Origin: Roseburia faecis
GTDB taxonomy: Bacteria > Bacillota > Clostridia > Lachnospirales > Lachnospiraceae
NCBI RefSeq assembly: GCF_001406815.1
Contig: NZ_CVRR01000011.1
Location: forward strand, 1 to 64,000
Direction: 5' to 3'
DNA: 64,000 bases
The notes under the pieces were generated by a model. The model ran no database searches, had not been told where the DNA came from, and saw only the letters and a program-made list of their open reading frames with translations. A program made the position numbers and the translations under genes. Positions 1 through 64,000 of this stretch are shown in pieces. Position 1 is the stretch's first letter, and the number at the start of each line of letters is the position of its first letter.

Positions 1-636
1 GGGCACTGGGTAGAAACCGAGCCGATGGAGTGGCGGGCACAGTATAATTTTGACCAGGTCGGAGAAAAAGATATGTATCTTCTCCACCATGAGGAAATAG
101 AATCCCTTGCCAAAAATATTCCGGGTGTGAAAAGAATCCGGTTTTTCATGACGTTTGGACAGAGTTATCTTACACACATGAAATGCCTTGAGGATGTGGG
201 AATGCTCCGGACAGATCCGATTATGGTAGACGGAAAAGAAGTGGTGCCGTTACAGGTGTTAAAAGAACTGCTTCCGGATCCGGCATCACTTGGACCACGG
301 ACAGTAGGGAAGACAAATATCGGATGTATTTTTAATGGGATAAAGGACGGAAAAAAGAAGTCTATTTATATTTATAATGTATGTGATCATCAGGAATGCT
401 ACAAAGAAGTGGAATCACAGGCAGTTTCCTATACAACAGGAGTACCGGCAATGATAGGTTCCATGATGGTTGTGACAGGACTCTGGAAAAAGCCCGGAGT
501 ATTCAATCTTGAGGAGATGGATCCGGATCCGTATATGGAGGCACTGAATAAGTTTGGTCTTCCATGGAAGGTAGTCGAAAATCCGGTACCCGTGGATTGT
601 TACAAGACAGCAGATCCTTCTGTCCATATGGATTGA
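1..636 (+). CDS. Carboxynorspermidine synthase (saccharopine dehydrogenase-like), C-terminal part
   Basis: The reading frame is open from base 1 to the stop at 634-636, so only the last 211 residues are in the window. This part resembles the C-terminal substrate-binding half of the saccharopine dehydrogenase family, including a conserved stretch around residues 147-160 ending in TTGVPAMIGSM. In many gut bacteria the gene before nspC is carboxynorspermidine (carboxyspermidine) dehydrogenase, which condenses aspartate semialdehyde with a diamine using NADPH. The identification rests mainly on that neighbourhood, because the nucleotide-binding half lies outside the window. The stop is 16 nt before the nspC start, so the two are probably co-transcribed. 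Confidence 0.82.
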   Translation, partial: GHWVETEPMEWRAQYNFDQVGEKDMYLLHHEEIESLAKNIPGVKRIRFFMTFGQSYLTHMKCLEDVGMLRTDPIMVDGKEVVPLQVLKELLPDPASLGPRTVGKTNIGCIFNGIKDGKKKSIYIYNVCDHQECYKEVESQAVSYTTGVPAMIGSMMVVTGLWKKPGVFNLEEMDPDPYMEALNKFGLPWKVVENPVPVDCYKTADPSVHMD

Positions 637-652
637 TGAGCCGGAGGAAAGG

Positions 653-1804
653 ATGAAGATTAGTGAACTGAAAACTCCCTGCTACGTGATAGATGAGGGA
701 AAACTGACAGAAAACCTGAAGATTTTGCATCATGTAATGCAGAGAACGGGCGCAAAGATCCTTCTTGCACAAAAAGCATTCAGTGCATTTTGTGAATATC
801 CCCTGATTGGAAAATATTTAAGCGGGACGACGGCAAGCGGGCTGTATGAAGCACGGCTGGCACAGGAAGAGATGGGAAAAGAAAACCATGTCTTCTGTCC
901 GGCATATCTGCCGGAAGAAATGGACGAACTGGTAAAAATATGTGACCATATTGTTTTTAATTCCGTTTCCCAGTTTCTGGTTCATAAGGAAAAAATCAAA
1001 AAAGCAGCTGCAGGGATAAGTACAGGACTTAGAATTAACCCGGAGTGTTCTACACAGGAAGGGCATGAGATTTATGATCCGTGCGGTACGGGTTCAAGGC
1101 TTGGTGTAACGAGGGCAGAGCTTGACAAAGCCATACAAAACGGTTTTGACCTGTCGCAGATAGACGGGTTTCACTTCCATACGCTCTGTGAACAGAATTC
1201 GGATGCCCTGGAAACGACACTTGATGCCGTGGAAAAAAAGTTTGGAGATCTGCTGTACGGACGGAAATGGCTTAATATGGGTGGCGGACATCATATCACA
1301 AAAGCCGGTTACGACATGGAAAAACTGGAGGACTGCATCCGGCGCATGCAGGAAACATATGACCTTGAAATTTATCTTGAGCCGGGGGAGGCAGTAGCCC
1401 TGAATGCAGGCTATCTTGAGACAACCGTACTCGATATTGTCGAAAACAATGGGATAAAGATACTGGTTCTGGACACTTCGGCGGCATGCCATATGCCGGA
1501 TGTACTCGAAATGCCGTACCGTCCGCCGCTTAAGGACAGTGGAAAAGCAGGGGAGAAAGCATATACATACCGGCTTTCTTCCTGTACCTGTCTGGCAGGT
1601 GATGTGATCGGTGATTACTCATTTGATAAAGCGATAAAAGTGGGTGACAGGCTTACATTCTGTGACATGGCAATTTATTCCATGGTCAAAAATAATACGT
1701 TTAACGGTATGCCGCTTCCGGATATCGCGGTTATGGGGGCGGATAAAGAATGCAGGGTAATCAGGAGATTTGGATATGAAGATTTTAAAGGAAGGCTGTC
1801 CTAG
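653..1804 (+). CDS. nspC: Carboxynorspermidine/carboxyspermidine decarboxylase NspC
   Basis: This 383-residue protein is a PLP-dependent, alanine-racemase-fold decarboxylase that makes norspermidine or spermidine from the carboxy-polyamine. The PLP lysine is probably Lys41 in [10 protein letters not shown]. Other family-like segments are the Gly-rich NMGGGHH stretch, the LEPGEA phosphate-binding loop and a [16 protein letters not shown] segment near the C-terminus, where the second-protomer cysteine of this fold usually lies. The start is set by GGAGG at 643-647. The frame overlaps the next gene by 29 nt, which suggests translational coupling. Length and order agree with the carboxyspermidine pathway. 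Confidence 0.9.
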
Positions 1805-2930
1805 CCAGGATGGATTTCATATGCCAGCGGAGTATGAACCGCATAAAGGGACAATACTTATATGGCCGAAACGGCCGGGTTCCTGGATATATGGTGCAAA
1901 AAAGGCAAGAGAGGCTTTTGCGGATGTCATATGTGCCACTGCGGAATCCGAGACGGTATATCTGCTGGTGGAAGCGGGGGAGCTGGATCATGCACAAATG
2001 ATCATTGAAGCTGTCCGGAAAGAAAAAAACTATCAGAAAAATTATCCGGTCCATTATATGGAAATTGCATCGGATGATGCATGGGCGAGGGATGTCGGAC
2101 CGACCTTTGTTGTCAATGGGCAGGGGCAGGTACGGGGTATTGACTGGTGTTTTAATGCATGGGGTGGAATCTGTGACGGATTGTATGCAGACTGGGAAAA
2201 GGATGATAAAGTAGCGTCTTCTTTTTGCCGGAAGGCAGGATATGATCTGTATGATGCGCATCCGTTTGTGCTAGAAGGAGGGGCAATCCATACCGATGGA
2301 GAGGGAACCATCCTTGTGACAGAAAGCTGTCTGCTCAGCAAAGGCAGGAATCCGGAGCTTTCAAAAGAAAAGATCGGACAGAAGTTGATGGACTATCTTG
2401 GGGCAGAAAAAATCATCTGGATTCCATATGGAATCTACAACGATGAGACAAACGGACACATAGACAATGTCTGTGCATTTACCGCTCCCGGACATGTGGT
2501 GCTTGCGTGGACGGAGGATTCCAAAGATCCACAGTATCCTTTGTCATCTGCAGATCTTGCAATATTGGAAAAAGAGACAGATGCCAGGGGGCGGAAGCTC
2601 ATAGTCCACAAAGTCCCGGTTCCGGGGAAACCGGTTTGTATAACGGAATATGAACTTGCTGGTTTTTCCTTTGAAGAGGGGGAGGAGCAGCGAAAAGCAG
2701 GGGAGCGGCTTGCCGCAAGCTATGTTAATTTTTATATTACAAATGGAGGAGTACTGATTCCCCAGTTTGAGGATGAAATGGATGCAGAGGCTGTGAACAT
2801 CATAGGGGGGCTTTTTCCCGGAAGGAAAGTATACCCGGTTTACGCACGTGATATTATTGTCGGTGGTGGGAACATTCATTGTATTACACAGCAGATACCG
2901 GCTGATTCCGGGAGGATGGGAGGAGCATGA
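1776..2930 (+). CDS. aguA: Agmatine deiminase (agmatine iminohydrolase)
   Basis: Converts agmatine to N-carbamoylputrescine and ammonia. The 384-residue protein has the guanidino-modifying enzyme fold signatures [12 protein letters not shown], the DETNGHIDN histidine loop, and the C-terminal [13 protein letters not shown] loop whose Cys369 is the expected nucleophile. The ATG at 1776 is preferred to an upstream TTG at 1770 because AGGAGA at 1763-1768 is correctly spaced. The start lies inside the end of nspC. It is followed one base later by the carbamoylputrescine amidase, so agmatine to putrescine is encoded as a unit. Confidence 0.94.
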
Positions 2931-2931
2931 T

Positions 2932-3804
2932 ATGAGAAAAACCACAGTGGCTGCCATACAGATGGGCTGCGGCAGTGATGTAAAAGAAAATATAGAAAAA
3001 GCATCGGAACTGATCAGGGAGGCCGCTGCACAGGGGGCGCAAGTCATTCTTCCCCCTGAACTTTTCGAAAGACCGTATTTCTGTCAGGAGAGAAGGTATG
3101 AATATTATGGATATGCAAGAACGCCAGAGGAAAATGATGCTGTCATCCATATGAAAAAACTGGCAAAAGAGCTGGAAACGGTGATTCCGGTGAGCTTTTA
3201 TGAAGCCGGGGATCACAGACAGATGTTCAATTCCGTGGCAGTCATTGATGCCGATGGAAGTGTGCGCGGCATTTACAGGAAAACACATATTCCGGACGAC
3301 CATTATTATCAGGAAAAATTTTATTTTACGCCCGGTGATACAGGGTTTCGGGCATTTAAAACCAGATATGGGACGATTGGTGTTGGAATCTGCTGGGATC
3401 AGTGGTTTCCGGAGACGGCAAGAGGCATGGCACTAAAAGGGGCGGAACTCCTTTTCTATCCAACTGCAATCGGAAGCGAGCCGATACTTGGCTGCGACAG
3501 TATGCCGCACTGGAGACGGTGCATGATGGGGCATGCGGCATGTAATCTTATGCCGGTCATTGCTGCAAACAGGATCGGGACAGAAACCGTGGAACCGTGC
3601 GCGGAAAATGGACAGCAGAGCTCAGCCCTCACGTTTTACGGTTCCTCTTTTATCACAGACGCAACAGGGGAAGTGACAGAAGAGATGGACAGGGTATCAG
3701 AAGGCTTTATCCTGCATACGTTTGATCTGGATGAAATAGAAGAAGAAAGAAGAAGCTGGGGGCTGTTCCGGGACAGAAGACCGGAAATATATTTGAAAGA
3801 ATAG
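2932..3804 (+). CDS. aguB: N-carbamoylputrescine amidase
   Basis: A 290-residue nitrilase-superfamily amidohydrolase that splits N-carbamoylputrescine into putrescine, CO2 and ammonia. The Glu-Lys-Cys triad is visible as Glu43 (PPELFERPYF), Lys117 (YRKTHIPDDHYY) and Cys154 (GICWDQWFPE). The start at 2932 follows GGAGG/AGGAG sites at 2911-2924 and is one base after the aguA stop. Together with aguA, nspC and the dehydrogenase it gives a route from agmatine to longer polyamines. Confidence 0.94.
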   Translation: MRKTTVAAIQMGCGSDVKENIEKASELIREAAAQGAQVILPPELFERPYFCQERRYEYYGYARTPEENDAVIHMKKLAKELETVIPVSFYEAGDHRQMFNSVAVIDADGSVRGIYRKTHIPDDHYYQEKFYFTPGDTGFRAFKTRYGTIGVGICWDQWFPETARGMALKGAELLFYPTAIGSEPILGCDSMPHWRRCMMGHAACNLMPVIAANRIGTETVEPCAENGQQSSALTFYGSSFITDATGEVTEEMDRVSEGFILHTFDLDEIEEERRSWGLFRDRRPEIYLKE

Positions 3805-3882
3805 TGATGGTGCGGCTGCACATATGGAAAATTTCTGTCATATGATAAAGCATACCTGAATAAAATGAAAGGATGCAAAAAA

Positions 3883-4734
3883 ATGGCAATATTTACCAAT
3901 CAGGCACAGCTCCGCTATGGAAACGCTGTAGCCAATTCCAACGTTGCAGTGGGAGAAATCCTTGAGGTACTTGCCGCAACCAAAACTGCGGTACGCAAAA
4001 CATACGGGCAGAATGACCGTGTCACCTATGTTGTGAGCATAGTGAATTCCGGAAATACAGCCATGACAGGACTGACGGTTGCAGATGATCTGGGGGCATA
4101 TGCATTTGGCACAGACACACTGGTGCCTCTGACGTATGTGGCAGATACCGTGCGTTATTATAGCAATGGAATCTTACAGACAACACCGGCAGTCACGGCA
4201 GGACCACCCCTTTCCGTTTCCGGGATCAGTGTACCGGCGGGGGGAAACGTGACCATTGTATATGAGGCAGAAACCAATGCGTTTGCACCTCTTTTGGCGG
4301 AATCGGAGATTACCAACACGGTGACCGTTTCCGGAGGGGGAATTACACCGGTTACCGCAAAGGAAACCGTCATCGCGGAAAGTGGTCCGAAGCTGACAAT
4401 CACCAAATCCGTCAGTCCGGTTCCGGTTACGGAAAATGGAACACTGACCTATACGTTCCTTATCCAGAATACCGGAAATACTGCGGCACTGGCGGCAACC
4501 GGCGCAGTGGTGACAGACACATTCGATCCGGTACTTTCGAATCTTGCGGTATCGTATAATGGAACGGCTTGGTCGGATCCGGCAAATTATTCCTACAATG
4601 CTACGACCGGTACTTTTGCGACGCAGGAAGGGCAGATTACCGTACCGGCAGCAACCTTCACGCAGGATGCCACAACCGGCGAGTGGACAGTGACACCGGG
4701 GGCAGGCACACTTACCGTAACCGGAACAATCTGA
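3883..4734 (+). CDS. DUF11-repeat protein without signal peptide
   Basis: A 283-residue protein with two copies of a DUF11-like beta-sandwich: residues about 30-165 (TKTAVRKTYGQNDRVTYVV, with NSGNTAMTGLTVAD) and about 170-283 (KLTITKSVSPVPV, with NTGNTAALAATGAVVTD). DUF11 domains usually occur in surface or secreted proteins, yet this N-terminus (MAIFTNQAQLRYGNAVANSN) has no hydrophobic signal. The start at 3883 is chosen over 3865 because AAAGGA precedes it. The gene is Thr/Val/Gly-rich, stands alone between the polyamine operon and a strong terminator, and its function is unknown. Confidence 0.8.
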   Translation: MAIFTNQAQLRYGNAVANSNVAVGEILEVLAATKTAVRKTYGQNDRVTYVVSIVNSGNTAMTGLTVADDLGAYAFGTDTLVPLTYVADTVRYYSNGILQTTPAVTAGPPLSVSGISVPAGGNVTIVYEAETNAFAPLLAESEITNTVTVSGGGITPVTAKETVIAESGPKLTITKSVSPVPVTENGTLTYTFLIQNTGNTAALAATGAVVTDTFDPVLSNLAVSYNGTAWSDPANYSYNATTGTFATQEGQITVPAATFTQDATTGEWTVTPGAGTLTVTGTI

Positions 4735-4746
4735 GTTTTCTTTTCA

Positions 4747-4782
4747 GGGGATTACCACGAAATGGGTGGTAATCCCTTTTTT
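4747..4782 (+). terminator. Intrinsic terminator after the DUF11 gene
   Basis: A perfect 11-bp stem (4748-4758 with 4766-4776, GGGATTACCAC/GTGGTAATCCC) and a 7-nt loop are followed by six T. Confidence 0.9.
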
Positions 4783-4912
4783 GCGTGACATGGCGCAGTG
4801 CTGAGTGAACAGTAACGTGGTGCTTGCATTTCCGGTATAGTTATGGAATAATTAAAAGAAAACATATGAATGCAAAATATAAAGTATAAAGGACAGGGTG
4901 AGAAACTGAAAG

Positions 4913-5086
4913 ATGAAAAAGTATATGGGGAATAAAAAGGAAGTACTTTTATTTTATCTTCTGATGATTGCGGTGATTGGCTGGTTTGTGGTAGCGGAGA
5001 CAGTGTATCCGTCAGAACGTATCAAAGATTCCAGACCGGAGAATCTTACATACAGAGGGACATTTACCTGGCAAAGAGATCAATGA
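4913..5086 (+). CDS. Small single-pass membrane protein, 57 aa
   Basis: A short open frame reads MKKYMGNKKEVLLFYLLMIA and continues with VIGWFVVAETVYPSERIKD, then a polar tail ending TWQRDQ. Residues about 11-30 form one hydrophobic segment. Its TGA overlaps the ATG of the next gene in an ATGA arrangement, a usual sign of translational coupling, and this is the main support for its being real. No family is recognised. A weak purine-rich site (GAAACTGAAAG) precedes it. Confidence 0.5.
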   Translation: MKKYMGNKKEVLLFYLLMIAVIGWFVVAETVYPSERIKDSRPENLTYRGTFTWQRDQ

Positions 5087-6135
5087 TGACCATTATGGAC
5101 AGAAGCGTATTATATCAGATTAACAGTCTGGAGAAACCACAGAAAATCAGTGGATTCTTAAAAGAAAAAGGGTATTCCCGGCAGAATCTTGTAGATCTGC
5201 GCAAAGACGAACAGGCAATCTGCCTGAACGGAACGTATGTACATATGAACCACATGCTTGCAGAAGGGGATGTTCTGACCGTATGGATTCGGGAAAAGGA
5301 AAATTCCGGACAGATCCGTCCGGTAAAACTGCCGTTTGCCATCGTTTATGAGGATGAGGATCTGCTTGTGATCAACAAACCGGCAGGAATGCCGGTTCAT
5401 CCATCCCGCGGGAATCCGGAGAATTCTCTCGGCAATGCACTGGCATGGTATTTCAAAGAGCAGGGGGTTCCCTTTGTGTTCCGCTGTATCAACCGGCTGG
5501 ACCGAGATACCTCTGGGCTTACTATTGTGGCAAAACATGCGGTTTCTGCGGCGATCCTCGGGCAGATGGTGCGGGCAAAAGCCGAGCAGGGACTAAAAGC
5601 ACCCGGGATTCACCGGACGTATCTTGCGCTTGTGGAGGGAAAGGTTGTGCCGGTTTCCGGCGTCATTGATGCACCGATTGCCAGACAGGAGGACCGCTGC
5701 CTGCGCCGCGTTGTTGATTTTAAGCGGGGAGACCGGGCGGTGACGCATTACCGGGTTCTGACCGGATGGCAGACCGGAAATGCACAGAAGTTCCGCAGTC
5801 TGGTAAAACTTCAGCTTGAGACCGGGAGAACCCACCAGATCCGCGTGCATATGGCATATCTGGGACATCCGCTGGTGGGAGATTTTTTTTATAATCCGGC
5901 ATACGGGGAAAATCAGATTGACCGTCGGGACGATGAGAATTCCGGGGAGAGACAGATTTTTCAGGGAAAGACTTTTTCCTGTGGAAAAGAGCAATATGAT
6001 ATTGGCCGTCAGGCACTGCATGCATGGAAACTTTCGTTTCCGCATCCCATGACCGGACAGCCGATGAATTTTACGGCACCGCTGCCACCGGATATGCAAA
6101 GGCTGATACCAGAAGAAGCATTGCCTTCTGTGTAA
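5083..6135 (+). CDS. RluA-family RNA pseudouridine synthase
   Basis: The protein has 350 residues. An S4-like N-terminal region (about 18-75) is followed by the RluA/RluC/RluD catalytic domain with INRLDRDTSGLTIVAKH. Asp140 is the expected catalytic aspartate, and the usual His before RLD is Asn here. The later segments LQLETGRTHQIRVHM and GHPLVGD also fit. It should isomerise uridines in rRNA or tRNA; the exact target cannot be read from the sequence. No clear ribosome site precedes the ATG, which agrees with coupling to the 57-aa frame that it overlaps by 4 nt. Confidence 0.9.
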   Translation: MMTIMDRSVLYQINSLEKPQKISGFLKEKGYSRQNLVDLRKDEQAICLNGTYVHMNHMLAEGDVLTVWIREKENSGQIRPVKLPFAIVYEDEDLLVINKPAGMPVHPSRGNPENSLGNALAWYFKEQGVPFVFRCINRLDRDTSGLTIVAKHAVSAAILGQMVRAKAEQGLKAPGIHRTYLALVEGKVVPVSGVIDAPIARQEDRCLRRVVDFKRGDRAVTHYRVLTGWQTGNAQKFRSLVKLQLETGRTHQIRVHMAYLGHPLVGDFFYNPAYGENQIDRRDDENSGERQIFQGKTFSCGKEQYDIGRQALHAWKLSFPHPMTGQPMNFTAPLPPDMQRLIPEEALPSV

Positions 6136-6165
6136 TCATAACAGGGTAACATGCACAGATGTGGA

Positions 6166-6810
6166 TTATATGCGCTGTGCACAGATATCCTGCAGGCAGC
6201 AGTGCTCACAGTGCGGAGTCGTGCGTGCGCTGCAGATGTCACGTCCGTGCAGCACAAAGCGGTGACATAAATCATTCCCTTCTTCCGGCGGAATGATTTT
6301 CCACAATTCCATTTCCACCTTTTTTGGCTCTTTGATATGGTCGACCAGACCAATCCGGTTACACAGACGGATGCAGTGCGTGTCCGTCACGATGGCCGGT
6401 TTTCCAAAGACATCTCCCATAATCAGGTTGGCACTTTTACGCCCGACACCCGGCAGCTTTAACAGGGCATTAAAATCGTTTGGAACATTTCCACCATACA
6501 CATCCCGCAGCATCCGCATGCAGGCACTGATATCCCTTGCCTTGCTTTTTCCCAGTCCACAGGGACGCACAATTTCTTCGATTTCTTCCACAGGAGCATC
6601 TGCTAAAGCATTGACATCCGGGAATTTTTCGTACAGTTTGGGTACGATCATATTCACGCGGGCGTCCGTACACTGTGCCGCCAGCCGCACACTGACGAGC
6701 AGCTTCCAGGCCTCATTGTAATCTAAGCTGCAGGCCGCATCCGGGTATGCCTGCTTCAGTCGCGCAATCACTTCCAGTGCCAGTTTCTTTTTTTCATCTA
6801 TATTCATCAT
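6166..6810 (-). CDS. nth: Endonuclease III
   Basis: A 214-residue base-excision repair glycosylase/AP lyase. The helix-hairpin-helix LPGVGRKSANLIMGDVFG contains the catalytic Lys, and the Asp lies in VTDTHCIRLCNR. The C-terminal [4Fe-4S] cluster cysteines read C-x7-C-x2-C-x5-C (ICSARTTPHCEHCCLQDIC). The first spacing is one residue longer than the C-x6-C of E. coli Nth, with an extra Cys next to the third ligand. The start follows GGAG about 8 nt upstream on the minus strand. The gene converges on the pseudouridine synthase. Confidence 0.93.
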   Translation of the reverse strand: MMNIDEKKKLALEVIARLKQAYPDAACSLDYNEAWKLLVSVRLAAQCTDARVNMIVPKLYEKFPDVNALADAPVEEIEEIVRPCGLGKSKARDISACMRMLRDVYGGNVPNDFNALLKLPGVGRKSANLIMGDVFGKPAIVTDTHCIRLCNRIGLVDHIKEPKKVEMELWKIIPPEEGNDLCHRFVLHGRDICSARTTPHCEHCCLQDICAQRI

Positions 6811-6904
6811 CCTATATTCTCCGTAACTTTCTGTTATGTGTAAGCAAATTTATTATACCACGTGCCAAAACAGAAGCAAATGGATTTGTGATCCTTATCC
6901 TGGT

Positions 6905-7117
6905 ACTTATCTTTTTTCCAACACACAGGAAGAAGGGAATCATTTCTTTTGAAAGAACAAATTTGCAACTGCTCCGGAGTTCCATCAAATAACGCAAATA
7001 GCGTAATCCTGCAAACCCGCAAATACGTACGTGAAATCAGAACCGGAGCTGACTTGCAGATTTTTCTGGAAAAAGAGAATGACTCCCTTCTTCCGTCGTT
7101 TTGAAAAAAACTTATGT
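6905..7117. repeat. Long imperfect inverted repeat (MITE-like) between nth and GH113
   Basis: Bases 6905-6984 and 7039-7117 are inverted copies of each other, with about 75 percent match over 80 bp by eye. Shared blocks include GGAAGAAGGGA, TGCAA and GCTCCGG. The roughly 55-nt centre has further short CGCAAATA repeats. No protein-coding frame of note is present. The whole nth-GH113 gap (6811-7190) holds only this structure and a weak promoter candidate (TATATT at 7150-7155). It may be a miniature transposable element or a long structured RNA. Confidence 0.6.
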
Positions 7118-7190
7118 TTAAACCAATTCCCCTCCCGAAAAAAATATGTTATATTGAAGTAAATTTCTGGAAAACACAATGGAGGAAAAC

Positions 7191-8126
7191 ATGGAGAGAA
7201 TCAATGCAGTCACCTTTGCACCATTTTGCGCAAGAGGTACATTTGAAAAAGAAGAAACCAGACAGAGCTTAAAGCTCATGAAAGAAAAGACGGGGGCAAA
7301 TTATGTCATTTTTGCGCCGAACGGTATGCAAAAGACCGCATTTTCCGAGGAGATTGATTATCGGACAGACCGGAATGTGACCGATGAAGAACTGATCGCC
7401 ATGATCGGCTATGCCAAAGAACTGGGGCTTAACGTTGCCTTGAAACCGACCGCAAACTGCGCGGATGGAACCTGGCGGGCGCATATCAATTTTTTTGATG
7501 AAGATGTGGTGTGTGAACCGAAGTGGGGCAATTGGTTTGCCTCTTACCGGGCATTTCAGGAACACTATGCCGGACTTGCGCAGCAGTGCGGAGTGGATCT
7601 GTTTATTGCAGGCTGCGAGATGGTGCAGACCGAGCGCCGCGAAGCGGAATGGCGGGAAGTGATTGCGGCAATCCGCCGGAAGTATGACGGACCGGTTTCC
7701 TACAATACCGATAAGTACCAGGAACACAATGTGAAATGGTGGGATGCGGTAGATGTGATTTCGTCCAGCGGGTATTATCCGATCAACGACTGGGACAATC
7801 AGCTGGATCGTATTGAACAGGTGGTAAAGAAGTTTGACAAGCCGTTTTTCTTTGCCGAGGCAGGCTGCATGTCTGTGGAAGGCTCGAATCAGGTGCCAAA
7901 CGACTGGGGCGTGCAGGGCGCGTATGACGAAAAAGGACAGGCAGACTGGTTCCGGACAATGTTTGCCGCCTGCCAAAAGAGAGAATGGGTAGGCGGATTT
8001 GGAATCTGGGAGTGGGCGGCCTGGCATGGAAACGGCACAAAACCAGTCAAAAGAAACGATTATGAAGTGTATGGAAAAGAAGCACTCGAAGTGATTTGTC
8101 GGAAATATTCACAAGTTTTGGAATGA
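7191..8126 (+). CDS. GH113 beta-1,4-mannanase / oligomannosidase, cytoplasmic
   Basis: The protein has 311 residues and no signal peptide. It resembles the Alicyclobacillus GH113 mannanase. The acid/base Glu143 (AGCEMVQTE) and nucleophile Glu223 (FFFAEAGCMS) are 80 residues apart, the same spacing as E151/E231 in that enzyme. In Roseburia intestinalis the homologue is reported to release mannose from the reducing end of oligosaccharides inside the cell. The start at 7191 is preferred to 7179 because GGAGG at 7181-7185 gives the right spacing. It is the first gene of the mannan cluster on this side. Confidence 0.9.
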   Translation: MERINAVTFAPFCARGTFEKEETRQSLKLMKEKTGANYVIFAPNGMQKTAFSEEIDYRTDRNVTDEELIAMIGYAKELGLNVALKPTANCADGTWRAHINFFDEDVVCEPKWGNWFASYRAFQEHYAGLAQQCGVDLFIAGCEMVQTERREAEWREVIAAIRRKYDGPVSYNTDKYQEHNVKWWDAVDVISSSGYYPINDWDNQLDRIEQVVKKFDKPFFFAEAGCMSVEGSNQVPNDWGVQGAYDEKGQADWFRTMFAACQKREWVGGFGIWEWAAWHGNGTKPVKRNDYEVYGKEALEVICRKYSQVLE

Positions 8127-8156
8127 AAATTTAGCTTAATTCCGATTAAAAATATA

Positions 8157-8184
8157 TTTACACAAACTTAAATTATGGTATACT
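8157..8184 (+). promoter_or_regulatory. Promoter with mannan-type operator in the spacer, before the mutase gene
   Basis: TTTACA (8157-8162) is 16 nt from TATACT (8179-8184). The motif AACTTAAATTA (8165-8175) lies in the spacer. Close variants occur at the lacI, importer and GH26 promoters. Confidence 0.6.
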
Positions 8185-8218
8185 AAAATAAAAAAGCCGA
8201 ATAGAAGGGGGACCTGAA

Positions 8219-9946
8219 ATGAGTTATATGGATACATACAAGAAATGGTGCACAGACAATTATTTTGATGAGGATACCAAAAAAGAACTGCTGGCACTAC
8301 AAGGAAATGATGCAGAGATCGAGGATCGTTTTTACCGTCAGCTGGAGTTTGGTACTGGTGGTCTGCGCGGGGTAATCGGCGCAGGAACAAACCGTATGAA
8401 TATTTATACGGTTCGTCAGGCAACCCAGGGACTGGCAAACTATATCATTTCGCAGAACGGACAGGACAAGGGAGTTGCGATTGCTTATGATTCCCGTATC
8501 ATGTCCCCGGAGTTTTCCGATGAGGCAGCGCTCTGCCTGAATGCAAATGGTATCAAAACCTACCGTTTTGAATCCCTGCGTCCGACACCGGAGCTGTCCT
8601 TTTCTGTTCGGGAACTTGGATGTATTGCAGGTATTGTAATTACGGCAAGCCATAATCCACGCGAGTATAACGGATACAAAGTATACTGGGAGGATGGCGC
8701 ACAGATCACACCTCCACACGATAAAAATATTCTTGCAGAAGTGGCAAAAGTCACTGATTTTTCACAGGTAAAGACTATGATGAAATCTGAGGCCGAAGCT
8801 GCAGGACTTTATCATACCATCGGAAAAGAAATGGATGACCGCTATATGGAAGAACTCAAAAAACAGTCGATCCACCCGGAAATCATCAAAGCGATGGCAA
8901 AAGATATCAAGATCGTTTACACTCCGTTACATGGAACAGGAAATCTCCCGGTACGCCGTGTATTAAAAGAACTGGGATTTGAAAATGTCTATGTAGTAAA
9001 AGAGCAGGAACTTCCGGATGGAAATTTCCCGACCGTTTCCTATCCGAATCCAGAGTCGCCAAAGGCATTTGAGCTTGCACTGAAACTGGCAAAAGAAGTA
9101 GATGCGGATATCGTTCTGGCAACCGATCCGGATGCCGATCGTCTGGGTGTTTATGCAAAGGATACCAAGACAGGAGAGTATGTAAGTTTCACTGGAAATA
9201 TGTCCGGTATGCTGATTGCAGAGTACATTCTGCGTGAGAAAAAAGCAAACGGAACACTCCCGGCAAACGGTGCACTGGTTGAGACTATCGTAACCACCGA
9301 CATGGCAAAGGCAATCGCAAAAGCTTACGGAGTAAAACTGATCGAGGTACTGACCGGATTTAAGTATATCGGTGAGCAGATCAAATTTTTTGAGCAGCAG
9401 AACAGTTATGAGTACGTCTTTGGACTGGAAGAAAGCTACGGATGTCTGGCAGGTACTTATGCAAGAGATAAGGATGCCTGTGTGGCAGTCATGATGCTCT
9501 GCGAAGTGGCAGCATGGTGCAAATCCAACGGAATCACCCTCTGGGATGCCATGGTTTCCCTGTATGAGACTTACGGTTATTACAAAGAAGGTCTTGAGAC
9601 TATGACCTTAAAGGGTATGGACGGAGCAGAAAAGATTCAGAGCATGATGAACGAGATGCGCAGCAACCCGCCGAAAAAGATCGGTGCATGGGATGTTTTA
9701 GCACTTCGTGATTACAAGAAAGATACAAGAACAGATATGACAAGCGGAGAAGTTACACCAACCGGACTTCCGGAAAGTAACGTTCTTTACTATGAACTGA
9801 GCAACAATGCATGGTGTTGTGTACGTCCATCCGGAACAGAGCCAAAGATCAAATTCTATTTTGGCGTTGTAGGAACGGACATCAAAGATTCCGAAAAGAA
9901 ACTGGATGAGCTGCGCAACGCAATGCTTACATACGCAGGAGAATAA
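8219..9946 (+). CDS. Phosphohexomutase (phosphomannomutase/phosphoglucomutase)
   Basis: A 575-residue alpha-D-phosphohexomutase. The phosphoserine loop TASHNPREYNG has Ser144, the metal loop is ATDPDADRLG, the sugar-binding loop GLEESYG, and the phosphate-binding loop RPSGTEPKIKF. In this operon its expected role is mannose-1-phosphate to mannose-6-phosphate, joining the two phosphorylases to the isomerase domain at 24215-26527. Activity on glucose-1-phosphate is also likely for this family, since the epimerase/phosphorylase route releases glucose too. A ribosome site (AGGGGG) lies just before the ATG. Confidence 0.9.
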   Translation: MSYMDTYKKWCTDNYFDEDTKKELLALQGNDAEIEDRFYRQLEFGTGGLRGVIGAGTNRMNIYTVRQATQGLANYIISQNGQDKGVAIAYDSRIMSPEFSDEAALCLNANGIKTYRFESLRPTPELSFSVRELGCIAGIVITASHNPREYNGYKVYWEDGAQITPPHDKNILAEVAKVTDFSQVKTMMKSEAEAAGLYHTIGKEMDDRYMEELKKQSIHPEIIKAMAKDIKIVYTPLHGTGNLPVRRVLKELGFENVYVVKEQELPDGNFPTVSYPNPESPKAFELALKLAKEVDADIVLATDPDADRLGVYAKDTKTGEYVSFTGNMSGMLIAEYILREKKANGTLPANGALVETIVTTDMAKAIAKAYGVKLIEVLTGFKYIGEQIKFFEQQNSYEYVFGLEESYGCLAGTYARDKDACVAVMMLCEVAAWCKSNGITLWDAMVSLYETYGYYKEGLETMTLKGMDGAEKIQSMMNEMRSNPPKKIGAWDVLALRDYKKDTRTDMTSGEVTPTGLPESNVLYYELSNNAWCCVRPSGTEPKIKFYFGVVGTDIKDSEKKLDELRNAMLTYAGE

Positions 9947-9951
9947 AATTT

Positions 9952-10689
9952 ATGGATGATCAGAAGAATATAAAACCGGATTTTTCCAAAGCAGGAGAAG
10001 ACAGCATCCTCTATAAAAAAGAGGAGCCGAAGACAGAAAGAGAAAAGTTAAAGGAACTGCATGGAAAAGATAAAATATGGTATCTGGTTCATTACTATGG
10101 ATTGCAGACCATGGTCGCACTTGCCATTATAGGAACCATCAGCTTTCTGATCATCCATTATATTACGCAAAAGGATACCGCACTGGAAATTATGGCAGTA
10201 AATGCCATACAGTCTGCTGACAATCCGGCTGGGGATTCCGGTTATTATAATGATTTCCTAAAAGAAAACGGACTGGATCCGGATAAAAGCGAAGTGCTTG
10301 TCAGCAGTAATCTGGGAGCCTCGGCAAATGAGAACGACGGGGCATCCGCAGAGAGCATTCAGATGATTCAGAGCCTCTTTATGACACAGTCCGTGGATGT
10401 GTTTTTTTCCGACTATGATTTCTTTTATTCACTGGGAGAATTCGATTATTTTACGGATATACGGGAATGTTTTCCGGAAGAGGTACTGGAAAAATACAAA
10501 GATGATATTGTGTATGTGAAAAGTACGGAGACAGGGAAAAAATATCCGATTGGCATAAAACTAAAAGGCAATGCGTGGGTGGAAAAAACCGGCTGGTATC
10601 CGGATACCTGTGTGGTAGGTCTGGCAGCAGGTTTAAAAAACAAGGATCTGGCAGTGAAATTTATAGAAGAAAACATACTGGAGGATTAA
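9952..10689 (+). CDS. Single-pass membrane protein of unknown function in the mannan operon
   Basis: The protein has 245 residues: a charged 48-residue cytoplasmic head, one membrane helix (about residues 49-71, TMVALAIIGTISFLIIHYI) and an outer domain of about 170 residues. The C-terminal stretch VVGLAAGLKNKDLAVKFIEE resembles the end of extracellular solute-binding proteins, so the outer domain may be a reduced binding-protein fold. That is inference. It starts 5 nt after the mutase stop and ends one base before the GH36 start, so it belongs to the operon. No catalytic motif is seen. Confidence 0.75.
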   Translation: MDDQKNIKPDFSKAGEDSILYKKEEPKTEREKLKELHGKDKIWYLVHYYGLQTMVALAIIGTISFLIIHYITQKDTALEIMAVNAIQSADNPAGDSGYYNDFLKENGLDPDKSEVLVSSNLGASANENDGASAESIQMIQSLFMTQSVDVFFSDYDFFYSLGEFDYFTDIRECFPEEVLEKYKDDIVYVKSTETGKKYPIGIKLKGNAWVEKTGWYPDTCVVGLAAGLKNKDLAVKFIEENILED

Positions 10690-10690
10690 C

Positions 10691-12889
10691 ATGAGTATCG
10701 TATTTGATGAAAATCTGGATCTGTTTTGTCTGGAGACAGCGAATACCAGCTATATCATAGGTCTTGCAGACCACCGGACCTTTGTAGGTCATGTATATTA
10801 CGGCAGGCGTGTTCGCAGACAGGATCTGCGTTATCTGCTCCGCACCGGAGAGGCACCGTTTGTTCCGTCTGGGAATGAAAGAGAGTGCTGCTCTTTTTAT
10901 GACACATTTCCGGCAGAATATTCGGGAAACGGAGTGGGAGATTACAGGGAAAGCAGTATTGCCGTGCGTACACAGGCAGGTCAGCATGCGGTTATGCCGA
11001 CGTATGTTTCCTATGAAATTACAGATCAGAAACCAGAACTTCCGGGACTTCCGTCCGCATTTGACAGGGAGCATACTGCACAGACACTGATTCTTCGCTG
11101 CAGGGATGAAGTGTTGCAGCTGGATGTGGATCTGTATTATACCGTGTTTGAAGAAAACGATATGATTACCAGAAGCGTGCGCATCAGCAATCAGAGCAAA
11201 GAGGCAGTTTACCTCACAAAAGCATATTCGGCATGCATGGATATGGATGATGATGCCTACGAGATGCTGACACTTCACGGTTCATGGGCAAGAGAACGCC
11301 AGATGGACCGCCGTCCGCTGGGATATGGAAAGACCAGTGTGGGAAGTATCCGTGGGGAGTCCTCCCATCAGGAACACCCATTTATGGCATGGATGAAATC
11401 TTCCACGACACAGACAGCCGGCGAAGTGTATGCCATGCATTTTATTTATTCCGGCAATTTTATCGCACAGCTGGAAAAAAGCCAGTTTGACAGTATCCGT
11501 GCAGTCATGGGAATTCATCCGGCAGATTTTTCCTGGAAACTGGAAAGTGAAGAATCATTTTATACACCGGAAGCTGTCCTTACATTTTCCGCAGAGGGAC
11601 TTGGAAAAATGACCCGTAATTTCCACGACTTCTATCGGAATCATTTAATCCGCAGCAAATACCGCAATCAGAAACGCCCGATTCTGATCAACAACTGGGA
11701 AGCAACCTACTTTGATTTCAATACCGAAAAACTTTTAGATATTGCAAAACTTGCCTCTCAGTACGGAATTGAAATGCTGGTTATGGATGATGGCTGGTTT
11801 GGACACCGCAACGATGACAGTACAAGTCTTGGGGACTGGTTTGTTAATGAAAAGAAACTGCCGGGCGGATTGAACTATCTGGTAGATGAAGTGAATAAGC
11901 TTGGCATGAAATTCGGTATCTGGATGGAACCGGAAATGATTTCCCCGGATTCGGAATTGTACAAAGAGCATCCGGACTGGGCAATTGCTGTGAAAGGACG
12001 CACCGGAACGCTTTCGAGAAATCAGTATGTCCTTGATTTCAGCAGAAAAGATGTGAGGGACTGCATCTATGAAAAGATCCGTGCAATTTTAAACAGTGCC
12101 AATATCGAATATGTGAAGTGGGATATGAACCGTCAGCTTACCGATCTGGGAAGCCTTGCGCTTCCGGCAGACCGCCAGGGGGAGTTAAGCCACCGTTATG
12201 TGCTTGGTGTGTATGAGATGCAGGAACGCCTGACCCGTGATTTCCCGGATCTTCTTCTGGAGAACTGTTCCGGTGGTGGAGCACGTTTTGATCCGGGTAT
12301 GCTTTATTACAGCCCACAGATCTGGTGCTCGGATGATACGGATGCAATCGAGAGACTTGGCATTCAGGAAGGTACGGCACTGATTTATCCACTGTCTGCA
12401 ATGGGAGCACACGTTTCGGACTGCCCGAACCATACCGTGGGCAGAAATACCCCGTTTAAGACAAGAGGGGAAGTTGCCCTGGCAGGAACCTTTGGTTATG
12501 AGTTGGATATCACAAAGATTGCAAAGGAAGAGCAGGAACAGATTCCACAGCAGACAGCTATGTATCACAAGTATAACGATCTGGTAAGGGAGGGGGATTA
12601 TTACCGTATCGCTTCTTACCGGGAAAATCATTTCTACGATTGTTATATGGTAGTATCCAAAGATAAAAAAGAGGCACTAGTTACTTTCGTGACCGTACAC
12701 GCACGCCCGAATTACCACAGTTTAAAAGTACGCCTGCAGGGACTGAATCCGAATCTGGATTATCGTCTGGAAGGTGAGATGGAGAACGAATGCGTATACG
12801 GCGGAGATCTGCTTATGAATGCCGGTATGCTGGTTCCTTCCGAGCAGGGAGATTACAGAAGTTATCTGTACCATTTTGTGGCAGATTAA
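10691..12889 (+). CDS. GH36 alpha-galactosidase, cytoplasmic
   Basis: The protein has 732 residues and no signal peptide, the normal length for tetrameric GH36 enzymes such as AgaA/AgaB. The nucleophile is Asp478 in YVKWDMNR and the acid/base Asp548 in CSDDTDAIERL. The flanking motifs MDDGWFG, WMEPEM and ENCSGGGARFDPG are also present. It should strip alpha-1,6-galactose from imported galactomannan oligosaccharides. GGAGG (10680-10684) lies in the end of the previous gene, giving close coupling. The lacI promoter begins within its stop region. Confidence 0.95.
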   Translation: MSIVFDENLDLFCLETANTSYIIGLADHRTFVGHVYYGRRVRRQDLRYLLRTGEAPFVPSGNERECCSFYDTFPAEYSGNGVGDYRESSIAVRTQAGQHAVMPTYVSYEITDQKPELPGLPSAFDREHTAQTLILRCRDEVLQLDVDLYYTVFEENDMITRSVRISNQSKEAVYLTKAYSACMDMDDDAYEMLTLHGSWARERQMDRRPLGYGKTSVGSIRGESSHQEHPFMAWMKSSTTQTAGEVYAMHFIYSGNFIAQLEKSQFDSIRAVMGIHPADFSWKLESEESFYTPEAVLTFSAEGLGKMTRNFHDFYRNHLIRSKYRNQKRPILINNWEATYFDFNTEKLLDIAKLASQYGIEMLVMDDGWFGHRNDDSTSLGDWFVNEKKLPGGLNYLVDEVNKLGMKFGIWMEPEMISPDSELYKEHPDWAIAVKGRTGTLSRNQYVLDFSRKDVRDCIYEKIRAILNSANIEYVKWDMNRQLTDLGSLALPADRQGELSHRYVLGVYEMQERLTRDFPDLLLENCSGGGARFDPGMLYYSPQIWCSDDTDAIERLGIQEGTALIYPLSAMGAHVSDCPNHTVGRNTPFKTRGEVALAGTFGYELDITKIAKEEQEQIPQQTAMYHKYNDLVREGDYYRIASYRENHFYDCYMVVSKDKKEALVTFVTVHARPNYHSLKVRLQGLNPNLDYRLEGEMENECVYGGDLLMNAGMLVPSEQGDYRSYLYHFVAD

Positions 12890-12930
12890 TTGACAGAGGA
12901 AGAAAAAGAATGTAAAATCAACTTAAATTA
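12890..12930 (+). promoter_or_regulatory. Strong promoter and operator-like motif before lacI
   Basis: TTGACA (12890-12895), a 17-nt spacer and TAAAAT (12913-12918) directly follow the GH36 stop. AACTTAAATTA (12920-12930) lies at the expected transcription start, which would allow autoregulation. Confidence 0.65.
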
Positions 12931-12982
12931 TCCAGTTTATATAGTTAAATAAGTAAATTAGTATGAAAATATCGAGGGAATT

Positions 12983-14002
12983 ATGGCAAAAGCAGTGAAA
13001 CTTGCAGATATCGCCGAACAGGTTGGTGTCAGCACGGTAACCGTTTCCAAAGCCTTGTCGGGACAAAAAGGCGTCAGTGAAGAGATGCGGGAGAAAATAA
13101 AGAACCTTGCAGAAGAGCTTGGTTACCGCAGTCCTTCGGAGACAAAACGGCAGTCTGCGGAAAAACAATATAATATCGGAGTCCTGATACAGGAAGTATA
13201 TCTGGACAAATACGCTTCCTTTTACTGGAAAATGTATCAGGAAGTAAACAAGAGGGCAGTTTCCCGTGGGTGTTTTACGCTGCTCGAAAGTATTTCAAGG
13301 GAGAGTGTGCTGGAAAACCAGATGCCGCTTCTGCTTCAGGAAAAAAAGGTGGATGGTCTGATCATTCTTGGCGATATGACAAAACCATACATTGAAAAGA
13401 TTGAAAAAGAGGGCGGCGTGCCGGTGGTCTGTCTGGATTTTTATAACGATGCCGTTGGTCTGGACACAGTTATTTCCAATAGTTTTTACGGCACCTATGC
13501 ACTGACGAATTATCTGTTTTCCATGGGGCATACAAAAATTGCCTATGTAGGAACGGTTGGCATGACAAACAGTATTACAGACCGATATCTTGGTTACCGC
13601 AAGTCTATGATGGAACACAGAGTGGATGTGCCAAAAGATTATGTGATTGATGACCGGGATACAAAAACCGGGCGGATGGATCTGGAAAAATATTATAAAT
13701 TTCCGAAAGATATGCCGACGGCATTTGTCTGTAACTGCGATCTTGCAGCTTCGTATCTGATCCGGAAACTTGAAAATGAAGGCTACCGGGTTCCGGAAGA
13801 TGTTTCCGTTGTGGGATTTGATAATTTTCTTTATCCGGGGCTGTGCGATATCGGAATTACGACATATGAGGTGGATATATCGGAGATGGCACGCAGAGCC
13901 ATTCACAAGATTGTCCGCAAAATTGCAAATGAAAACTATACAGCCGGTGTGTTCATTGTAGATGGACATGTGGTATTTAAAGATAGTGTAGCTCGGATAT
14001 AG
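12983..14002 (+). CDS. LacI-family transcriptional regulator of the mannan cluster
   Basis: A 339-residue regulator with an N-terminal LacI helix-turn-helix (VKLADIAEQVGVSTVTVSKALSG) and hinge, then a sugar-binding periplasmic-binding-protein fold with VSVVGFDNFLYPG near residue 276. It lies between the metabolic genes and the importer, and probably represses the motif-bearing promoters on both sides in response to a mannan breakdown product. Its 3' end overlaps the convergent AraC gene by 26 nt. The start follows GAGGG. Confidence 0.92.
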   Translation: MAKAVKLADIAEQVGVSTVTVSKALSGQKGVSEEMREKIKNLAEELGYRSPSETKRQSAEKQYNIGVLIQEVYLDKYASFYWKMYQEVNKRAVSRGCFTLLESISRESVLENQMPLLLQEKKVDGLIILGDMTKPYIEKIEKEGGVPVVCLDFYNDAVGLDTVISNSFYGTYALTNYLFSMGHTKIAYVGTVGMTNSITDRYLGYRKSMMEHRVDVPKDYVIDDRDTKTGRMDLEKYYKFPKDMPTAFVCNCDLAASYLIRKLENEGYRVPEDVSVVGFDNFLYPGLCDIGITTYEVDISEMARRAIHKIVRKIANENYTAGVFIVDGHVVFKDSVARI

Positions 14003-14894
14003 AAACCGGGGCATCCTGCTTAAATGCAAGTGGGGTTGCCCCGGTTTCCCGTTTAAACAGATTGATAAAATGATTGGTATTATGAATTCCTACCTTGCTT
14101 CCGATTTCGTGTATGGTGTCGTTGGTAGTCAGAAGCAGTTTTTTAGCCTCTTCAATCCGCTTATGGTTTAAGTACTGGACAGGAGAAGCCCCATAGTATT
14201 TAGAAAACTCGCGGCAGATCCGGTATTTGCTGACGGAATACGTATTTTCCAGTTCGTCCAGTGAATAATTTTCTCCGTATTGTGTGTCAAATAAATGATG
14301 AATTTCCCACAGATAATCCGGGATCGTATCCCGGCGTGTGGCAGGATGGCCGGAATAGACAGCCATTTCCGTAAGAATATTGGTGATCCACATGGAGATC
14401 CGGCAGACGGACAGAGGATCATTAAAAGTGTCTTTCTGCAGATTCTGTAAATGCTCCATCGTATGGAACAGAGTAAACATAGAAGAACTCTCTGTCGGAT
14501 AGGCAAGAGGTGATGGGAGCAGTGTGTGAAACTGCAGGAGGGCGAGACCGGAAATATACATATGGAAATAGTGGCAGTGGCCTTTTAAGATTTCGATCGT
14601 GAGGGGACCGGAAATCGGAAGAAGCGCTGCGTGCCGGTCTGCCAGCCGACACGTATGATGTTCATCCGTTACAGAAAGAGTGCCTTCATATACATAGAAA
14701 AAATGATAAGGCGCGTTGATACGGAATGTCATGGAACAATTGTTCGGAAAGGAACAGATGCCTTTTCCGAGCAGATGAATAAAGCCGTCATCCGCTGGTG
14801 CGGACAGCGGAAAAGCCGTAAAGTTTTTCATGTTGTCAGATAATACATGCTTTGGCACCGTTCCTGTAATCCCATGATGCTGTAATTGTTCCAT
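13977..14894 (-). CDS. AraC-family regulator with cupin-like sensor domain
   Basis: A 305-residue protein. Residues about 30-130 form a cupin-like sugar-binding domain. The C-terminal 100 residues carry the double AraC helix-turn-helix (YSVSKYRICREFSKYYG, then VGIHNTNHFINLFKRETG). The ATG at 14894 is preferred to the TTG at 14912 because GAGG lies 8 nt before it. It is divergent from the importer operon, so it is a good candidate activator of that promoter, whose -35 box looks weak. The convergent overlap with lacI could add mutual antisense effects. Confidence 0.9.
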   Translation of the reverse strand: MEQLQHHGITGTVPKHVLSDNMKNFTAFPLSAPADDGFIHLLGKGICSFPNNCSMTFRINAPYHFFYVYEGTLSVTDEHHTCRLADRHAALLPISGPLTIEILKGHCHYFHMYISGLALLQFHTLLPSPLAYPTESSSMFTLFHTMEHLQNLQKDTFNDPLSVCRISMWITNILTEMAVYSGHPATRRDTIPDYLWEIHHLFDTQYGENYSLDELENTYSVSKYRICREFSKYYGASPVQYLNHKRIEEAKKLLLTTNDTIHEIGSKVGIHNTNHFINLFKRETGATPLAFKQDAPVSISELHYL

Positions 14895-14979
14895 AAAATC
14901 ATCCTCTTTCAATCATAACCAGTTTTTAATTAAGTATAATTGGATGAAAGGTAAAAAGCAATAATTTAAAATGAAATAT

Positions 14980-15141
14980 AACTTAAAATTACTTTTTGGA
15001 CAAAAATATATAGACATAATGCATAAAAAAGTAAATGTAAAATTGTGCATTATAGGGAATGTGTTTGAAAACGCAATATGATATGATTAAAAGCAATAAA
15101 GAGTGATGATTAAATTAACAAAAAATGTATACTTAAATTAA
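14980..15141 (+). promoter_or_regulatory. Regulatory region of the manno-oligosaccharide importer
   Basis: Two operator-like motifs are present: AACTTAAAATTACTTT (14980-14995) and TACTTAAATTAACTTAAT (15130-15147, just past the stated end). TATACT (15128-15133) can serve as a -10 box but no good -35 box is seen. An 8-bp inverted repeat ATAATGCA/TGCATTAT (15016-15023 and 15046-15053) lies between and could be a site for the divergent AraC protein or another regulator. Confidence 0.55.
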
Positions 15142-15175
15142 CTTAATAATTCACATGTTTAAGGAGGAGAACAAC

Positions 15176-16579
15176 ATGAAATTTAAAAAGTTTATGGCAC
15201 TTGGTCTTGTAGCTGCAATGACCGCAACATTATTCGCAGGATGCGGTTCTAAGGGAAATGATTCTGCTGATACCACACAGAAATCAGACAGCGCTTCCGC
15301 AGATGGTCTTGTAAGCTATTCAGACATTGTATTGGGAGAAACAGGAAAAGACTTAAGCGCAACAATTACAATGTTCAACCACAGAACAGATATGGATACC
15401 GATGATTACGGCGGAAAGAACTGGAAATCTTATCTGGAAGACTTCAACAAAGAGTATCCGAATATCAAGGTTGAAATCACTACAGATACAAACTATGCCG
15501 ATGATGCACTGACACATTTACAGTCCGGACAGTACGAAACCATTACCATGATTCCGGCAGTAGATAAGGCAGACCTCAGTACATATTATATGTCATACGG
15601 TACACTTGATGAGATGAGCCAGCAGATCAACTACGCAAACACATGGCTCTATGGAAATGATGTATACGGTGTTCCTTCCACAGCAACGACACAGGGTATC
15701 GTTTACAACAAGAAAGTGTTTGAGGATGCCGGTGTGACCGATGTTCCAAAGACTCCGGACGAGTTCATTGATGCATTAAAGAAGATCAAGGACAAGACGG
15801 ATGCAATTCCGCTTTACACAAACTATGCAGCAGGCTGGACAATGGGTGCATGGGATGCTTATATCGGAAACAATGCAACTGGTGACAATACATATTTCAA
15901 CCAGAAACTCCTTCATACAAAGGATCCATTCAAGGATTATGGCGATGGCACACATCCATATGCAGTATACAAGATCCTTTACGATGCAGTTGCTGGCGGA
16001 CTTACCGAGGATGACTATTCTACAACTGACTGGGAAGGCTCTAAGAGCATGTTAAACAACGGACAGATCGGATGTATGGTACTTGGATCATGGGCTTACC
16101 CACAGATGGAAGCAGCCGGTGAGAACGCAGATGACATCGGATATATGCCATTCCCGATTTCTGTAAACGGTGAGCAGTATGCATCAGCCGGAGCAGATTA
16201 CTCTTACGGTATCAACGTAAACGCTTCTGATGATGAGAAGCAGGCAGCTTTAATCTTTGTTAAGTGGATGACTGAAAAGTCTGGATTTTCTTACAACGAG
16301 GATGGGCTTCCGGTTGCAAAGTCATCTTCTGATACAAAGCTTGATTTCTCTGGTGTGACATTCCTTGAGGATGAACCGGCTGTAGAAGGCGAAGAGGATC
16401 TTTTAAATGCATTAAATGCTGATTCAGAACTGAACATTAACAACGGCGGTAATGATAAGATTCAGGCAATCATTGAGCATGCAGCAAATGGCGATGAGAG
16501 CTTTGATGATATTATGAACGAGTGGAACCAGAAATGGACAGATGCTCAGGAATCTGAGGGCGTAGAAATTACAGAGTAG
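15176..16579 (+). CDS. Manno-oligosaccharide ABC transporter, substrate-binding lipoprotein
   Basis: A 467-residue extracellular family 1 solute-binding protein. A lipoprotein signal ends in LFAGC with Cys23 as the lipid anchor. Internal segments TATTQGIVYNKKVFEDAGV and MVLGSWAYPQME are typical of MalE/UgpB-like binding proteins. The start at 15176 has AAGGAGG (15161-15167) at ideal spacing. By position it should capture (acetylated, galactosylated) manno-oligosaccharides, as its R. intestinalis counterpart does. A stable intergenic hairpin follows it. Confidence 0.92.
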   Translation: MKFKKFMALGLVAAMTATLFAGCGSKGNDSADTTQKSDSASADGLVSYSDIVLGETGKDLSATITMFNHRTDMDTDDYGGKNWKSYLEDFNKEYPNIKVEITTDTNYADDALTHLQSGQYETITMIPAVDKADLSTYYMSYGTLDEMSQQINYANTWLYGNDVYGVPSTATTQGIVYNKKVFEDAGVTDVPKTPDEFIDALKKIKDKTDAIPLYTNYAAGWTMGAWDAYIGNNATGDNTYFNQKLLHTKDPFKDYGDGTHPYAVYKILYDAVAGGLTEDDYSTTDWEGSKSMLNNGQIGCMVLGSWAYPQMEAAGENADDIGYMPFPISVNGEQYASAGADYSYGINVNASDDEKQAALIFVKWMTEKSGFSYNEDGLPVAKSSSDTKLDFSGVTFLEDEPAVEGEEDLLNALNADSELNINNGGNDKIQAIIEHAANGDESFDDIMNEWNQKWTDAQESEGVEITE

Positions 16580-16612
16580 TTCCACGCTGCATAAAGGTAC
16601 ATCATCCAGCTG

Positions 16613-16640
16613 CCGGGCCGAAAAACTGTTTTCGGCCCGG
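16613..16640 (+). other. Stable intercistronic hairpin between binding protein and permease
   Basis: A perfect 12-bp GC-rich stem (CCGGGCCGAAAA with TTTTCGGCCCGG) and the loop ACTG, not followed by a T-run. Such hairpins often stabilise the upstream binding-protein mRNA relative to the permease mRNA. Confidence 0.8.
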
Positions 16641-16677
16641 TGGCATGATTGCCTGTTTCATATGGGAGGAACGTAGT

Positions 16678-17703
16678 ATGAAATCAAAATCATTTAATTT
16701 AAAAAAATGGGCAAAGAGCAGAGCCGGCCAGCAGGTATTTATCTGTATCGGTTTTATGATTATCCCATTGCTCTTACTCTTTTTATTCACTTATTTTCCA
16801 TTTGCGGAAATGATCAAATTTAGTTTTTATAAGATGAAATATACAACGCCAATAGACAGGCGCGAATTTGTCGGATGGGACAACTATCTTGATGTATTCA
16901 GAAGAAAAGATTGTTTCGGGGCGTTGAAACTTAGTTTATTCTATATGGTCGGTGCATTGATCCAGCTTGTGCTTGCACTGTATCTTGCAACAATTTTAAG
17001 CTTTAAGGTAAAGGGTGGAAATCTTTTCAAAGGGCTGATGTTTTTCCCTTACCTCATCAGTGGTATTGCCATTGGTTTTATCTTTAAATTCTTCTTCACC
17101 AGAGGATTCGTATTTGATACAATCCTGCAGTGGTGTGGGTTTCAATTAGAAAATCTTCCATACTGGTTAAAGGATCAGAGTGTAAACAACTGGTCCCTGA
17201 CGGCGACTTCCGTATGGCGGTATACCGGACAGAATATGGTACTGTTTATTGGTGCCATGATGTCTGTGGATAGCGAACTCTACGAAGCAGCGTCCCTGGA
17301 TGGTGCAAATAAATGGGAGCAGTTTAAACACATTATTCTCCCGAGTATCAAGACAATTATTACATTAAATGTTATCCTTTCCATCACCGGTTCCTTAAGT
17401 GCGTTTGAGGCGCCTTTCGTAATCACCACCGGTGCAAACGGAACAGGAACGTATTTCGTAATTATGAACAAGATCGCACATACCAGCCAGAAAGTAGGTC
17501 TGGCATCGGCAATGTCTGTTGTTCTGCTGATGATCATCTTTATCTGTACGATCTTACAGAATGTGTTCTTTAAATATGTGTTCAGGGATGCCGCGTCGGA
17601 GGATGAATCCTATAAGGCAAAGAAAGCCCGGCTGAAGGCAGAAAAACAGGTGATTAAGCAGATCAAAAAACAGGAGAAAATGAAGAAAGGAGCGGCGAAA
17701 TAA
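16678..17703 (+). CDS. Mannan importer permease, MalF-type
   Basis: A 341-residue integral membrane protein with six or so predicted helices and the ABC permease EAA loop YEAASLDGANKWEQFKHIILP. A Lys-rich tail (about residues 310-341) follows the last helix. The start at 16678 follows GGGAGGA. It shares one base with the second permease (TAATG). There is no ATPase gene in the locus, so a shared MsmX-like ATPase encoded elsewhere must power it. Confidence 0.92.
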   Translation: MKSKSFNLKKWAKSRAGQQVFICIGFMIIPLLLLFLFTYFPFAEMIKFSFYKMKYTTPIDRREFVGWDNYLDVFRRKDCFGALKLSLFYMVGALIQLVLALYLATILSFKVKGGNLFKGLMFFPYLISGIAIGFIFKFFFTRGFVFDTILQWCGFQLENLPYWLKDQSVNNWSLTATSVWRYTGQNMVLFIGAMMSVDSELYEAASLDGANKWEQFKHIILPSIKTIITLNVILSITGSLSAFEAPFVITTGANGTGTYFVIMNKIAHTSQKVGLASAMSVVLLMIIFICTILQNVFFKYVFRDAASEDESYKAKKARLKAEKQVIKQIKKQEKMKKGAAK

Positions 17704-18578
17704 TGAGTAGTACAGCAGCAGTAAAACGTAAAAACATGAAACATTATTCCGTAGGAAGCATTATCTGGATTATTGTGGAATATGCATCGCTGATCTTTTT
17801 CGGATTCTGTGCAATCATTCCGATTGTTTCCTGTATCACAACGGCATTTAAGACAGATGCCGAGTACCAGAATACCAATGTTATGGCATTTCCGGGAAGC
17901 TGGCTGAATTTTGACAACTTTGTAAATGCATTTAAGACGGCAAATATGGGACGCGCATTTTTAAACTCTGTCATAGTTATGGTGGTTGTGCTTACTGTAT
18001 CCGTTATTGTAGGTTCCCAGCTTGCTTACGTATTGAATCGTTTCAAGTTCCCAGGCAATGGGTTTATCCGTAACCTTTATACAATTGCCGCACTGCTTCC
18101 GGCAGTAGCAATGCAGGTTACCGTATACCAGATTATGTCAGATTTACATCTTGTAAACAGTCTGGGCGGTTATATCATTATGAGCTGTGGTACCGATGTT
18201 ATTTCCATGTATATTTTCATTCAGTTTATGGAAAATATTCCGCTTTCACTGGATGAGTCGGCAATTATCGATGGCGCAAATTACTGGCAGATTTATTGGA
18301 AGATTATGCTTCCACTGTTAAAACCGGCAATCGTTACATCCTGTATTTTAAAGGGTGTTGGTGTGTACAACGAATACTACGCAGCAAACCTTTACCTGAT
18401 GAGAAAAGAGATCCGTACCATGGCACTTTCCCTCTACACATTCGTAGGACCAATGGGAAGCAAGTACAATCTGATCTGTGCAGGTGTTATTATCTCCCTG
18501 CTTCCGGCGCTGATCGTATTTGTCTGCTGCCAGAAACAGATTTACAGTGGAATTACAGCAGGTGCGGTAAAGGGTTAA
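17703..18578 (+). CDS. Mannan importer permease, MalG-type
   Basis: A 291-residue permease with the EAA motif LDESAIIDGANYWQIYWKIMLP and a terminal YSGITAGAVKG typical of carbohydrate uptake family 1 permeases. The GAAAGGAG ribosome site lies inside the end of the first permease. It works with the neighbouring permease and binding protein to import manno-oligosaccharides. Confidence 0.92.
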   Translation: MSSTAAVKRKNMKHYSVGSIIWIIVEYASLIFFGFCAIIPIVSCITTAFKTDAEYQNTNVMAFPGSWLNFDNFVNAFKTANMGRAFLNSVIVMVVVLTVSVIVGSQLAYVLNRFKFPGNGFIRNLYTIAALLPAVAMQVTVYQIMSDLHLVNSLGGYIIMSCGTDVISMYIFIQFMENIPLSLDESAIIDGANYWQIYWKIMLPLLKPAIVTSCILKGVGVYNEYYAANLYLMRKEIRTMALSLYTFVGPMGSKYNLICAGVIISLLPALIVFVCCQKQIYSGITAGAVKG

Positions 18579-18605
18579 TGATTTTGGAAAATAAGAGGTA
18601 TCGGG

Positions 18606-19781
18606 ATGAATAAGAGCATGATGAAAGAAGAAGTCACAAAGCATTTGACGGAAAATATCATTCCTTTCTGGAAAGCATTAAGGGACGATACTTACGGTGG
18701 ATATTATGGATATATGGACTACAATTTAAACGTAGACAAAACAGCAGAAAAGGGATGTATTTTAAACAGCAGAATCACCTGGTTTTTTGCGAATGCCTAC
18801 ATACTGCTGAAAGATGAAACCTTGCTGGACGAGGCAAGACACGGTTATGAGTTCCTGCGTGATCACTGCATCGACAAAGAAAATGGTGGAATCTTCTGGT
18901 CCATGACTTATGACGGAAAGCCACTTGACACAACAAAGCATACCTACAATCAGGCATTCTGCATCTATGCTCTTTCTTCCTATTACGATGCATCCGGGGA
19001 TGAAGAAGCATTAAAGCTTGCCAAAGAACTGCAGCTTCTTATTGAAAGCAAATGTACGGATGAGGTTGGATATCTGGAAGCATTTACCAAAGACTTCCAG
19101 CCGGAATCCAATGAGAAGCTATCGGAAAATGGTGTGCTTGCCGAAAAAACCATGAACACACTGCTTCATGTGTTTGAGGCTTATACCGAGTTTTACCGGG
19201 TTTCCCATGATGAAGAGGTGGGGGAGCGGTTAAAGTGGATTATGGATGTATTTGCAGATAAGGTATACAATCCGAAACTTAAGAGACAGGAAGTATTCTT
19301 TGACAAGAACTACAACACCATCATTGATCTGTATTCTTATGGTCATGATATTGAGACAGCATGGCTGATGGACCGCGGTGTGGAAGTGCTTGGGGATGAT
19401 CATTACAAAGAAAAAATGTCACCGATTACCGAGACTCTTGCAGAAAATGTCTACGAGGTTGCGTTTGACGGTCATTCTCTGGCAAATGAATGCTGCAAAG
19501 GGGAAGTGAATGACCACCGGATCTGGTGGGTACAGGCAGAGACTGTGATCGGATTCCTGAATGAATACCAGAAGCATCCGCAGAAAACGAAGTTTCTGGA
19601 GGCATCGGAGGCTGAATGGGAATTTATCAAAGAACACGTCATTGATAAGAGAACCGGTTCCGAGTGGTTCTGGGAAGTACATCCGGACGGCAGTCCGATT
19701 GCGGACCGTCCAATCGTAGAACCTTGGAAATGTCCGTATCATAACGGAAGAATGTGTATGGAAATAATAAGGAGACTTTAA
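18606..19781 (+). CDS. Mannobiose/cellobiose 2-epimerase
   Basis: A 391-residue (alpha/alpha)6-barrel protein of the N-acylglucosamine/cellobiose 2-epimerase family, cytoplasmic. Conserved elements are GGYYGYMD, LNSRITWFFANAY, the SYGHDIETAWLM histidine and WWVQAETVIGF. In this operon it should convert the reducing-end mannose of beta-1,4-mannobiose to glucose, giving mannosyl-glucose for the GH130 phosphorylase that follows 3 nt later. The family also acts on cellobiose, so the substrate is inferred from context. Confidence 0.92.
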   Translation: MNKSMMKEEVTKHLTENIIPFWKALRDDTYGGYYGYMDYNLNVDKTAEKGCILNSRITWFFANAYILLKDETLLDEARHGYEFLRDHCIDKENGGIFWSMTYDGKPLDTTKHTYNQAFCIYALSSYYDASGDEEALKLAKELQLLIESKCTDEVGYLEAFTKDFQPESNEKLSENGVLAEKTMNTLLHVFEAYTEFYRVSHDEEVGERLKWIMDVFADKVYNPKLKRQEVFFDKNYNTIIDLYSYGHDIETAWLMDRGVEVLGDDHYKEKMSPITETLAENVYEVAFDGHSLANECCKGEVNDHRIWWVQAETVIGFLNEYQKHPQKTKFLEASEAEWEFIKEHVIDKRTGSEWFWEVHPDGSPIADRPIVEPWKCPYHNGRMCMEIIRRL

Positions 19782-19784
19782 ACA

Positions 19785-20957
19785 ATGCATGAAAGATATT
19801 ATGTAGAACTGGCAAAGCAGGAAAAGCTGCTTTCACGTAAAAATGAAAAAAGTGACTTTTATAATGGTGTATTTGACCGTTATGTGAATCCCGTTCTTAC
19901 AAGAGATATGATTCCGCTCACCTGGAGATATGACTTAAACGAGGAGACCAATCCATTCTTTATGGAACGTCTTGGAATCAATGCAGTCATGAATTCCGGA
20001 GCAATTTATTTAAACGGAAAGTATTATCTGGTTGCCCGTATTGAGGGAAATGACAGAAAGTCCTTCTTCGGCGTGGCAGAGAGTGATAACGGAATTGATA
20101 ATTTCCGTTTCTGGGATTACCCGATCCTTCTGGATGATGTATGTCCGGAGGAGACAAACGTCTATGATATGAGACTGACACAGCATGAGGACGGATACAT
20201 TTACGGAGTATTCTGTTCTGAGAGCAAAGATACCAGCGTGAACGATTTGTCTGCAGCCGTTGCAGCAGCAGGAATTGTCCGCACAAAAGATTTAAAGCAC
20301 TGGGAGCGTCTGGAAAACTTAAAGACCCTTCGTTCCCCGCAACAGAGAAATGTCGTGCTGCATCCGGAATTTGTGGATGGAAAGTATGCATTCTATACCC
20401 GTCCGATGGATGACTTCATTGATACCGGAAGCGGAAGCGGTATTGGATTCGGTCTTTGCGAGGACATCACACATGCAGTCATTGACGAAGAAAAGATGAC
20501 CAGCATCCGCAAGTACCATACCATTACCGAGGCAAAGAACGGTGCAGGTGCTACTCCGATCAAGACTGACCGCGGCTGGATTCACATTGCACACGGTGTA
20601 AGAAATACTGCAGCAGGTCTGCGCTATGTGATCTATGCATTTGCCACGGATTTAAACGATCCGTCTAAGGTAATTGCAGAGCCATCCGGACTGTTAATCG
20701 GACCAAGAGGTGAGGAGCGTGTCGGAGATGTATCCAATGTTGTATTTACCAACGGTGCAATCGTAAACGATAAGAACGAAGTATTTATTTACTATGCTTC
20801 TTCTGATACAAGAATGCATGTGGCGACTACAACGATTGACCGTCTGATTGATTATGTATTTAATACACCACAGGATCCGGGAAGAAGTGTACTGTGTGTA
20901 CAGCAGAGATGCGACCTGATTAAGAAGAACTTAGAGTATTTAAAAAATCATAAATAA
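19785..20957 (+). CDS. GH130 subfamily 1 mannosyl-glucose phosphorylase
   Basis: A 390-residue five-bladed propeller enzyme. Length and sequence ([33 protein letters not shown] with the general-acid Asp) fit 4-O-beta-D-mannosyl-D-glucose phosphorylases. It should phosphorolyse the epimerised disaccharide to alpha-mannose-1-phosphate and glucose. The start follows AAGGAGA. It directly precedes a second, shorter GH130, the common RaMP1/RaMP2-like pairing. Confidence 0.92.
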
Positions 20958-20971
20958 GAGGAGAGTTGATT

Positions 20972-21997
20972 ATGAGTGAAGTAAAGATGCTGACAGCTCC
21001 GGTACCAAATGTACCATGGCAGGAGAGACCACAAGGATCTCAGAACGGAGCCCCGATCTGGAGATACAGTGAAAACCCGATTATCGGAAGAAATCCGTTA
21101 AAGGGTGTTGCAAGAATTTTTAACAGTGCGGTTATGCCATATGGTGATGCTTTCATCGGTGTGTTCCGTGGAGAGCAGACCAATGGTATTCCATATATTT
21201 ATCTTGGACACAGCAAAGATGCCATCCACTGGGATTTTGAAGAAAACAAGATTCCGTTTGTGGATGAAAACGGCGAGCCGTTTATGCCAATCTATGCATA
21301 CGATCCAAGACTTGTAAAAGTAGAAGACACCTATTATATCATCTGGTGTCAGGATTTCTACGGAGCAGCAATCGGCATGGCAAAAACAACAGATTTCAAG
21401 ACGTTTACACGGATTGAGAATCCGTTCCTCCCATTCAACCGCAATGCCGTGCTGTTCCCTAGAAAGATCAATGGAAACTTCATGATGCTTTCCCGTCCTT
21501 CAGACAGTGGTCATACACCGTTTGGTGACATTTTCTTAAGTGAAAGCCCGGATCTGGTATACTGGGGCAAACACAGACATGTCATGGGCAAAGGAAGCGA
21601 ATGGTGGGAGTCCTTAAAGATCGGCGGTGGTGCTGCTCCAATCGAGACTTCCGAAGGATGGCTCTTATTCTATCATGGGGTATCCGGTACATGTAACGGA
21701 TATGTTTACTCCATCGGTGGGGCAATCCTTGACATTGATAATCCTTCCATCGTGAAGTATCGCTGTGAGAATTTCCTTCTGACTCCGGAAGAGTGGTATG
21801 AGGAGAGAGGTTTCGTTCCGAACGTATGCTTCCCATGTGCAACCATTCACGACAGTGCATCCGGAAAGATCGCGATCTATTATGGTGCAGCAGACAGTTA
21901 CGTTGGCCTGGCATTTACAAAACTGGATGAGATTGTAGATTATATAAAAACAAACAGTGTTGTAACATCTGCAGATACAGAAATCGGAAGGAGATAG
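20972..21997 (+). CDS. GH130 subfamily 2 beta-1,4-manno-oligosaccharide phosphorylase
   Basis: A 341-residue GH130 enzyme with FNSAVMPYGDAFIGVFRGE, AYDPRLVKVED (the general-acid Asp) and WLLFYHGVSG. It should remove mannose from the non-reducing end of manno-oligosaccharides as mannose-1-phosphate. The ATG at 20972 has AGAGGAGAG before it and is preferred to a TTG at 20966. It acts in the cytoplasm after debranching and deacetylation by its neighbours. Confidence 0.92.
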   Translation: MSEVKMLTAPVPNVPWQERPQGSQNGAPIWRYSENPIIGRNPLKGVARIFNSAVMPYGDAFIGVFRGEQTNGIPYIYLGHSKDAIHWDFEENKIPFVDENGEPFMPIYAYDPRLVKVEDTYYIIWCQDFYGAAIGMAKTTDFKTFTRIENPFLPFNRNAVLFPRKINGNFMMLSRPSDSGHTPFGDIFLSESPDLVYWGKHRHVMGKGSEWWESLKIGGGAAPIETSEGWLLFYHGVSGTCNGYVYSIGGAILDIDNPSIVKYRCENFLLTPEEWYEERGFVPNVCFPCATIHDSASGKIAIYYGAADSYVGLAFTKLDEIVDYIKTNSVVTSADTEIGRR

Positions 21998-21999
21998 CT

Positions 22000-23049
22000 A
22001 TGCATATTTCACCGGACGACAAGAGATTACAATATTGTGGAAGAATTGATTTTGATAATCCAAAAGCACCTGTACTTGTCTATGCGGCAAGTTTTGTACA
22101 GATTCGTTTTACCGGGACGCAGATCTCCGTGACACTGGAAAACAAACGTGCATACTGGTCGAGCCGGATGGGATATATATTGGACGGGAAGCAGGGGCAG
22201 TTCTTACTCACCTCGGATCCGGGGGCAGAAACGTATGTGATTGCCAGGGATCTTGAACATACAGAGCATACCCTCACTTTGTTTAAAAGAATGGACTCCT
22301 GCCATATCGTCACTTTACTGGGATTTGAATTGGGAAGCGATGCTAAGGTACTTACTCCGGCACCGCTTCCGTCCCGTAAAATCGAAGTTTTCGGAGACAG
22401 TGTTTCCTGCGGCGAAGTATCAGAGGCCGTAGATTATGCAGGAAAACCGGATCCGGAACACGATGGGGAATATTCAAACAGTTGGTATTCTTATGCGTGG
22501 ATGACCGCGCGGAATCTGCATGCACAGTTGCATGACACATCACAGGGTGGTATCGCCCTTCTTGACAAAACCGGCTGGTTTATGGAGCCGGATTATCTGG
22601 GAATAGAATCCTGTTATGATAAAATAGAATACCAGCCGGAACTCAGTGAAGTAAAACCATGGGATTTTTCACGTTATACACCAGATGTTGTGATTTTTGC
22701 ATTCGGGCAGAATGATAACCACCCGGATGATTATATGGCAGAAGATTATAACAGTGCACGTTCCGAAAACTGGCGGCAGCATTACCGCAGATTTTTAGAG
22801 CATCTTATGGAAGTATATCCGAAGGCAACCTTTATATTGACAACCACAATATTGGAACATAACGAAAACTGGGACATTTCCATTGAGGAAGTGTGCAAAA
22901 CAGTAAACAGTCCGCGGGTACACCATTTCCTGTATTCACAGAACGGAAAAGGAACACCGGGGCATATCCGTATTCCGGAGGCAGAACAGATGAGTAAGGA
23001 ACTTACCGCATTCATCGAAAGCCTCGGAGAGGAGATTTGGGATATGTAA
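22000..23049 (+). CDS. CE2 acetyl-mannan esterase, cytoplasmic
   Basis: A 349-residue CE2-type enzyme: an N-terminal jelly-roll (about 1-120) and an SGNH-like esterase domain with Ser134 in VFGDSVSCGE, FAFGQNDNHPDD, and His322 in GTPGHIRIPEAEQM. There is no signal peptide. The R. intestinalis homologue is reported to remove 3-O, 4-O and 6-O acetyl groups from mannosyl residues. It starts 2 nt after the GH130 stop, with AAGGAG upstream. Confidence 0.9.
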   Translation: MHISPDDKRLQYCGRIDFDNPKAPVLVYAASFVQIRFTGTQISVTLENKRAYWSSRMGYILDGKQGQFLLTSDPGAETYVIARDLEHTEHTLTLFKRMDSCHIVTLLGFELGSDAKVLTPAPLPSRKIEVFGDSVSCGEVSEAVDYAGKPDPEHDGEYSNSWYSYAWMTARNLHAQLHDTSQGGIALLDKTGWFMEPDYLGIESCYDKIEYQPELSEVKPWDFSRYTPDVVIFAFGQNDNHPDDYMAEDYNSARSENWRQHYRRFLEHLMEVYPKATFILTTTILEHNENWDISIEEVCKTVNSPRVHHFLYSQNGKGTPGHIRIPEAEQMSKELTAFIESLGEEIWDM

Positions 23050-23074
23050 TCAATTTTTAAAAAAAATTGATTAC
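23046..23074 (+). repeat. Perfect palindrome at the CE2/CE17 junction
   Basis: Arms GTAATCAATTTTT and AAAAATTGATTAC (13 bp each, 3-nt centre) span the CE2 stop codon. There is no T-run after it in the downstream direction. It may be an mRNA-processing hairpin or a partial terminator. Confidence 0.7.
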
Positions 23075-23094
23075 ATGATATAAGGAGTATAACA

Positions 23095-24201
23095 ATGCAG
23101 ATTGAATATGAAAGAGGTATTTCCAATCCGGGCAATCTGTACCGGATGAAAAAATTAATGGCAAGGGCAGAGGCCGGGGAAACATTAAACATTGGTTTCC
23201 TTGGTGGTTCTATCACGCAGGGATGTCTTGCATCCGCACCGGAGCTGTGTTATGCTTACCGCGTATTTCAGTGGTGGGAGAAAACATTTCCGCAGGCCAA
23301 ATTTCATTATATCAATGCCGGAATCGGTGGAACAACATCACATTTCGGGACGGCTCGTGCCGAGTCCGATCTGCTTTCCCATAGACCGGATTTTGTTATC
23401 ATTGAATTTTCGGTCAATGATGAATCGACGGAATTTTTCCGTGAGACATATGAAGGACTGGTACGCCGTGTATGGCAGGATAAAAACGAACCTGCTGTGA
23501 TGCTGGTGCACAATGTTTATTATAATAACGGTGGAAATGCGCAGATCATGCACGGTCAGATAGCCAGACATTATCAGCTTCCGGCGGTCAGCATGCAGAG
23601 CAGTATTTATCCGGAGGTCGTTGCGGGGCGGATTCCAAACCGCGAGATTACAGAGGATGATCTGCATCCAAACGACAAAGGGCATGAGCTGGTTGCATCT
23701 GTGATTACCTATGCTTTGGATAAAATCCGCATGGCACAGACGGATGATGAAGAGCCGGAGTTTCCTGCACCGCTGACACAGAATTGCTATGAGAAAGCGG
23801 TTCGGTTGGATAATCGTAACTATGAGCCTGAAAATTACGGCTTTGTCAAAGATACCAGAGTGCAGGAAGAAGTCAAAGACTGTTTTAAGAACGGCTGGGC
23901 GGCAAAAGAAAAGGGCTCATCTCTTACATTTACGGTACAGGGAAGTGAGATTGCCGTGCAGTTTAAGCGCTGTGTGACGCAGCCGGCACCGGTGGCGCTT
24001 GCCATCGTTGATCACGATGAGGCACATGCGGTGACACTGGATGCAAATTTTGATGAGGACTGGGGCGATTCCCTGACACTCACTCCGGTTATGGTACACG
24101 GTGCAAACGGTACTCATACGGTGGAAGTGCGTCTGATCTCTGGGGATGAGACAATGCCAGCCGTATTTGAGCTGATTTCTGTAATCACATCGGAAAAATA
24201 A
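23095..24201 (+). CDS. CE17 acetyl-mannan esterase with C-terminal CBM35-like domain
   Basis: The protein has 368 residues. The SGNH hydrolase domain carries Ser39 (FLGGSITQG), Gly77-79 region, Asn108 (FSVNDE) and the Asp188/His191 pair (EDDLHPND). About 120 C-terminal residues form a beta-sandwich like CBM35. No signal peptide is present, so it acts on imported oligosaccharides. The R. intestinalis homologue is reported to remove the axial 2-O-acetyl of mannose, complementing CE2. AAGGAG precedes the ATG. Confidence 0.9.
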   Translation: MQIEYERGISNPGNLYRMKKLMARAEAGETLNIGFLGGSITQGCLASAPELCYAYRVFQWWEKTFPQAKFHYINAGIGGTTSHFGTARAESDLLSHRPDFVIIEFSVNDESTEFFRETYEGLVRRVWQDKNEPAVMLVHNVYYNNGGNAQIMHGQIARHYQLPAVSMQSSIYPEVVAGRIPNREITEDDLHPNDKGHELVASVITYALDKIRMAQTDDEEPEFPAPLTQNCYEKAVRLDNRNYEPENYGFVKDTRVQEEVKDCFKNGWAAKEKGSSLTFTVQGSEIAVQFKRCVTQPAPVALAIVDHDEAHAVTLDANFDEDWGDSLTLTPVMVHGANGTHTVEVRLISGDETMPAVFELISVITSEK

Positions 24202-24214
24202 AAGGAGGAATGGA

Positions 24215-26527
24215 ATGTTTCCAAAAGATTTTGTCTGGGGGGTGGCAAGCAGTGCCTATCAGGTAGAAGGAACCGACGCAAAAGATGGCCGGGGAAAAAA
24301 TATCTGGGATGAGTTTGCACGCTCGGGCAGAGTATATGAACACCAGACCGCAGAGGTTTGCTGCGATCATATGCATCGGTACCGGGAAGATTTTGCACTG
24401 ATGCGTATGCTTGGCATTAAAAACTATCGATTTTCCATCAGCTGGTCGCGGATTCTTCCGGAGGGAACCGGGAAGGTCAACGAGAAAGCTGTGCAGATGT
24501 ATCGTGATATGATTCTTTGCATGAAAGAAAATGGAATTCGTCCGTTTATTACGCTGTTTCACTGGGAATTTCCGTATGAGCTGTTTAAAAAAGGCGGCTG
24601 GCTGAACGATGAGGTGGTACAGTGGTTTGGTGAATATGCAAAAGTTGTTGCTGAAAATTTCTCCGATCTGTGCAGTGATTTTATCACGATCAATGAGCCG
24701 CAGTGTGCGATTGGACTGGGACACTTAAATGGGGTACATGCACCGGGAATGAAATATTCCATTCCGGAGACTTTTCAGATGGCACACAATCTGATGAAAG
24801 CACATGGTCAGGCAGTCATCAATCTGCGCAAATATGCAAAACAGAAGATACGGGTTGGATATGCTCCGACTTGTGGCGTTGCGTATCCGGCGACAGAGAG
24901 TGCCGATGATATCGCAGCGGCAAAGAAAGTGTACTTTGGATTTGAAAATCCGATGGATAACTGGACTTGGAATGTGGCATGGTTTTCCGATCCGGTATTT
25001 TTAGGAGAGTATCCGAAAGAGGGGCTGGAAAAGTTTGCAGACTATCTTCCGGAGATTACCGAAGAAGACATGCAGCTGATTCATCAGCCACTTGATTTCA
25101 TGGGACAGAATATTTACAACGGTTACATGATCCGCTGTGGAGCAGATGGAGACCCGGAGTATGTGGACCGTGCACCGGGCACAGCAAAGACAGGAACCGG
25201 CTGGCCGGTGACACCGGAGGCACTTTACTATGGCATCCGTTTCCTTACCGAGCGTTACAGACTGCCGCTTTATATTACGGAAAACGGGATGTCGGATCTT
25301 GACAATATTTCCGCAGACGGACAGGTGCACGACAGAGAGAGGATTACGTTTCTGGATGCGTATCTTGGAGCGGTACAGCGTGCGATTAACGAGGGAATGC
25401 CGGTGATCGGATATTTCCTCTGGACATTTCTGGATAACTTCGAGTGGGCAGAAGGTTACAAAGAACGTTTTGGACTTGTTTATGTAGACTACACAACCCA
25501 ACGCAGGATTGCAAAAGATTCCGCATATTGGTACAGAGAGGTGATGAGAATGAATGGAGAAAATTTAAGTTGTAACCAGCCGTATAAGCAGATCCTTTTT
25601 ATGGAGCCGGTATTTACCCACAATATTTGGGGTGGTACAAAGCTTCGTGAAGAGTATGGATATTCCATCGAGGGCGATGACATCGGAGAATGCTGGGGAA
25701 TCGCAGCACATCCAAACGGAACCTGTACGATTGCAGACGGTGCGTATAAAGAAAAGAAATTATCCGATCTGTGGGAGGAACACAGAGAACTCTTTGGAAA
25801 TACACAGGGGAAGGTATTCCCGCTGCTGATCAAGATTATTGATGCAAAGGCGGATTTAAGTATTCAGGTACATCCGGATGATACCTATGCTGCAGAGCAT
25901 GAAAAAGGTTCTCTTGGCAAGATGGAGTGCTGGTATATCCTTGACTGTGAGCCGGATTCCAAGCTTGTTATCGGACACAATGCAAAGACACACGAAGAAC
26001 TGGAAGACATGGTACACAACGGACGCTGGAGTGAGCTGATCCGTGAAGTTCCGGTAAAGAAAGGTGACTTTATTCAGATTGATCCGGGTACCGTGCATGC
26101 GATCAAAGGCGGTATCACCATCCTTGAAACCCAGCAGAATAGTGATATTACGTACCGTGTTTATGATTATGACCGTCTTTCCAATGGGAAGCCGCGTCAG
26201 CTTCACATTCAACAGAGTCTCGATGTCATCAAAGTTCCGGCAGCACCGCTTTCTGAGTGCATGATAAAGACCGGGGAGGCAGAGGCAAACAAACTGCAGA
26301 AGCTGATCGAGTGCAAGTACTATCAGGTATTCCACATGAAAGTCGAAGGTCAGGCTGAATTTGAGCAGGAATATCCATTCCTGATTGTCAGCGTGGTAGA
26401 AGGAAACGGACTCTTAAACCATACCAGTGTGAAGAAGGGAGATCATTTTATTCTTCCGTATGACTACGGTAAGGTTGAGATTGAGGGAAATCTGGAATTT
26501 GTTGCTTCTACGGTTTCTACGAAATAA
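24215..26527 (+). CDS. Bifunctional GH1 beta-glucosidase / mannose-6-phosphate isomerase fusion
   Basis: One continuous 770-residue frame. Residues 1-448 form a complete GH1 barrel, with acid/base Glu161 (TINEPQ) and nucleophile Glu356 (YITENGMSD). Residues 455-770 form a complete class I mannose-6-phosphate isomerase. His553 (IQVHPDD), Glu571 and His628 (PGTVHAIKGG) are probable zinc ligands, and Arg648 lies in the QNSDITYRVYDYDR loop. GH1 would remove non-reducing glucose from glucomannan oligosaccharides, and the isomerase would make fructose-6-phosphate from the mutase product. The junction is a short linker (NGENLSCNQ) with no stop or frameshift. It is the last gene before a strong terminator. 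Confidence 0.93.
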   Translation: MFPKDFVWGVASSAYQVEGTDAKDGRGKNIWDEFARSGRVYEHQTAEVCCDHMHRYREDFALMRMLGIKNYRFSISWSRILPEGTGKVNEKAVQMYRDMILCMKENGIRPFITLFHWEFPYELFKKGGWLNDEVVQWFGEYAKVVAENFSDLCSDFITINEPQCAIGLGHLNGVHAPGMKYSIPETFQMAHNLMKAHGQAVINLRKYAKQKIRVGYAPTCGVAYPATESADDIAAAKKVYFGFENPMDNWTWNVAWFSDPVFLGEYPKEGLEKFADYLPEITEEDMQLIHQPLDFMGQNIYNGYMIRCGADGDPEYVDRAPGTAKTGTGWPVTPEALYYGIRFLTERYRLPLYITENGMSDLDNISADGQVHDRERITFLDAYLGAVQRAINEGMPVIGYFLWTFLDNFEWAEGYKERFGLVYVDYTTQRRIAKDSAYWYREVMRMNGENLSCNQPYKQILFMEPVFTHNIWGGTKLREEYGYSIEGDDIGECWGIAAHPNGTCTIADGAYKEKKLSDLWEEHRELFGNTQGKVFPLLIKIIDAKADLSIQVHPDDTYAAEHEKGSLGKMECWYILDCEPDSKLVIGHNAKTHEELEDMVHNGRWSELIREVPVKKGDFIQIDPGTVHAIKGGITILETQQNSDITYRVYDYDRLSNGKPRQLHIQQSLDVIKVPAAPLSECMIKTGEAEANKLQKLIECKYYQVFHMKVEGQAEFEQEYPFLIVSVVEGNGLLNHTSVKKGDHFILPYDYGKVEIEGNLEFVASTVSTK

Positions 26528-26546
26528 GACTGGGTAACGGTTTGTA

Positions 26547-26585
26547 AAGGCATACATGATCCTTTGAGGAATGTATGCCTTTTTT
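26547..26585 (+). terminator. Terminator of the mannan operon
   Basis: An 11-bp stem AAGGCATACAT (26547-26557) with ATGTATGCCTT (26571-26581), followed by T residues. Confidence 0.9.
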
Positions 26586-26601
26586 ATGTGCAAAACTTTG
26601 T

Positions 26602-26629
26602 TTGACAAAGTAAAATATTTATGTAAAAT
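26602..26629 (+). promoter_or_regulatory. Promoter of the galactan-locus lacI gene
   Basis: TTGACA (26602-26607), a 16-nt spacer and TAAAAT (26624-26629). The spacer holds AAGTAAAATATTTA, partly like the operator at 27810-27826. Confidence 0.6.
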
Positions 26630-26683
26630 AATTATAACAGAATTTATCAATAAAGAAATCCATGAAAACATTGGAGGAATCGT

Positions 26684-27667
26684 ATGGCGACAATTAAAGA
26701 AATTGCAGAAATCGTAGGGGTTTCGAGCTCAGCAGTTTCAAGGGTACTCAATTATGATGAGGGAATCTCTGTTAGTGATGAGACAAGAGAGGCGATCTTT
26801 GCCACAGCAGAGAAAATCGGATACAAAAAGAGAGTAATCTATCCCAAGATCGAAAATGTGGCATTGCTGTATTTTGTTGACCACGAGGATGAACTCGAAG
26901 ATGTCTTTTACCACGGGGTAAAGGATGAGATAATAAAGCAGGCAAAAAAGATGAATATTCAGCTCAGTATCTATGACCGAAAGGACGGCATGGATCATGT
27001 TCCGAAAGATTTAAGTGCCTTTATTGCGATTGGATGGCTCACTAGAAAAGAAATCAATGCTTTGTATAAACGGTGCAAAAGGGGCGTGTTTATCGGCACA
27101 TCCCCGGATGAAAAACTTTTTGATGCCGTGAAGCCCAATATGGATTCGTTTGTGACACAGATGGTTGATTACTTTGTGGAAAAAGGACATAAACGGATTG
27201 GATTTATCGGGGGCAGTGATAGAAATATTGACACCGGAAAACCTTCCATGGATATCCGGGAGTGGTCATTTCGACAGAGCGCTGCATACTATGGGTATCT
27301 CAATGAGGAGTACATTTTCATTTCCGAGAGATTTACGGTGGATGATGGCTACCGCATGGGAAAAGAACTGCTTAAAAAAGAGATACTGCCAACAGCACTT
27401 TGTGTGGCAAGTGACACACTGGCGGTGGGTGTGCTACAGGCTTTAAATGAAGGCAATATACAGATTCCGGAGCAGGTGGCGGTTTTTAGCATCAATGATG
27501 TGAATATTGCAAAGTATTTATCACCACCCCTTACTACTATTCATATTGATATTCCATGTATCTGTGAAACCGCGCTTGATCTGTTGCGAAACAGGGTACT
27601 ATATGGCGGACGCGTAACCAAGCTGGTGTTTGTAAATGGAATTCCAGTTTTCCGGAAGAGTTGTTGA
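26684..27667 (+). CDS. LacI-family regulator of the galactan locus
   Basis: A 327-residue regulator with a LacI helix-turn-helix at residues 2-25 (TIKEIAEIVGVSSSAVSRVLN) and a ligand-binding domain ending VAVFSINDVNIAKYLSPPLTT. It resembles GanR/MsmR/RafR-type regulators. Its own terminator separates it from the lipoprotein-GH53-importer operon downstream, whose promoter carries a clear palindrome at 27810-27826. The likely effector is galactose or galacto-oligosaccharide, inferred only from context. Confidence 0.92.
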   Translation: MATIKEIAEIVGVSSSAVSRVLNYDEGISVSDETREAIFATAEKIGYKKRVIYPKIENVALLYFVDHEDELEDVFYHGVKDEIIKQAKKMNIQLSIYDRKDGMDHVPKDLSAFIAIGWLTRKEINALYKRCKRGVFIGTSPDEKLFDAVKPNMDSFVTQMVDYFVEKGHKRIGFIGGSDRNIDTGKPSMDIREWSFRQSAAYYGYLNEEYIFISERFTVDDGYRMGKELLKKEILPTALCVASDTLAVGVLQALNEGNIQIPEQVAVFSINDVNIAKYLSPPLTTIHIDIPCICETALDLLRNRVLYGGRVTKLVFVNGIPVFRKSC

Positions 27668-27670
27668 AAA

Positions 27671-27699
27671 AAGATGTTCGATTGCGAACATCTTTTTTT
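27671..27699 (+). terminator. Terminator after the galactan lacI gene
   Basis: A 10-bp stem AAGATGTTCG/CGAACATCTT with the tetraloop ATTG, preceded by A-run and followed by T-run. Confidence 0.92.
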
Positions 27700-27774
27700 G
27701 TGCCTTTTTTGTATATATTGCATAAAATACAAAAATAAAAATTGGCAATATAGTGAAAAGTGTATTTGTGAGTA

Positions 27775-27826
27775 TTGACATTATTAGGTTTAGATGATAC
27801 ATTCTTAATAAGTAAACAATTTACTT
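27775..27826 (+). promoter_or_regulatory. Promoter and LacI-type operator of the galactan operon
   Basis: TTGACA (27775-27780), 17 nt, then TACATT (27798-27803) with an upstream TG. The palindrome AAGTAAACAATTTACTT (27810-27826, arms of 7 bp) lies at the transcription start and fits a repressor site. Confidence 0.7.
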
Positions 27827-27868
27827 GAAAATTAGTAAAGATTTAATTTTGGAAAAGGGGGAACATTT

Positions 27869-28522
27869 ATGAAAAGGAAGTTATTACATGCAGTCCTTGT
27901 AGCGAGCATGGCAGTAGCATTGTCAGGATGTGGAAACACATCTGGTATTAATGCTGATGCGGAGGAAACACAAAAAGCTACAGAAACAGAGAACATTGAA
28001 GAGGAGAGAGGCACAGAAGTTGCTGCCGCAGAACAGAAGGAAAATACAACAGGTACGCCAGATGAAAACGGAAATTATCTGATCAACGGAAGTTTTGAAG
28101 AACCAGATTTTTCCGGATGGACGGTGACAAACAACAATGATGTTACAGAGGAGTTAGATGTTTATGATCGTGAGACAGACTGTTTTACAGGTGCACAGTC
28201 ACTGCATTTTTATTCAGGAAACAATCCGGTGGATTTTTCCATGAAACAGACAGTGAGTGGACTTGAGGATGGCACCTACAAACTAACCGCTCATATTCAG
28301 GGTGATGCAGCCGGGGATGAAAATCCGACCGTATATTTTTATGCGCTCGTGGATGGCGAAGAGGTAAAAGCAGATGGCAAATTGCAGGGGTATGTTAACT
28401 GGTATACGGTGGAAATCCCGGGCATTACGCCAACGGACGGAGCAATCACAGTAGGAGCACACGTGGCAACAGCACCGGGCGGCTGGGGAACCATTGATGA
28501 TATTACACTTGTGAAGGAGTAG
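27869..28522 (+). CDS. Surface lipoprotein with carbohydrate-binding domain (CBM61-like)
   Basis: A 217-residue lipoprotein. The signal ends LSGC with Cys21, and a Glu/Thr-rich linker spans about 25-65. One beta-sandwich domain follows (about 68-217), beginning NYLINGSFEEPDFSGWTVT and ending GGWGTIDDITLVKE. The NGSFE-W pattern resembles the CBM module at the end of the nearby truncated GH53 gene (33268-33720), so galactan binding is a reasonable guess. It stops 2 nt before the GH53 start and probably tethers galactan at the membrane near the importer. Confidence 0.75.
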   Translation: MKRKLLHAVLVASMAVALSGCGNTSGINADAEETQKATETENIEEERGTEVAAAEQKENTTGTPDENGNYLINGSFEEPDFSGWTVTNNNDVTEELDVYDRETDCFTGAQSLHFYSGNNPVDFSMKQTVSGLEDGTYKLTAHIQGDAAGDENPTVYFYALVDGEEVKADGKLQGYVNWYTVEIPGITPTDGAITVGAHVATAPGGWGTIDDITLVKE

Positions 28523-28524
28523 TT

Positions 28525-29598
28525 ATGAAATTTATTAAGGGTATGGATATTTCCATGGTGAAAGAACTGGAACATTATGGTGCGTCCTATCGGCTGAACG
28601 GGAAAAAAGAAGATCTGTTTGCAATTTTAAAGACATGCGGAGCCAATAACGTAAGGATTCGGATTTGGCCGGATCCCTACGATGAAAACGGAAATTCTTA
28701 CGGGGGAGGTGGAAATGATCTGGAGACCACCATTGAGATCGCAGAAAGAACTGTACAAAGCGGTATGGATTTTATGCTTGATTTCCATTATAGTGATTTC
28801 TGGGCAGATCCAGCCAAACAGGTAAAACCGAAAGCCTGGAAAGAATTAAGCGGAGAGGCACTGGAAACGGCGGTGTATCTGCATACCGTAGATACGTTAA
28901 AGGCATTGAAAAACCACAAGCTTGTGCCGACTATGGTGCAGGTTGGAAATGAGATTACAAAAGGGCTGTTGTGGCCGGACGGTTACATTGAACAGACCGA
29001 AAATATGGCACATCTTCTGCAGGCAGGGATTAAAGGGGTGCGCGAGGAGTGTCCGGACGCAAGGATCGTATTGCATCTGGATTTCGGAACGGATAATAAA
29101 ATGTATCGACAGTGGTTTGATCAGGTTTCATCGTATGCGCTGGATTTTGATATTATTGGAATGTCGTATTATCCGCACTGGAACGGAAGTCTTTCACTTC
29201 TTCTGGATAATATGAATGATATCAGCAGCCGGTATGACAAAGATGTACTTGTTGCAGAGACTTCGATTGGTTATACTACGGAAACATTTGGCTGCAACGG
29301 AATCGTTTATTCGAAGGAGCATGAAAAAATCACTGGATACCCGGCAACACAGCAGGGGCAGGAAGCATTCTTGCGGGATTTGTTTGCAACGGTAAGAAGT
29401 GTAAACAATAAAAGAGGCATCGGCGTGTTTTACTGGGAACCGGCATGGTTGCCAATACCGGACTGTACGTGGGCAAGTAAGAGTGGCAGCAAGTACATGA
29501 AAGACAAGATGACAGCAGGAAATGCCATGGCAAATATGGCATTGTTTGACGAAAATGGAAACGCAAACAGCGCGCTGATAAACATGAAAACAATGTAA
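28525..29598 (+). CDS. GH53 endo-beta-1,4-galactanase, cytoplasmic
   Basis: A 357-residue GH53 barrel with KFIKGMDISMVKELE, RIRIWPDPYDENG, acid/base Glu143 (VQVGNEITKG) and nucleophile Glu245 (VLVAETSIGYT). It starts directly with the catalytic domain and has no signal peptide, unlike most GH53 enzymes, so it should act on imported galacto-oligosaccharides. No GH42 or GH2 beta-galactosidase is encoded next to it. Confidence 0.92.
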   Translation: MKFIKGMDISMVKELEHYGASYRLNGKKEDLFAILKTCGANNVRIRIWPDPYDENGNSYGGGGNDLETTIEIAERTVQSGMDFMLDFHYSDFWADPAKQVKPKAWKELSGEALETAVYLHTVDTLKALKNHKLVPTMVQVGNEITKGLLWPDGYIEQTENMAHLLQAGIKGVREECPDARIVLHLDFGTDNKMYRQWFDQVSSYALDFDIIGMSYYPHWNGSLSLLLDNMNDISSRYDKDVLVAETSIGYTTETFGCNGIVYSKEHEKITGYPATQQGQEAFLRDLFATVRSVNNKRGIGVFYWEPAWLPIPDCTWASKSGSKYMKDKMTAGNAMANMALFDENGNANSALINMKTM

Positions 29599-29612
29599 AG
29601 GAGGGCAATCAT

Positions 29613-30833
29613 ATGAAGAAAAAATTAATAACAGCTGTGCTGGCTGTAACAATGGCAGTGGGAATGTTGACTGGCTGTGGAAGTGGAACTGGAACCGGAA
29701 AAAGGGAAGCTTCTGGGGAAAAACTCGTGATTTGGACGAACATGAACGTGGAAGTGGATACCATTCAGAAATATGCAGATGAATGGGGAGAAAAGAACGG
29801 ACGAAAGGTAGAAGTCATTCACCAGTCTCCATCTGTCCAGCAGTTTGCACAGGCAGTAAAAAGTGCTTCCGGACCGGATGCTGTGGTGGGGATTCCAAAT
29901 GACCAGCTTGCAGATTATGTAAACGCAGATCTTACTGCAGAAGTGCCACAGGATCTGTATGCGGATCAGGATTTTTCCGATGCAGCCATCCAGGCATGTT
30001 ATGTAGATGGAAAACGATATGCAGCACCACTTTCCGTAGAGACTACTGCACTGTTTTACAACACAGATCTTGTATCGGAAGTTCCAAAAACATGGGAAGA
30101 ACTGGTCGATCAGGCAGCCACAGACGGAGGTGTACAGTTTGATGCAACAAGCATATACTACGATCTTGGTTTTGTGAGAGCCTGCGGAGGTTATATTTTT
30201 AAATATCAGGATGGGGCATATGACACGGCAGACATCGGTCTTGATAATGAGGGCAGTGTGGAAGCCTATGCCTTTATCAATGACCTGTGCAATAAATATA
30301 AACTGATCACGGCAGATGTGACAGCCGATATCGCAAGAAGTAATTTCCAGAACGGAAAATGTGCTTATTATATTGGTGGACCATGGGATATTGACGGTTT
30401 TACCTCTGCAGGAACTAAATTTGCTGTAGCAAAAATGCCAACTTTCCACGGACAGCCGTTTGTGACCCCGGTGGGTACACAGGTAAGTTTTGTGAGCAAC
30501 AGCAGTAAAAATCAGGATGCAGCATGGGATTTTATTTCCTATCTGATGGAAAACGGTGCACTTGGCATGTATGAGGCGGGTGACCGTATACCGGCAAAAC
30601 TGGCAGATCAGAAACTTGATGAGATCCAGAGTAATGCATACACACAGGCATTTGTCGAGCAGATCAATGATGGAGAGCCGATGCCGACCGTATCAGAAAT
30701 GGGACAGCTCTGGAGTATCCACACAAACAATATCCGTTCGATGTGGTCTGGGGAGCAAACACCAGAGGAAGCTGCCAAAAATATGGTTACGCAGTTGAAA
30801 GAAGCGATTGAATTGATGAATTCAGGAAAGTAG
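29613..30833 (+). CDS. Galacto-oligosaccharide ABC transporter, binding lipoprotein (GanS/MalE-like)
   Basis: A 406-residue MalE-like lipoprotein with LTGC at residue 22 as the anchor. It carries AAPLSVETTALFYNTDLV and YIGGPWDIDGF, as in maltose/galactan-binding proteins. AAAGGAGGG lies upstream. Order (binding protein, two permeases, GH53) resembles Bacillus ganSPQ-ganB, so galactan-derived oligosaccharides are the likely substrate. Confidence 0.9.
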   Translation: MKKKLITAVLAVTMAVGMLTGCGSGTGTGKREASGEKLVIWTNMNVEVDTIQKYADEWGEKNGRKVEVIHQSPSVQQFAQAVKSASGPDAVVGIPNDQLADYVNADLTAEVPQDLYADQDFSDAAIQACYVDGKRYAAPLSVETTALFYNTDLVSEVPKTWEELVDQAATDGGVQFDATSIYYDLGFVRACGGYIFKYQDGAYDTADIGLDNEGSVEAYAFINDLCNKYKLITADVTADIARSNFQNGKCAYYIGGPWDIDGFTSAGTKFAVAKMPTFHGQPFVTPVGTQVSFVSNSSKNQDAAWDFISYLMENGALGMYEAGDRIPAKLADQKLDEIQSNAYTQAFVEQINDGEPMPTVSEMGQLWSIHTNNIRSMWSGEQTPEEAAKNMVTQLKEAIELMNSGK

Positions 30834-30840
30834 TGATGGC

Positions 30841-31752
30841 ATGAGAAAGAAAAAGAATGCGCTTGGGTATACTTATCTGGCACCGGCACTGATCTCGATT
30901 CTGTTGGTGACATGTCTGCCAATTATTTATACGGTGATTTTATCTTTTACTAATTACAACATGTATCATCTGACAGATTACACGTTTGTGGGTCTGGAAA
31001 ATTATCTGACCGTATTTTCCGGAAGTATTAAAAATGTGTTTTTCCCGGTACTTGGGTGGACGATTTGTTTTGCGCTGTTAAGTACGGCAGGTTCCTATGC
31101 AATGGGACTGATTCTTGCCATTTTGTTAAACAATCCGCATATGAAAGAATCAAAAATTTACCGTGCAGTACTGATTGTGCCGTGGGCATTGCCATCTACG
31201 ATTGCAATCCTCGCATGGCAGGGCCTGCTAAATGAGCAGTATGGTGGAATCAATAATTTACTGCATACAATCGGTATTGCCTGGAATGTACCGTGGCTGA
31301 CCAATCCATTCTGGGCAAGGGTTGGGCTGATTATCGTGAATGTGTGGCTGGGATTTCCCTATATGATGAATGTCTGTCTTGGCGGACTACAGGCGATTTC
31401 TGGTGAATACTATGAGGCGGCTAAAATGGATGGGGCATCAAAATTTCAGTGCTTTAAGAGCATTACATTGCCGATGGTGACGAAACTTTCCATTCCTCTT
31501 GTAATTTCTTCGTTTGCGGCTAATTTTAACAATTTTGGAAATATATACATGATTACACAAGGTGGACCGGCGAGAGTGGATAACCAGTTTGCGGGTTATA
31601 CGGATATCCTTGCTAGTACCACCTATAAGATGACCACATGGTCGAACCGGTATGAACTGTCTGCAACGTTCAGTGTGCTGATCTTTATCATTGTCGGAAC
31701 ATTTACGCTGATTAATATGCGGCTGTCCGGCTCATTTAAGGAGGTTGATTAA
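30841..31752 (+). CDS. Galacto-oligosaccharide importer permease, MalF/GanP-like
   Basis: A 303-residue membrane protein with the EAA loop YEAAKMDGASKFQCFKSITLP and GGPARVDNQFAGYTDIL. The short N-terminus lacks the extra helices of E. coli MalF. The ribosome site is weak. It is 7 nt after the binding protein and ends right at the next start. Confidence 0.92.
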   Translation: MRKKKNALGYTYLAPALISILLVTCLPIIYTVILSFTNYNMYHLTDYTFVGLENYLTVFSGSIKNVFFPVLGWTICFALLSTAGSYAMGLILAILLNNPHMKESKIYRAVLIVPWALPSTIAILAWQGLLNEQYGGINNLLHTIGIAWNVPWLTNPFWARVGLIIVNVWLGFPYMMNVCLGGLQAISGEYYEAAKMDGASKFQCFKSITLPMVTKLSIPLVISSFAANFNNFGNIYMITQGGPARVDNQFAGYTDILASTTYKMTTWSNRYELSATFSVLIFIIVGTFTLINMRLSGSFKEVD

Positions 31753-32598
31753 ATGAAAAATAAAAAGAAAATATCCGCCTCAGAACAACGGACACTGTGG
31801 GGAAGCAGGGTGGTCATATGGATCACGATGATCGTGGTGCTGTTTCCGGTCATATGGATTGTTATGTCCTCTTTTTCCGCGGGTGACAGCTTTTTCCTGT
31901 CCTCATTGTTCCCTGAAAAATTCAGCATTGAACATTATGTGGAACTGTTTCGGGAAACGGATTTTGGAATCTGGGTTTTTAATTCCCTGAAGTTTTGCTT
32001 TATTGTAGCAATCATACAACTTGTGCTTACTTCACTTGCAGCGTATGCGTTTGCAAGACTGCGGTTTGTGGGAAGAAAATATGGGCTGATGGCACTTTTG
32101 ATATTACAGGTGTTTCCAAACAGCATGGCAGTTGCCGGATACTATATTTTAATTTATAAGTTCGGGCTGGTGGACAACAGCTTTGCACTCATTCTTGTGC
32201 TTGCAGGTGGAAGTGCTTACAATATCTGGTTACTTAAATCTTATATCGATGGACTTCCGGTGGAATTGGATGAAGCTGCAATGGTGGATGGAGCAAATGA
32301 ATTCCAGGTTTTTTATAAGATCATCATCCCGCTTGCAATGCCACAGCTTGCCGTGATCTTCCTGTTTTCGTTTATTGCAACATACAGTGAATATGTGATT
32401 ACCTCAATCTTTTTGCAGACACCGGGAAAAATGACGCTTGCACTCGGACTGCAGTCCTTTATCAGTGATCAGTTTGCTGCGCACTGGACTTTGTTTGCTG
32501 CAGCAGCAGTGATTTCATCCCTGCCGATCATGATCATCTTTATGTGCTTACAGCGATTTATTCAGAATGGATTGGTTGCCGGAGGGGTAAAAGGATAA
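31753..32598 (+). CDS. Galacto-oligosaccharide importer permease, MalG/GanQ-like
   Basis: A 281-residue permease with the EAA motif LDEAAMVDGANEFQVFYKIIIP and the usual MalG-type C-terminus IQNGLVAGGVKG. Its stop (32596-32598) is followed without any spacer by the coding remnant of a second GH53. It shares an unlinked ATPase with other importers, as no ATPase gene is present. Confidence 0.92.
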   Translation: MKNKKKISASEQRTLWGSRVVIWITMIVVLFPVIWIVMSSFSAGDSFFLSSLFPEKFSIEHYVELFRETDFGIWVFNSLKFCFIVAIIQLVLTSLAAYAFARLRFVGRKYGLMALLILQVFPNSMAVAGYYILIYKFGLVDNSFALILVLAGGSAYNIWLLKSYIDGLPVELDEAAMVDGANEFQVFYKIIIPLAMPQLAVIFLFSFIATYSEYVITSIFLQTPGKMTLALGLQSFISDQFAAHWTLFAAAAVISSLPIMIIFMCLQRFIQNGLVAGGVKG

Positions 32599-33720
32599 AA
32601 TGAAATATCATCGGGGATTCTTCATGAAGATGGCAAAATAGGGACGAATGAGGATTTTTCCGGATTAGCGGGTCTTTTAGAATCTGCAATTTCTGGAGTA
32701 CGTGCTTCTGCTGCATCGAGTACCAAAATTATGCTTCATCTGGATCAGGGTGGAAAAAATCAGTTGTATACCTGGTATTTTGGTGGATTATTGAAAGAGT
32801 CACCAAACTTGGATTTTGATGTATTTGGATTATCTTATTATCCAATGTGGCATGGAACCATGGAGGGGCTTCAGTATAATTTGAATTACTTGGCGACCAC
32901 TTATAATAAAGAAGTGTGTGTTGTAGAAACTGCGTATGCATGGACAACGGAAGATGGTGATGGTGAAGGAAATGTATTCATTAGTGGAGATGAAGAAGTT
33001 GGAGGATATCCTGCAACAGTAGAAGGACAATTTGAATTTATGAATGATCTGGAATCAATCATTTTAAATGTACCAGATGATAAAGGTATTGGATATTTTT
33101 ATTGGGAACCAGAATGGATACCTGTAGAAGGTGGAACATATGCTACATCTGCAGGGGTTGCGTATAAAAATGATACCGTAACTCCAAGTAATACATGGGA
33201 TAACATGACGTTGTTTAATTTTCAGGGAAATGCATTAGATTCTATTAAGGTGCTTAATAAACCGTGTGAAAATTTATTGACAAATATCAGTTTTGAACAG
33301 AATGGGATAACTATTTCACCGAGTGGATGGAATGTATGGACAAGTGATTCGTCAGATGAAAATACTGTAAGAACAGAATATGGTGATGCATATGATGGAG
33401 ATTACAAATTAACATTTTGGGATGATAAAGAGTATTCGTGTTCTGTATATAAAACGTATACAAATATTCCGAATGGAACATATAAATTCTCAATTTGGGC
33501 AAAGACAAATGGGAAACAGGATGTTTTACAACTTTATGCAAAAAATTATGGAGGAAGTGAGCTTGATACCACGATTGAAACAAGTGACATTAATTGGAAT
33601 ATTTTTAGTATAGACAAGATTGTTGTTACAAATCATACGTTGGAGATCGGGGTTTATTCTGTAGCAGGAGCAAATGACTGGTGTAACCTTGACTTGGCAA
33701 TGTTAAGAAAAATTGATTAA
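32599..33720 (+). pseudogene. Truncated secreted GH53 galactanase with C-terminal CBM61-like module
   Basis: The frame directly after the permease stop reads NEISSGILHEDGKIGTNEDF and continues as the second half of a GH53 barrel, with nucleophile Glu in VCVVETAYAWTTEDG and FYWEPEWIP. A carbohydrate-binding beta-sandwich begins NLLTNISFEQNG. The N of NEI is the residue before the acid/base Glu, so signal peptide and barrel strands 1-3 are missing, and no start codon or ribosome site exists. An internal ATG at 32731 gives an open 329-residue frame but not an enzyme. The DNA is visibly more AT-rich than the operon before it. Confidence 0.85.
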
Positions 33721-33735
33721 TTATATTTAAAATTT

Positions 33736-33770
33736 TTAAGGGGATGGTTTTGATCGTCCCCTTAATTTTT
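33736..33770 (+). terminator. Terminator after the GH53 remnant
   Basis: Stem TTAAGGGGA (33736-33744) with TCCCCTTAA (33757-33765), then five T. Confidence 0.88.
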
Positions 33771-33801
33771 GAATTGTTCTTTGACTGGTGGAATCTTATG
33801 A

Positions 33802-33960
33802 AAAAGAAAATATGGAATAGGTGCAGAAAAAATGGTACGTTATGATAAGATTTTTTCTATCATTGATATTAAAGAAGAAAATATGAAAAAGTGGGGGGAA
33901 GTGCTTCCATTTTATAAGAATGTACAAAAAGAGGGGGTTATTCTTTGGAAGGCAGCTTAA
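33802..33960 (+). pseudogene. Possible fragment of a small nucleotidyltransferase-type gene
   Basis: An open stretch without a proper beginning reads through YGIGAEKMVRYDKIFSIID to LPFYKNVQKEGVILWKAA. An ATG at 33832 gives only 42 residues. The ending resembles the C-termini of MNT-type nucleotidyltransferases (usually ...EGVxLY/W). This is a weak resemblance and the stretch may be a decayed toxin-antitoxin or mobile remnant. Confidence 0.3.
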
Positions 33961-33978
33961 AAGAACTTACACGATATC

Positions 33979-34023
33979 AGCACCTGTAGAGCAGAACATA
34001 ATCTGTTTTACAGGTGCTTTTTT
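33979..34023 (+). terminator. Intrinsic terminator
   Basis: Stem AGCACCTGTA (33979-33988) with TACAGGTGCT (34009-34018), then a T-run. Confidence 0.88.
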
Positions 34024-34147
34024 CAATTAATAAGGAACTGGTACTTTCGCCTCTTGTGAAAATGTCTAATTAAAAGACTAAAAAAAGACTAAAAAACTTT
34101 AAATTAAGTAATACTTTACAAATGTTTAATTTTCTATTAACTAAATA

Positions 34148-34175
34148 TTGACTTAAAATTACTTTATGATATACT
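34148..34175 (+). promoter_or_regulatory. Promoter of the mannanase gene with shared operator motif
   Basis: TTGACT (34148-34153), 16 nt, then TATACT (34170-34175) with extended -10 TG. The spacer begins with ACTTAAAATTACTTT (34151-34165), identical over 15 nt to 14981-14995 before the mannan importer. A related element, TTAAATTAAGTAAT, lies about 50 nt upstream. Confidence 0.7.
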
Positions 34176-34192
34176 GAATTTATCAAATAAAT

Positions 34193-34290
34193 AAAGCAAT
34201 TGCACACTGGTTCCCATATTTTTACTGCACTCCCCAAGTATGCAGTACCCTCTCCCTGAAATATGGGAAGCAGCGTGCAATTGCTTTTTT
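34193..34290 (+). ncRNA. Structured leader or small RNA ending in an intrinsic terminator
   Basis: Three nested stems are perfect: 34193-34205 with 34275-34287 (13 bp), 34211-34221 with 34259-34269 (11 bp) and 34223-34229 with 34241-34247 (7 bp). The last stem is followed by six T. The apical loop (CTCCCCAAGTA) and an 11-nt bulge (CCCTCTCCCTG) are C-rich and unpaired. It starts about 10 nt after the promoter start site, so transcription should often stop here, 80 nt before the GH26 start. It matches no riboswitch class that I recognise. It could be an attenuator of the mannanase gene or a free RNA of about 110 nt with C-rich seeds. Confidence 0.7.
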
Positions 34291-34370
34291 ATTAAGTGAA
34301 ACCGGATAGATGGAGGGCACTGGAAGGTTTTTACAAGAAATGGAGAAGAAAGGAAAGGTAGAGCAAAAAC

Positions 34371-37300
34371 ATGAGAAGGGTAGGAAAACAGATTGTTGCC
34401 ATCACGCTGGCAGCGGCAATGATGGGGTCACTGACACCGGAGGCATGCACATTTTTACAAAATGAGGTGGTGTATGCGGCGGAGACAAATGAAGCGTCAG
34501 CACCAACAGTAACACGTACAGAACTGTACAAAAATGAGGGCGCAAAAACAACAAAAACCATTGATTTTTCAGAATTGAAAGAAGATGACTGGAATGGTGA
34601 AGGAAAAATTACTTTTGCATATGATGAATCCATCAATGGCTCGTTGGGAAATGTGAATGAAGAGTATGAATTAACTGCAAAGGTAACACTGGATGAAACA
34701 TCCTATCAGTCGCTGGATGCAGATAAAGCGCATCTGAATATCCAGGGTGTAACAAAACTGGGATCAAATTGGGGATGGAACAACAGTACGGATTGCCAGT
34801 GGCTGCAGAAGGATTCTTTTATGAAAGTTGGGGAGAATTATTCAGCTGATCTGAAAGTAAAGTTTTCAGGAATAACACCGGATACATTGATGGATGTTGA
34901 ATTCGTTCTTGTGGGAACCGGATTTAAGGGAACTGTGACATTTTCAAATGTAGTTCTCACAAATTTATCAAGCGATAAACAGGAACTGACCAAACAGGAG
35001 CCAACCGTTCTTTCTGATTTAAATAATGAATCCCAGGTAAATCTGTGGGCAGGTGAAACCGGATATCAGTATTTCCACGGTGGAACAAAAAATGCTGCTC
35101 CGGAACTTTCCTATGACGCAAATGGCGGGGACGGAAGATTAAAAGTAAGCCTGAATTATACAGCCAACTCCGGCGAATCATGGAGTGAGGCAAAAGTGAA
35201 ATTCACACCGAAGACACCGGCTGATATCAGCAATTATAATCAGGTGAGTGTGGATTTGATTTATCCGGAAAGCAGTAATATTTCCAAGATAAAATTTTTC
35301 TCCAACAGCGGAATCAATAAAGATACCAGCATAGATTCGTCCGAGGCAACAGATGCAGGAAACGGATATAAGAAAGTTACAGTTACTTTAGGATTTTCTC
35401 CATCTGCCACACCAATGGATGATCTGACAATCGGACTTATCGGAGCCAACAGTTCCTTTGCAGGGGATGTTTATCTGGATAATCTGATACTTTCCCAGAA
35501 GGATGCCAGTGGTGATTTTGTGACAATTACCGCAACACCGAATACAGACGGAACACAGGCAAAACCAGAAGCAACAGATAAAACCCTGACCATGACAGAT
35601 CCGGATGCCAGCAATAGCGCAAAGGCATTGTATGCATATCTGCAGGGACTGACCGAAAGTGATCAGGTACTGTTTGGACATCAGAATGATGTGAGCCATT
35701 CCGTAGGAAACAACGATCTGGGAGATGTAAAAGATGTGACCGGTTCCGTCAGCGGTATTTTCGGCATTGACTCCCTGGCATTGTTTGGAAGCGAGGCTGG
35801 TGGTACGGATGCGGCATCTGCACTGCAGAGTTCCATTGACTACAGCAAAAAGGCGGCCCAAAACGGTGCAATCGTTACCTTATCCACCCATATGCCGAAT
35901 TTCACCAATGCAAAGATTAAAAAGAATGCAGATGGAACCTACGATTTCTATAACTGTGATTTTAATGAAGCAAAAGATTTATCCGGTGATTCGTTAAAGA
36001 AGATTTTGCCTGGTGGAGAGAAGAATGAGGTATTTAAGGCATATCTTGATACGATTGCATTCTATGCCAATGCATTGGAAAAGGAGAATATCCCGGTGAT
36101 TTTCCGGCCATTCCATGAGGATACCGGCGGCTGGTTCTGGTGGGGCAGTGCAAACACCGCAGAAAGTTACAGGAGTCTGTATGCATATACCAGAGATTAT
36201 CTGGAATCCCAAGGCGTGCACAATATGCTTTATGTGTATTCGCCAAACGGACCGCTGGAGACCGAGGCAGAGTATATGTCGCGGTATCCGGGAGATGCCT
36301 GTGTAGACATTCTGGCATTTGATTATTACAACGACTTTAATACTTATCCGGCAGAGAGTGATACTTCATTCTTTGATCATCTGGATCAGACCTGTCAGGT
36401 TGTATCATCACTTGCAAAACAGCATAACAAGCTGGCTGCGATTTCGGAGACCGGTGTACGTGTGATGAAAAAGGATGGAAGTGATAACGAAGGGCTTCTT
36501 GTAAAAAATAATCCGGTCAGTGAGGCAAAGTCGGGTGTGAACTGGTATCAGAAAGTGAATGATATCGCAAAGAAAAACGACATGCCATATTATATGGTAT
36601 GGGCAAATTTCAGCGATACCAATTTCTATGTGCCGTATAAGTACAGTGATACCATGGGACAGGAAATGATCAATGATTTCATTTCTTACTACAACAATGA
36701 CGATTCAGTATTTGGAAACGGTACTAATTTCTATGGAAATATCGATAAGTACGCAGGAGTAAAGACGGATAATTACAAAGATGTCAGCGGATACATGGTA
36801 GCACCGTTTGATATGGATACGATTTTAAAGCCAACTGTGTTAAAGGCAAGTGTTTCTAATGCCGATGAGGTATCGTTTGTTGTAAAGGATACGACAAAAG
36901 GCAAACAGTTGACATTGCCGGCTGCAAAAGGCTCCGATGGATGCTATACGGCGCAGCTGACACAAAAGGAAATGGATCAGATCGGAAAAACAGATGTAGC
37001 ATCCATTACACTTGTTGCAGATGGAAAAGAACTGTCCACGATCACAAATCTGAGTATCGGAAAAGAAAAGGACAAAGCTCCGGCAGGTGTGCTGGAAAAT
37101 TTTGACTACTATGTCGGGAGTAATGGACTTCTGGATGCAGCTTACGGTGGAAATTCTGCCGCTGGATGCAGTTCGTCCTTTACGCTGGATCAGGAGCATA
37201 AGGCAGACGGTACATATGGTGCTGCATTTAATTACAAATTAAAAACAACCGGTTCGGAAGTCTGGACGGGTCTGGTAAATGCAAGTCTGGGCAATACAGA

Positions 37301-38495
37301 TTTTTCAGCCTATAATGCATTGAAATTCTGGACAAAACTTGATGGAAAAGGGCAGAAGGTTGTTGTACAGATCAAGGCAGGAGGAGAAGAATATGAAGTA
37401 TATCTGACCAATCTTGCGAAGACAGAAGATGCCTATGAAGTAACCGTTCCATTCTCAGCTTTTAAAGGGAAGACGGGTGGAAAACTTAGTGGGGATGCTT
37501 TAAAAGACGTGCAGGCATTCGGACTCTGGTGTAATTCCAACCCGGCAGGTTCCGCGGTAGATGTGGAATCGGTACTTTACTTTGATGCATTCAAAGGAAC
37601 AACGATCAGTGACGCGGAAGCTGCGAAAGCAGATGCCGATGGTCTGATTGCGGTAAAACAGACCAGCCAGAGTGGAAATAATGGCGGAAATTCTTCCTCC
37701 GGCAGCAGCACCTCTGGTGGAAATTCCGGCAACACAACAACACCGGATACTGGAAATACAACACCAGATACAAAACCATCGGAAACCCGGAAAACGGACA
37801 AAACATTTGAGAATATTGCAAAAGATACAAATGCGATACTTACCGTTGAAAAGAACGATAAGGGAGAAGTGACAGATGCCCGGGCACAGCTGGACAAAAC
37901 AGTAAAGAATGCTTCCGAGACAAAGAAGACTACAATTTCATCAGATGTGGTCGCAAAATTAGTCAAAGAGGCAGGAACCAGCGACATCACGATTACCCAG
38001 ACAACAAAGAACGCTTCCGGCAAAGTGATGAACAGCGTATCTGTCAATGCGAAGGATCTGCAGGCAGGCAAAAAGCTGACACTTGTAAAAGTTGATAAAA
38101 AGACAGGAGAAAAAGTCCTGATCAGCAGCAGAACTTATAAGGTTTCCAAAGACGGAACTGTGACAGCGGATACCAAAGATGCCGGTGATTATGTACTGCT
38201 GAATGAGAAGGATGCAAAAGCCCTGAGCAGTAAAATCTTAAAGAGTGTTGCATTAAAGGATACCAAGAAAACGGTTGCAAACGGAAAGAAGGCAAAAGTT
38301 ACTTTTGATAAGAAGCTGAACATGGAAAATGTAAAGAAGATCACTTATACATCTTCCAAAAAGTCGGTTGTAACAGTGAATAAAAATGGTACAATTGTCG
38401 CAAAGAAAGCTGGCAAAGCAGTTGTGAAAGTAAAAGTCACTTTAAAGAACGGAAAGACAAAGACTGTAAAGATGACGATCAAAGTGACAAAGTAA
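34371..38495 (+). CDS. Secreted multi-domain GH26 beta-mannanase with carbohydrate-binding modules
   Basis: The protein has 1374 residues. A signal peptide spans 1 to about 37. Two N-terminal beta-sandwiches (about 60-200 and 210-378) look like CBM27-type mannan-binding modules. GH26 spans about 405-780 with acid/base Glu583 (FRPFHEDTGGWFWWG) and nucleophile Glu693 (AAISETGVR). A CBM23-like module follows (about 905-1078). Then come a Gly/Ser/Thr linker (1100-1140), a conserved 110-residue module (about 1183-1293) and a Lys-rich Big2 domain (1295-1374). The layout matches the cell-attached mannanase of R. intestinalis, which makes the oligosaccharides taken up by the importer at 15176-18578. 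There is no LPXTG or SLH anchor. Confidence 0.93.
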   Translation: MRRVGKQIVAITLAAAMMGSLTPEACTFLQNEVVYAAETNEASAPTVTRTELYKNEGAKTTKTIDFSELKEDDWNGEGKITFAYDESINGSLGNVNEEYELTAKVTLDETSYQSLDADKAHLNIQGVTKLGSNWGWNNSTDCQWLQKDSFMKVGENYSADLKVKFSGITPDTLMDVEFVLVGTGFKGTVTFSNVVLTNLSSDKQELTKQEPTVLSDLNNESQVNLWAGETGYQYFHGGTKNAAPELSYDANGGDGRLKVSLNYTANSGESWSEAKVKFTPKTPADISNYNQVSVDLIYPESSNISKIKFFSNSGINKDTSIDSSEATDAGNGYKKVTVTLGFSPSATPMDDLTIGLIGANSSFAGDVYLDNLILSQKDASGDFVTITATPNTDGTQAKPEATDKTLTMTDPDASNSAKALYAYLQGLTESDQVLFGHQNDVSHSVGNNDLGDVKDVTGSVSGIFGIDSLALFGSEAGGTDAASALQSSIDYSKKAAQNGAIVTLSTHMPNFTNAKIKKNADGTYDFYNCDFNEAKDLSGDSLKKILPGGEKNEVFKAYLDTIAFYANALEKENIPVIFRPFHEDTGGWFWWGSANTAESYRSLYAYTRDYLESQGVHNMLYVYSPNGPLETEAEYMSRYPGDACVDILAFDYYNDFNTYPAESDTSFFDHLDQTCQVVSSLAKQHNKLAAISETGVRVMKKDGSDNEGLLVKNNPVSEAKSGVNWYQKVNDIAKKNDMPYYMVWANFSDTNFYVPYKYSDTMGQEMINDFISYYNNDDSVFGNGTNFYGNIDKYAGVKTDNYKDVSGYMVAPFDMDTILKPTVLKASVSNADEVSFVVKDTTKGKQLTLPAAKGSDGCYTAQLTQKEMDQIGKTDVASITLVADGKELSTITNLSIGKEKDKAPAGVLENFDYYVGSNGLLDAAYGGNSAAGCSSSFTLDQEHKADGTYGAAFNYKLKTTGSEVWTGLVNASLGNTDFSAYNALKFWTKLDGKGQKVVVQIKAGGEEYEVYLTNLAKTEDAYEVTVPFSAFKGKTGGKLSGDALKDVQAFGLWCNSNPAGSAVDVESVLYFDAFKGTTISDAEAAKADADGLIAVKQTSQSGNNGGNSSSGSSTSGGNSGNTTTPDTGNTTPDTKPSETRKTDKTFENIAKDTNAILTVEKNDKGEVTDARAQLDKTVKNASETKKTTISSDVVAKLVKEAGTSDITITQTTKNASGKVMNSVSVNAKDLQAGKKLTLVKVDKKTGEKVLISSRTYKVSKDGTVTADTKDAGDYVLLNEKDAKALSSKILKSVALKDTKKTVANGKKAKVTFDKKLNMENVKKITYTSSKKSVVTVNKNGTIVAKKAGKAVVKVKVTLKNGKTKTVKMTIKVTK

Positions 38496-38525
38496 ATGTA
38501 CAGGAGTTTCGTCAAAATTTTTAAT

Positions 38526-38565
38526 AAGAAAAAGACGGTTTCGCAGGAAATCGTCTTTTTTCTTA
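38526..38565 (+). terminator. Terminator of the mannanase gene
   Basis: AAGAAAAAGACG (38526-38537) pairs with CGTCTTTTTTCTT (38552-38564); the T-rich arm serves as the T-run. Confidence 0.85.
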
Positions 38566-38679
38566 CCCATAATTGTAAAGAGAAGCGTGTGTTTTTTTTC
38601 GGGGAACTGATTGTAATTTCAGGAACCTTTGTTTATACTAAAATCGATAGAAAAGAGAATGAGAAGGAGAACATTTATT

Positions 38680-39735
38680 ATGGCAGGAAAACACATTTCC
38701 ATTCCGGCACTTTTAAAGATCGGTGCGGGTGCATTGGATAATCTGGGGATTTACTTAAAAGAGTTACAGTTACAGAAAGTAGTTGTATTATTTGGAAACG
38801 GTCTTGTAGAAATGTTTGGTTCTACCGTTATGGAAGCATTGCAGCAGGAGGACATTGATATTTTAGAATATCAGGAACTTGATACCGTGCGGTTGGAAGA
38901 TCTGACCAGTCTTGCATTTTCCATGCCGGCGAAGACGCAGGCAGTCATCGGCATCGGTGGCGGAAAAGTGATTGATGGTGCGAAATATTGTGGATTTCTG
39001 CGAAATCTGCCGTTTATCAGCATCCCGACATCGGCATCGAGCGATGGCTTTTCAAGTGCCAGTGCTTCCCTTCTGGTGGAAGGACGCCGCAAGTCCGTTC
39101 CGGCAAAACTTGCATATGGGATTGTGGTGGATACAAGGATTATCCGCAGTGCACCGGAGAAATTTTTATATTCCGGAATCGGCGATATGGTATCAAAAAT
39201 TACGGCACTGTATGACTGGATTTTTGAGGAAGAACATGGGTACGGAAAAGTCAATGATTTTGCTGTCATGATTGCAAAGAAAGCAGTCAACAGTTTTGTG
39301 CGCACACCGTTTACTTCGATACAGGATGATCTGTTTTTAAAGGAACTTCTGGATTCTCTTGCAATGAGCGGAATTGCAAATGAGATTGCGGGCAGCAGTG
39401 CGCCAACGAGCGGCAGCGAACATCTGATTTCCCATGCGCTGGACAAGATGCTTGAGCATCCGCAGCTTCATGGTATTCAGGTTGGCATTGCAACCTATCT
39501 GATGAGTGTTGTGCAGGATCATCGTTACCGGAGGGTAGACACAATTTTTATGCAGACGGGGTTCTGGGATTATGTAAAAACACTGGATCTTCGGCGGGAG
39601 GATTTTGAGAAAGCAGTTGATCTGGCACCGTCGATCAAACCGTTCCGCTATACGTATCTGCATGAGCAGCAATATAGGGATCGCGCGAAGGAACTCCTGC
39701 ATACAGATGCGCGGCTGCAGGAAATCCTGAAATAG
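38680..39735 (+). CDS. sn-Glycerol-1-phosphate dehydrogenase-like protein
   Basis: A 351-residue member of the iron/zinc alcohol dehydrogenase-like (DHQ synthase/glycerol dehydrogenase) superfamily, closest by eye to AraM/EgsA. It has the NAD-binding GIGGGKVIDGAKY and PTSASSDGFSSASASL. The metal ligands are probably the Asp of GIGDMVSKITALYDW and the His residues of GSEHLISHALD and LHGIQVG. It would reduce dihydroxyacetone phosphate. The ATG at 38680 has AAGGAGA at 38664-38670. It stands alone between the mannanase terminator and the two-component genes. Confidence 0.82.
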   Translation: MAGKHISIPALLKIGAGALDNLGIYLKELQLQKVVVLFGNGLVEMFGSTVMEALQQEDIDILEYQELDTVRLEDLTSLAFSMPAKTQAVIGIGGGKVIDGAKYCGFLRNLPFISIPTSASSDGFSSASASLLVEGRRKSVPAKLAYGIVVDTRIIRSAPEKFLYSGIGDMVSKITALYDWIFEEEHGYGKVNDFAVMIAKKAVNSFVRTPFTSIQDDLFLKELLDSLAMSGIANEIAGSSAPTSGSEHLISHALDKMLEHPQLHGIQVGIATYLMSVVQDHRYRRVDTIFMQTGFWDYVKTLDLRREDFEKAVDLAPSIKPFRYTYLHEQQYRDRAKELLHTDARLQEILK

Positions 39736-39762
39736 AGAGGAAAATAAATTACAGGATATACA

Positions 39763-40482
39763 ATGATAAAAGTAGCAATATGTGATGATGATATACAATT
39801 TATTTATAAATTGGAACAAAGTATTTTTCGGTTTGCAGAAATGAAAAGAATAAAAGTGGATGTTGACGGTTATACAAGTGGAGCAGAATTTATTCAAAAA
39901 CTGCAGCAAAGCGAAAGGTATGATTTGTTATTTTTGGATATTGAATTAGGGGACAGCTCGGGGATTATCGTTGGAAACTGGATTCGATCCCAGATCCAAT
40001 ATGAATCCATGCAGATTGTTTTTGTATCGGCAAAAGAAATGTATGCCATGCAGCTTTTTGATCTGCGTCCAATGAATTTCCTCGTGAAACCCATACAACA
40101 GGAACGAGTAGATTATATATTAGATGAATATGAAAGGCTGTATCAGTTTCAGCCACATATTATAGAAATTGGGAAAGGAAGAAATTCGATACGGATAGAA
40201 GAACATTCTGTTTTTTATTTGCAGAGCCTTGCCAGAAAAATTCAAGTGGTAACAGCAAATGATACATTATGTGTTTATGGAAAACTTTCGGAGGTTATTC
40301 CTGCGTTGAATCCGCATTTATTCTGTGTGGTACATAAATCTTATGTCATTAATCTGCGGTATGCAGAATCTTTTCAGAAAGACAGCGTACACATGATCAA
40401 TGGGGATGACATTCCGGTCAGTCGGTCTATGAAAAATAACCTTGATCATGCAATTGTGGAAAAGATGAGGTGTGGCGGGTGA
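39763..40482 (+). CDS. LytTR-family response regulator (AgrA-like)
   Basis: A 239-residue regulator: a receiver domain (1 to about 120) with the acidic pocket CDDD and phospho-acceptor Asp59 (LLFLDIELGDSSG), and a LytTR DNA-binding domain (about 135-239) with VVHKSYVINLRY. Its stop overlaps the kinase start in a GTGA arrangement. It is expected to control nearby or distant genes through LytTR direct repeats, which I did not find with confidence in the window. Confidence 0.93.
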   Translation: MIKVAICDDDIQFIYKLEQSIFRFAEMKRIKVDVDGYTSGAEFIQKLQQSERYDLLFLDIELGDSSGIIVGNWIRSQIQYESMQIVFVSAKEMYAMQLFDLRPMNFLVKPIQQERVDYILDEYERLYQFQPHIIEIGKGRNSIRIEEHSVFYLQSLARKIQVVTANDTLCVYGKLSEVIPALNPHLFCVVHKSYVINLRYAESFQKDSVHMINGDDIPVSRSMKNNLDHAIVEKMRCGG

Positions 40483-41732
40483 ATAACATAGAAAGAATAT
40501 TTGAAGCGGTATGTAACATATTAAGTGTGTATGTAAGTTTTAAAGTGACGGATATTTTTCTGGAAAAGAAAAGAAAACTGCCATGGATGGCAAATATTGT
40601 TTATGTGCTCGTATGGCTTATTAATACAGTTGTTGCATTTGGTTTTCGAAATGCCATGGGAACTACGGTGAGTATGGTACTGCTTCTCTGGGCGGCAGAA
40701 GGTATATTGTATGAAGGAAGTATACTGCAGAAAATAATGGCAGGTTGTTTTACAGTATTGCTGGGGCTTACCATTGAATTTATCATGTATTATTATCTGG
40801 GAGATTTTTCTTTGTTTTCCGAAGGGCGGGCAATGGGAACCATCACAGGTGCAATGGTCAATCTGCTCATAGCAATGGGAATAAGACAGGTGATATGTCG
40901 GCGAAGGGTTATGGAAACACAGAACTATTACTTTATGATTCTTGTATTAGCCGGAAATATTGTCTGGATATATGCTCTTGAGAGTGTATCCGGCGAAAAT
41001 TCGCCAAAAACAGTATTATCACTGGCTATTATGATCGTTGTAGATCTTGGAATGTTCTATTTGTATGACCGTTTGGGAGAAGCTTATCAGGATAAAATGC
41101 AGCAACGGCTTTTAAAGGAACATATGATGGCCTATCAGGAGCAGATGCATATCATGCAGCAGAATCAGAAAAAGCTGGATTCTTTGCGGCATGACATGAA
41201 AAACCATATGTATCTTCTGCAGACAAATCTTAATGAAGGAAGGTATGATAAGGCACAGGAATATGTAAATAAAATGAGTGAGCATTTGCAGACGGAGCAT
41301 AAGTATGTGAATACGGGGAATCTGGAACTGGATATGATTTTGAATCATAAACTGGCAAAAGCGGAGGCAATGTCCTGTCAGATTCAGTCGCAGATCGTGA
41401 TTCCGTGCCAGTTGCCAGTGGATGGATATGACTGGAATGTTTTGTTTGGAAATCTGTTGGACAATGCAATTGAGGCAATGGAGCAGATAAAAGATCGTTT
41501 TTTGGAGATTCGGATACAATATGACAGGGGAATTCTGGGGATACAGGTGAAAAATACGTTTGATGGAAAAGTCAATAAACAGGGAGAACGTTTACTGACA
41601 AGGAAGAAACAACAGGCATTGCATGGAATCGGTATGCAGAATATTTCAGATGTTGTAGACAAATACGGGGGATGGAAATCTATAAATATCGATGAAAATA
41701 TATTTGAGGTTCAGATTGTGTTATATCTTTGA
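40479..41732 (+). CDS. GHKL sensor histidine kinase (AgrC-like)
   Basis: A 417-residue protein with six or seven predicted membrane helices up to about residue 200. Then a helical segment carries His238 (SLRHDMKNHMYLLQ), and a GHKL ATPase domain has LFGNLLDNAIEAME and GIGMQNI. The GTG start at 40479 overlaps the regulator stop and has GAGG 8 nt before it. This layout is typical of peptide-sensing AgrC/ComD kinases, but no agrB or agrD gene lies beside it. Confidence 0.93.
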   Translation: MNNIERIFEAVCNILSVYVSFKVTDIFLEKKRKLPWMANIVYVLVWLINTVVAFGFRNAMGTTVSMVLLLWAAEGILYEGSILQKIMAGCFTVLLGLTIEFIMYYYLGDFSLFSEGRAMGTITGAMVNLLIAMGIRQVICRRRVMETQNYYFMILVLAGNIVWIYALESVSGENSPKTVLSLAIMIVVDLGMFYLYDRLGEAYQDKMQQRLLKEHMMAYQEQMHIMQQNQKKLDSLRHDMKNHMYLLQTNLNEGRYDKAQEYVNKMSEHLQTEHKYVNTGNLELDMILNHKLAKAEAMSCQIQSQIVIPCQLPVDGYDWNVLFGNLLDNAIEAMEQIKDRFLEIRIQYDRGILGIQVKNTFDGKVNKQGERLLTRKKQQALHGIGMQNISDVVDKYGGWKSINIDENIFEVQIVLYL

Positions 41733-41733
41733 A

Positions 41734-41764
41734 AAAATCCCATGGTGTATGCTATGGGATTTTT
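41734..41764 (+). terminator. Terminator of the two-component operon
   Basis: Stem AAAATCCCAT (41734-41743) with ATGGGATTTT (41754-41763) just after the kinase stop. Confidence 0.85.
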
Positions 41765-41859
41765 AATGCAGATTTTGACGAAAATCAAACCAATTTTAAC
41801 ATGCAGAAAGAATAATGGGAAAAATGAAGTATAGTATACACAAGAGAGGGGAAATAGCC

Positions 41860-42696
41860 ATGAAAAATATTTTAAAAATAATGCTTATGATGATTACAAT
41901 TTTTACGATAGCAGGTTCTGCTGTGTATGCCGCGGAAATACCGGTTTCCGATCAGGATCAGTTAATAACGAGCCGTGATTGGACAGAAATCAGTAATTTA
42001 CAGGATGAAATGAAAAAAGAAGAGCCGGATGCAACCATCGATTATGACAAGGCATTAAAAGTATATGTGGATTGTAATCTTATAAAATTGCAGACGGCAG
42101 ATACGAAAAAACTCACAAGTGCTCTGGAAAGTGCAAATTATGTATGGGTCATTCCTTTTAAAATGGAAAAGACATATGGAATGTTTACCGTAGCCAAAGG
42201 ACTTCCTTTGAGTGAAGAAGCAAAGTCTGTATTGACAAAAGCAGAACAGGAAGAAGTAAAAAATCATGCTGGAAAATGGATGATTACAGAGACAGCAGAA
42301 CATACAGTGGAACCTTACTATGATATACTTCTGGAAAAACGAGAGGCATTATCGGACTGTACGAGAGTAGTACTGGTGGGAAGTCAACCGGGAATGAGAC
42401 AGCCGGTTGCACTTGGGATGGATGATGAAACAGCACGTATCTGGATTTCGTTGGGGTATCAGTATCCGGTTATGGAGAAAATTCCGGAAACTCAAAATGT
42501 GGAAAGCGGTGTCTATTCATTTGATTCTGTAGCGGAGATTTCAGATACTTATATTGAAGATTCTGAGGTAAGTACAGGAGCTGGAGTACAGAGCAGAAGT
42601 TCGATGAAATATGTGGCTGGCATTGGAATTATAGTGATAGGAAGCATATTAATCCTTAGTGTTTTAAAGAAAAAGAAATTGGAGGATTATGAATGA
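41860..42696 (+). CDS. Membrane-anchored secreted protein of unknown function
   Basis: The protein has 278 residues: a signal peptide (1 to about 25, ending AVYAAE), an outer domain, and one C-terminal membrane helix (VAGIGIIVIGSILILSVL) followed by KKKKLEDYE, so type I topology. The start at 41860 has GAGAGGGG at good spacing. It ends in an ATGA overlap with a lipoprotein gene. Its position after the Agr-like kinase and regulator suggests it may be a target of that system. No family is recognised. Confidence 0.75.
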   Translation: MKNILKIMLMMITIFTIAGSAVYAAEIPVSDQDQLITSRDWTEISNLQDEMKKEEPDATIDYDKALKVYVDCNLIKLQTADTKKLTSALESANYVWVIPFKMEKTYGMFTVAKGLPLSEEAKSVLTKAEQEEVKNHAGKWMITETAEHTVEPYYDILLEKREALSDCTRVVLVGSQPGMRQPVALGMDDETARIWISLGYQYPVMEKIPETQNVESGVYSFDSVAEISDTYIEDSEVSTGAGVQSRSSMKYVAGIGIIVIGSILILSVLKKKKLEDYE

Positions 42697-43472
42697 AGAA
42701 AATCAGTCTGTACTTATTAATTTTTACAATGCTATATTGTCTGTGTGCGTGTGGAAAAAATTCTGATGCAAAATCAAACAGTAGAGACGATGATGGCAGA
42801 AAAGAACAAAAGATAATCATATCATCAATTCAGGTTGCTTCAAATACGAAGGTTATGCGTGCAAAGGTGTTCCTTCCGAACGTAAAATATTTGGAAGGAA
42901 CAAATTATTGGTTAGGTGGGTTAGATACTACCAGTAAGGTGGATGTAATAGATACAGGTGATGGTATTCAGATCAATGTATGCGGCTTTTATTCCGATGA
43001 TACTGCGTGGAAAAATCCGAAAGTATATAAGGGATTTCAATCACCGGATAATTCAAATACGCCATTAAAAAATGTTTTGGTTAAGGGAAAAGTTGTTCCA
43101 ATGAAGGAGAAGATGTTAAAAGCGGATGTTAAGAAAACAAAAAAAACAATCCCTGTTGAAATTACACCTTATACGGTTAGTATTTGTCCCGTCAATGACT
43201 GGAGAGAAAAAGGGTGTTTTTATCATGTAGTTGCAACAACAAAAGACGGAAAGCAATATTCCATAGGAGAGTTACCTCTTACCGATGACAGAAAAGGAAC
43301 TGAAAAAAAGAAACATCCTTTCATGGATGGTACAGATCTTGAAGAGCTTGGAGATGGCTATGCATCTGCAAGTGAAATGAAATATTGTGGGGCTCGTTAT
43401 ATTTTCAATCAGAAGATTGATATCACACAGATAGAACAGATAGAAATAATAAAATATAAAATCAGCAGATGA
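42693..43472 (+). CDS. Lipoprotein of unknown function
   Basis: A 259-residue protein with lipobox LCAC (Cys20) and a polar domain of about 235 residues containing VFLPNVKYLEGTNYWLGG and VSICPVNDWREKGCFYHVV. It overlaps the preceding gene by 4 nt, so the two products are probably made together and may form a complex at the outer face of the membrane. No family is recognised. No clear terminator follows. Confidence 0.72.
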   Translation: MKKISLYLLIFTMLYCLCACGKNSDAKSNSRDDDGRKEQKIIISSIQVASNTKVMRAKVFLPNVKYLEGTNYWLGGLDTTSKVDVIDTGDGIQINVCGFYSDDTAWKNPKVYKGFQSPDNSNTPLKNVLVKGKVVPMKEKMLKADVKKTKKTIPVEITPYTVSICPVNDWREKGCFYHVVATTKDGKQYSIGELPLTDDRKGTEKKKHPFMDGTDLEELGDGYASASEMKYCGARYIFNQKIDITQIEQIEIIKYKISR

Positions 43473-43501
43473 TATAGGTATAAAAACAGGTCATAAATTT
43501 G

Positions 43502-43588
43502 TTGACGCTGACAGGAAACCATGTTAGGATGATGGCAGAGACTATCAATGAAGTGACAGGGGAATGAGTTTTTGACTCATCCCCCTGT
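43502..43588 (+). promoter_or_regulatory. Promoter and leader hairpin before the giant surface protein
   Basis: TTGACG (43502-43507), 17 nt, then TAGGAT (43525-43530) with extended -10 TG. The leader then forms a hairpin of ACAGGGG/CCCCTGT and ATGAGT/ACTCAT (43556-43588, one mismatch), without a T-run. Confidence 0.55.
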
Positions 43589-43609
43589 TCTGATTATCAG
43601 GAGAAATGG

Positions 43610-46600
43610 ATGAAAAAGAACAAGCAAATGAAACCAGACAATGTAGCAAAACGTCTATGGGCATTTTTTATCGTGCTCACCATGTGTATTACCGTGCAGC
43701 CTGTCGTGCCGGTAAAGGCGCAGGAGGCTGTGCAGACAGCGGCAAGAACGATCTATACGGAATTTAAAGATGGAAATTCTACCCATTCCGGAGATGGAAG
43801 CTATGGAAATCCCTACAATTTATTTGAGGATGCCTATGCGGCTGCCGGCAATGGGGATGAAATCTCAATTTTGGGAAGTGGTGCTTTTTTAAATGCCGAG
43901 GCTGCGGAACCGTTTATTTTTGATAAAAGCGTGACCGTCAACGGAAATGGAAATACTTTTTCCAACCGTAAGGGGGGATTTATCCTGAATACGGATGTGA
44001 CATTTAAAAACATTACGCTGCGGTTTTCCAATCGTCTGCACGATGCAATTTTTGCAAATGGGCATAAACTTGTTCTTGAGAATGTTACGTGCGACAGCGG
44101 ATTCCGCTATGTAGATATCTTTGGCGGATCCCTTTATGAGAATGGAAAGAATATGGGGAATCATCCGGGATCAGAGGCACAGATTCTGATTACGGGTGGT
44201 GGTACCAATCTGGGGAATATTTATGCCGGTTCCATGAATGGAACATATGACGGTAAGACACAGATCGTGCTTGCGCACGTTTCCGGTACGCAAAATGGGG
44301 AAATCTATGCATCCGGTGCCAGGGAACCATATGTAAATCAGGATGACTGGTTTTCCACGCAGGAGCCGGATCCACCGGCAGCGGATGGACAATATACGGT
44401 TTCCGGCGATGTGGAAATTTCACTTACCGGTTCCGATACGAAACAGGTGTACGGAGTATCTGAAAATCACGCAGGGAAGACATTTCTGACCATAGATACC
44501 GACCAGTCCTATACCGGAATTCCAGGTATAAGCAAAGTAGGAAACCTCACAGTAAAGGGCGGTGGAACATTTGCACCGGCAGCGTTGGACAGCTGTACGG
44601 TCAGACTGGAAGGGGCAAGTGCGATTGATCTTTCCCAGATGGAAACTCCACAGGTACATTCGATTGTGAGTGCGGATTCAGCAGGAAACCGACTGATCTT
44701 AGGGAAAGAACAGAAGCTGAATGTTACAGATACCATTACGGGTGCACTTACATTTGAAACCCTGAATGGAAGAAATGGAAAATCCGGAATTGCGGAGTAT
44801 GGTCACACCTATCTGGAACTTGGAAGGGCTGCGGATACGGCGGTTTCTTTTATACCGACAGACGGACAGGCGGGGATGACACTGGAACGGACATCGTCTG
44901 GAAATGGAGAAATCTGGAAAACCAGTGAGTTGTCAGGGAATGAACCGGTTGCAGTAAAAAATATGACCATAAAAAATCCGGTACTTTTGGCGAATGTTTC
45001 GAATATCAGGAATAGTGATAAATCGTATTATCTGGATGTTGAATGGCAGGAAGGGACACCCGAAAATGGGAAAACTTTATATCAGGTTCCACTTACATAC
45101 GAAGTAGAGTTCAATAATCATATATATTATTCAACGGTTGGTGATGATGGAAATGCCAATGTTTCGGATCTTAGACTGGCATTTCATCAGGCCACAGATC
45201 AGGACGGGGTACATACAATTACACCGGAATTTTATGAAGATGCTACTAGTGGGGAACTGAAACTGCCAGAACCGGGAACCTACTACATCACAATCCGTCC
45301 ATTTTCAGCAGATGAACAAATTGAGCAGAAGGTAGTTCTGATTGTAAACAAAGATCCGGATACATCCGGTTCGGCGGTTACTTCACGGGAAACAACCACT
45401 ACGATAGAAGGATTACCAACGGCCGTGTCCATGCAGGATGAACTGAATCTTACTGTGCGGACGGTCTATACAGATAGCAGCTTACCGGGAAAGAACGTGC
45501 CGTCTGCTGGTTTTTCAGTATACATTAACCAGACACCTTATGAAGTATCCGGCATCACGCTTCAAAACGGAGAGGCAGCCATAAAGATTCCGGTTTCAGA
45601 GGCAAACGGATTTCATATGGGAGAAAATGCAATTACAGTTTCTTATGCAGGAGCAACCAATGAAAATGATAGGGCACTTCCTTCTCAGGCAAACAAAACC
45701 GTGACAGTAAATCCAATTGCCGTAAAGATGCAGTATGATACCATCCAGCAGACAGCTGCATACACAGGGTTGAAACAGAGCTGCCTTGTTTCCACGGTAA
45801 ATGTAGTCCGAACGGACAACGGACAGACGGTAGATTCGCAGGTAAAGCCTGAAGTTTTCTATCGGCAGGATGGGAAAAATGTTGTTCCGGTGCAGCCGGG
45901 CAGCTATGAGGTGTGGTTTAAAGTAACTGGAAACCAGTACGATGTGATAGCGGAAAAAGTCGGAACCTTTACCATTACAGCGGCGAAACCATCGATTCGT
46001 CTTACGGCAGAGACAGAAAACGGTAATTCCGTACATCTGTATGCAAAGGTAGATGGAGTCCGAAATGGCAGTATTCCGCTTGGTTCGATTTCTTTTTATC
46101 AGGACGGAACCATAATAAAGGCACAGGAAAAACTCGTATATGGGGAAGCCGATACGGTTGTATCAGGCTTAAAACGTGGCGGTTCTTATCAGTTTAAGGC
46201 AGTATATGAGCCGGATGATAAGGATGGACAGACTTATTACGAAACAGTGACAAGTGAAGCCGCGACCGTTACAATCAAAGAGGACAGTTCCACCGGAGGC
46301 GGCTCATCTTCTGGAGGAAGTGGAACAACCGGAGGCGGCTCATCTTCCGGAGGCGGTGGAACAACCGGAGGCGGCTCATCTTCCGGAGGCGGTGGAACAA
46401 CCGGAGGCGGCTCATCTTCCGGAGGCGGTGGAACGACTGGAGGCGGCTCATCTTCCGGAGGAAGTTCTGGTGGCGGAAATACTTCGGGTGGTAACACAGC
46501 CGGAGGGGAAACACCGTCCAACGGAAATACAGCTGGTACACAAACACCGTCCGATGGAAACGCGGCCGGACAAAATACACCAACCGTGACCGTTACCGGA

Positions 46601-47188
46601 ACCCAGAAAAATAAAGCCATCAAAACAACGGTGACCGCTGATCTGATAAAACAAACCATGGAAGAAAACAATGGAAAACACACAGATGTGACGATCCGGG
46701 TCACCGATCCGGCTGGCAACATAAGCTATACACTGACCGTAAATACAGCAGACATACAGACCGGAAACAAGCTGTATGTGTGTGCAAAAGATCAAAAGAC
46801 AGGTGCCTATGTCCTTGTAAACGACAAGAGTTATACGGTTACAAAAGCCGGAAATGTGAATTTTTCAGCAGATTCCAATAAGGATTATGTCCTTATGGAT
46901 CAGAAAGATATGGATCAGGTCACAACGAAAATATTAAAAACGGTTACATTGAAGAATAAAACCGTTCAGGTGAAGAAGGGAAAACAAAAGAAGGTTTCTC
47001 TGGCAGCCACCTTAAATATGGACAATGTAAAAAGCATTTCTTATCAGAGCAATAACAAAAAAATTGCATCTGTAAACAAGAAGGGTACCATAAAATCGAA
47101 CAAAAAAGGAACTGCGTCCATTCGCGTGACAGTAACCTTAAACAATGGAAAGACCAAAGTTTTAAAATTAAAAGTCAAAGTCAAATAG
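43610..47188 (+). CDS. Giant secreted surface protein (beta-helix, Ig-like, Gly/Ser linker, Big2)
   Basis: The protein has 1192 residues. A signal peptide spans 1 to about 38. Residues about 46-330 start with YGNPYNLFEDAYAAAGNGDEISILG and look like a parallel beta-helix, rich in NITL/NVT turns. Residues 500-890 hold several Ig-like segments (SRETTTTIEGLP; SIRLTAETENGNSVHLYAKVDG). Next comes a Gly/Ser/Thr repeat linker (about 896-985) and finally a roughly 190-residue C-terminal pair of modules homologous to the end of the mannanase at 34371-38495. It is probably an adhesin or glycan-binding protein; no catalytic motif is seen. The gene has its own promoter and leader hairpin. Confidence 0.8.
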   Translation: MKKNKQMKPDNVAKRLWAFFIVLTMCITVQPVVPVKAQEAVQTAARTIYTEFKDGNSTHSGDGSYGNPYNLFEDAYAAAGNGDEISILGSGAFLNAEAAEPFIFDKSVTVNGNGNTFSNRKGGFILNTDVTFKNITLRFSNRLHDAIFANGHKLVLENVTCDSGFRYVDIFGGSLYENGKNMGNHPGSEAQILITGGGTNLGNIYAGSMNGTYDGKTQIVLAHVSGTQNGEIYASGAREPYVNQDDWFSTQEPDPPAADGQYTVSGDVEISLTGSDTKQVYGVSENHAGKTFLTIDTDQSYTGIPGISKVGNLTVKGGGTFAPAALDSCTVRLEGASAIDLSQMETPQVHSIVSADSAGNRLILGKEQKLNVTDTITGALTFETLNGRNGKSGIAEYGHTYLELGRAADTAVSFIPTDGQAGMTLERTSSGNGEIWKTSELSGNEPVAVKNMTIKNPVLLANVSNIRNSDKSYYLDVEWQEGTPENGKTLYQVPLTYEVEFNNHIYYSTVGDDGNANVSDLRLAFHQATDQDGVHTITPEFYEDATSGELKLPEPGTYYITIRPFSADEQIEQKVVLIVNKDPDTSGSAVTSRETTTTIEGLPTAVSMQDELNLTVRTVYTDSSLPGKNVPSAGFSVYINQTPYEVSGITLQNGEAAIKIPVSEANGFHMGENAITVSYAGATNENDRALPSQANKTVTVNPIAVKMQYDTIQQTAAYTGLKQSCLVSTVNVVRTDNGQTVDSQVKPEVFYRQDGKNVVPVQPGSYEVWFKVTGNQYDVIAEKVGTFTITAAKPSIRLTAETENGNSVHLYAKVDGVRNGSIPLGSISFYQDGTIIKAQEKLVYGEADTVVSGLKRGGSYQFKAVYEPDDKDGQTYYETVTSEAATVTIKEDSSTGGGSSSGGSGTTGGGSSSGGGGTTGGGSSSGGGGTTGGGSSSGGGGTTGGGSSSGGSSGGGNTSGGNTAGGETPSNGNTAGTQTPSDGNAAGQNTPTVTVTGTQKNKAIKTTVTADLIKQTMEENNGKHTDVTIRVTDPAGNISYTLTVNTADIQTGNKLYVCAKDQKTGAYVLVNDKSYTVTKAGNVNFSADSNKDYVLMDQKDMDQVTTKILKTVTLKNKTVQVKKGKQKKVSLAATLNMDNVKSISYQSNNKKIASVNKKGTIKSNKKGTASIRVTVTLNNGKTKVLKLKVKVK
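46295..46462 (+). repeat. 36-bp tandem repeat coding a Gly/Ser/Thr linker
   Basis: Four full units (46295-46330, 46331-46366, 46367-46402, 46403-46438) encode GGGSSSGGGGTT or GGGSSSGGSGTT, and a partial fifth follows. Units 2-4 are almost identical in DNA, so copy number is likely to vary between strains without breaking the frame. Confidence 0.93.
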
Positions 47189-47205
47189 CAGATGCAGGAA
47201 AAGAC

Positions 47206-47236
47206 AAAACCCCGGAAATAAATATCCGGGGTTTTT
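47206..47236. terminator. Bidirectional terminator
   Basis: Stem AAAACCCCGG (47206-47215) with CCGGGGTTTT (47226-47235). It has A-rich and T-rich flanks and serves both the surface-protein gene and the convergent reductase gene. Confidence 0.9.
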
Positions 47237-47243
47237 GTTTTAC

Positions 47244-48239
47244 CTAGAGAGAAAGTGCACACTGATCAATTTTTTCCAATTCTTCCTCCGTAAACGGAGC
47301 AGAGTTTAACACTTTCAGATTTTCAAGAATCTGTGCCGGGCGGGAAGCTCCGATCAGAACGGAAGTGACCACACCGTCACGGATGACCCATTTGAGTGCC
47401 ATCTGTGCAAGGCTTTCACCACGGGCAGCCGCAATCTCATTCAGGCTCCGGATACTTGCCATCCGCTTTTCATCAAACTGATCCGCATGCAGGAAACGTC
47501 CGTCCGTGTTGACACGGCTGTCTTTTGGAATACCGTTTAGATAGCGGTCGGTCAGCATACCCTGCGCGAGCGGGCTGAAAGAAATAATTCCTTTCTTCCC
47601 ATCTGCCGCGGCCTGTTTTAAACCGTTTTCTTCAATGGTACGGTTAAAGATATTGTAGGAATTCTGGTTGATAATAAACGGGCAGTGCAGATCTTCTAAG
47701 ATGGCAGCCGCGCGTTTCATCGTTTCCCCGTCGTAGTTGGACAGACCGACATACAGTGCTTTTCCGCTTCGCACGATCTGGTCGAGTGCACCCATGGTTT
47801 CCTCCAGCGGTGTATCCGGATCCATGCGGTGGTGATAGAAAATATCCACATAGTCCAGACCGAGCCGTTTTAAGCTCTGGTCAAGGCTGGCAATCAGGTA
47901 CTTGCGGCTGCCCCAGTTTCCATAAGGTCCCGGCCACATGTCAAAACCGGCTTTGGAACTGATGATCAGTTCATCGCGGTAGGAAGAAAGTTCTTCCCGA
48001 AGGATCTTCCCGAGATTTTCCTCCGCACTGCCTGGCTGCGGTCCATAGTTGTTTGCCAGATCAAAATGTGTGATCCCGTGGTCAAATGCCGTAAAGCACA
48101 TCTGTCTCATATTTTCATAAACACCGGTATCTCCGAAATTGTGCCAGAAGCCCAAAGATACTTCCGGCAGCATCAGTCCGCTGTCGCCGCAGCGGTGGTA
48201 TTTCATGGTTTCGTAACGTGATTCATTTGTGTGATACAT
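47244..48239 (-). CDS. Aldo/keto reductase (YghZ/GAP reductase-like)
   Basis: A 331-residue NADPH-dependent aldo/keto reductase with FDLANNYG (catalytic Asp and Tyr), ELIISSKAGFDM (Lys) and DIFYHHRMD (His). The C-terminal cofactor motif is TSVLIGASRPAQILENL. It resembles AKR14-type L-glyceraldehyde 3-phosphate reductases. On the minus strand AAGGAGGA precedes the start by 6 nt. It lies 12 nt after the Na+-symporter gene, so they form an operon. The physiological substrate is not evident. Confidence 0.9.
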   Translation of the reverse strand: MYHTNESRYETMKYHRCGDSGLMLPEVSLGFWHNFGDTGVYENMRQMCFTAFDHGITHFDLANNYGPQPGSAEENLGKILREELSSYRDELIISSKAGFDMWPGPYGNWGSRKYLIASLDQSLKRLGLDYVDIFYHHRMDPDTPLEETMGALDQIVRSGKALYVGLSNYDGETMKRAAAILEDLHCPFIINQNSYNIFNRTIEENGLKQAAADGKKGIISFSPLAQGMLTDRYLNGIPKDSRVNTDGRFLHADQFDEKRMASIRSLNEIAAARGESLAQMALKWVIRDGVVTSVLIGASRPAQILENLKVLNSAPFTEEELEKIDQCALSL

Positions 48240-48251
48240 AAGAAATCCTCC

Positions 48252-49628
48252 TTAGTTTGTAAAAAAATTATCATAAATGCCAAATCCAAAGATAAAAAGC
48301 ACAATCAGTGGCAGAATATAGGTAATGTAGCCGCGCATCCAGTTTTTAATTTTTAATCCTTTTCCGGTATTGGCTTCGGTTGTGTAGTTTTTCCAGCCCC
48401 AGCCGTAGCGGCTTGTGCAAAACAGCAGATATACCAGGGAACCGAGAGGCAGGAACAGGTTGCTTACCAGAAAATCTTCCAGGTCAAGCACAGACCCGCC
48501 AAAGATTGAAAAACCTTTCCAGTTCCATACATTGTATCCGAGTACACATGGCAGGGAGAGTACAATGATCAGTACCAGATTAACGGCACAGGATTTCTGG
48601 CGGCTGCATCCGGTCAGTTCCATACCGCAGGAGATGATGTTCTCAAATACTGCCAGGATTGTGGAAAACGCTGCAAAAAACATAAACAAAAAGAACAGGC
48701 TTCCCCAGAGTCTGCCAAGCGGAATATGGTTAAAAATATTCGGCAGGGTGATAAAAATCAGGCTTGGTCCGGAAGTCTGGTCAACATGGAACGTAAAGCA
48801 TGCCGGAAAAATGATAAGTCCGGAGGTGATAGCAACAAACGTATCCAGAATGGCAATATTTACCGATTCACCAAGCAGAGAGCGTTCCTTTCCGATATAA
48901 CTTCCTAAAATTGCCATCGCGCCGATTCCAAGGCTTAACGTGAAAAATGCCTGGTTCATGGCACCCGTAATGGTTTTTGCAATACCGATCTGTTTCATCC
49001 GTTCAAAGTCCGGGATCAGATAAAAGGCAAGGCCTTCTTTTGCACCATCCATAAAAAAGCTGTTGACCGCCAGAATGATCATGATGATAAGCAAAGAAGT
49101 CATCATGACCTTTGTTACTTTTTCCAGACCGTTCTGCAGTCCACGGGAGCAGACAAATACGCCGGCGCAAACAACTACCACCATCCAGAAGCCCATGGTC
49201 AGAGGTTTGCTCAGCATTGTGGTAAACTGTCCGGATACACCGTCGGCATCCAGTCCCTGAAACTGTCCGGTGACCGTCATATAAAAATAATGAAGCATCC
49301 AGCCGGTGACCGTTGTATAAAACATCATAAGAAGATAGCAGCCGATCAATGTGATAATCCCGTGGATATGCCATTTCTGTCCGGGTTTTTCCAGTGCCTG
49401 GTAGGCTTTGACCGGACTTTTCTGGCTGGCACGTCCAACCGCAAATTCCATCGTCATGATCGGGAGTCCGAGAATAATCAGAAACAACAGATAAAACAGC
49501 ACAAAGGCACCGCCTCCGCCCTGTCCGGCAGTGTATGGAAATTTCCATACGTTTCCAATTCCGATCGCACATCCGGCTGACAGGAGAATGAATCCCAGAC
49601 GGGATTTTAATTTTTCTCGTTCTTCCAT
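48252..49628 (-). CDS. Sodium-dependent (NSS/SNF-family) amino acid transporter
   Basis: A 457-residue membrane protein of the neurotransmitter:sodium symporter family. It begins with RLGFILLSAGCAIGIGNVWKFPY, where the unwound TM1 Na+ site lies, followed by GGGAFVLFYLLFLIILGLPIMTMEFAVGR. About 11-12 helices are predicted, as in bacterial LeuT/MhsT-like members. The ATG at 49628 with AAGGTGG upstream is preferred to a TTG 168 nt further out. It is co-transcribed with the reductase. The substrate is probably an amino acid, which one being unclear. Confidence 0.92.
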   Translation of the reverse strand: MEEREKLKSRLGFILLSAGCAIGIGNVWKFPYTAGQGGGGAFVLFYLLFLIILGLPIMTMEFAVGRASQKSPVKAYQALEKPGQKWHIHGIITLIGCYLLMMFYTTVTGWMLHYFYMTVTGQFQGLDADGVSGQFTTMLSKPLTMGFWMVVVVCAGVFVCSRGLQNGLEKVTKVMMTSLLIIMIILAVNSFFMDGAKEGLAFYLIPDFERMKQIGIAKTITGAMNQAFFTLSLGIGAMAILGSYIGKERSLLGESVNIAILDTFVAITSGLIIFPACFTFHVDQTSGPSLIFITLPNIFNHIPLGRLWGSLFFLFMFFAAFSTILAVFENIISCGMELTGCSRQKSCAVNLVLIIVLSLPCVLGYNVWNWKGFSIFGGSVLDLEDFLVSNLFLPLGSLVYLLFCTSRYGWGWKNYTTEANTGKGLKIKNWMRGYITYILPLIVLFIFGFGIYDNFFTN

Positions 49629-49828
49629 AAAATAATCCACCTTTTTGTAAACATTGTATAAAATACAAACGAAATTATACAATCTGTTGTGAGAAGTTTC
49701 AACCCTTTTTGACGAAATTTTACCAGGTATGTGTTGTATTTTTTTACAGATACTAGAGGAGAAGGTTGCGGAGTGTTCATGTTCTGCAATCAACAAGATT
49801 ATCTTATGGAAAGAAAGAGGGTTAAACC

Positions 49829-50287
49829 ATGGTTTTAACAGAAAAAGAGATGGCTACAATTGAGGATCTGCACACACAGGAACTTTCCTGCGTGGAGAAG
49901 TACAAACGTTACGGACAGGAAGCAAAGGACCCGGTGCTTCGGGATTTATTCGCTGATCTTGAAAAGAAAGAGCAAAAGCATGTGGAATCTCTGGAACAGG
50001 TCATGAAAGGCAGTGTCCCGTCCTGTAACGTCAATGACAGGGATGGAAAGATGTATGAGCCAAAGGCAACATATGATTCCATGACCAATCCGGAAGATAA
50101 GAAAAACGATAATTTCCTTGCCACGGACAGTATCGGTTCTGAAAAAATGGTGTCCGGAACGTATAATACCGATGTGTTTGCATTCGGGGATTCCGATGTG
50201 CGCAAACTTCTGGCAGATATCCAGGTGGAAGAACAAAACCACGCGGAGATGCTCTATAAATATAAAACCGTAAACGGCATGGCATAG
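49829..50287 (+). CDS. CotF-like/ferritin-like small protein
   Basis: A 152-residue, mostly helical protein resembling the coat F domain. Ferritin-like segments are MATIEDLHTQELSCVEKYKRYGQ, EKKEQKHVESLEQVM and a closing IQVEEQNHAEMLYKYK. Such proteins are widespread in Lachnospiraceae, including non-spore-formers. The paired Glu/His residues (EQKHVE, EQNHAE) may bind metal, but this is inference. It is a single gene with its own terminator. Confidence 0.82.
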   Translation: MVLTEKEMATIEDLHTQELSCVEKYKRYGQEAKDPVLRDLFADLEKKEQKHVESLEQVMKGSVPSCNVNDRDGKMYEPKATYDSMTNPEDKKNDNFLATDSIGSEKMVSGTYNTDVFAFGDSDVRKLLADIQVEEQNHAEMLYKYKTVNGMA

Positions 50288-50297
50288 CCGGCATGTG

Positions 50298-50328
50298 GAG
50301 TGGATGTCCCAAAGCATCCACTCTTTTT
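50298..50328 (+). terminator. Terminator after the CotF-like gene
   Basis: A perfect 9-bp stem GAGTGGATG/CATCCACTC, followed by five T. Confidence 0.9.
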
Positions 50329-50434
50329 GTTTTTACAAAAGGATTACAGAAACCGGATAGTATATCTTACATAACCCGTTTATTATAAATCCTGTAATAA
50401 ATCTTACAGATTTCACAAGGAGAACAAAAGAATT

Positions 50435-52228
50435 ATGAGAAAAAATGTGATGAAACTTACAGCAGGAGTTCTCTCCACCGCTGTATTGGCAGGAATGTTT
50501 GCCACTGGTATCCCGACAAAGATTGCAGCAGCAACGGAACACTGGAATGATGCTTCCCGGGAGTCTACAGACTGGAGCAACTGGAAAAAGAACTGGGCTG
50601 CTTACAGCAGTGAGTATGAACATGTATCGCTGACTCCGGGTGCGGACGAGACAAAATTAAATTATGCATGGTACAGCAAAACGGCTGAGACTCCAAAGGT
50701 GAGAATCTCTACCAGACAGAATATGGATGGTGCGACAGAGTTCACCGGAGCGCAGACCGAAGCTGTGACCATAGATACCACAAAATATTTTTCCAATAAA
50801 GTAACCGTAAGCGGGCTCAAAGAAAATACCAGCTATTATTATCAGGTATTTCAGGATGGAAAGTGGCAGGATACACAAAACTATACCACACAGGCGTTTG
50901 ATGAATTTTCTTTCCTGTATGTCGGGGATCCGCAGATCGGTGCTTCGAAAGGTCAGACCAGCAGTGAGAGTGAAAAGATGGAAAATGCAGGAAATGTTGT
51001 AACTTCTGCACCGGAAAAAAATCTTGCAGCAAGAAATGACAGCTATAACTGGAACAACGTATTAAATGAAGCACTCGAGGATCATTCCGATGTAAGTTTT
51101 CTTGTGTCCGCAGGAGATCAGGTGAACTACGGAAGCAACGAGCGGGAATATGCAGGATATCTTGGGGCAGAGGCACTGACTTCCCTTCCGGTAGCAACGA
51201 CCATTGGTAACCACGACAGTGTTTCGAATCAGTACAGCCTGCATTTTAATAATCCAAATGCTTTTTCCGATACCGATACCAATTATGTACAGGGAAAGAC
51301 AAAGGCAGGAACCGATTACTATTATCGTTATGGAAATGTCCTGTTCATTGTTCTTGATACAAACAACTATAACTGTGCAACGCATGAGAATGTCATGAAA
51401 AAAGCAATCAATGAGAATAAAGATGCCAAATGGCGTATTGTGGTATTCCATCAGGATATTTACGGCAGTGGTTACGACCATTCCGATTCCGATGGTATGG
51501 TGCTTCGTACACAGCTTACTCCACTGATGGATAAGTATAAGATTGATGTGGTGATGCAGGGACATGATCATACCTATTCCAGAACCTTCCAGCTTGAGGG
51601 GGATGGAAAGGATCATACTTCTTACAGCACTTATGGATACAAATCTGTAGAGGAAGCTGAAAAAGACAGTGATTATCAGGCACAGAATAACTGCTATGAA
51701 ATCGTAAACAAGACCGTTGGCGGAACCGTTACCAATCCGGAAGGAACCGTATATTTAGAGGCAAACTCTGCAACAGGTTCAAAATTCTATAACCTGATTG
51801 CTTCCAAACAGGACTTCATTTCTGAGAGAAGCCAGACCTGGACACCAACCTATTCCGTCGTAAAAGTAACGGACAAAAAGTTTTCTGTAACAACTTATGA
51901 TGCAACGACCAGAAAACAGTTACAGGGATCTACTACATATACGATCGTAAAAGATGCGGTAAAGCAGACCATTCAGGCGAAGAACTCTTACAAAAAAACC
52001 GTAGGAGACAAAGCCTTTTCCTTAAATGCAAAAGCAAAAACACCGCTTACCTATACCTCTTCCGACAAAAAGATTGCAACTATTGATAAGAACGGAAAAG
52101 TTACCGTAAAAAAGGCCGGAAAGGTTACAATTACGGTGAAGGCAGCAGCAACCAGCCAGTATCAGGCAGCAGGCAAAACAATTACGATTACTGTTACAAA
52201 GAAAGCAGTAAAGAAAGCAGTTAAATAA
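50435..52228 (+). CDS. Secreted purple-acid-phosphatase-like metallophosphatase with Big2 tail
   Basis: The protein has 597 residues. A signal peptide spans 1 to about 33. An FN3-like N-terminal domain (about 60-155) precedes a metallophosphoesterase domain with Asp165 (VGDPQIG), Asp228 (SAGDQVNYG), Asn259-His260 (IGNHDS), His339 (VFHQDIYG) and His377/His379 (MQGHDHTYSR). A C-terminal Big2 domain (about 515-590) ends in a Lys-rich tail. All metal ligands are present. It probably releases phosphate from organic phosphates at the cell surface. It is 2 nt from the YibE/F gene. Confidence 0.92.
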   Translation: MRKNVMKLTAGVLSTAVLAGMFATGIPTKIAAATEHWNDASRESTDWSNWKKNWAAYSSEYEHVSLTPGADETKLNYAWYSKTAETPKVRISTRQNMDGATEFTGAQTEAVTIDTTKYFSNKVTVSGLKENTSYYYQVFQDGKWQDTQNYTTQAFDEFSFLYVGDPQIGASKGQTSSESEKMENAGNVVTSAPEKNLAARNDSYNWNNVLNEALEDHSDVSFLVSAGDQVNYGSNEREYAGYLGAEALTSLPVATTIGNHDSVSNQYSLHFNNPNAFSDTDTNYVQGKTKAGTDYYYRYGNVLFIVLDTNNYNCATHENVMKKAINENKDAKWRIVVFHQDIYGSGYDHSDSDGMVLRTQLTPLMDKYKIDVVMQGHDHTYSRTFQLEGDGKDHTSYSTYGYKSVEEAEKDSDYQAQNNCYEIVNKTVGGTVTNPEGTVYLEANSATGSKFYNLIASKQDFISERSQTWTPTYSVVKVTDKKFSVTTYDATTRKQLQGSTTYTIVKDAVKQTIQAKNSYKKTVGDKAFSLNAKAKTPLTYTSSDKKIATIDKNGKVTVKKAGKVTITVKAAATSQYQAAGKTITITVTKKAVKKAVK

Positions 52229-52230
52229 TA

Positions 52231-53439
52231 ATGAAGAAAAACTGGAAAAAAGTTTTAGTGGGAACCCTTTGTCTGGTGGGGTTCCTACTGTTATTAGTCA
52301 AAGGAAACCAGTTCGAAAAAGTATCCCTGATTTCCACGGAAGGGCAAAGCTATGAGAAAGCAGTCGTGACAAAGATCACGAAAGATAATCTGGCAGAAGA
52401 TGGAAACCGATACGGGACACAGGAGGTGCGCGTACAGGTCAAATCCGGAGCATATGCAGGGGAAGAGTTTGATGCCGTCAATCCAAGCGGTTCCTTGTTT
52501 GGCATGGAGAACTGTGAAGTTGGTTCGCGCGTAATTGTCATTGTCAGTTCCACAGATGATAATGCTGTCGTTACGGTATACAGCAAAGACCGTACTATGG
52601 CAATTTATCTGTTTGTACTTTTTTTCTGTCTGGTGATATGTATTATAGGTGGGAAAAAAGGAGTCAAAGCCATTGCAAGTCTGGCATTTACCGGTGTGTG
52701 TATTGTTTATCTGATGTTTCCGCTGATGTACCGGGGTATTTCACCGATCGGTATTACCATTGTTGTTGTCATTCTCTCGACATTGCTGACCCTGTGGCTT
52801 TTGGGCGGAGTCTCTAAAAAGACGGTATCTGCAGTGGTGGGAACGGTCAGCGGTGTGGTTGTGGCAGCCGTAGCCGCAGTTGTGTTTGGAAAAGCCGCAG
52901 GCATTACCGGGTATAATGTGTCTGATATCGAAACGTTGAATTATGTGGCACAGAATACACACATAAAAATAGGACAGCTTCTGTTTTCGGGAATCATTAT
53001 AGCCGCACTTGGGGCAACCATGGATGTTGGCATGTCAATTGCATCCACGATTCAGGAACTGCACGAACGCAGTCCGCAGCTGGGGACAAAAGAGTTGTTT
53101 GTGTCGGGAATCCGTGTGGGGCGCGATATGATGGGAACCATGGCAAATACACTGATTTTTGCCTATGTCGGTGGTTCGTTGTCTACGCTCGTTGTCAATT
53201 ATGCATACAATCTGAGTTATAATCAGCTGATCAATTCTTATGTAATCGGAACAGAAATCATGCAGGGACTTTCGGGAACTCTTGGGGTTGTGCTGACCGT
53301 ACCGATTACCGCAGCTGTAGCGGCAGTGCTTATCGGAAAGAAAAAGATAGTAAAAGAACCATTGATGCAGGACATTTATGATGGCGCAGATGATTATGAA
53401 GAACCGGAAACAGACGGTGAATACGGGGAAGATGTTTAA
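52231..53439 (+). CDS. YibE/F-family membrane protein
   Basis: A 402-residue protein: an N-terminal helix, an outer soluble domain (about 30-120) and about seven further helices. Family-like stretches are GGKKGVKAIASLAFTG, GATMDVGMSIASTIQEL and AYVGGSLSTLV. YibE/F proteins are membrane proteins of unknown transport role. The close spacing to the secreted phosphatase suggests that they are used together, perhaps for export or ion supply. That is inference. Confidence 0.88.
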   Translation: MKKNWKKVLVGTLCLVGFLLLLVKGNQFEKVSLISTEGQSYEKAVVTKITKDNLAEDGNRYGTQEVRVQVKSGAYAGEEFDAVNPSGSLFGMENCEVGSRVIVIVSSTDDNAVVTVYSKDRTMAIYLFVLFFCLVICIIGGKKGVKAIASLAFTGVCIVYLMFPLMYRGISPIGITIVVVILSTLLTLWLLGGVSKKTVSAVVGTVSGVVVAAVAAVVFGKAAGITGYNVSDIETLNYVAQNTHIKIGQLLFSGIIIAALGATMDVGMSIASTIQELHERSPQLGTKELFVSGIRVGRDMMGTMANTLIFAYVGGSLSTLVVNYAYNLSYNQLINSYVIGTEIMQGLSGTLGVVLTVPITAAVAAVLIGKKKIVKEPLMQDIYDGADDYEEPETDGEYGEDV

Positions 53440-53441
53440 AT

Positions 53442-53476
53442 GGGACATATGTGAAAAAAGTTATGAGATATGTCCC
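53442..53476 (+). other. Hairpin after the YibE/F gene
   Basis: GGGACATAT (53442-53450) pairs with ATATGTCCC (53468-53476), with no T-run. It may be a weak terminator. The rest of the gap up to 53630 shows nothing convincing. Confidence 0.5.
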
Positions 53477-53630
53477 GAACCTAAAAGAAAGTTTTATTTT
53501 CTATATGTCCACTATCAATTTGGAAAGTGATAGAACACTTGATTTTCTTAACAAACACATGCAAATCTGTTTGTTAAAAAATGGTCTGGAAAATTCAATT
53601 CCGAAACAATACCAGCGTATTAAAAATATA

Positions 53631-53689
53631 TTGACATTTACGAACTTTACGCTATAATAGAATCAAACATATGAACAAATGCTCATATG
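53631..53689 (+). promoter_or_regulatory. Consensus promoter and SmtB/CadC-type operator of the metal-efflux operon
   Basis: TTGACA (53631-53636), 16 nt, then TATAAT (53653-53658). Just downstream is the inverted repeat CATATGA (53668-53674) and TCATATG (53683-53689) with an 8-nt centre, which fits sites bound by ArsR/SmtB repressors. The matching repressor gene is at 55968-56336. Confidence 0.85.
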
Positions 53690-53733
53690 AAAGAATGATA
53701 AAATGAAAAAGGAAAGTATGGAGGAAACCGACG

Positions 53734-53952
53734 ATGAAGAAAACTTACAAAATTGATGTGGATTGTGCAAACTGTGCAAATAAAATGGAGGAAGCTGCAA
53801 AAGCTACTACCGGAGTAAAGGATGCAACTGTAAATTTCATGACACTGAAGATGAACGTAGAATTTGAAGAGGGTGCAGATGCAAAAGCGGTTATGCAGGA
53901 TGTGTTAAAGAATTGTAAGAAAGTGGAAGATGATTGTGAGATCTTTCTTTAA
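53734..53952 (+). CDS. HMA-domain metal-binding protein
   Basis: A 72-residue ferredoxin-like HMA domain with the CxxC metal site in DVDCANCANKMEE (Cys11, Cys14) and a further Cys pair (CKKVEDDC) near the end. It probably hands heavy-metal ions to the ATPase encoded 42 nt downstream, which has no N-terminal HMA domain of its own, so this is the usual fused domain made as a separate protein. Confidence 0.92.
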   Translation: MKKTYKIDVDCANCANKMEEAAKATTGVKDATVNFMTLKMNVEFEEGADAKAVMQDVLKNCKKVEDDCEIFL

Positions 53953-53994
53953 ATCCGGCTTTTCCCATAGATATCAGTCAGATTGGAGGACACC

Positions 53995-55923
53995 ATGAAT
54001 AAAAAGCAGAAAAAAGTATTGAAACGAATTATTGTGGCAGCAGTGCTTCTGGTTATCATCGGGATTGCAGGAAGCGTTGTTTCCATACCCAAGTGGCTGG
54101 AGTTCCTTTTCTATCTGGTTCCGTATTTTGTGATCGGTTATGATATTCTGCGGAAAGCCTGGAAGGGAATCTGTAACAGGCAGATGTTTGATGAAAATTT
54201 TCTGATGGCAGTGGCAACCATCGGAGCGATCGCCCTCGGTGATTACAAAGAGGGCGTTGCAGTTATGCTGTTTTATCAGATCGGAGAGCTGTTCCAGAGT
54301 TATGCAGTCGGTAAGAGCCGCCGGAATATCAGTGATCTGATGGATATCCGGCCGGATTATGCAAATATTGAAACAGACGGTCAGATGGAAAAAGTAGACC
54401 CGGATGAGGTGGAGATCGGCACGGTGATTATTGTACAGCCGGGCGAAAAAGTTCCAATCGACGGTGTGGTTGTGGAAGGACATTCTTCCCTGAATACCAG
54501 TGCACTGACGGGAGAGAGTGTTCCGCGGGAAGTCGCTGTGGGAGAGGAAATCATCAGTGGATGTATCAATATTTCCGGACTGTTAAAGATCCGCACCACA
54601 AAAGAGTTTGGAGAGTCTACGGTTTCTAAGATTCTTGATCTGGTGGAGAATGCAAGTTCTAAGAAATCACGTTCCGAGAATTTTATTTCCAGATTTGCAC
54701 ATTATTATACACCGGCAGTCTGTTACGGCGCGCTGGCACTGGCAATACTGCCACCGCTTGTCCGCATGCTGTTTATGGGGCTTCCGGCAGACTGGGGCAT
54801 CTGGATTTACCGTGCACTGACATTTCTGGTTATCAGCTGCCCGTGTGCGCTGGTCATCAGTATTCCGCTCAGCTTTTTTGCAGGAATCGGAGGTGCCAGT
54901 GCAGAGGGTGTTCTGGTAAAAGGTTCCAACTATCTGGAAACACTTGCGGGAACGCGCACGGTTGTCTTTGATAAGACAGGAACAATTACGCAGGGGGTAT
55001 TTGAAGTCTGCGGAATTCATGGAACAAACTGTGCATCCGGCAGCTGTCCGGTTGTGTCCGGACATCCGGTATATACGAAGGAGGAAGAACAGCTGCTGGA
55101 ATACGCGGCACTGGCAGAGTGCCATAGCACACATCCGATCAGTGTCAGCCTGCAGAAAGCCTATGGCAGGAAACTGGATGTGGACCGGGTCACAGATGTA
55201 CAGGAAATCGGTGGACACGGTGTGATCGCAACGGTAGACGGACACAGGGTTGCAGCAGGAAATGACAAACTCATGAAAAAAGAAAAAATTGCGTACCGCA
55301 ACTGCAGCTGTACCGGTACAATCGTACATCTGGCAGTCGATGGTGTCTATGCCGGTCATATACTGATTTCAGATATGATTAAGCCGAATGCGGCGGCTGC
55401 CATGCAGGCACTGAAAAATTCCGGTGTGCACCGGCTGGTAATGCTGACGGGTGATGATGACCGTGTAGCACAGCAGGTAGCAGGGGAGGTTGGAATCACG
55501 GAAGTACATTCCCAGCTGCTTCCGGCAGATAAAGTTTCCGAAGTGGAAAAACTGTTGCGGACCAGGGAAGAAAAGAGTACCGTTGCCTTTGTCGGGGATG
55601 GCATTAATGATGCACCTGTGCTTTCCCGTGTTGATGTTGGAATCGCTATGGGAGCACTTGGATCGGATGCGGCGATTGAGGCAGCAGATGTGGTACTGAT
55701 GGATGATGATCCGCTCAAGATTGCGAAAGCAATCCGTATCGCAAGAAAGTGCCTGCGGATTGTATATGAAAATATCTGTTTTGCAATCGGGATTAAACTG
55801 CTCTGCCTGTTTTTGGTAACGATAGGTATTGCAAATATGTGGATGGGAATTTTTGCAGATGTCGGTGTTATGGTGATTGCTGTGCTGAATGCAATCCGCG
55901 CACTTTTTGTAAAAAAATTATAG
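53995..55923 (+). CDS. cadA: Cd/Zn-type P-type ATPase (CadA-like)
   Basis: A 642-residue P1B-type ATPase with actuator TGES (172-175), the transmembrane CPC metal site (282-284, ISCPCALVIS), phosphorylation site Asp326 (DKTGT), His380-Pro381 (CHSTHPIS) and the hinge GDGINDAPVLSRVD. The ATG at 53995 has GGAGG at 53985-53989 and is preferred to a TTG at 53983. An unusual short insert after DKTGT (about 339-360) carries Cys residues (GTNCASGSCPVV). With the CadC-like sensor, Cd/Zn/Pb export is the most likely role. Confidence 0.92.
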   Translation: MNKKQKKVLKRIIVAAVLLVIIGIAGSVVSIPKWLEFLFYLVPYFVIGYDILRKAWKGICNRQMFDENFLMAVATIGAIALGDYKEGVAVMLFYQIGELFQSYAVGKSRRNISDLMDIRPDYANIETDGQMEKVDPDEVEIGTVIIVQPGEKVPIDGVVVEGHSSLNTSALTGESVPREVAVGEEIISGCINISGLLKIRTTKEFGESTVSKILDLVENASSKKSRSENFISRFAHYYTPAVCYGALALAILPPLVRMLFMGLPADWGIWIYRALTFLVISCPCALVISIPLSFFAGIGGASAEGVLVKGSNYLETLAGTRTVVFDKTGTITQGVFEVCGIHGTNCASGSCPVVSGHPVYTKEEEQLLEYAALAECHSTHPISVSLQKAYGRKLDVDRVTDVQEIGGHGVIATVDGHRVAAGNDKLMKKEKIAYRNCSCTGTIVHLAVDGVYAGHILISDMIKPNAAAAMQALKNSGVHRLVMLTGDDDRVAQQVAGEVGITEVHSQLLPADKVSEVEKLLRTREEKSTVAFVGDGINDAPVLSRVDVGIAMGALGSDAAIEAADVVLMDDDPLKIAKAIRIARKCLRIVYENICFAIGIKLLCLFLVTIGIANMWMGIFADVGVMVIAVLNAIRALFVKKL

Positions 55924-55967
55924 GGTATAATTCTGCCGGAAATGTTCCGGTGGAGAGGAGGAACTTC

Positions 55968-56336
55968 ATGGAAAAAGAAAAGATTGAATGCTGTAGTGAA
56001 AATCAGGTACATCCGGATCTGCTAAAGATCGTGAATGACACGATGCCGGAAGAAACGGAACTGTATGATCTTGCAGAATTATTTAAAGTGTTTGGAGATT
56101 CCACCCGTATCCGCATCCTGTTTGTCCTGTTTGAAGCAGAGGTGTGTGTCTGCGATCTTGCAGCGGCATTGTCAATGACACAGTCTGCAATTTCCCACCA
56201 GCTTCGGATTTTAAAACAGAATAAGTTAGTCAAATGCCGCAGGGAGGGAAAATCTGTTTTTTATTCCCTGGCAGATGACCACGTCCGGTCAATCATTGCA
56301 CAGGGCAGGGAGCATATTGAGGAAGATGTAATATAA
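55968..56336 (+). CDS. cadC: CadC/SmtB-type ArsR-family metal sensor
   Basis: A 122-residue winged-helix repressor. A possible alpha3N site is Cys60/Cys62 (EVCVCDL) plus N-terminal Cys8-Cys9. The alpha5 zinc site DxHx10HxxE is complete (Asp103, His105, His116, Glu119). This is the CadC pattern, where thiol-rich Cd/Pb sensing and a zinc site coexist. The start at 55968 follows GAGAGGAGG. It ends the operon and should bind the palindrome at 53668-53689. Confidence 0.9.
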   Translation: MEKEKIECCSENQVHPDLLKIVNDTMPEETELYDLAELFKVFGDSTRIRILFVLFEAEVCVCDLAAALSMTQSAISHQLRILKQNKLVKCRREGKSVFYSLADDHVRSIIAQGREHIEEDVI

Positions 56337-56355
56337 GGATGATACCATATGGGAG

Positions 56356-56386
56356 AAAAGGACATTCGCGGTGGATGTCCTTTTTT
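56356..56386 (+). terminator. Terminator of the metal-efflux operon
   Basis: Stem AAAAGGACAT (56356-56365) with ATGTCCTTTT (56375-56384), followed by T. Confidence 0.88.
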
Positions 56387-56450
56387 CGTACAGACGGATC
56401 TTAATATTTATTTAAGTTTCTTTAAAGATAGCCTTTTTTGGATATGAAAC

Positions 56451-56459
56451 TGCTATAAT
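56451..56459 (+). promoter_or_regulatory. Extended -10 promoter before the transglutaminase-like gene
   Basis: TGCTATAAT with no good -35 box; 50 nt before the start codon. Confidence 0.5.
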
Positions 56460-56508
56460 AAAGGTGCAGTAGAAAAAATACATCAATTAAAATATGAGGT
56501 AAATACAT

Positions 56509-57756
56509 ATGGAAACTTATGAAAGCGTAAAAAGTAATCCGGTGCAGCCGGAGCAGAAAGAAAAGAAAAAAGGCGGTGCATGGAAAGGGATTGTAGCGGT
56601 GATTCTTGCGGCAGGCGTTGTGGGAAGTACCACGATTTCTGCGTTTAATCTGGTGACTCTAAAATCCTATATTGCAGAGCAGAAAAAGGAAGAAAATCCT
56701 GAGACTACCGAGGATTACGTAAAGATCGCAGATAATTATGAGATCAAACCTACCACAAATATTTCGGATGCCTACAAATCCGGCGATACTTCAAAGCTGA
56801 CAGACAAAGAAAAAGAAACCCTTGATATGGCAAAAAAAGCGATCAAAGATATGAAGATTACGGACAGCATGTCTGATTTTGAAAAGGAAAAGGCGGTGTA
56901 TGACTGGATGACCAAAAAGCTCCAGCAGGATTCCGGGGCACTGACCGTTATTCCGAGTACACAGGAAGACTGTGATAATCCATACGGTGTGTTAAAATAC
57001 CACAATGCCGTATGTGTCGGTTATGCGACGACATTCCGCATGTTCATGCAGATGATGGGAATTGAATGTAAAGTGGAACATAATACAGAAAAATTCCATA
57101 GCTGGGATGTGGTAAAAATTGACGGAGACTGGTACATTACCGATATTTATTCCGATGCAGGAAATGGAAATTATGCGAACTTTAATGTGACGGATGCCAT
57201 GTATGGACAGTCCCAGAGCTGGGATCGCGATTACTTCCCGGCAGCTAACTCATTAAAGTACAATATGGCATACCAGAATAAGAAAACCGTGGACAGTATA
57301 TATGATCTGCCGAAAGCATTGCGTGCTGCTATGGACAAAAAGCTTGGCGGGGTCATGGTTGCGTTTAAAGAGGATATTACAGAGGAAAAAGCGCAGGTGG
57401 CAAATGCCATAGCTTCTTCCATTGACAATTTCCTGATGTCCGGAAACTATAAGGATATGCCATACAGTCTGGGAACTTACAACTGGATTCAGGATCCGGA
57501 TGGAAAAGGATATTTGTTTAATGTTACCATGCCGGGATATAACACGGACAATACAAGCCAGAATATCAGCGAAAAAGAACAGAAAAAAATCGACAAGGCT
57601 GTCCAGAAAGCATTTCAGGGACTGGAATCTGCAAACGGAGATGGCATGATGATGGATGGCGCAAGTGCTGATATCGGAAATAAGGATATGACCATGGATG
57701 ATGCGGCACAAAATGGGGCAACGTTCAGTACGGAAGAAACTGTGGAGGCCAGATAA
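56509..57756 (+). CDS. Membrane-anchored transglutaminase-like protein
   Basis: The protein has 415 residues. A short cytoplasmic head is followed by one membrane helix (about 27-50) and an outer transglutaminase-like (cysteine protease fold) domain. The Cys169 (HNAVCVGYATTFRMFM), His197 (EKFHSWDVV) and Asp212 (WYITDIYSD) triad is intact. Bacterial relatives are peptidases or cross-linking enzymes of the envelope. A low-complexity Met/Asp-rich tail follows. The next gene starts 3 nt later, so an operon with the lipoprotein is likely. Confidence 0.88.
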   Translation: METYESVKSNPVQPEQKEKKKGGAWKGIVAVILAAGVVGSTTISAFNLVTLKSYIAEQKKEENPETTEDYVKIADNYEIKPTTNISDAYKSGDTSKLTDKEKETLDMAKKAIKDMKITDSMSDFEKEKAVYDWMTKKLQQDSGALTVIPSTQEDCDNPYGVLKYHNAVCVGYATTFRMFMQMMGIECKVEHNTEKFHSWDVVKIDGDWYITDIYSDAGNGNYANFNVTDAMYGQSQSWDRDYFPAANSLKYNMAYQNKKTVDSIYDLPKALRAAMDKKLGGVMVAFKEDITEEKAQVANAIASSIDNFLMSGNYKDMPYSLGTYNWIQDPDGKGYLFNVTMPGYNTDNTSQNISEKEQKKIDKAVQKAFQGLESANGDGMMMDGASADIGNKDMTMDDAAQNGATFSTEETVEAR

Positions 57757-57759
57757 CAG

Positions 57760-58266
57760 ATGAAAAAACAAAAAACGGGTTGGAAACTTCTGCTGATGCT
57801 GACCATGCTGGTGATGTGTGTGGGATGTGGTGCGAAGAAAAACACTTCCGGTTCTGTCAGTATGTATGACCTGCGCACGGCGATGGAAGCAGCGGATCCG
57901 GATCTGCCGGAGATGCTCAATGCCAGCAGCGCAGAAAAAGATGCAGAAGATAAGTTTTCCAATATTTCTGACATGGACTATAAAAAAGTGGACAGTTATT
58001 TTGTAAGCTATTCTTCGGATGGACACAAAGCAGATGAAATTGTAGTGATTGCCGTGAAAGATAAGGCAGATGTGGATGAGGCAAAAGAAAGCCTGACAAA
58101 GCATCAGCAGGATCGGTATAATTTGCTGCAGTCCTATGAACCGAAGCAGGTCAGCCGGATTCAGGATGGGTTGGTTTTTACGAAAGGGCAGTATGCAGTC
58201 CTTATTATCACAAGCCATAATGATGATGTGCGGAAAGCGTTTGAAGATACCATAAAAAGTAAGTAG
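57760..58266 (+). CDS. DUF4358 lipoprotein
   Basis: A 168-residue lipoprotein with lipobox CVGC (Cys23) and a DUF4358-type domain that includes YKKVDSYFVSYSSDGHKADEI and KGQYAVLIITSHNDDV. The function of this family is not known. GGAGG lies inside the end of the previous gene. The palindrome at 58303-58339 can serve as its terminator. Confidence 0.85.
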   Translation: MKKQKTGWKLLLMLTMLVMCVGCGAKKNTSGSVSMYDLRTAMEAADPDLPEMLNASSAEKDAEDKFSNISDMDYKKVDSYFVSYSSDGHKADEIVVIAVKDKADVDEAKESLTKHQQDRYNLLQSYEPKQVSRIQDGLVFTKGQYAVLIITSHNDDVRKAFEDTIKSK

Positions 58267-58302
58267 TATAAATAGGATCGTGTTTGAGTAAAATATAGAA
58301 AT

Positions 58303-58339
58303 AAAAATGCAACATTCTTTTATAGAATGTTGCATTTTT
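58303..58339 (+). repeat. Left palindromic end / terminator
   Basis: Perfect arms of 15 bp (AAAAATGCAACATTC and GAATGTTGCATTTTT) around the loop TTTTATA. It also works as a terminator for the DUF4358 gene. The loop gives the element a direction. Confidence 0.9.
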
Positions 58340-58409
58340 ATTTACACATAATATATCGGACGATTGTTATGTTACTTAACCCCTAAATTCAAAAAAATAA
58401 AAATATTAC

Positions 58410-59387
58410 TTAAACCTTTGTGGGCATGGAATATAATGCCTTTTCGTATTCCTCCAAAGAATATTTTTTTAAAATCTGTTCTTTGGTCAGACCAAGATCA
58501 AGCATATTTTGAATCGCTTCGAGTCTCTCTTCACGTTTACCTTCGAGTTTACCTTTTGCTTCTCCCTGTTCCAGCAATTCCTCAGATCGTAATTTCAAAA
58601 TCTTACCACCCATAATCTCACCCAATCCTTTCCTGATAGTGTTGTCCTCCGGAATAATATAATTCGCAATCTCTTTAATTAAGACAATCATATTCATATA
58701 AAGATGTGATTTGCTTTCTTTTTCCGATGCCTTTTCCAAGCAGTGGTTAATTTTCCGGAAATCATCCAGCAGATGCTGCAGTTTCTTCGAATCTGTTCCA
58801 TTGTGTTTTAAAAAATGCTCATACCGCAAGATATGGTACGGAAGTAAAATTAGCAGTCGTTTTTCGAAAATCTGATCCACAGTATATTTTTTCGCCTGCA
58901 AAACAGGAACGCGGTAATGTACTTCCTGACCGTCCGCAAACTTCACAATCGCTCCGTGATATTCTGGAAGCGATCGGTGATTGCGTATATAGAGTACGCA
59001 TGACTGCGGAAATTCAATCTCCCAGATATCGTTTTCTTCAAGAGAAGCATGTTCAATTGCAATCGAAATATCATACTCAAACATCCGGATGACCATCGTC
59101 TCATCTTTTGTTGACTGGCACTCTAGATGATACATGCGGTTGTCGATCCGAATAATTGAGTCCGTGATTATCGTTCCATACTTTTCGTAATGTTCGTTTC
59201 GCAGCTGTTCAAAGTGTTCCGCTTCGCTGTAAGAAGTGTGGAAAACTTCATTGATCAGTGGAATCAAAAGTTGCGGCATTTTTTGCGCGATGGTTCGAAA
59301 TACATCGTCAAAAATCGTGCTGTGTCCTGTAGTGTTTTTTGCGTTGGCATCCGGCAACGAAGTTGCCACAATGTCAGTGTTCCCCAT
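58410..59387 (-). CDS. Rpn-family (PD-(D/E)XK) nuclease/putative transposase
   Basis: A 325-residue protein of the Rpn/transposase_31-like type. The N-terminal nuclease core has IFDDVFRTIAQKMP, Asp76 (IITDSIIRID) and the Glu89-x-Gln91 pair (MYHLECQSTKDE). The Glu/Lys-rich C-terminus (LEQGEAKGKLEGKREER) is typical of the family. Rpn proteins cut DNA and stimulate recombination. The ATG at 59387 is preferred for its AGGTAGG upstream. The 300-nt gap between this start and the recombinase stop (59388-59687) shows no gene or clear structure. Confidence 0.85.
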   Translation of the reverse strand: MGNTDIVATSLPDANAKNTTGHSTIFDDVFRTIAQKMPQLLIPLINEVFHTSYSEAEHFEQLRNEHYEKYGTIITDSIIRIDNRMYHLECQSTKDETMVIRMFEYDISIAIEHASLEENDIWEIEFPQSCVLYIRNHRSLPEYHGAIVKFADGQEVHYRVPVLQAKKYTVDQIFEKRLLILLPYHILRYEHFLKHNGTDSKKLQHLLDDFRKINHCLEKASEKESKSHLYMNMIVLIKEIANYIIPEDNTIRKGLGEIMGGKILKLRSEELLEQGEAKGKLEGKREERLEAIQNMLDLGLTKEQILKKYSLEEYEKALYSMPTKV

Positions 59388-59687
59388 GTAGTATCCTACC
59401 TTTCTTTTAGTATATATCATAAACATCTGTTTTTACAATATGGAAAATATAAGAAACAGTTGTTATGACCGGTTTTATGAAGTTGTGATTCCAATAGTGA
59501 TTTACGAGCGAAATACTCTCCATGATTGCTTTGCACTACTTTTCCGGCAGTGCCTGTCTGGCATCAGATTTGGAATTATATGTGTTTATTGGAAATAGAA
59601 TAACGTATTTACAAATAGAAGTCAAATGTTTTTATTATGAAGAGAACGCTTTGTATTGTGGTGCAGCAACAAAGCATTCCCATATTT

Positions 59688-60266
59688 TTATAAATTGATG
59701 TTCAGATAAACAAGATCTTTTTCATCCTGTTCAATTCCGAGATACCGTTTAGTGATGTGGAAAGAAGAGTGATTAAAGACATTCATTAAGAGAGCCGGCT
59801 GGACTCCTTCCTGCCATGCATAATAGCCAAAGGTTTTCCGGAGAGAATGACAGCTGATCGCCTCTTCACTGGTTGTATGTGAGGCATCTTCTTTAATAAT
59901 GCGGTAAGCCTGTGAACGGCTGAGCGGTTTATAAGGGTTTGTCCGTTTGGAGAAAACATATTCTTCCGGATCAGGATTCTTTTCCATAAAATATAGATAC
60001 AGGGCATTTTTCGCGTTCTGGTTTATCGCAATATAATTTCTTTTTCCTGTTTTATGTTCCCATATCAAAAGGTGATCCCGAAAACAGTTCTTTTTAAAAT
60101 CATAGACACTTCTCCAGCGAAGATTTAATAGATCGCTGATTCTTAGTGCAGTGTTTAATCCCAATACAACTAAAGTATAATTTCGCAGATGCGGTTTTAC
60201 CTGCTTGTAGTATGAACTGAAATTCTGCAGTTCCTGTCGGTTTCGGATCGGTTGTGTTGTTCCCAT
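59688..60266 (-). CDS. Short tyrosine recombinase (FimB/FimE-sized)
   Basis: A 192-residue site-specific recombinase with a full catalytic set: Arg42 (NTALRISD), Lys72 or Lys75 (EHKTGKRNY), His140-x-x-Arg143 (CHSLRKTFGY), His166 (FNHSS) and Tyr175 (TKRYLG). It has almost none of the N-terminal core-binding domain found in 300-400-aa integrases, so it is the size of FimB/FimE-type invertases. The ATG at 60266 has AAAGGAG 8 nt upstream and is preferred to far longer frames. Its promoter region contains the right repeat and several ATAAAATGC motifs. Confidence 0.92.
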   Translation of the reverse strand: MGTTQPIRNRQELQNFSSYYKQVKPHLRNYTLVVLGLNTALRISDLLNLRWRSVYDFKKNCFRDHLLIWEHKTGKRNYIAINQNAKNALYLYFMEKNPDPEEYVFSKRTNPYKPLSRSQAYRIIKEDASHTTSEEAISCHSLRKTFGYYAWQEGVQPALLMNVFNHSSFHITKRYLGIEQDEKDLVYLNINL

Positions 60267-60291
60267 AAAAATTACTCCTTTCAAGTCAAAA

Positions 60292-60382
60292 ATAAAATGC
60301 TTTTGTGACATAAAATGCAACATTCTATAAAACATTGTCGCATTTTTGAAATAAAAAGAAAAGAAGCATTTTATAAAAATGC
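60292..60382. repeat. Cluster of ATAAAATGC sites upstream of the recombinase gene
   Basis: ATAAAATGC occurs at 60292-60300 and 60310-60318 (18-nt period) and inverted at 60366-60374. The last is part of a second palindrome, GCATTTTATAAAAATGC (60366-60382). Confidence 0.7.
60312..60347 (-). repeat. Right end repeat, inverted copy of 58303-58339
   Basis: Matches the reverse complement of the left element at 33 of 36 aligned positions, including the first 21 nt with the directional loop TATAAAA. The right arm has three changes, so this copy is an imperfect palindrome. Confidence 0.85.
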
Positions 60383-60453
60383 AGATGCGTAAGAAAATGC
60401 GCAGGACATACCCGAGGAAACAGGGTATGGAATACATACATGGAGGTAACAAA

Positions 60454-60750
60454 ATGCTGAAACTTTCATTGAAACAGGGGCAATATGTAAACATTGGTGA
60501 TAACATCCGTGTGGTCTATGTAGGTGGTTCGGGAAATCACGCAAGGCTGCTCATTGATGCCCCACGGGAACTCAACATTGCCAGAAGTACCACGGAAGAA
60601 AATCCGGCACGAAAGAGAGAAACCTATTATGCAGAGCCGGGTATTTCCAGGGAGGCACAGCAGGAGATTAAACGAATTCTGTGGAATGAGCGGATGAAAG
60701 CAGAAGCAAAAAAAGATGCAGAGAGTTTAAAAGATAAATTTAACGCTTAG
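60454..60750 (+). CDS. csrA: CsrA-type RNA-binding translational regulator, long form
   Basis: A 98-residue protein whose first 48 residues are a CsrA domain (MLKLSLKQGQYVNIGDNIRV, LLIDAPRELNIARS) with Leu4 and the RNA-contacting Arg44 conserved. The remaining 50 residues form a charged helical tail, longer than the usual 61-75-aa CsrA. The start has GGAGGT at 60442-60447. It precedes the flagellin gene, and in Bacillus CsrA represses flagellin translation. The flagellin leader here has suitable GGA sites. Confidence 0.88.
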   Translation: MLKLSLKQGQYVNIGDNIRVVYVGGSGNHARLLIDAPRELNIARSTTEENPARKRETYYAEPGISREAQQEIKRILWNERMKAEAKKDAESLKDKFNA

Positions 60751-60769
60751 CATCACACAAACATTTGGT

Positions 60770-60804
60770 AATAAGCGGGGCACACCCGGGACGCTTCGCT
60801 TATT
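60770..60804 (+). other. Hairpin after csrA
   Basis: AATAAGCG (60770-60777) pairs with CGCTTATT (60797-60804) with a GC-rich interior and no T-run, 20 nt after the csrA stop. It is a possible terminator or processing site. Confidence 0.5.
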
Positions 60805-60903
60805 GCGGTACATCGAAAGGTGTATGGCTAAATATACAAGGTTGCAAAGCATCACAGATGCTTGTGACGCGCTACTATGAAGTGACGCAATAAGAACACC
60901 TTA

Positions 60904-60962
60904 GGAAAAGGATTTCCGGAGGAAAAGACATAATACCCCGCATAGCGGGAGTTCAAGGAGGA
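60904..60962 (+). promoter_or_regulatory. Flagellin 5' leader with CsrA-type GGA sites
   Basis: Six or more GGA triplets lie in 60 nt. One is the loop of a TTTCC-GGA-GGAAA hairpin (60913-60925), one follows a CCCGC-ATA-GCGGG hairpin (60937-60949), and the last overlaps the AAGGAGGA ribosome site. This matches a two-site CsrA control region. Confidence 0.65.
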
Positions 60963-60969
60963 TTCAATT

Positions 60970-62388
60970 ATGAGTATGGTAGTACAACACAACATGCAGG
61001 CAGCAAACGCAAACAGAATGCTTGGTATCACATCCGGAGCACAGGCTAAGTCAACCGAGAAGTTATCTTCCGGTTACAAGATCAACCGTGCAGCAGATGA
61101 TGCAGCAGGACTTACCATTTCCGAGAAGATGAGAAAGCAGATCCGTGGACTGGACAAGGCTTCTTCCAATGCACAGGACGGTGTATCTTCTGTACAGACC
61201 GCTGAAGGTGCTTTAACAGAAGTTCACAGCATGTTACAGCGTATGAATGAGCTTGCAGTTCAGGCTTCTAACGGTACAAACTCCAAGGATACAGACCGTA
61301 AGGCTATTCAGGATGAGATCGACCAGTTAAATACAGAGATCGACCGTGTTGCTGAGACAACCAAATTCAATGAGATTTACCTGTTAAAGGGTGATGACGG
61401 TGAGAAGACCGTTAATATGAATGCACATGATGCCGGATTAAAGGGAACATTAGTTGATAATGGTTCTGGAAAAGCAACATTTACCATGAAAGCACTTTCC
61501 GCAGGAGACAGTGTAAGCATCGGAGGAAAGAACTATACAATTGGAAGTACAGCAGCAGATGCACAGAAAATTGTAGATGCACAGAAAAAGGTTGGCGGAA
61601 AAGTTACCGTTAATGGTGTAGAGTACACTTATGATAATGCAGATACAAAATGGAAAGATGCAGATGGTAATGATGTAAAGATTGGAACTGGTGCAAATGC
61701 AGGTGAAATTAAAATTGGTGCTGGTGACAAAGTATCCGATGGAACAACCACTTTAACAGCTATGACTGATGAAAAAAATGCAGCAGGTGCAGCTACAGCA
61801 GATGGTGTTGATGATAATGATAATAGCGTTATCACCGCAGAAAAAGCTTATTCATTAGCAAAAGATGAACTTGTTGCTGCAAATCATATTGGTGATACAG
61901 AAAATACGGCAGCAGTAGCTCAGGATACTACGAACAAGAATATATTTAAAATTACAACAGGTTCTGCAAAAGTTGCCAACACATTAAGCTTCAGCCTTCA
62001 TGTAGGTGCAGATGCTGACATGACCAACAAGATCACAGTCGACATCGACACTATGAATTCTGCAAACCTTGGAATCAAGGGCTTAAACGTAACTGACAAG
62101 AACGGTACAGCAGCAACCTACGCAATCGATGCTATTTCCGATGCAATCTCTAAGGTTTCTTCCCAGAGATCCGCACTCGGTGCTGTACAGAACAGATTAG
62201 AGCACACCATCGACAACCTGGATAACATTTCCGAGAATACATCTTCTGCTGAGTCTCGTATCCGTGATACAGATATGGCAAAAGAGATGGTAAACTACAG
62301 CAAGAACAACATTCTTGCACAGGCTGGACAGTCTATGCTTGCACAGGCTAATCAGTCTAATCAGGGTGTACTTTCTCTGTTACAGTAA
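60970..62388 (+). CDS. fliC: Flagellin
   Basis: The protein has 472 residues. The conserved N-terminal D0/D1 region (1 to about 140) reads MSMVVQHNMQAANANRMLGI with LQRMNELAVQASNGTN, the TLR5-contact region. The conserved C-terminal D1/D0 region (about 375-472) reads ISKVSSQRSALGAVQNRLEH and ends QGVLSLLQ. The middle, about 230 residues, is a Lys/Asp/Ala-rich variable domain with lower GC DNA. No signal peptide is present, as expected for type III export. A strong AAGGAGG site precedes it. Confidence 0.97.
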   Translation: MSMVVQHNMQAANANRMLGITSGAQAKSTEKLSSGYKINRAADDAAGLTISEKMRKQIRGLDKASSNAQDGVSSVQTAEGALTEVHSMLQRMNELAVQASNGTNSKDTDRKAIQDEIDQLNTEIDRVAETTKFNEIYLLKGDDGEKTVNMNAHDAGLKGTLVDNGSGKATFTMKALSAGDSVSIGGKNYTIGSTAADAQKIVDAQKKVGGKVTVNGVEYTYDNADTKWKDADGNDVKIGTGANAGEIKIGAGDKVSDGTTTLTAMTDEKNAAGAATADGVDDNDNSVITAEKAYSLAKDELVAANHIGDTENTAAVAQDTTNKNIFKITTGSAKVANTLSFSLHVGADADMTNKITVDIDTMNSANLGIKGLNVTDKNGTAATYAIDAISDAISKVSSQRSALGAVQNRLEHTIDNLDNISENTSSAESRIRDTDMAKEMVNYSKNNILAQAGQSMLAQANQSNQGVLSLLQ

Positions 62389-62411
62389 AAGTAAATATGA
62401 TCATTATAAAT

Positions 62412-62439
62412 CAAAAGGGATTCTTCGGAGTCCCTTTTG
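62412..62439 (+). terminator. Flagellin terminator with UUCG tetraloop
   Basis: Stem CAAAAGGGATTC (62412-62423) with GAGTCCCTTTTG (62428-62439), one G-U pair, loop TTCG. Confidence 0.85.
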
Positions 62440-62469
62440 GTGTATTCAGATAAAGAAATGGAAGATAAT

Positions 62470-63813
62470 ATGGCAGAAATTTCAGAAGATAAAATTAAAT
62501 CAATAGACTATTTATTTAACCGAATTATATCAGAACGTGTCAGGGATTCCATGGAACCGAAGTATAGTCTTTTAATGGGAGCGGGATGTTCCGTTAGTTC
62601 ACAAATTGTTTCTGCAAAAGATATTATTAATATGCTTAAAACGATAGTATATTTAAGGGAACTTCCGACAGAAGATACACAAACACCATTTTTGGATTTA
62701 GAGTATGGAAAATTAGTTCCGTTTCTCAAAAGATGGTATGAAAAAAATCAGGATAATGAGAAGTTTACAGAATTTGTGGAACAAAAGGAACAGCAAATAC
62801 GAGATGATATTTATAAAAAAATAGATACCATGCCAAATTACTATGAAGAAGTTTTTTATAATATAATACACAAAAGATATCAAGGATATGAGGATCTGCC
62901 GAAAAACGAAAAAACAATTATTTTGAAACAATTATTAGAAGAATATGAAGATAAAATACAATCGGATATGGAATATAGTTTCTGGTTTACAAATTATTCT
63001 ACAGCATCGGAGGATATTCATGGATTTTTGTCAGAATTAATGCATAATAAGCAACCATCCGAAGCATATATTTTATTGGCAGATTTATATATAAACAAAC
63101 TATTTTCCATTGCATTTACTACTAATTTTGATAATCTTCTGGCAGAAGCATTAAGCTTACTGGGAGTGCGAAGTAAGGAACTTTGGTTTGATTCCAATGA
63201 AGTGGATAATACATTAAGTAAAACATCTCCCAATATTGTAAAATTGCATGGCGATTATATGTATCATAACACAAAGAATCTTTCGCGGGAAACTCGTAAA
63301 CTGGCATCACCTCTGCAAAAACATTTACAGAATGTTTTAAGTAAAGGCGGATTAATTGTAATAGGTTATTCAGGAGCGGATAATTCTATTATGTATACTT
63401 TAGAGAAACTTTCAGAAAAGTATTCATTTCCGCTGTTTTGGTGTGAAATGGAAGAGAAAATTATACAGGCTAATGTACATTGGAGAGTTAGATCGTTAGT
63501 TGAAAATTCTGAAAATGCATATTTCATCAAAATAAAGAATTTCGATGAATTTGTTAAAAAATTGAGAGAAAATTATATGATTTATTCGAAACTACGAAGA
63601 GATAAAAATGGTAATTTAAAAAAAAGTAAAATGGAAGATTCTGAAAGAGATAAAAATGATGTTCTATATGATGATAAATATTTATCTGAAGCGCTAGAAA
63701 AAGTTCGTAACATTATTAATGAAGTATTGGATGAAAATGAAAAATTGAGAAATCGAGTGACTGTCGTACCACCACCAAGTCAAAACTTATTCAAATTAGA
63801 AGAGGAATTGTAA
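62470..63813 (+). CDS. SIR2-domain protein, probable anti-phage NADase
   Basis: A 447-residue protein with a SIR2-like Rossmann fold: GAGCSVSS (37-44), SIAFTTNFDNLLAEAL (Asn219, Asp221), the catalytic His260 in VKLHGDYMYH, and GLIVIGYSGADNSIMYTLEKL (294-314). A charged coiled-coil-like tail (about 370-447) follows. Stand-alone SIR2 proteins of this kind in AT-rich islands are often effectors that deplete NAD+ on phage infection. The ATG at 62470 (GGAAG upstream) is preferred to 62458 or a GTG at 62437. Its AT-rich codon use differs strongly from the flagellin next to it. It is followed one base later by a partial gene. Confidence 0.85.
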   Translation: MAEISEDKIKSIDYLFNRIISERVRDSMEPKYSLLMGAGCSVSSQIVSAKDIINMLKTIVYLRELPTEDTQTPFLDLEYGKLVPFLKRWYEKNQDNEKFTEFVEQKEQQIRDDIYKKIDTMPNYYEEVFYNIIHKRYQGYEDLPKNEKTIILKQLLEEYEDKIQSDMEYSFWFTNYSTASEDIHGFLSELMHNKQPSEAYILLADLYINKLFSIAFTTNFDNLLAEALSLLGVRSKELWFDSNEVDNTLSKTSPNIVKLHGDYMYHNTKNLSRETRKLASPLQKHLQNVLSKGGLIVIGYSGADNSIMYTLEKLSEKYSFPLFWCEMEEKIIQANVHWRVRSLVENSENAYFIKIKNFDEFVKKLRENYMIYSKLRRDKNGNLKKSKMEDSERDKNDVLYDDKYLSEALEKVRNIINEVLDENEKLRNRVTVVPPPSQNLFKLEEEL

Positions 63814-63814
63814 T

Positions 63815-64000
63815 ATGGATAATGTATTAGAAATGTTAAACGCAAAAAAGAGCAAAGAGTTAATAAATTTTAAAATGAACAATATAGACGATTTAACCAT
63901 AAAAGAAAATGAAGTAGATATGGAACAACAAATTCAAGATGAACAACAAGAAAAAAAGAAAGAAATGCTTAATGAATTATTTGATGATACTTCAATAAAG
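63815..64000 (+). CDS. Start of an unidentified gene after SIR2, cut by the window edge
   Basis: An ATG one base after the SIR2 stop (TAATATG) opens 62 codons that run off the window. The visible part is Lys/Glu/Gln-rich and predicted helical (MDNVLEMLNAKKSKELINFK; QQIQDEQQEKKKEMLNEL). It is too little to name. By position it is the partner of the SIR2 protein, for example a sensor or helicase component. Confidence 0.7.
   Translation, partial: MDNVLEMLNAKKSKELINFKMNNIDDLTIKENEVDMEQQIQDEQQEKKKEMLNELFDDTSIK

Follow-up and report, generated by a model that had tools for sequence, protein, structure and literature searches.

A segment of about 2.0 kb upstream of csrA and a flagellin gene of Roseburia faecis is, with a probability that we put at about 0.88, a DNA-inversion switch for these two genes. 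It lies in the window, i.e. the whole 64,000-nucleotide stretch analysed here. In the mechanism that we propose, a 192-aa tyrosine recombinase would bind two inverted sites, each made of two 11-bp arms around a 7-bp spacer, and flip the intervening DNA, its own gene included. One end of this segment would bear a sigma-28 promoter. In the ON state, this promoter would read across a weak site next to csrA and into csrA and flagellin. In the OFF state, which is that of this assembly, it would leave the segment at the far end, where a strong hairpin and a T-run probably stop the transcript. The preliminary description of this DNA had already suggested that a FimB-sized recombinase inverts the segment and alters the transcription of csrA and flagellin. 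Comparison across species strongly supports this suggestion, by the pairs of sites, by the promoter and by a segment inverted between two loci (L072 and L095).

Common gut bacteria would thus probably use DNA inversion to turn a flagellin on and off. Roseburia and other Lachnospiraceae produce flagellins that are abundant antigens in the gut and that act as TLR5 ligands. Induction of IL-8 by some of them is described in PMC3720852. If an inversion switch is widespread, it would help to account for uneven flagellin expression, and the presence of a flagellin gene would then not predict the antigen. Counts of both junctions in existing metagenomes could reveal the state of the switch.

The recombinase family and its sites

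The two palindromes that bound the unit are at 58303-58339 and 60312-60347, where the preliminary description had placed them. When one is inverted, they agree at 33 of 36 positions, vs 30 of 36 in direct orientation. Their orientation is indeed fixed by the asymmetric 7-bp spacer, since TTTTATA and TATAAAA are exact reverse complements. When up to three mismatches were allowed, the 37-nt full pattern matched only the 58303 element in the 64-kb window (0 matches in 100 shuffles), and the 29-nt core matched just the two window elements in the 3.33-Mb genome (100 contigs). The putative csrA-distal recombination site (58307..58335, no strand) has arms ATGCAACATTC and GAATGTTGCAT around the spacer TTTTATA at 58318-58324. 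The putative csrA-proximal site (60315..60343) consists of the inner arm ATGCAACATTC, the spacer TATAAAA at 60326-60332 and a degenerate outer arm, CATTGTCGCAT, which matches the family consensus at 8 of 11 positions. The inverted site pair and the equivalent segment of L072 and L095 suggest that the DNA between both spacers, 58325..60325, is invertible.

Between the palindromes, the preliminary description had seen a complete recombinase and an Rpn-type nuclease, and only the first assignment is firm. The recombinase gene (59688..60266, minus strand) encodes a complete protein of 192 aa that comprises only the catalytic domain and scores 77 bits against PF00589 (cut-off 27.1), which makes it a member of the tyrosine recombinase superfamily. 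The second gene (58410..59426, minus strand), a 338-aa ORF resembling the Rpn PD-(D/E)XK proteins, reaches 33.2 bits against TIGR01784, below the cut-off of 52.1, and has no match in Pfam. The unit lies, as described before, upstream of csrA (60454..60750, plus strand; PF02599, 58.6 bits when scanned from an upstream in-frame start), which would be the first gene of the switched pair. Next comes a flagellin of 472 aa (60970..62388, plus strand), which would be switched with csrA; homologous flagellins adjoin csrA in relatives. Immediately after flagellin, at 62437-63813, the window encodes a protein with a SIR2-like domain (PF13289, 58 bits), and the next ORF leaves the window. These two genes are a possible candidate defence pair.

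Residues R42, K75, H140, R143, H166 and Y175 are invariant in 40 of 40 aligned recombinases, the one of the window included, and we take them to be the catalytic R-K-H-R-H/W-Y set. The predicted structure (pLDDT 91.2) is that of a tyrosine recombinase catalytic domain. Both by sequence and by fold (Foldseek), its best match is XerA (5hxy), and the Foldseek matches of the model also include Tn1549 Int and Cre. The protein remains far below the two models named tyrosine-type DNA invertase, NF007371 (37.1 bits vs a cut-off of 222) and NF007370 (34.6 vs 221), which are presumably the FimB/FimE models. It does not reach the Xer equivalog cut-offs either (XerA 65.8 vs 220, XerD 45.8 vs 329.6, XerC 38.1 vs 335.15). 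Relatives within the genus are 51-66% identical, and a relative at E ≤ 1e-30 is present in 40 of the 397 genomes sampled from the family, counting the genome of the window itself. A scan of named genomes provided the best 80 of 491 loci, mostly from Lachnospiraceae. Together with 42 further loci, and after removal of 9 duplicates, this resulted in 113 non-redundant loci. One duplicate, L088 from genome G020 of the same genus, is identical in its recombinase DNA to L044 (Roseburia hominis isolate S12_Bin1), which very likely places the window in Roseburia as defined by GTDB.

The preliminary description had proposed a search for the palindrome next to homologous recombinases, and it does recur beside the recombinase across species. 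The site consists of two 11-bp arms (consensus ATGCAACATTT) and a 7-bp spacer. This 11-7-11 geometry is that of a tyrosine-recombinase core site. We detected sites by their arms only, ignoring spacers, with one fixed rule for all 113 loci, which gave two sites in 61 loci, one in 12 and none in 40. Some of the one-site and no-site loci have divergent site sequences; in others, no site was recognised. In 60 of the 61 two-site loci, one spacer is the exact reverse complement of the other; in the last one, 6 of 7 positions match, and no locus has its spacers in direct orientation. There are 43 different spacers, and the rate of spacer matches across loci is 61/3660. This is as expected of sites that need a common spacer to recombine and that are laid out for inversion. 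Away from the recombinase, only 3 such sites were found in 626,638 bases of fetched loci. On this comparative evidence, the two palindromes are recombination sites of the tyrosine recombinase family. The spacers tend to be AT-rich, often with TATAA or TATTA, and might serve as the -10 box of the recombinase's own promoter.

We considered whether these palindromes could be ordinary terminators whose similarity and orientation are coincidental. The 58303 element does have a 20-bp stem and a T-run. However, coincidence accounts poorly for spacers that are reverse-complementary within loci while differing among them, for sites that occur near the recombinase and almost nowhere else in the fetched loci, and for a segment that is inverted between L072 and L095. 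We give this explanation practically no credit.

The sites are also linked to specific genes. In 85 of the 113 loci, csrA is no more than 3 kb away from the recombinase, and 79 of these 85 have a flagellin match within 4 kb. Among the 28 loci without csrA at this distance, 20 have less than 3 kb of sequence on at least one side and 8 do not. Since loci were picked by the recombinase alone, the linkage to csrA was not selected for. The analyses of promoters, hairpins, far-side genes and segment lengths used the site pairs that match at 24 or more of 29 positions when inverted, plus pairs added by reading (57 loci, 55 with csrA; L047 and L109 were left out of the 55-locus set because they lack csrA). 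The leader between the proximal site and csrA is 18-132 nt long, counting the start codon.

Some relatives of the recombinase are beside polysaccharide genes, so that this family may act on further surface structures. In L047 and L161, the recombinase adjoins glycosyltransferase or sugar-nucleotide genes and is flanked by site-like pairs; such loci are possible polysaccharide switches. By reading, L149, L164 and L167 also have relatives of the recombinase near glycosyltransferase or sugar-nucleotide genes. L109 (8001-10489) combines the recombinase with a pair of sites and a complete sigma-28 motif aimed at a polysaccharide deacetylase with choline-binding repeats, with no csrA within 3 kb.

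Promoter, probable terminator and the target of the proposed switch

Just inside the 58303 element, the minus strand at 58379-58353 carries a sigma-28 promoter motif that the preliminary description had overlooked. By consensus it reads TTAA-N16-CCGATAT, with TTAA at -35 in place of the consensus TAAA. It points outward past the csrA-distal site and away from csrA, i.e. the locus is OFF. After inversion, its -10 box would be 156 nt upstream of the start codon of csrA. The motif was first spotted in two loci and then tested on all 55. At a threshold of 9 of 11 positions or more, 52 of 55 segments have an outward motif 18-60 nt inward of the csrA-distal end, vs 4 of 55 at the csrA-proximal end (L072 and L092, both ON, are among these) and 211 of 2750 shuffled ends. 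With at least 10 of 11 positions, the counts become 46 of 55, 2 of 55 and 14 of 2750, respectively. The three loci lacking the distal motif are L072, L092 and L041. The first two have it at the csrA-proximal end, with 11 of 11 positions and aimed at csrA, and L041 has a long segment into which a group II intron maturase is inserted (7614-9008; TIGR04416, 406 bits). The position of the promoter is thus a regular feature of these segments, and we infer that the promoter works. Another locus of the window genome, L033, has copies 51 bp apart that hold CAAA-N15-CCGATAA (minus strand), about 600-700 bp upstream of the recombinase (G000:C9) and beside the csrA of contig C9.

The two sites differ in their terminator-like features. 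In the 8 nt after the site, T's average 5.75 at the far end vs 1.91 at the proximal end of the 55 loci; the far site has more of them in 54 loci and as many in one. Mean hairpin energies are -11.4 and -7.2 kcal/mol, respectively. In the window, the csrA-distal hairpin (-14.7 kcal/mol, 7 of 8 T downstream) has an extended stem at 58299-58343 followed by the T-run, and it probably also ends transcripts leaving the segment; the proximal one is weak (-3.6 kcal/mol, 4 of 8 T). Outer arms are somewhat weaker at proximal sites (mean 9.4 of 11 positions vs 10.1 at far sites), which selection for read-through could explain. These asymmetries suggest that the far site would terminate sigma-28 transcripts in the OFF state and that the proximal site would let them pass in the ON state. 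The preliminary description had considered a terminator palindrome serving as the target of a mobile element. The csrA-distal element does look like an intrinsic terminator, in addition to being a recombination site.

A genuine inversion switch could have a main target other than flagellin, e.g. the recombinase itself or a gene on the far side. The recombinase is the first gene facing the OFF promoter in L040, L059, L063 and L093 (not in L098), i.e. in 4 of the 5 loci that have the recombinase outside the site pair and a promoter at the far end. Yet the far-side genes are otherwise diverse, occur in either orientation and are shielded by a terminator-like site, whereas csrA follows a weak site after a short leader. 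We regard a different main target as very unlikely. The more specific idea that the OFF promoter serves a conserved far-side gene was rejected: there is none apart from the recombinase in the loci where it is outside the pair.

The preliminary description had also raised the idea of a new small mobile element. Such an element would consist of the recombinase and its cargo, with the palindromes as its ends and their inverted orientation incidental. Some observations are in line with it. The genes past the far site vary (29 on the plus and 25 on the minus strand among the 57 pairs, with too little sequence in 3; 5 of the 29 are the recombinase itself). The genome of the window has two copies of the recombinase, on contig C11, which holds the window, and on C9. 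The distant homologues are phage integrases, 37-40% identical among the matches listed. However, variable far flanks fit equally well the relocation of a whole cassette of csrA, flagellin and switch. A mobile element does not account for a recombinase that is mostly near csrA or for the conserved position of the sigma-28 promoter. Nor does it fit the six loci in which the recombinase is outside the site pair, which occupy three places of the tree and need at least two changes. In the loci compared here the idea gained no support, as the sites are tied to the recombinase and mostly to csrA and flagellin, and we find it very unlikely.

Orientation, decay and passengers

An automatic rule scored the orientation of 62 of the 113 loci: 60 were OFF and 2 were ON. 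The remaining 51 were without csrA, a site pair or a promoter under this strict rule. A strong OFF bias is a genuine feature of these assemblies, and the near absence of ON assemblies may result from selection in the gut or from a directional recombinase. A second clade has a mirror layout, in which the promoter is at the 5' side of the recombinase, inside the segment, and aimed away from csrA. The eight loci with this layout form one clade (98/90); L046, L099, L102, L106, L127 and L133, with other site sequences, were not scored in the census.

The two orientations can be compared in L072 (Roseburia sp. SUG84, ON) and L095 (Roseburia sp. RGIG9039, OFF). They are collinear on the csrA side through the site, and then the recombinase gene and the promoter-site end align on the opposite strand. 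Collinearity returns on the far side, with 51 nt at the site edge, then 2.0-2.5 kb that do not align and then 3 kb that are 79% identical. The recombinase tree has L072 as the sister of L095 plus L044 (99/58, a grouping that is not firm). Inversion at the sites, between species, is the simplest reading of this difference, and we infer that the recombinase does the flipping.

Single strains would switch reversibly under the model proposed here. No strain was found in both orientations, and two contigs from the same species as sampled loci are OFF like their relatives: L172 (MT837633.1), 97-98% identical to the C9 locus of the window genome, and L173 (MT837916.1), about 98% identical to the locus of genome G033. 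These two are faecal contigs retrieved by tblastn in phage records and deposited as 'Bacteriophage sp.', and they are actually bacterial chromosome. The two exact junction patterns had no match in viral_contigs, and among the best 80 of 393 viral relatives of the recombinase the identity goes up to 47%.

Such uniformity could also mean that the switch has decayed. The family would then invert DNA elsewhere, while the locus of the window would be fixed OFF by its degenerate proximal arm or by the insertion of the Rpn gene. The scarcity of ON loci and the OFF state of both same-species contigs are in agreement with this, and decay does happen, as the recombinase of genome G010 is split by a stop. 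But the recombinase ORF of the window is intact, with all catalytic residues, and the spacers match exactly. Similarly degenerate proximal arms are found beside intact recombinase frames in relatives such as L085, L108 and L126. We judge it unlikely that the window locus is locked OFF.

The segments between the paired sites are mostly short: among the 57, 47 measure 0.68-0.96 kb, 5 exceed 1.2 kb and 5 are below 0.45 kb. We considered the Rpn gene as a required partner and rejected this, because the 47 have room for the recombinase only. An Rpn-type nuclease gene is inside the segment in the window (with its weak score) and in L076, and it follows the recombinase in L130; by reading, L160 also has an Rpn-like ORF. 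We treat these genes as insertions tolerated by the switch, i.e. as occasional passengers. Contig C11 has, beyond the window (L056, 13680-15954), two tandem Rpn paralogues 78-79% identical to the one of the segment.

The genome of the window has three csrA matches, on C11 (the window), C3 (98% identical) and C9 (48%). The csrA of C9 adjoins the sister recombinase, with no flagellin match beside it. On C3, the pair at L137 (G000:C3:89044-91020) consists of a csrA 98% and a flagellin 80% identical to those of the window. This uneven divergence suggests a recent duplication or gene conversion. A sigma-28-like sequence, read by eye, is upstream of the C3 csrA and faces it, and no recombinase of this family was found at C3. 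Hence, the strain may have one fixed and one switchable flagellin, on C3 and C11 respectively, and by analogy it may resemble diphasic Salmonella.

Comparison with known systems

Inverted repeats flanking an outward promoter are a feature of invertons, i.e. invertible promoters, and the unit has both, its promoter being recognised by consensus. PhaseFinder and PhaVa, named in PMC11868660, are surveys of invertons, and some of these loci may be listed there. No report of the switch was found among the open-access PMC papers listed by our searches. The survey of flagellin promoters in Roseburia and Eubacterium by Neville (2013; PMC3720852) gives the sigma-28 consensus as TAAA-N-CCGATAT and notes csrA at a motility locus; in its main text, 'recombinase', 'integrase' and 'phase variation' occur 0 times. 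It reports no promoter for EUBELI_00422, ROSINTL182_09568 and ROSINTL182_08635. Conjecturally, a promoter in OFF orientation might be the reason.

Tyrosine recombinases are known to act on comparable elements. As described in PMC6083910, the E. coli promoter elements fimS (FimB/FimE) and ipuS (IpuA/IpuB and others) are next to recombinase genes and are inverted by tyrosine recombinases. Those genes adjoin the element or, for ipuA, overlap its edge, whereas here the gene is inside the segment. The targets also differ, and the recombinase of the window is far below the NCBIfam cut-offs for invertases. The flagellar switch Cdi4 of Clostridioides difficile, another clostridial gut bacterium, likewise combines a tyrosine recombinase with inverted repeats, for flagellar phase variation (PMC5386303). 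Its element, of 154 bp and with repeats of 21 bp, precedes the early flgB operon, and RecV is active at several loci (PMC5903667). Unlike Cdi4, the switch proposed here has a dedicated recombinase, usually inside the segment, and would target csrA and flagellin instead of the flgB operon.

The closest layout is that of Salmonella Hin. A segment between hixL and hixR, termed 'Hin-composed' and 'Hin-containing' in PMC9368917, carries the fljBA promoter and flips this operon on and off. The unit of the window resembles it in having a promoter-bearing segment between two repeated sites by a flagellin operon, and in its anatomy the recombinase and the promoter of that operon are both inside the segment. 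However, Hin is a serine recombinase (PMC11868660), whereas the enzyme of the window is a tyrosine recombinase (PF00589) with 11-7-11 sites, csrA is the first switched gene and the promoter is of the sigma-28 type. A fuller scenario has in our view about an even chance of being right: a Hin-like switch evolved independently in Lachnospiraceae, its distal site doubles as a terminator and its proximal site is kept weak, the default is OFF with a minority of cells releasing flagellin, and the genome of the window is diphasic. Such a switch would be a second, unrelated enzymatic solution to the layout of Hin.
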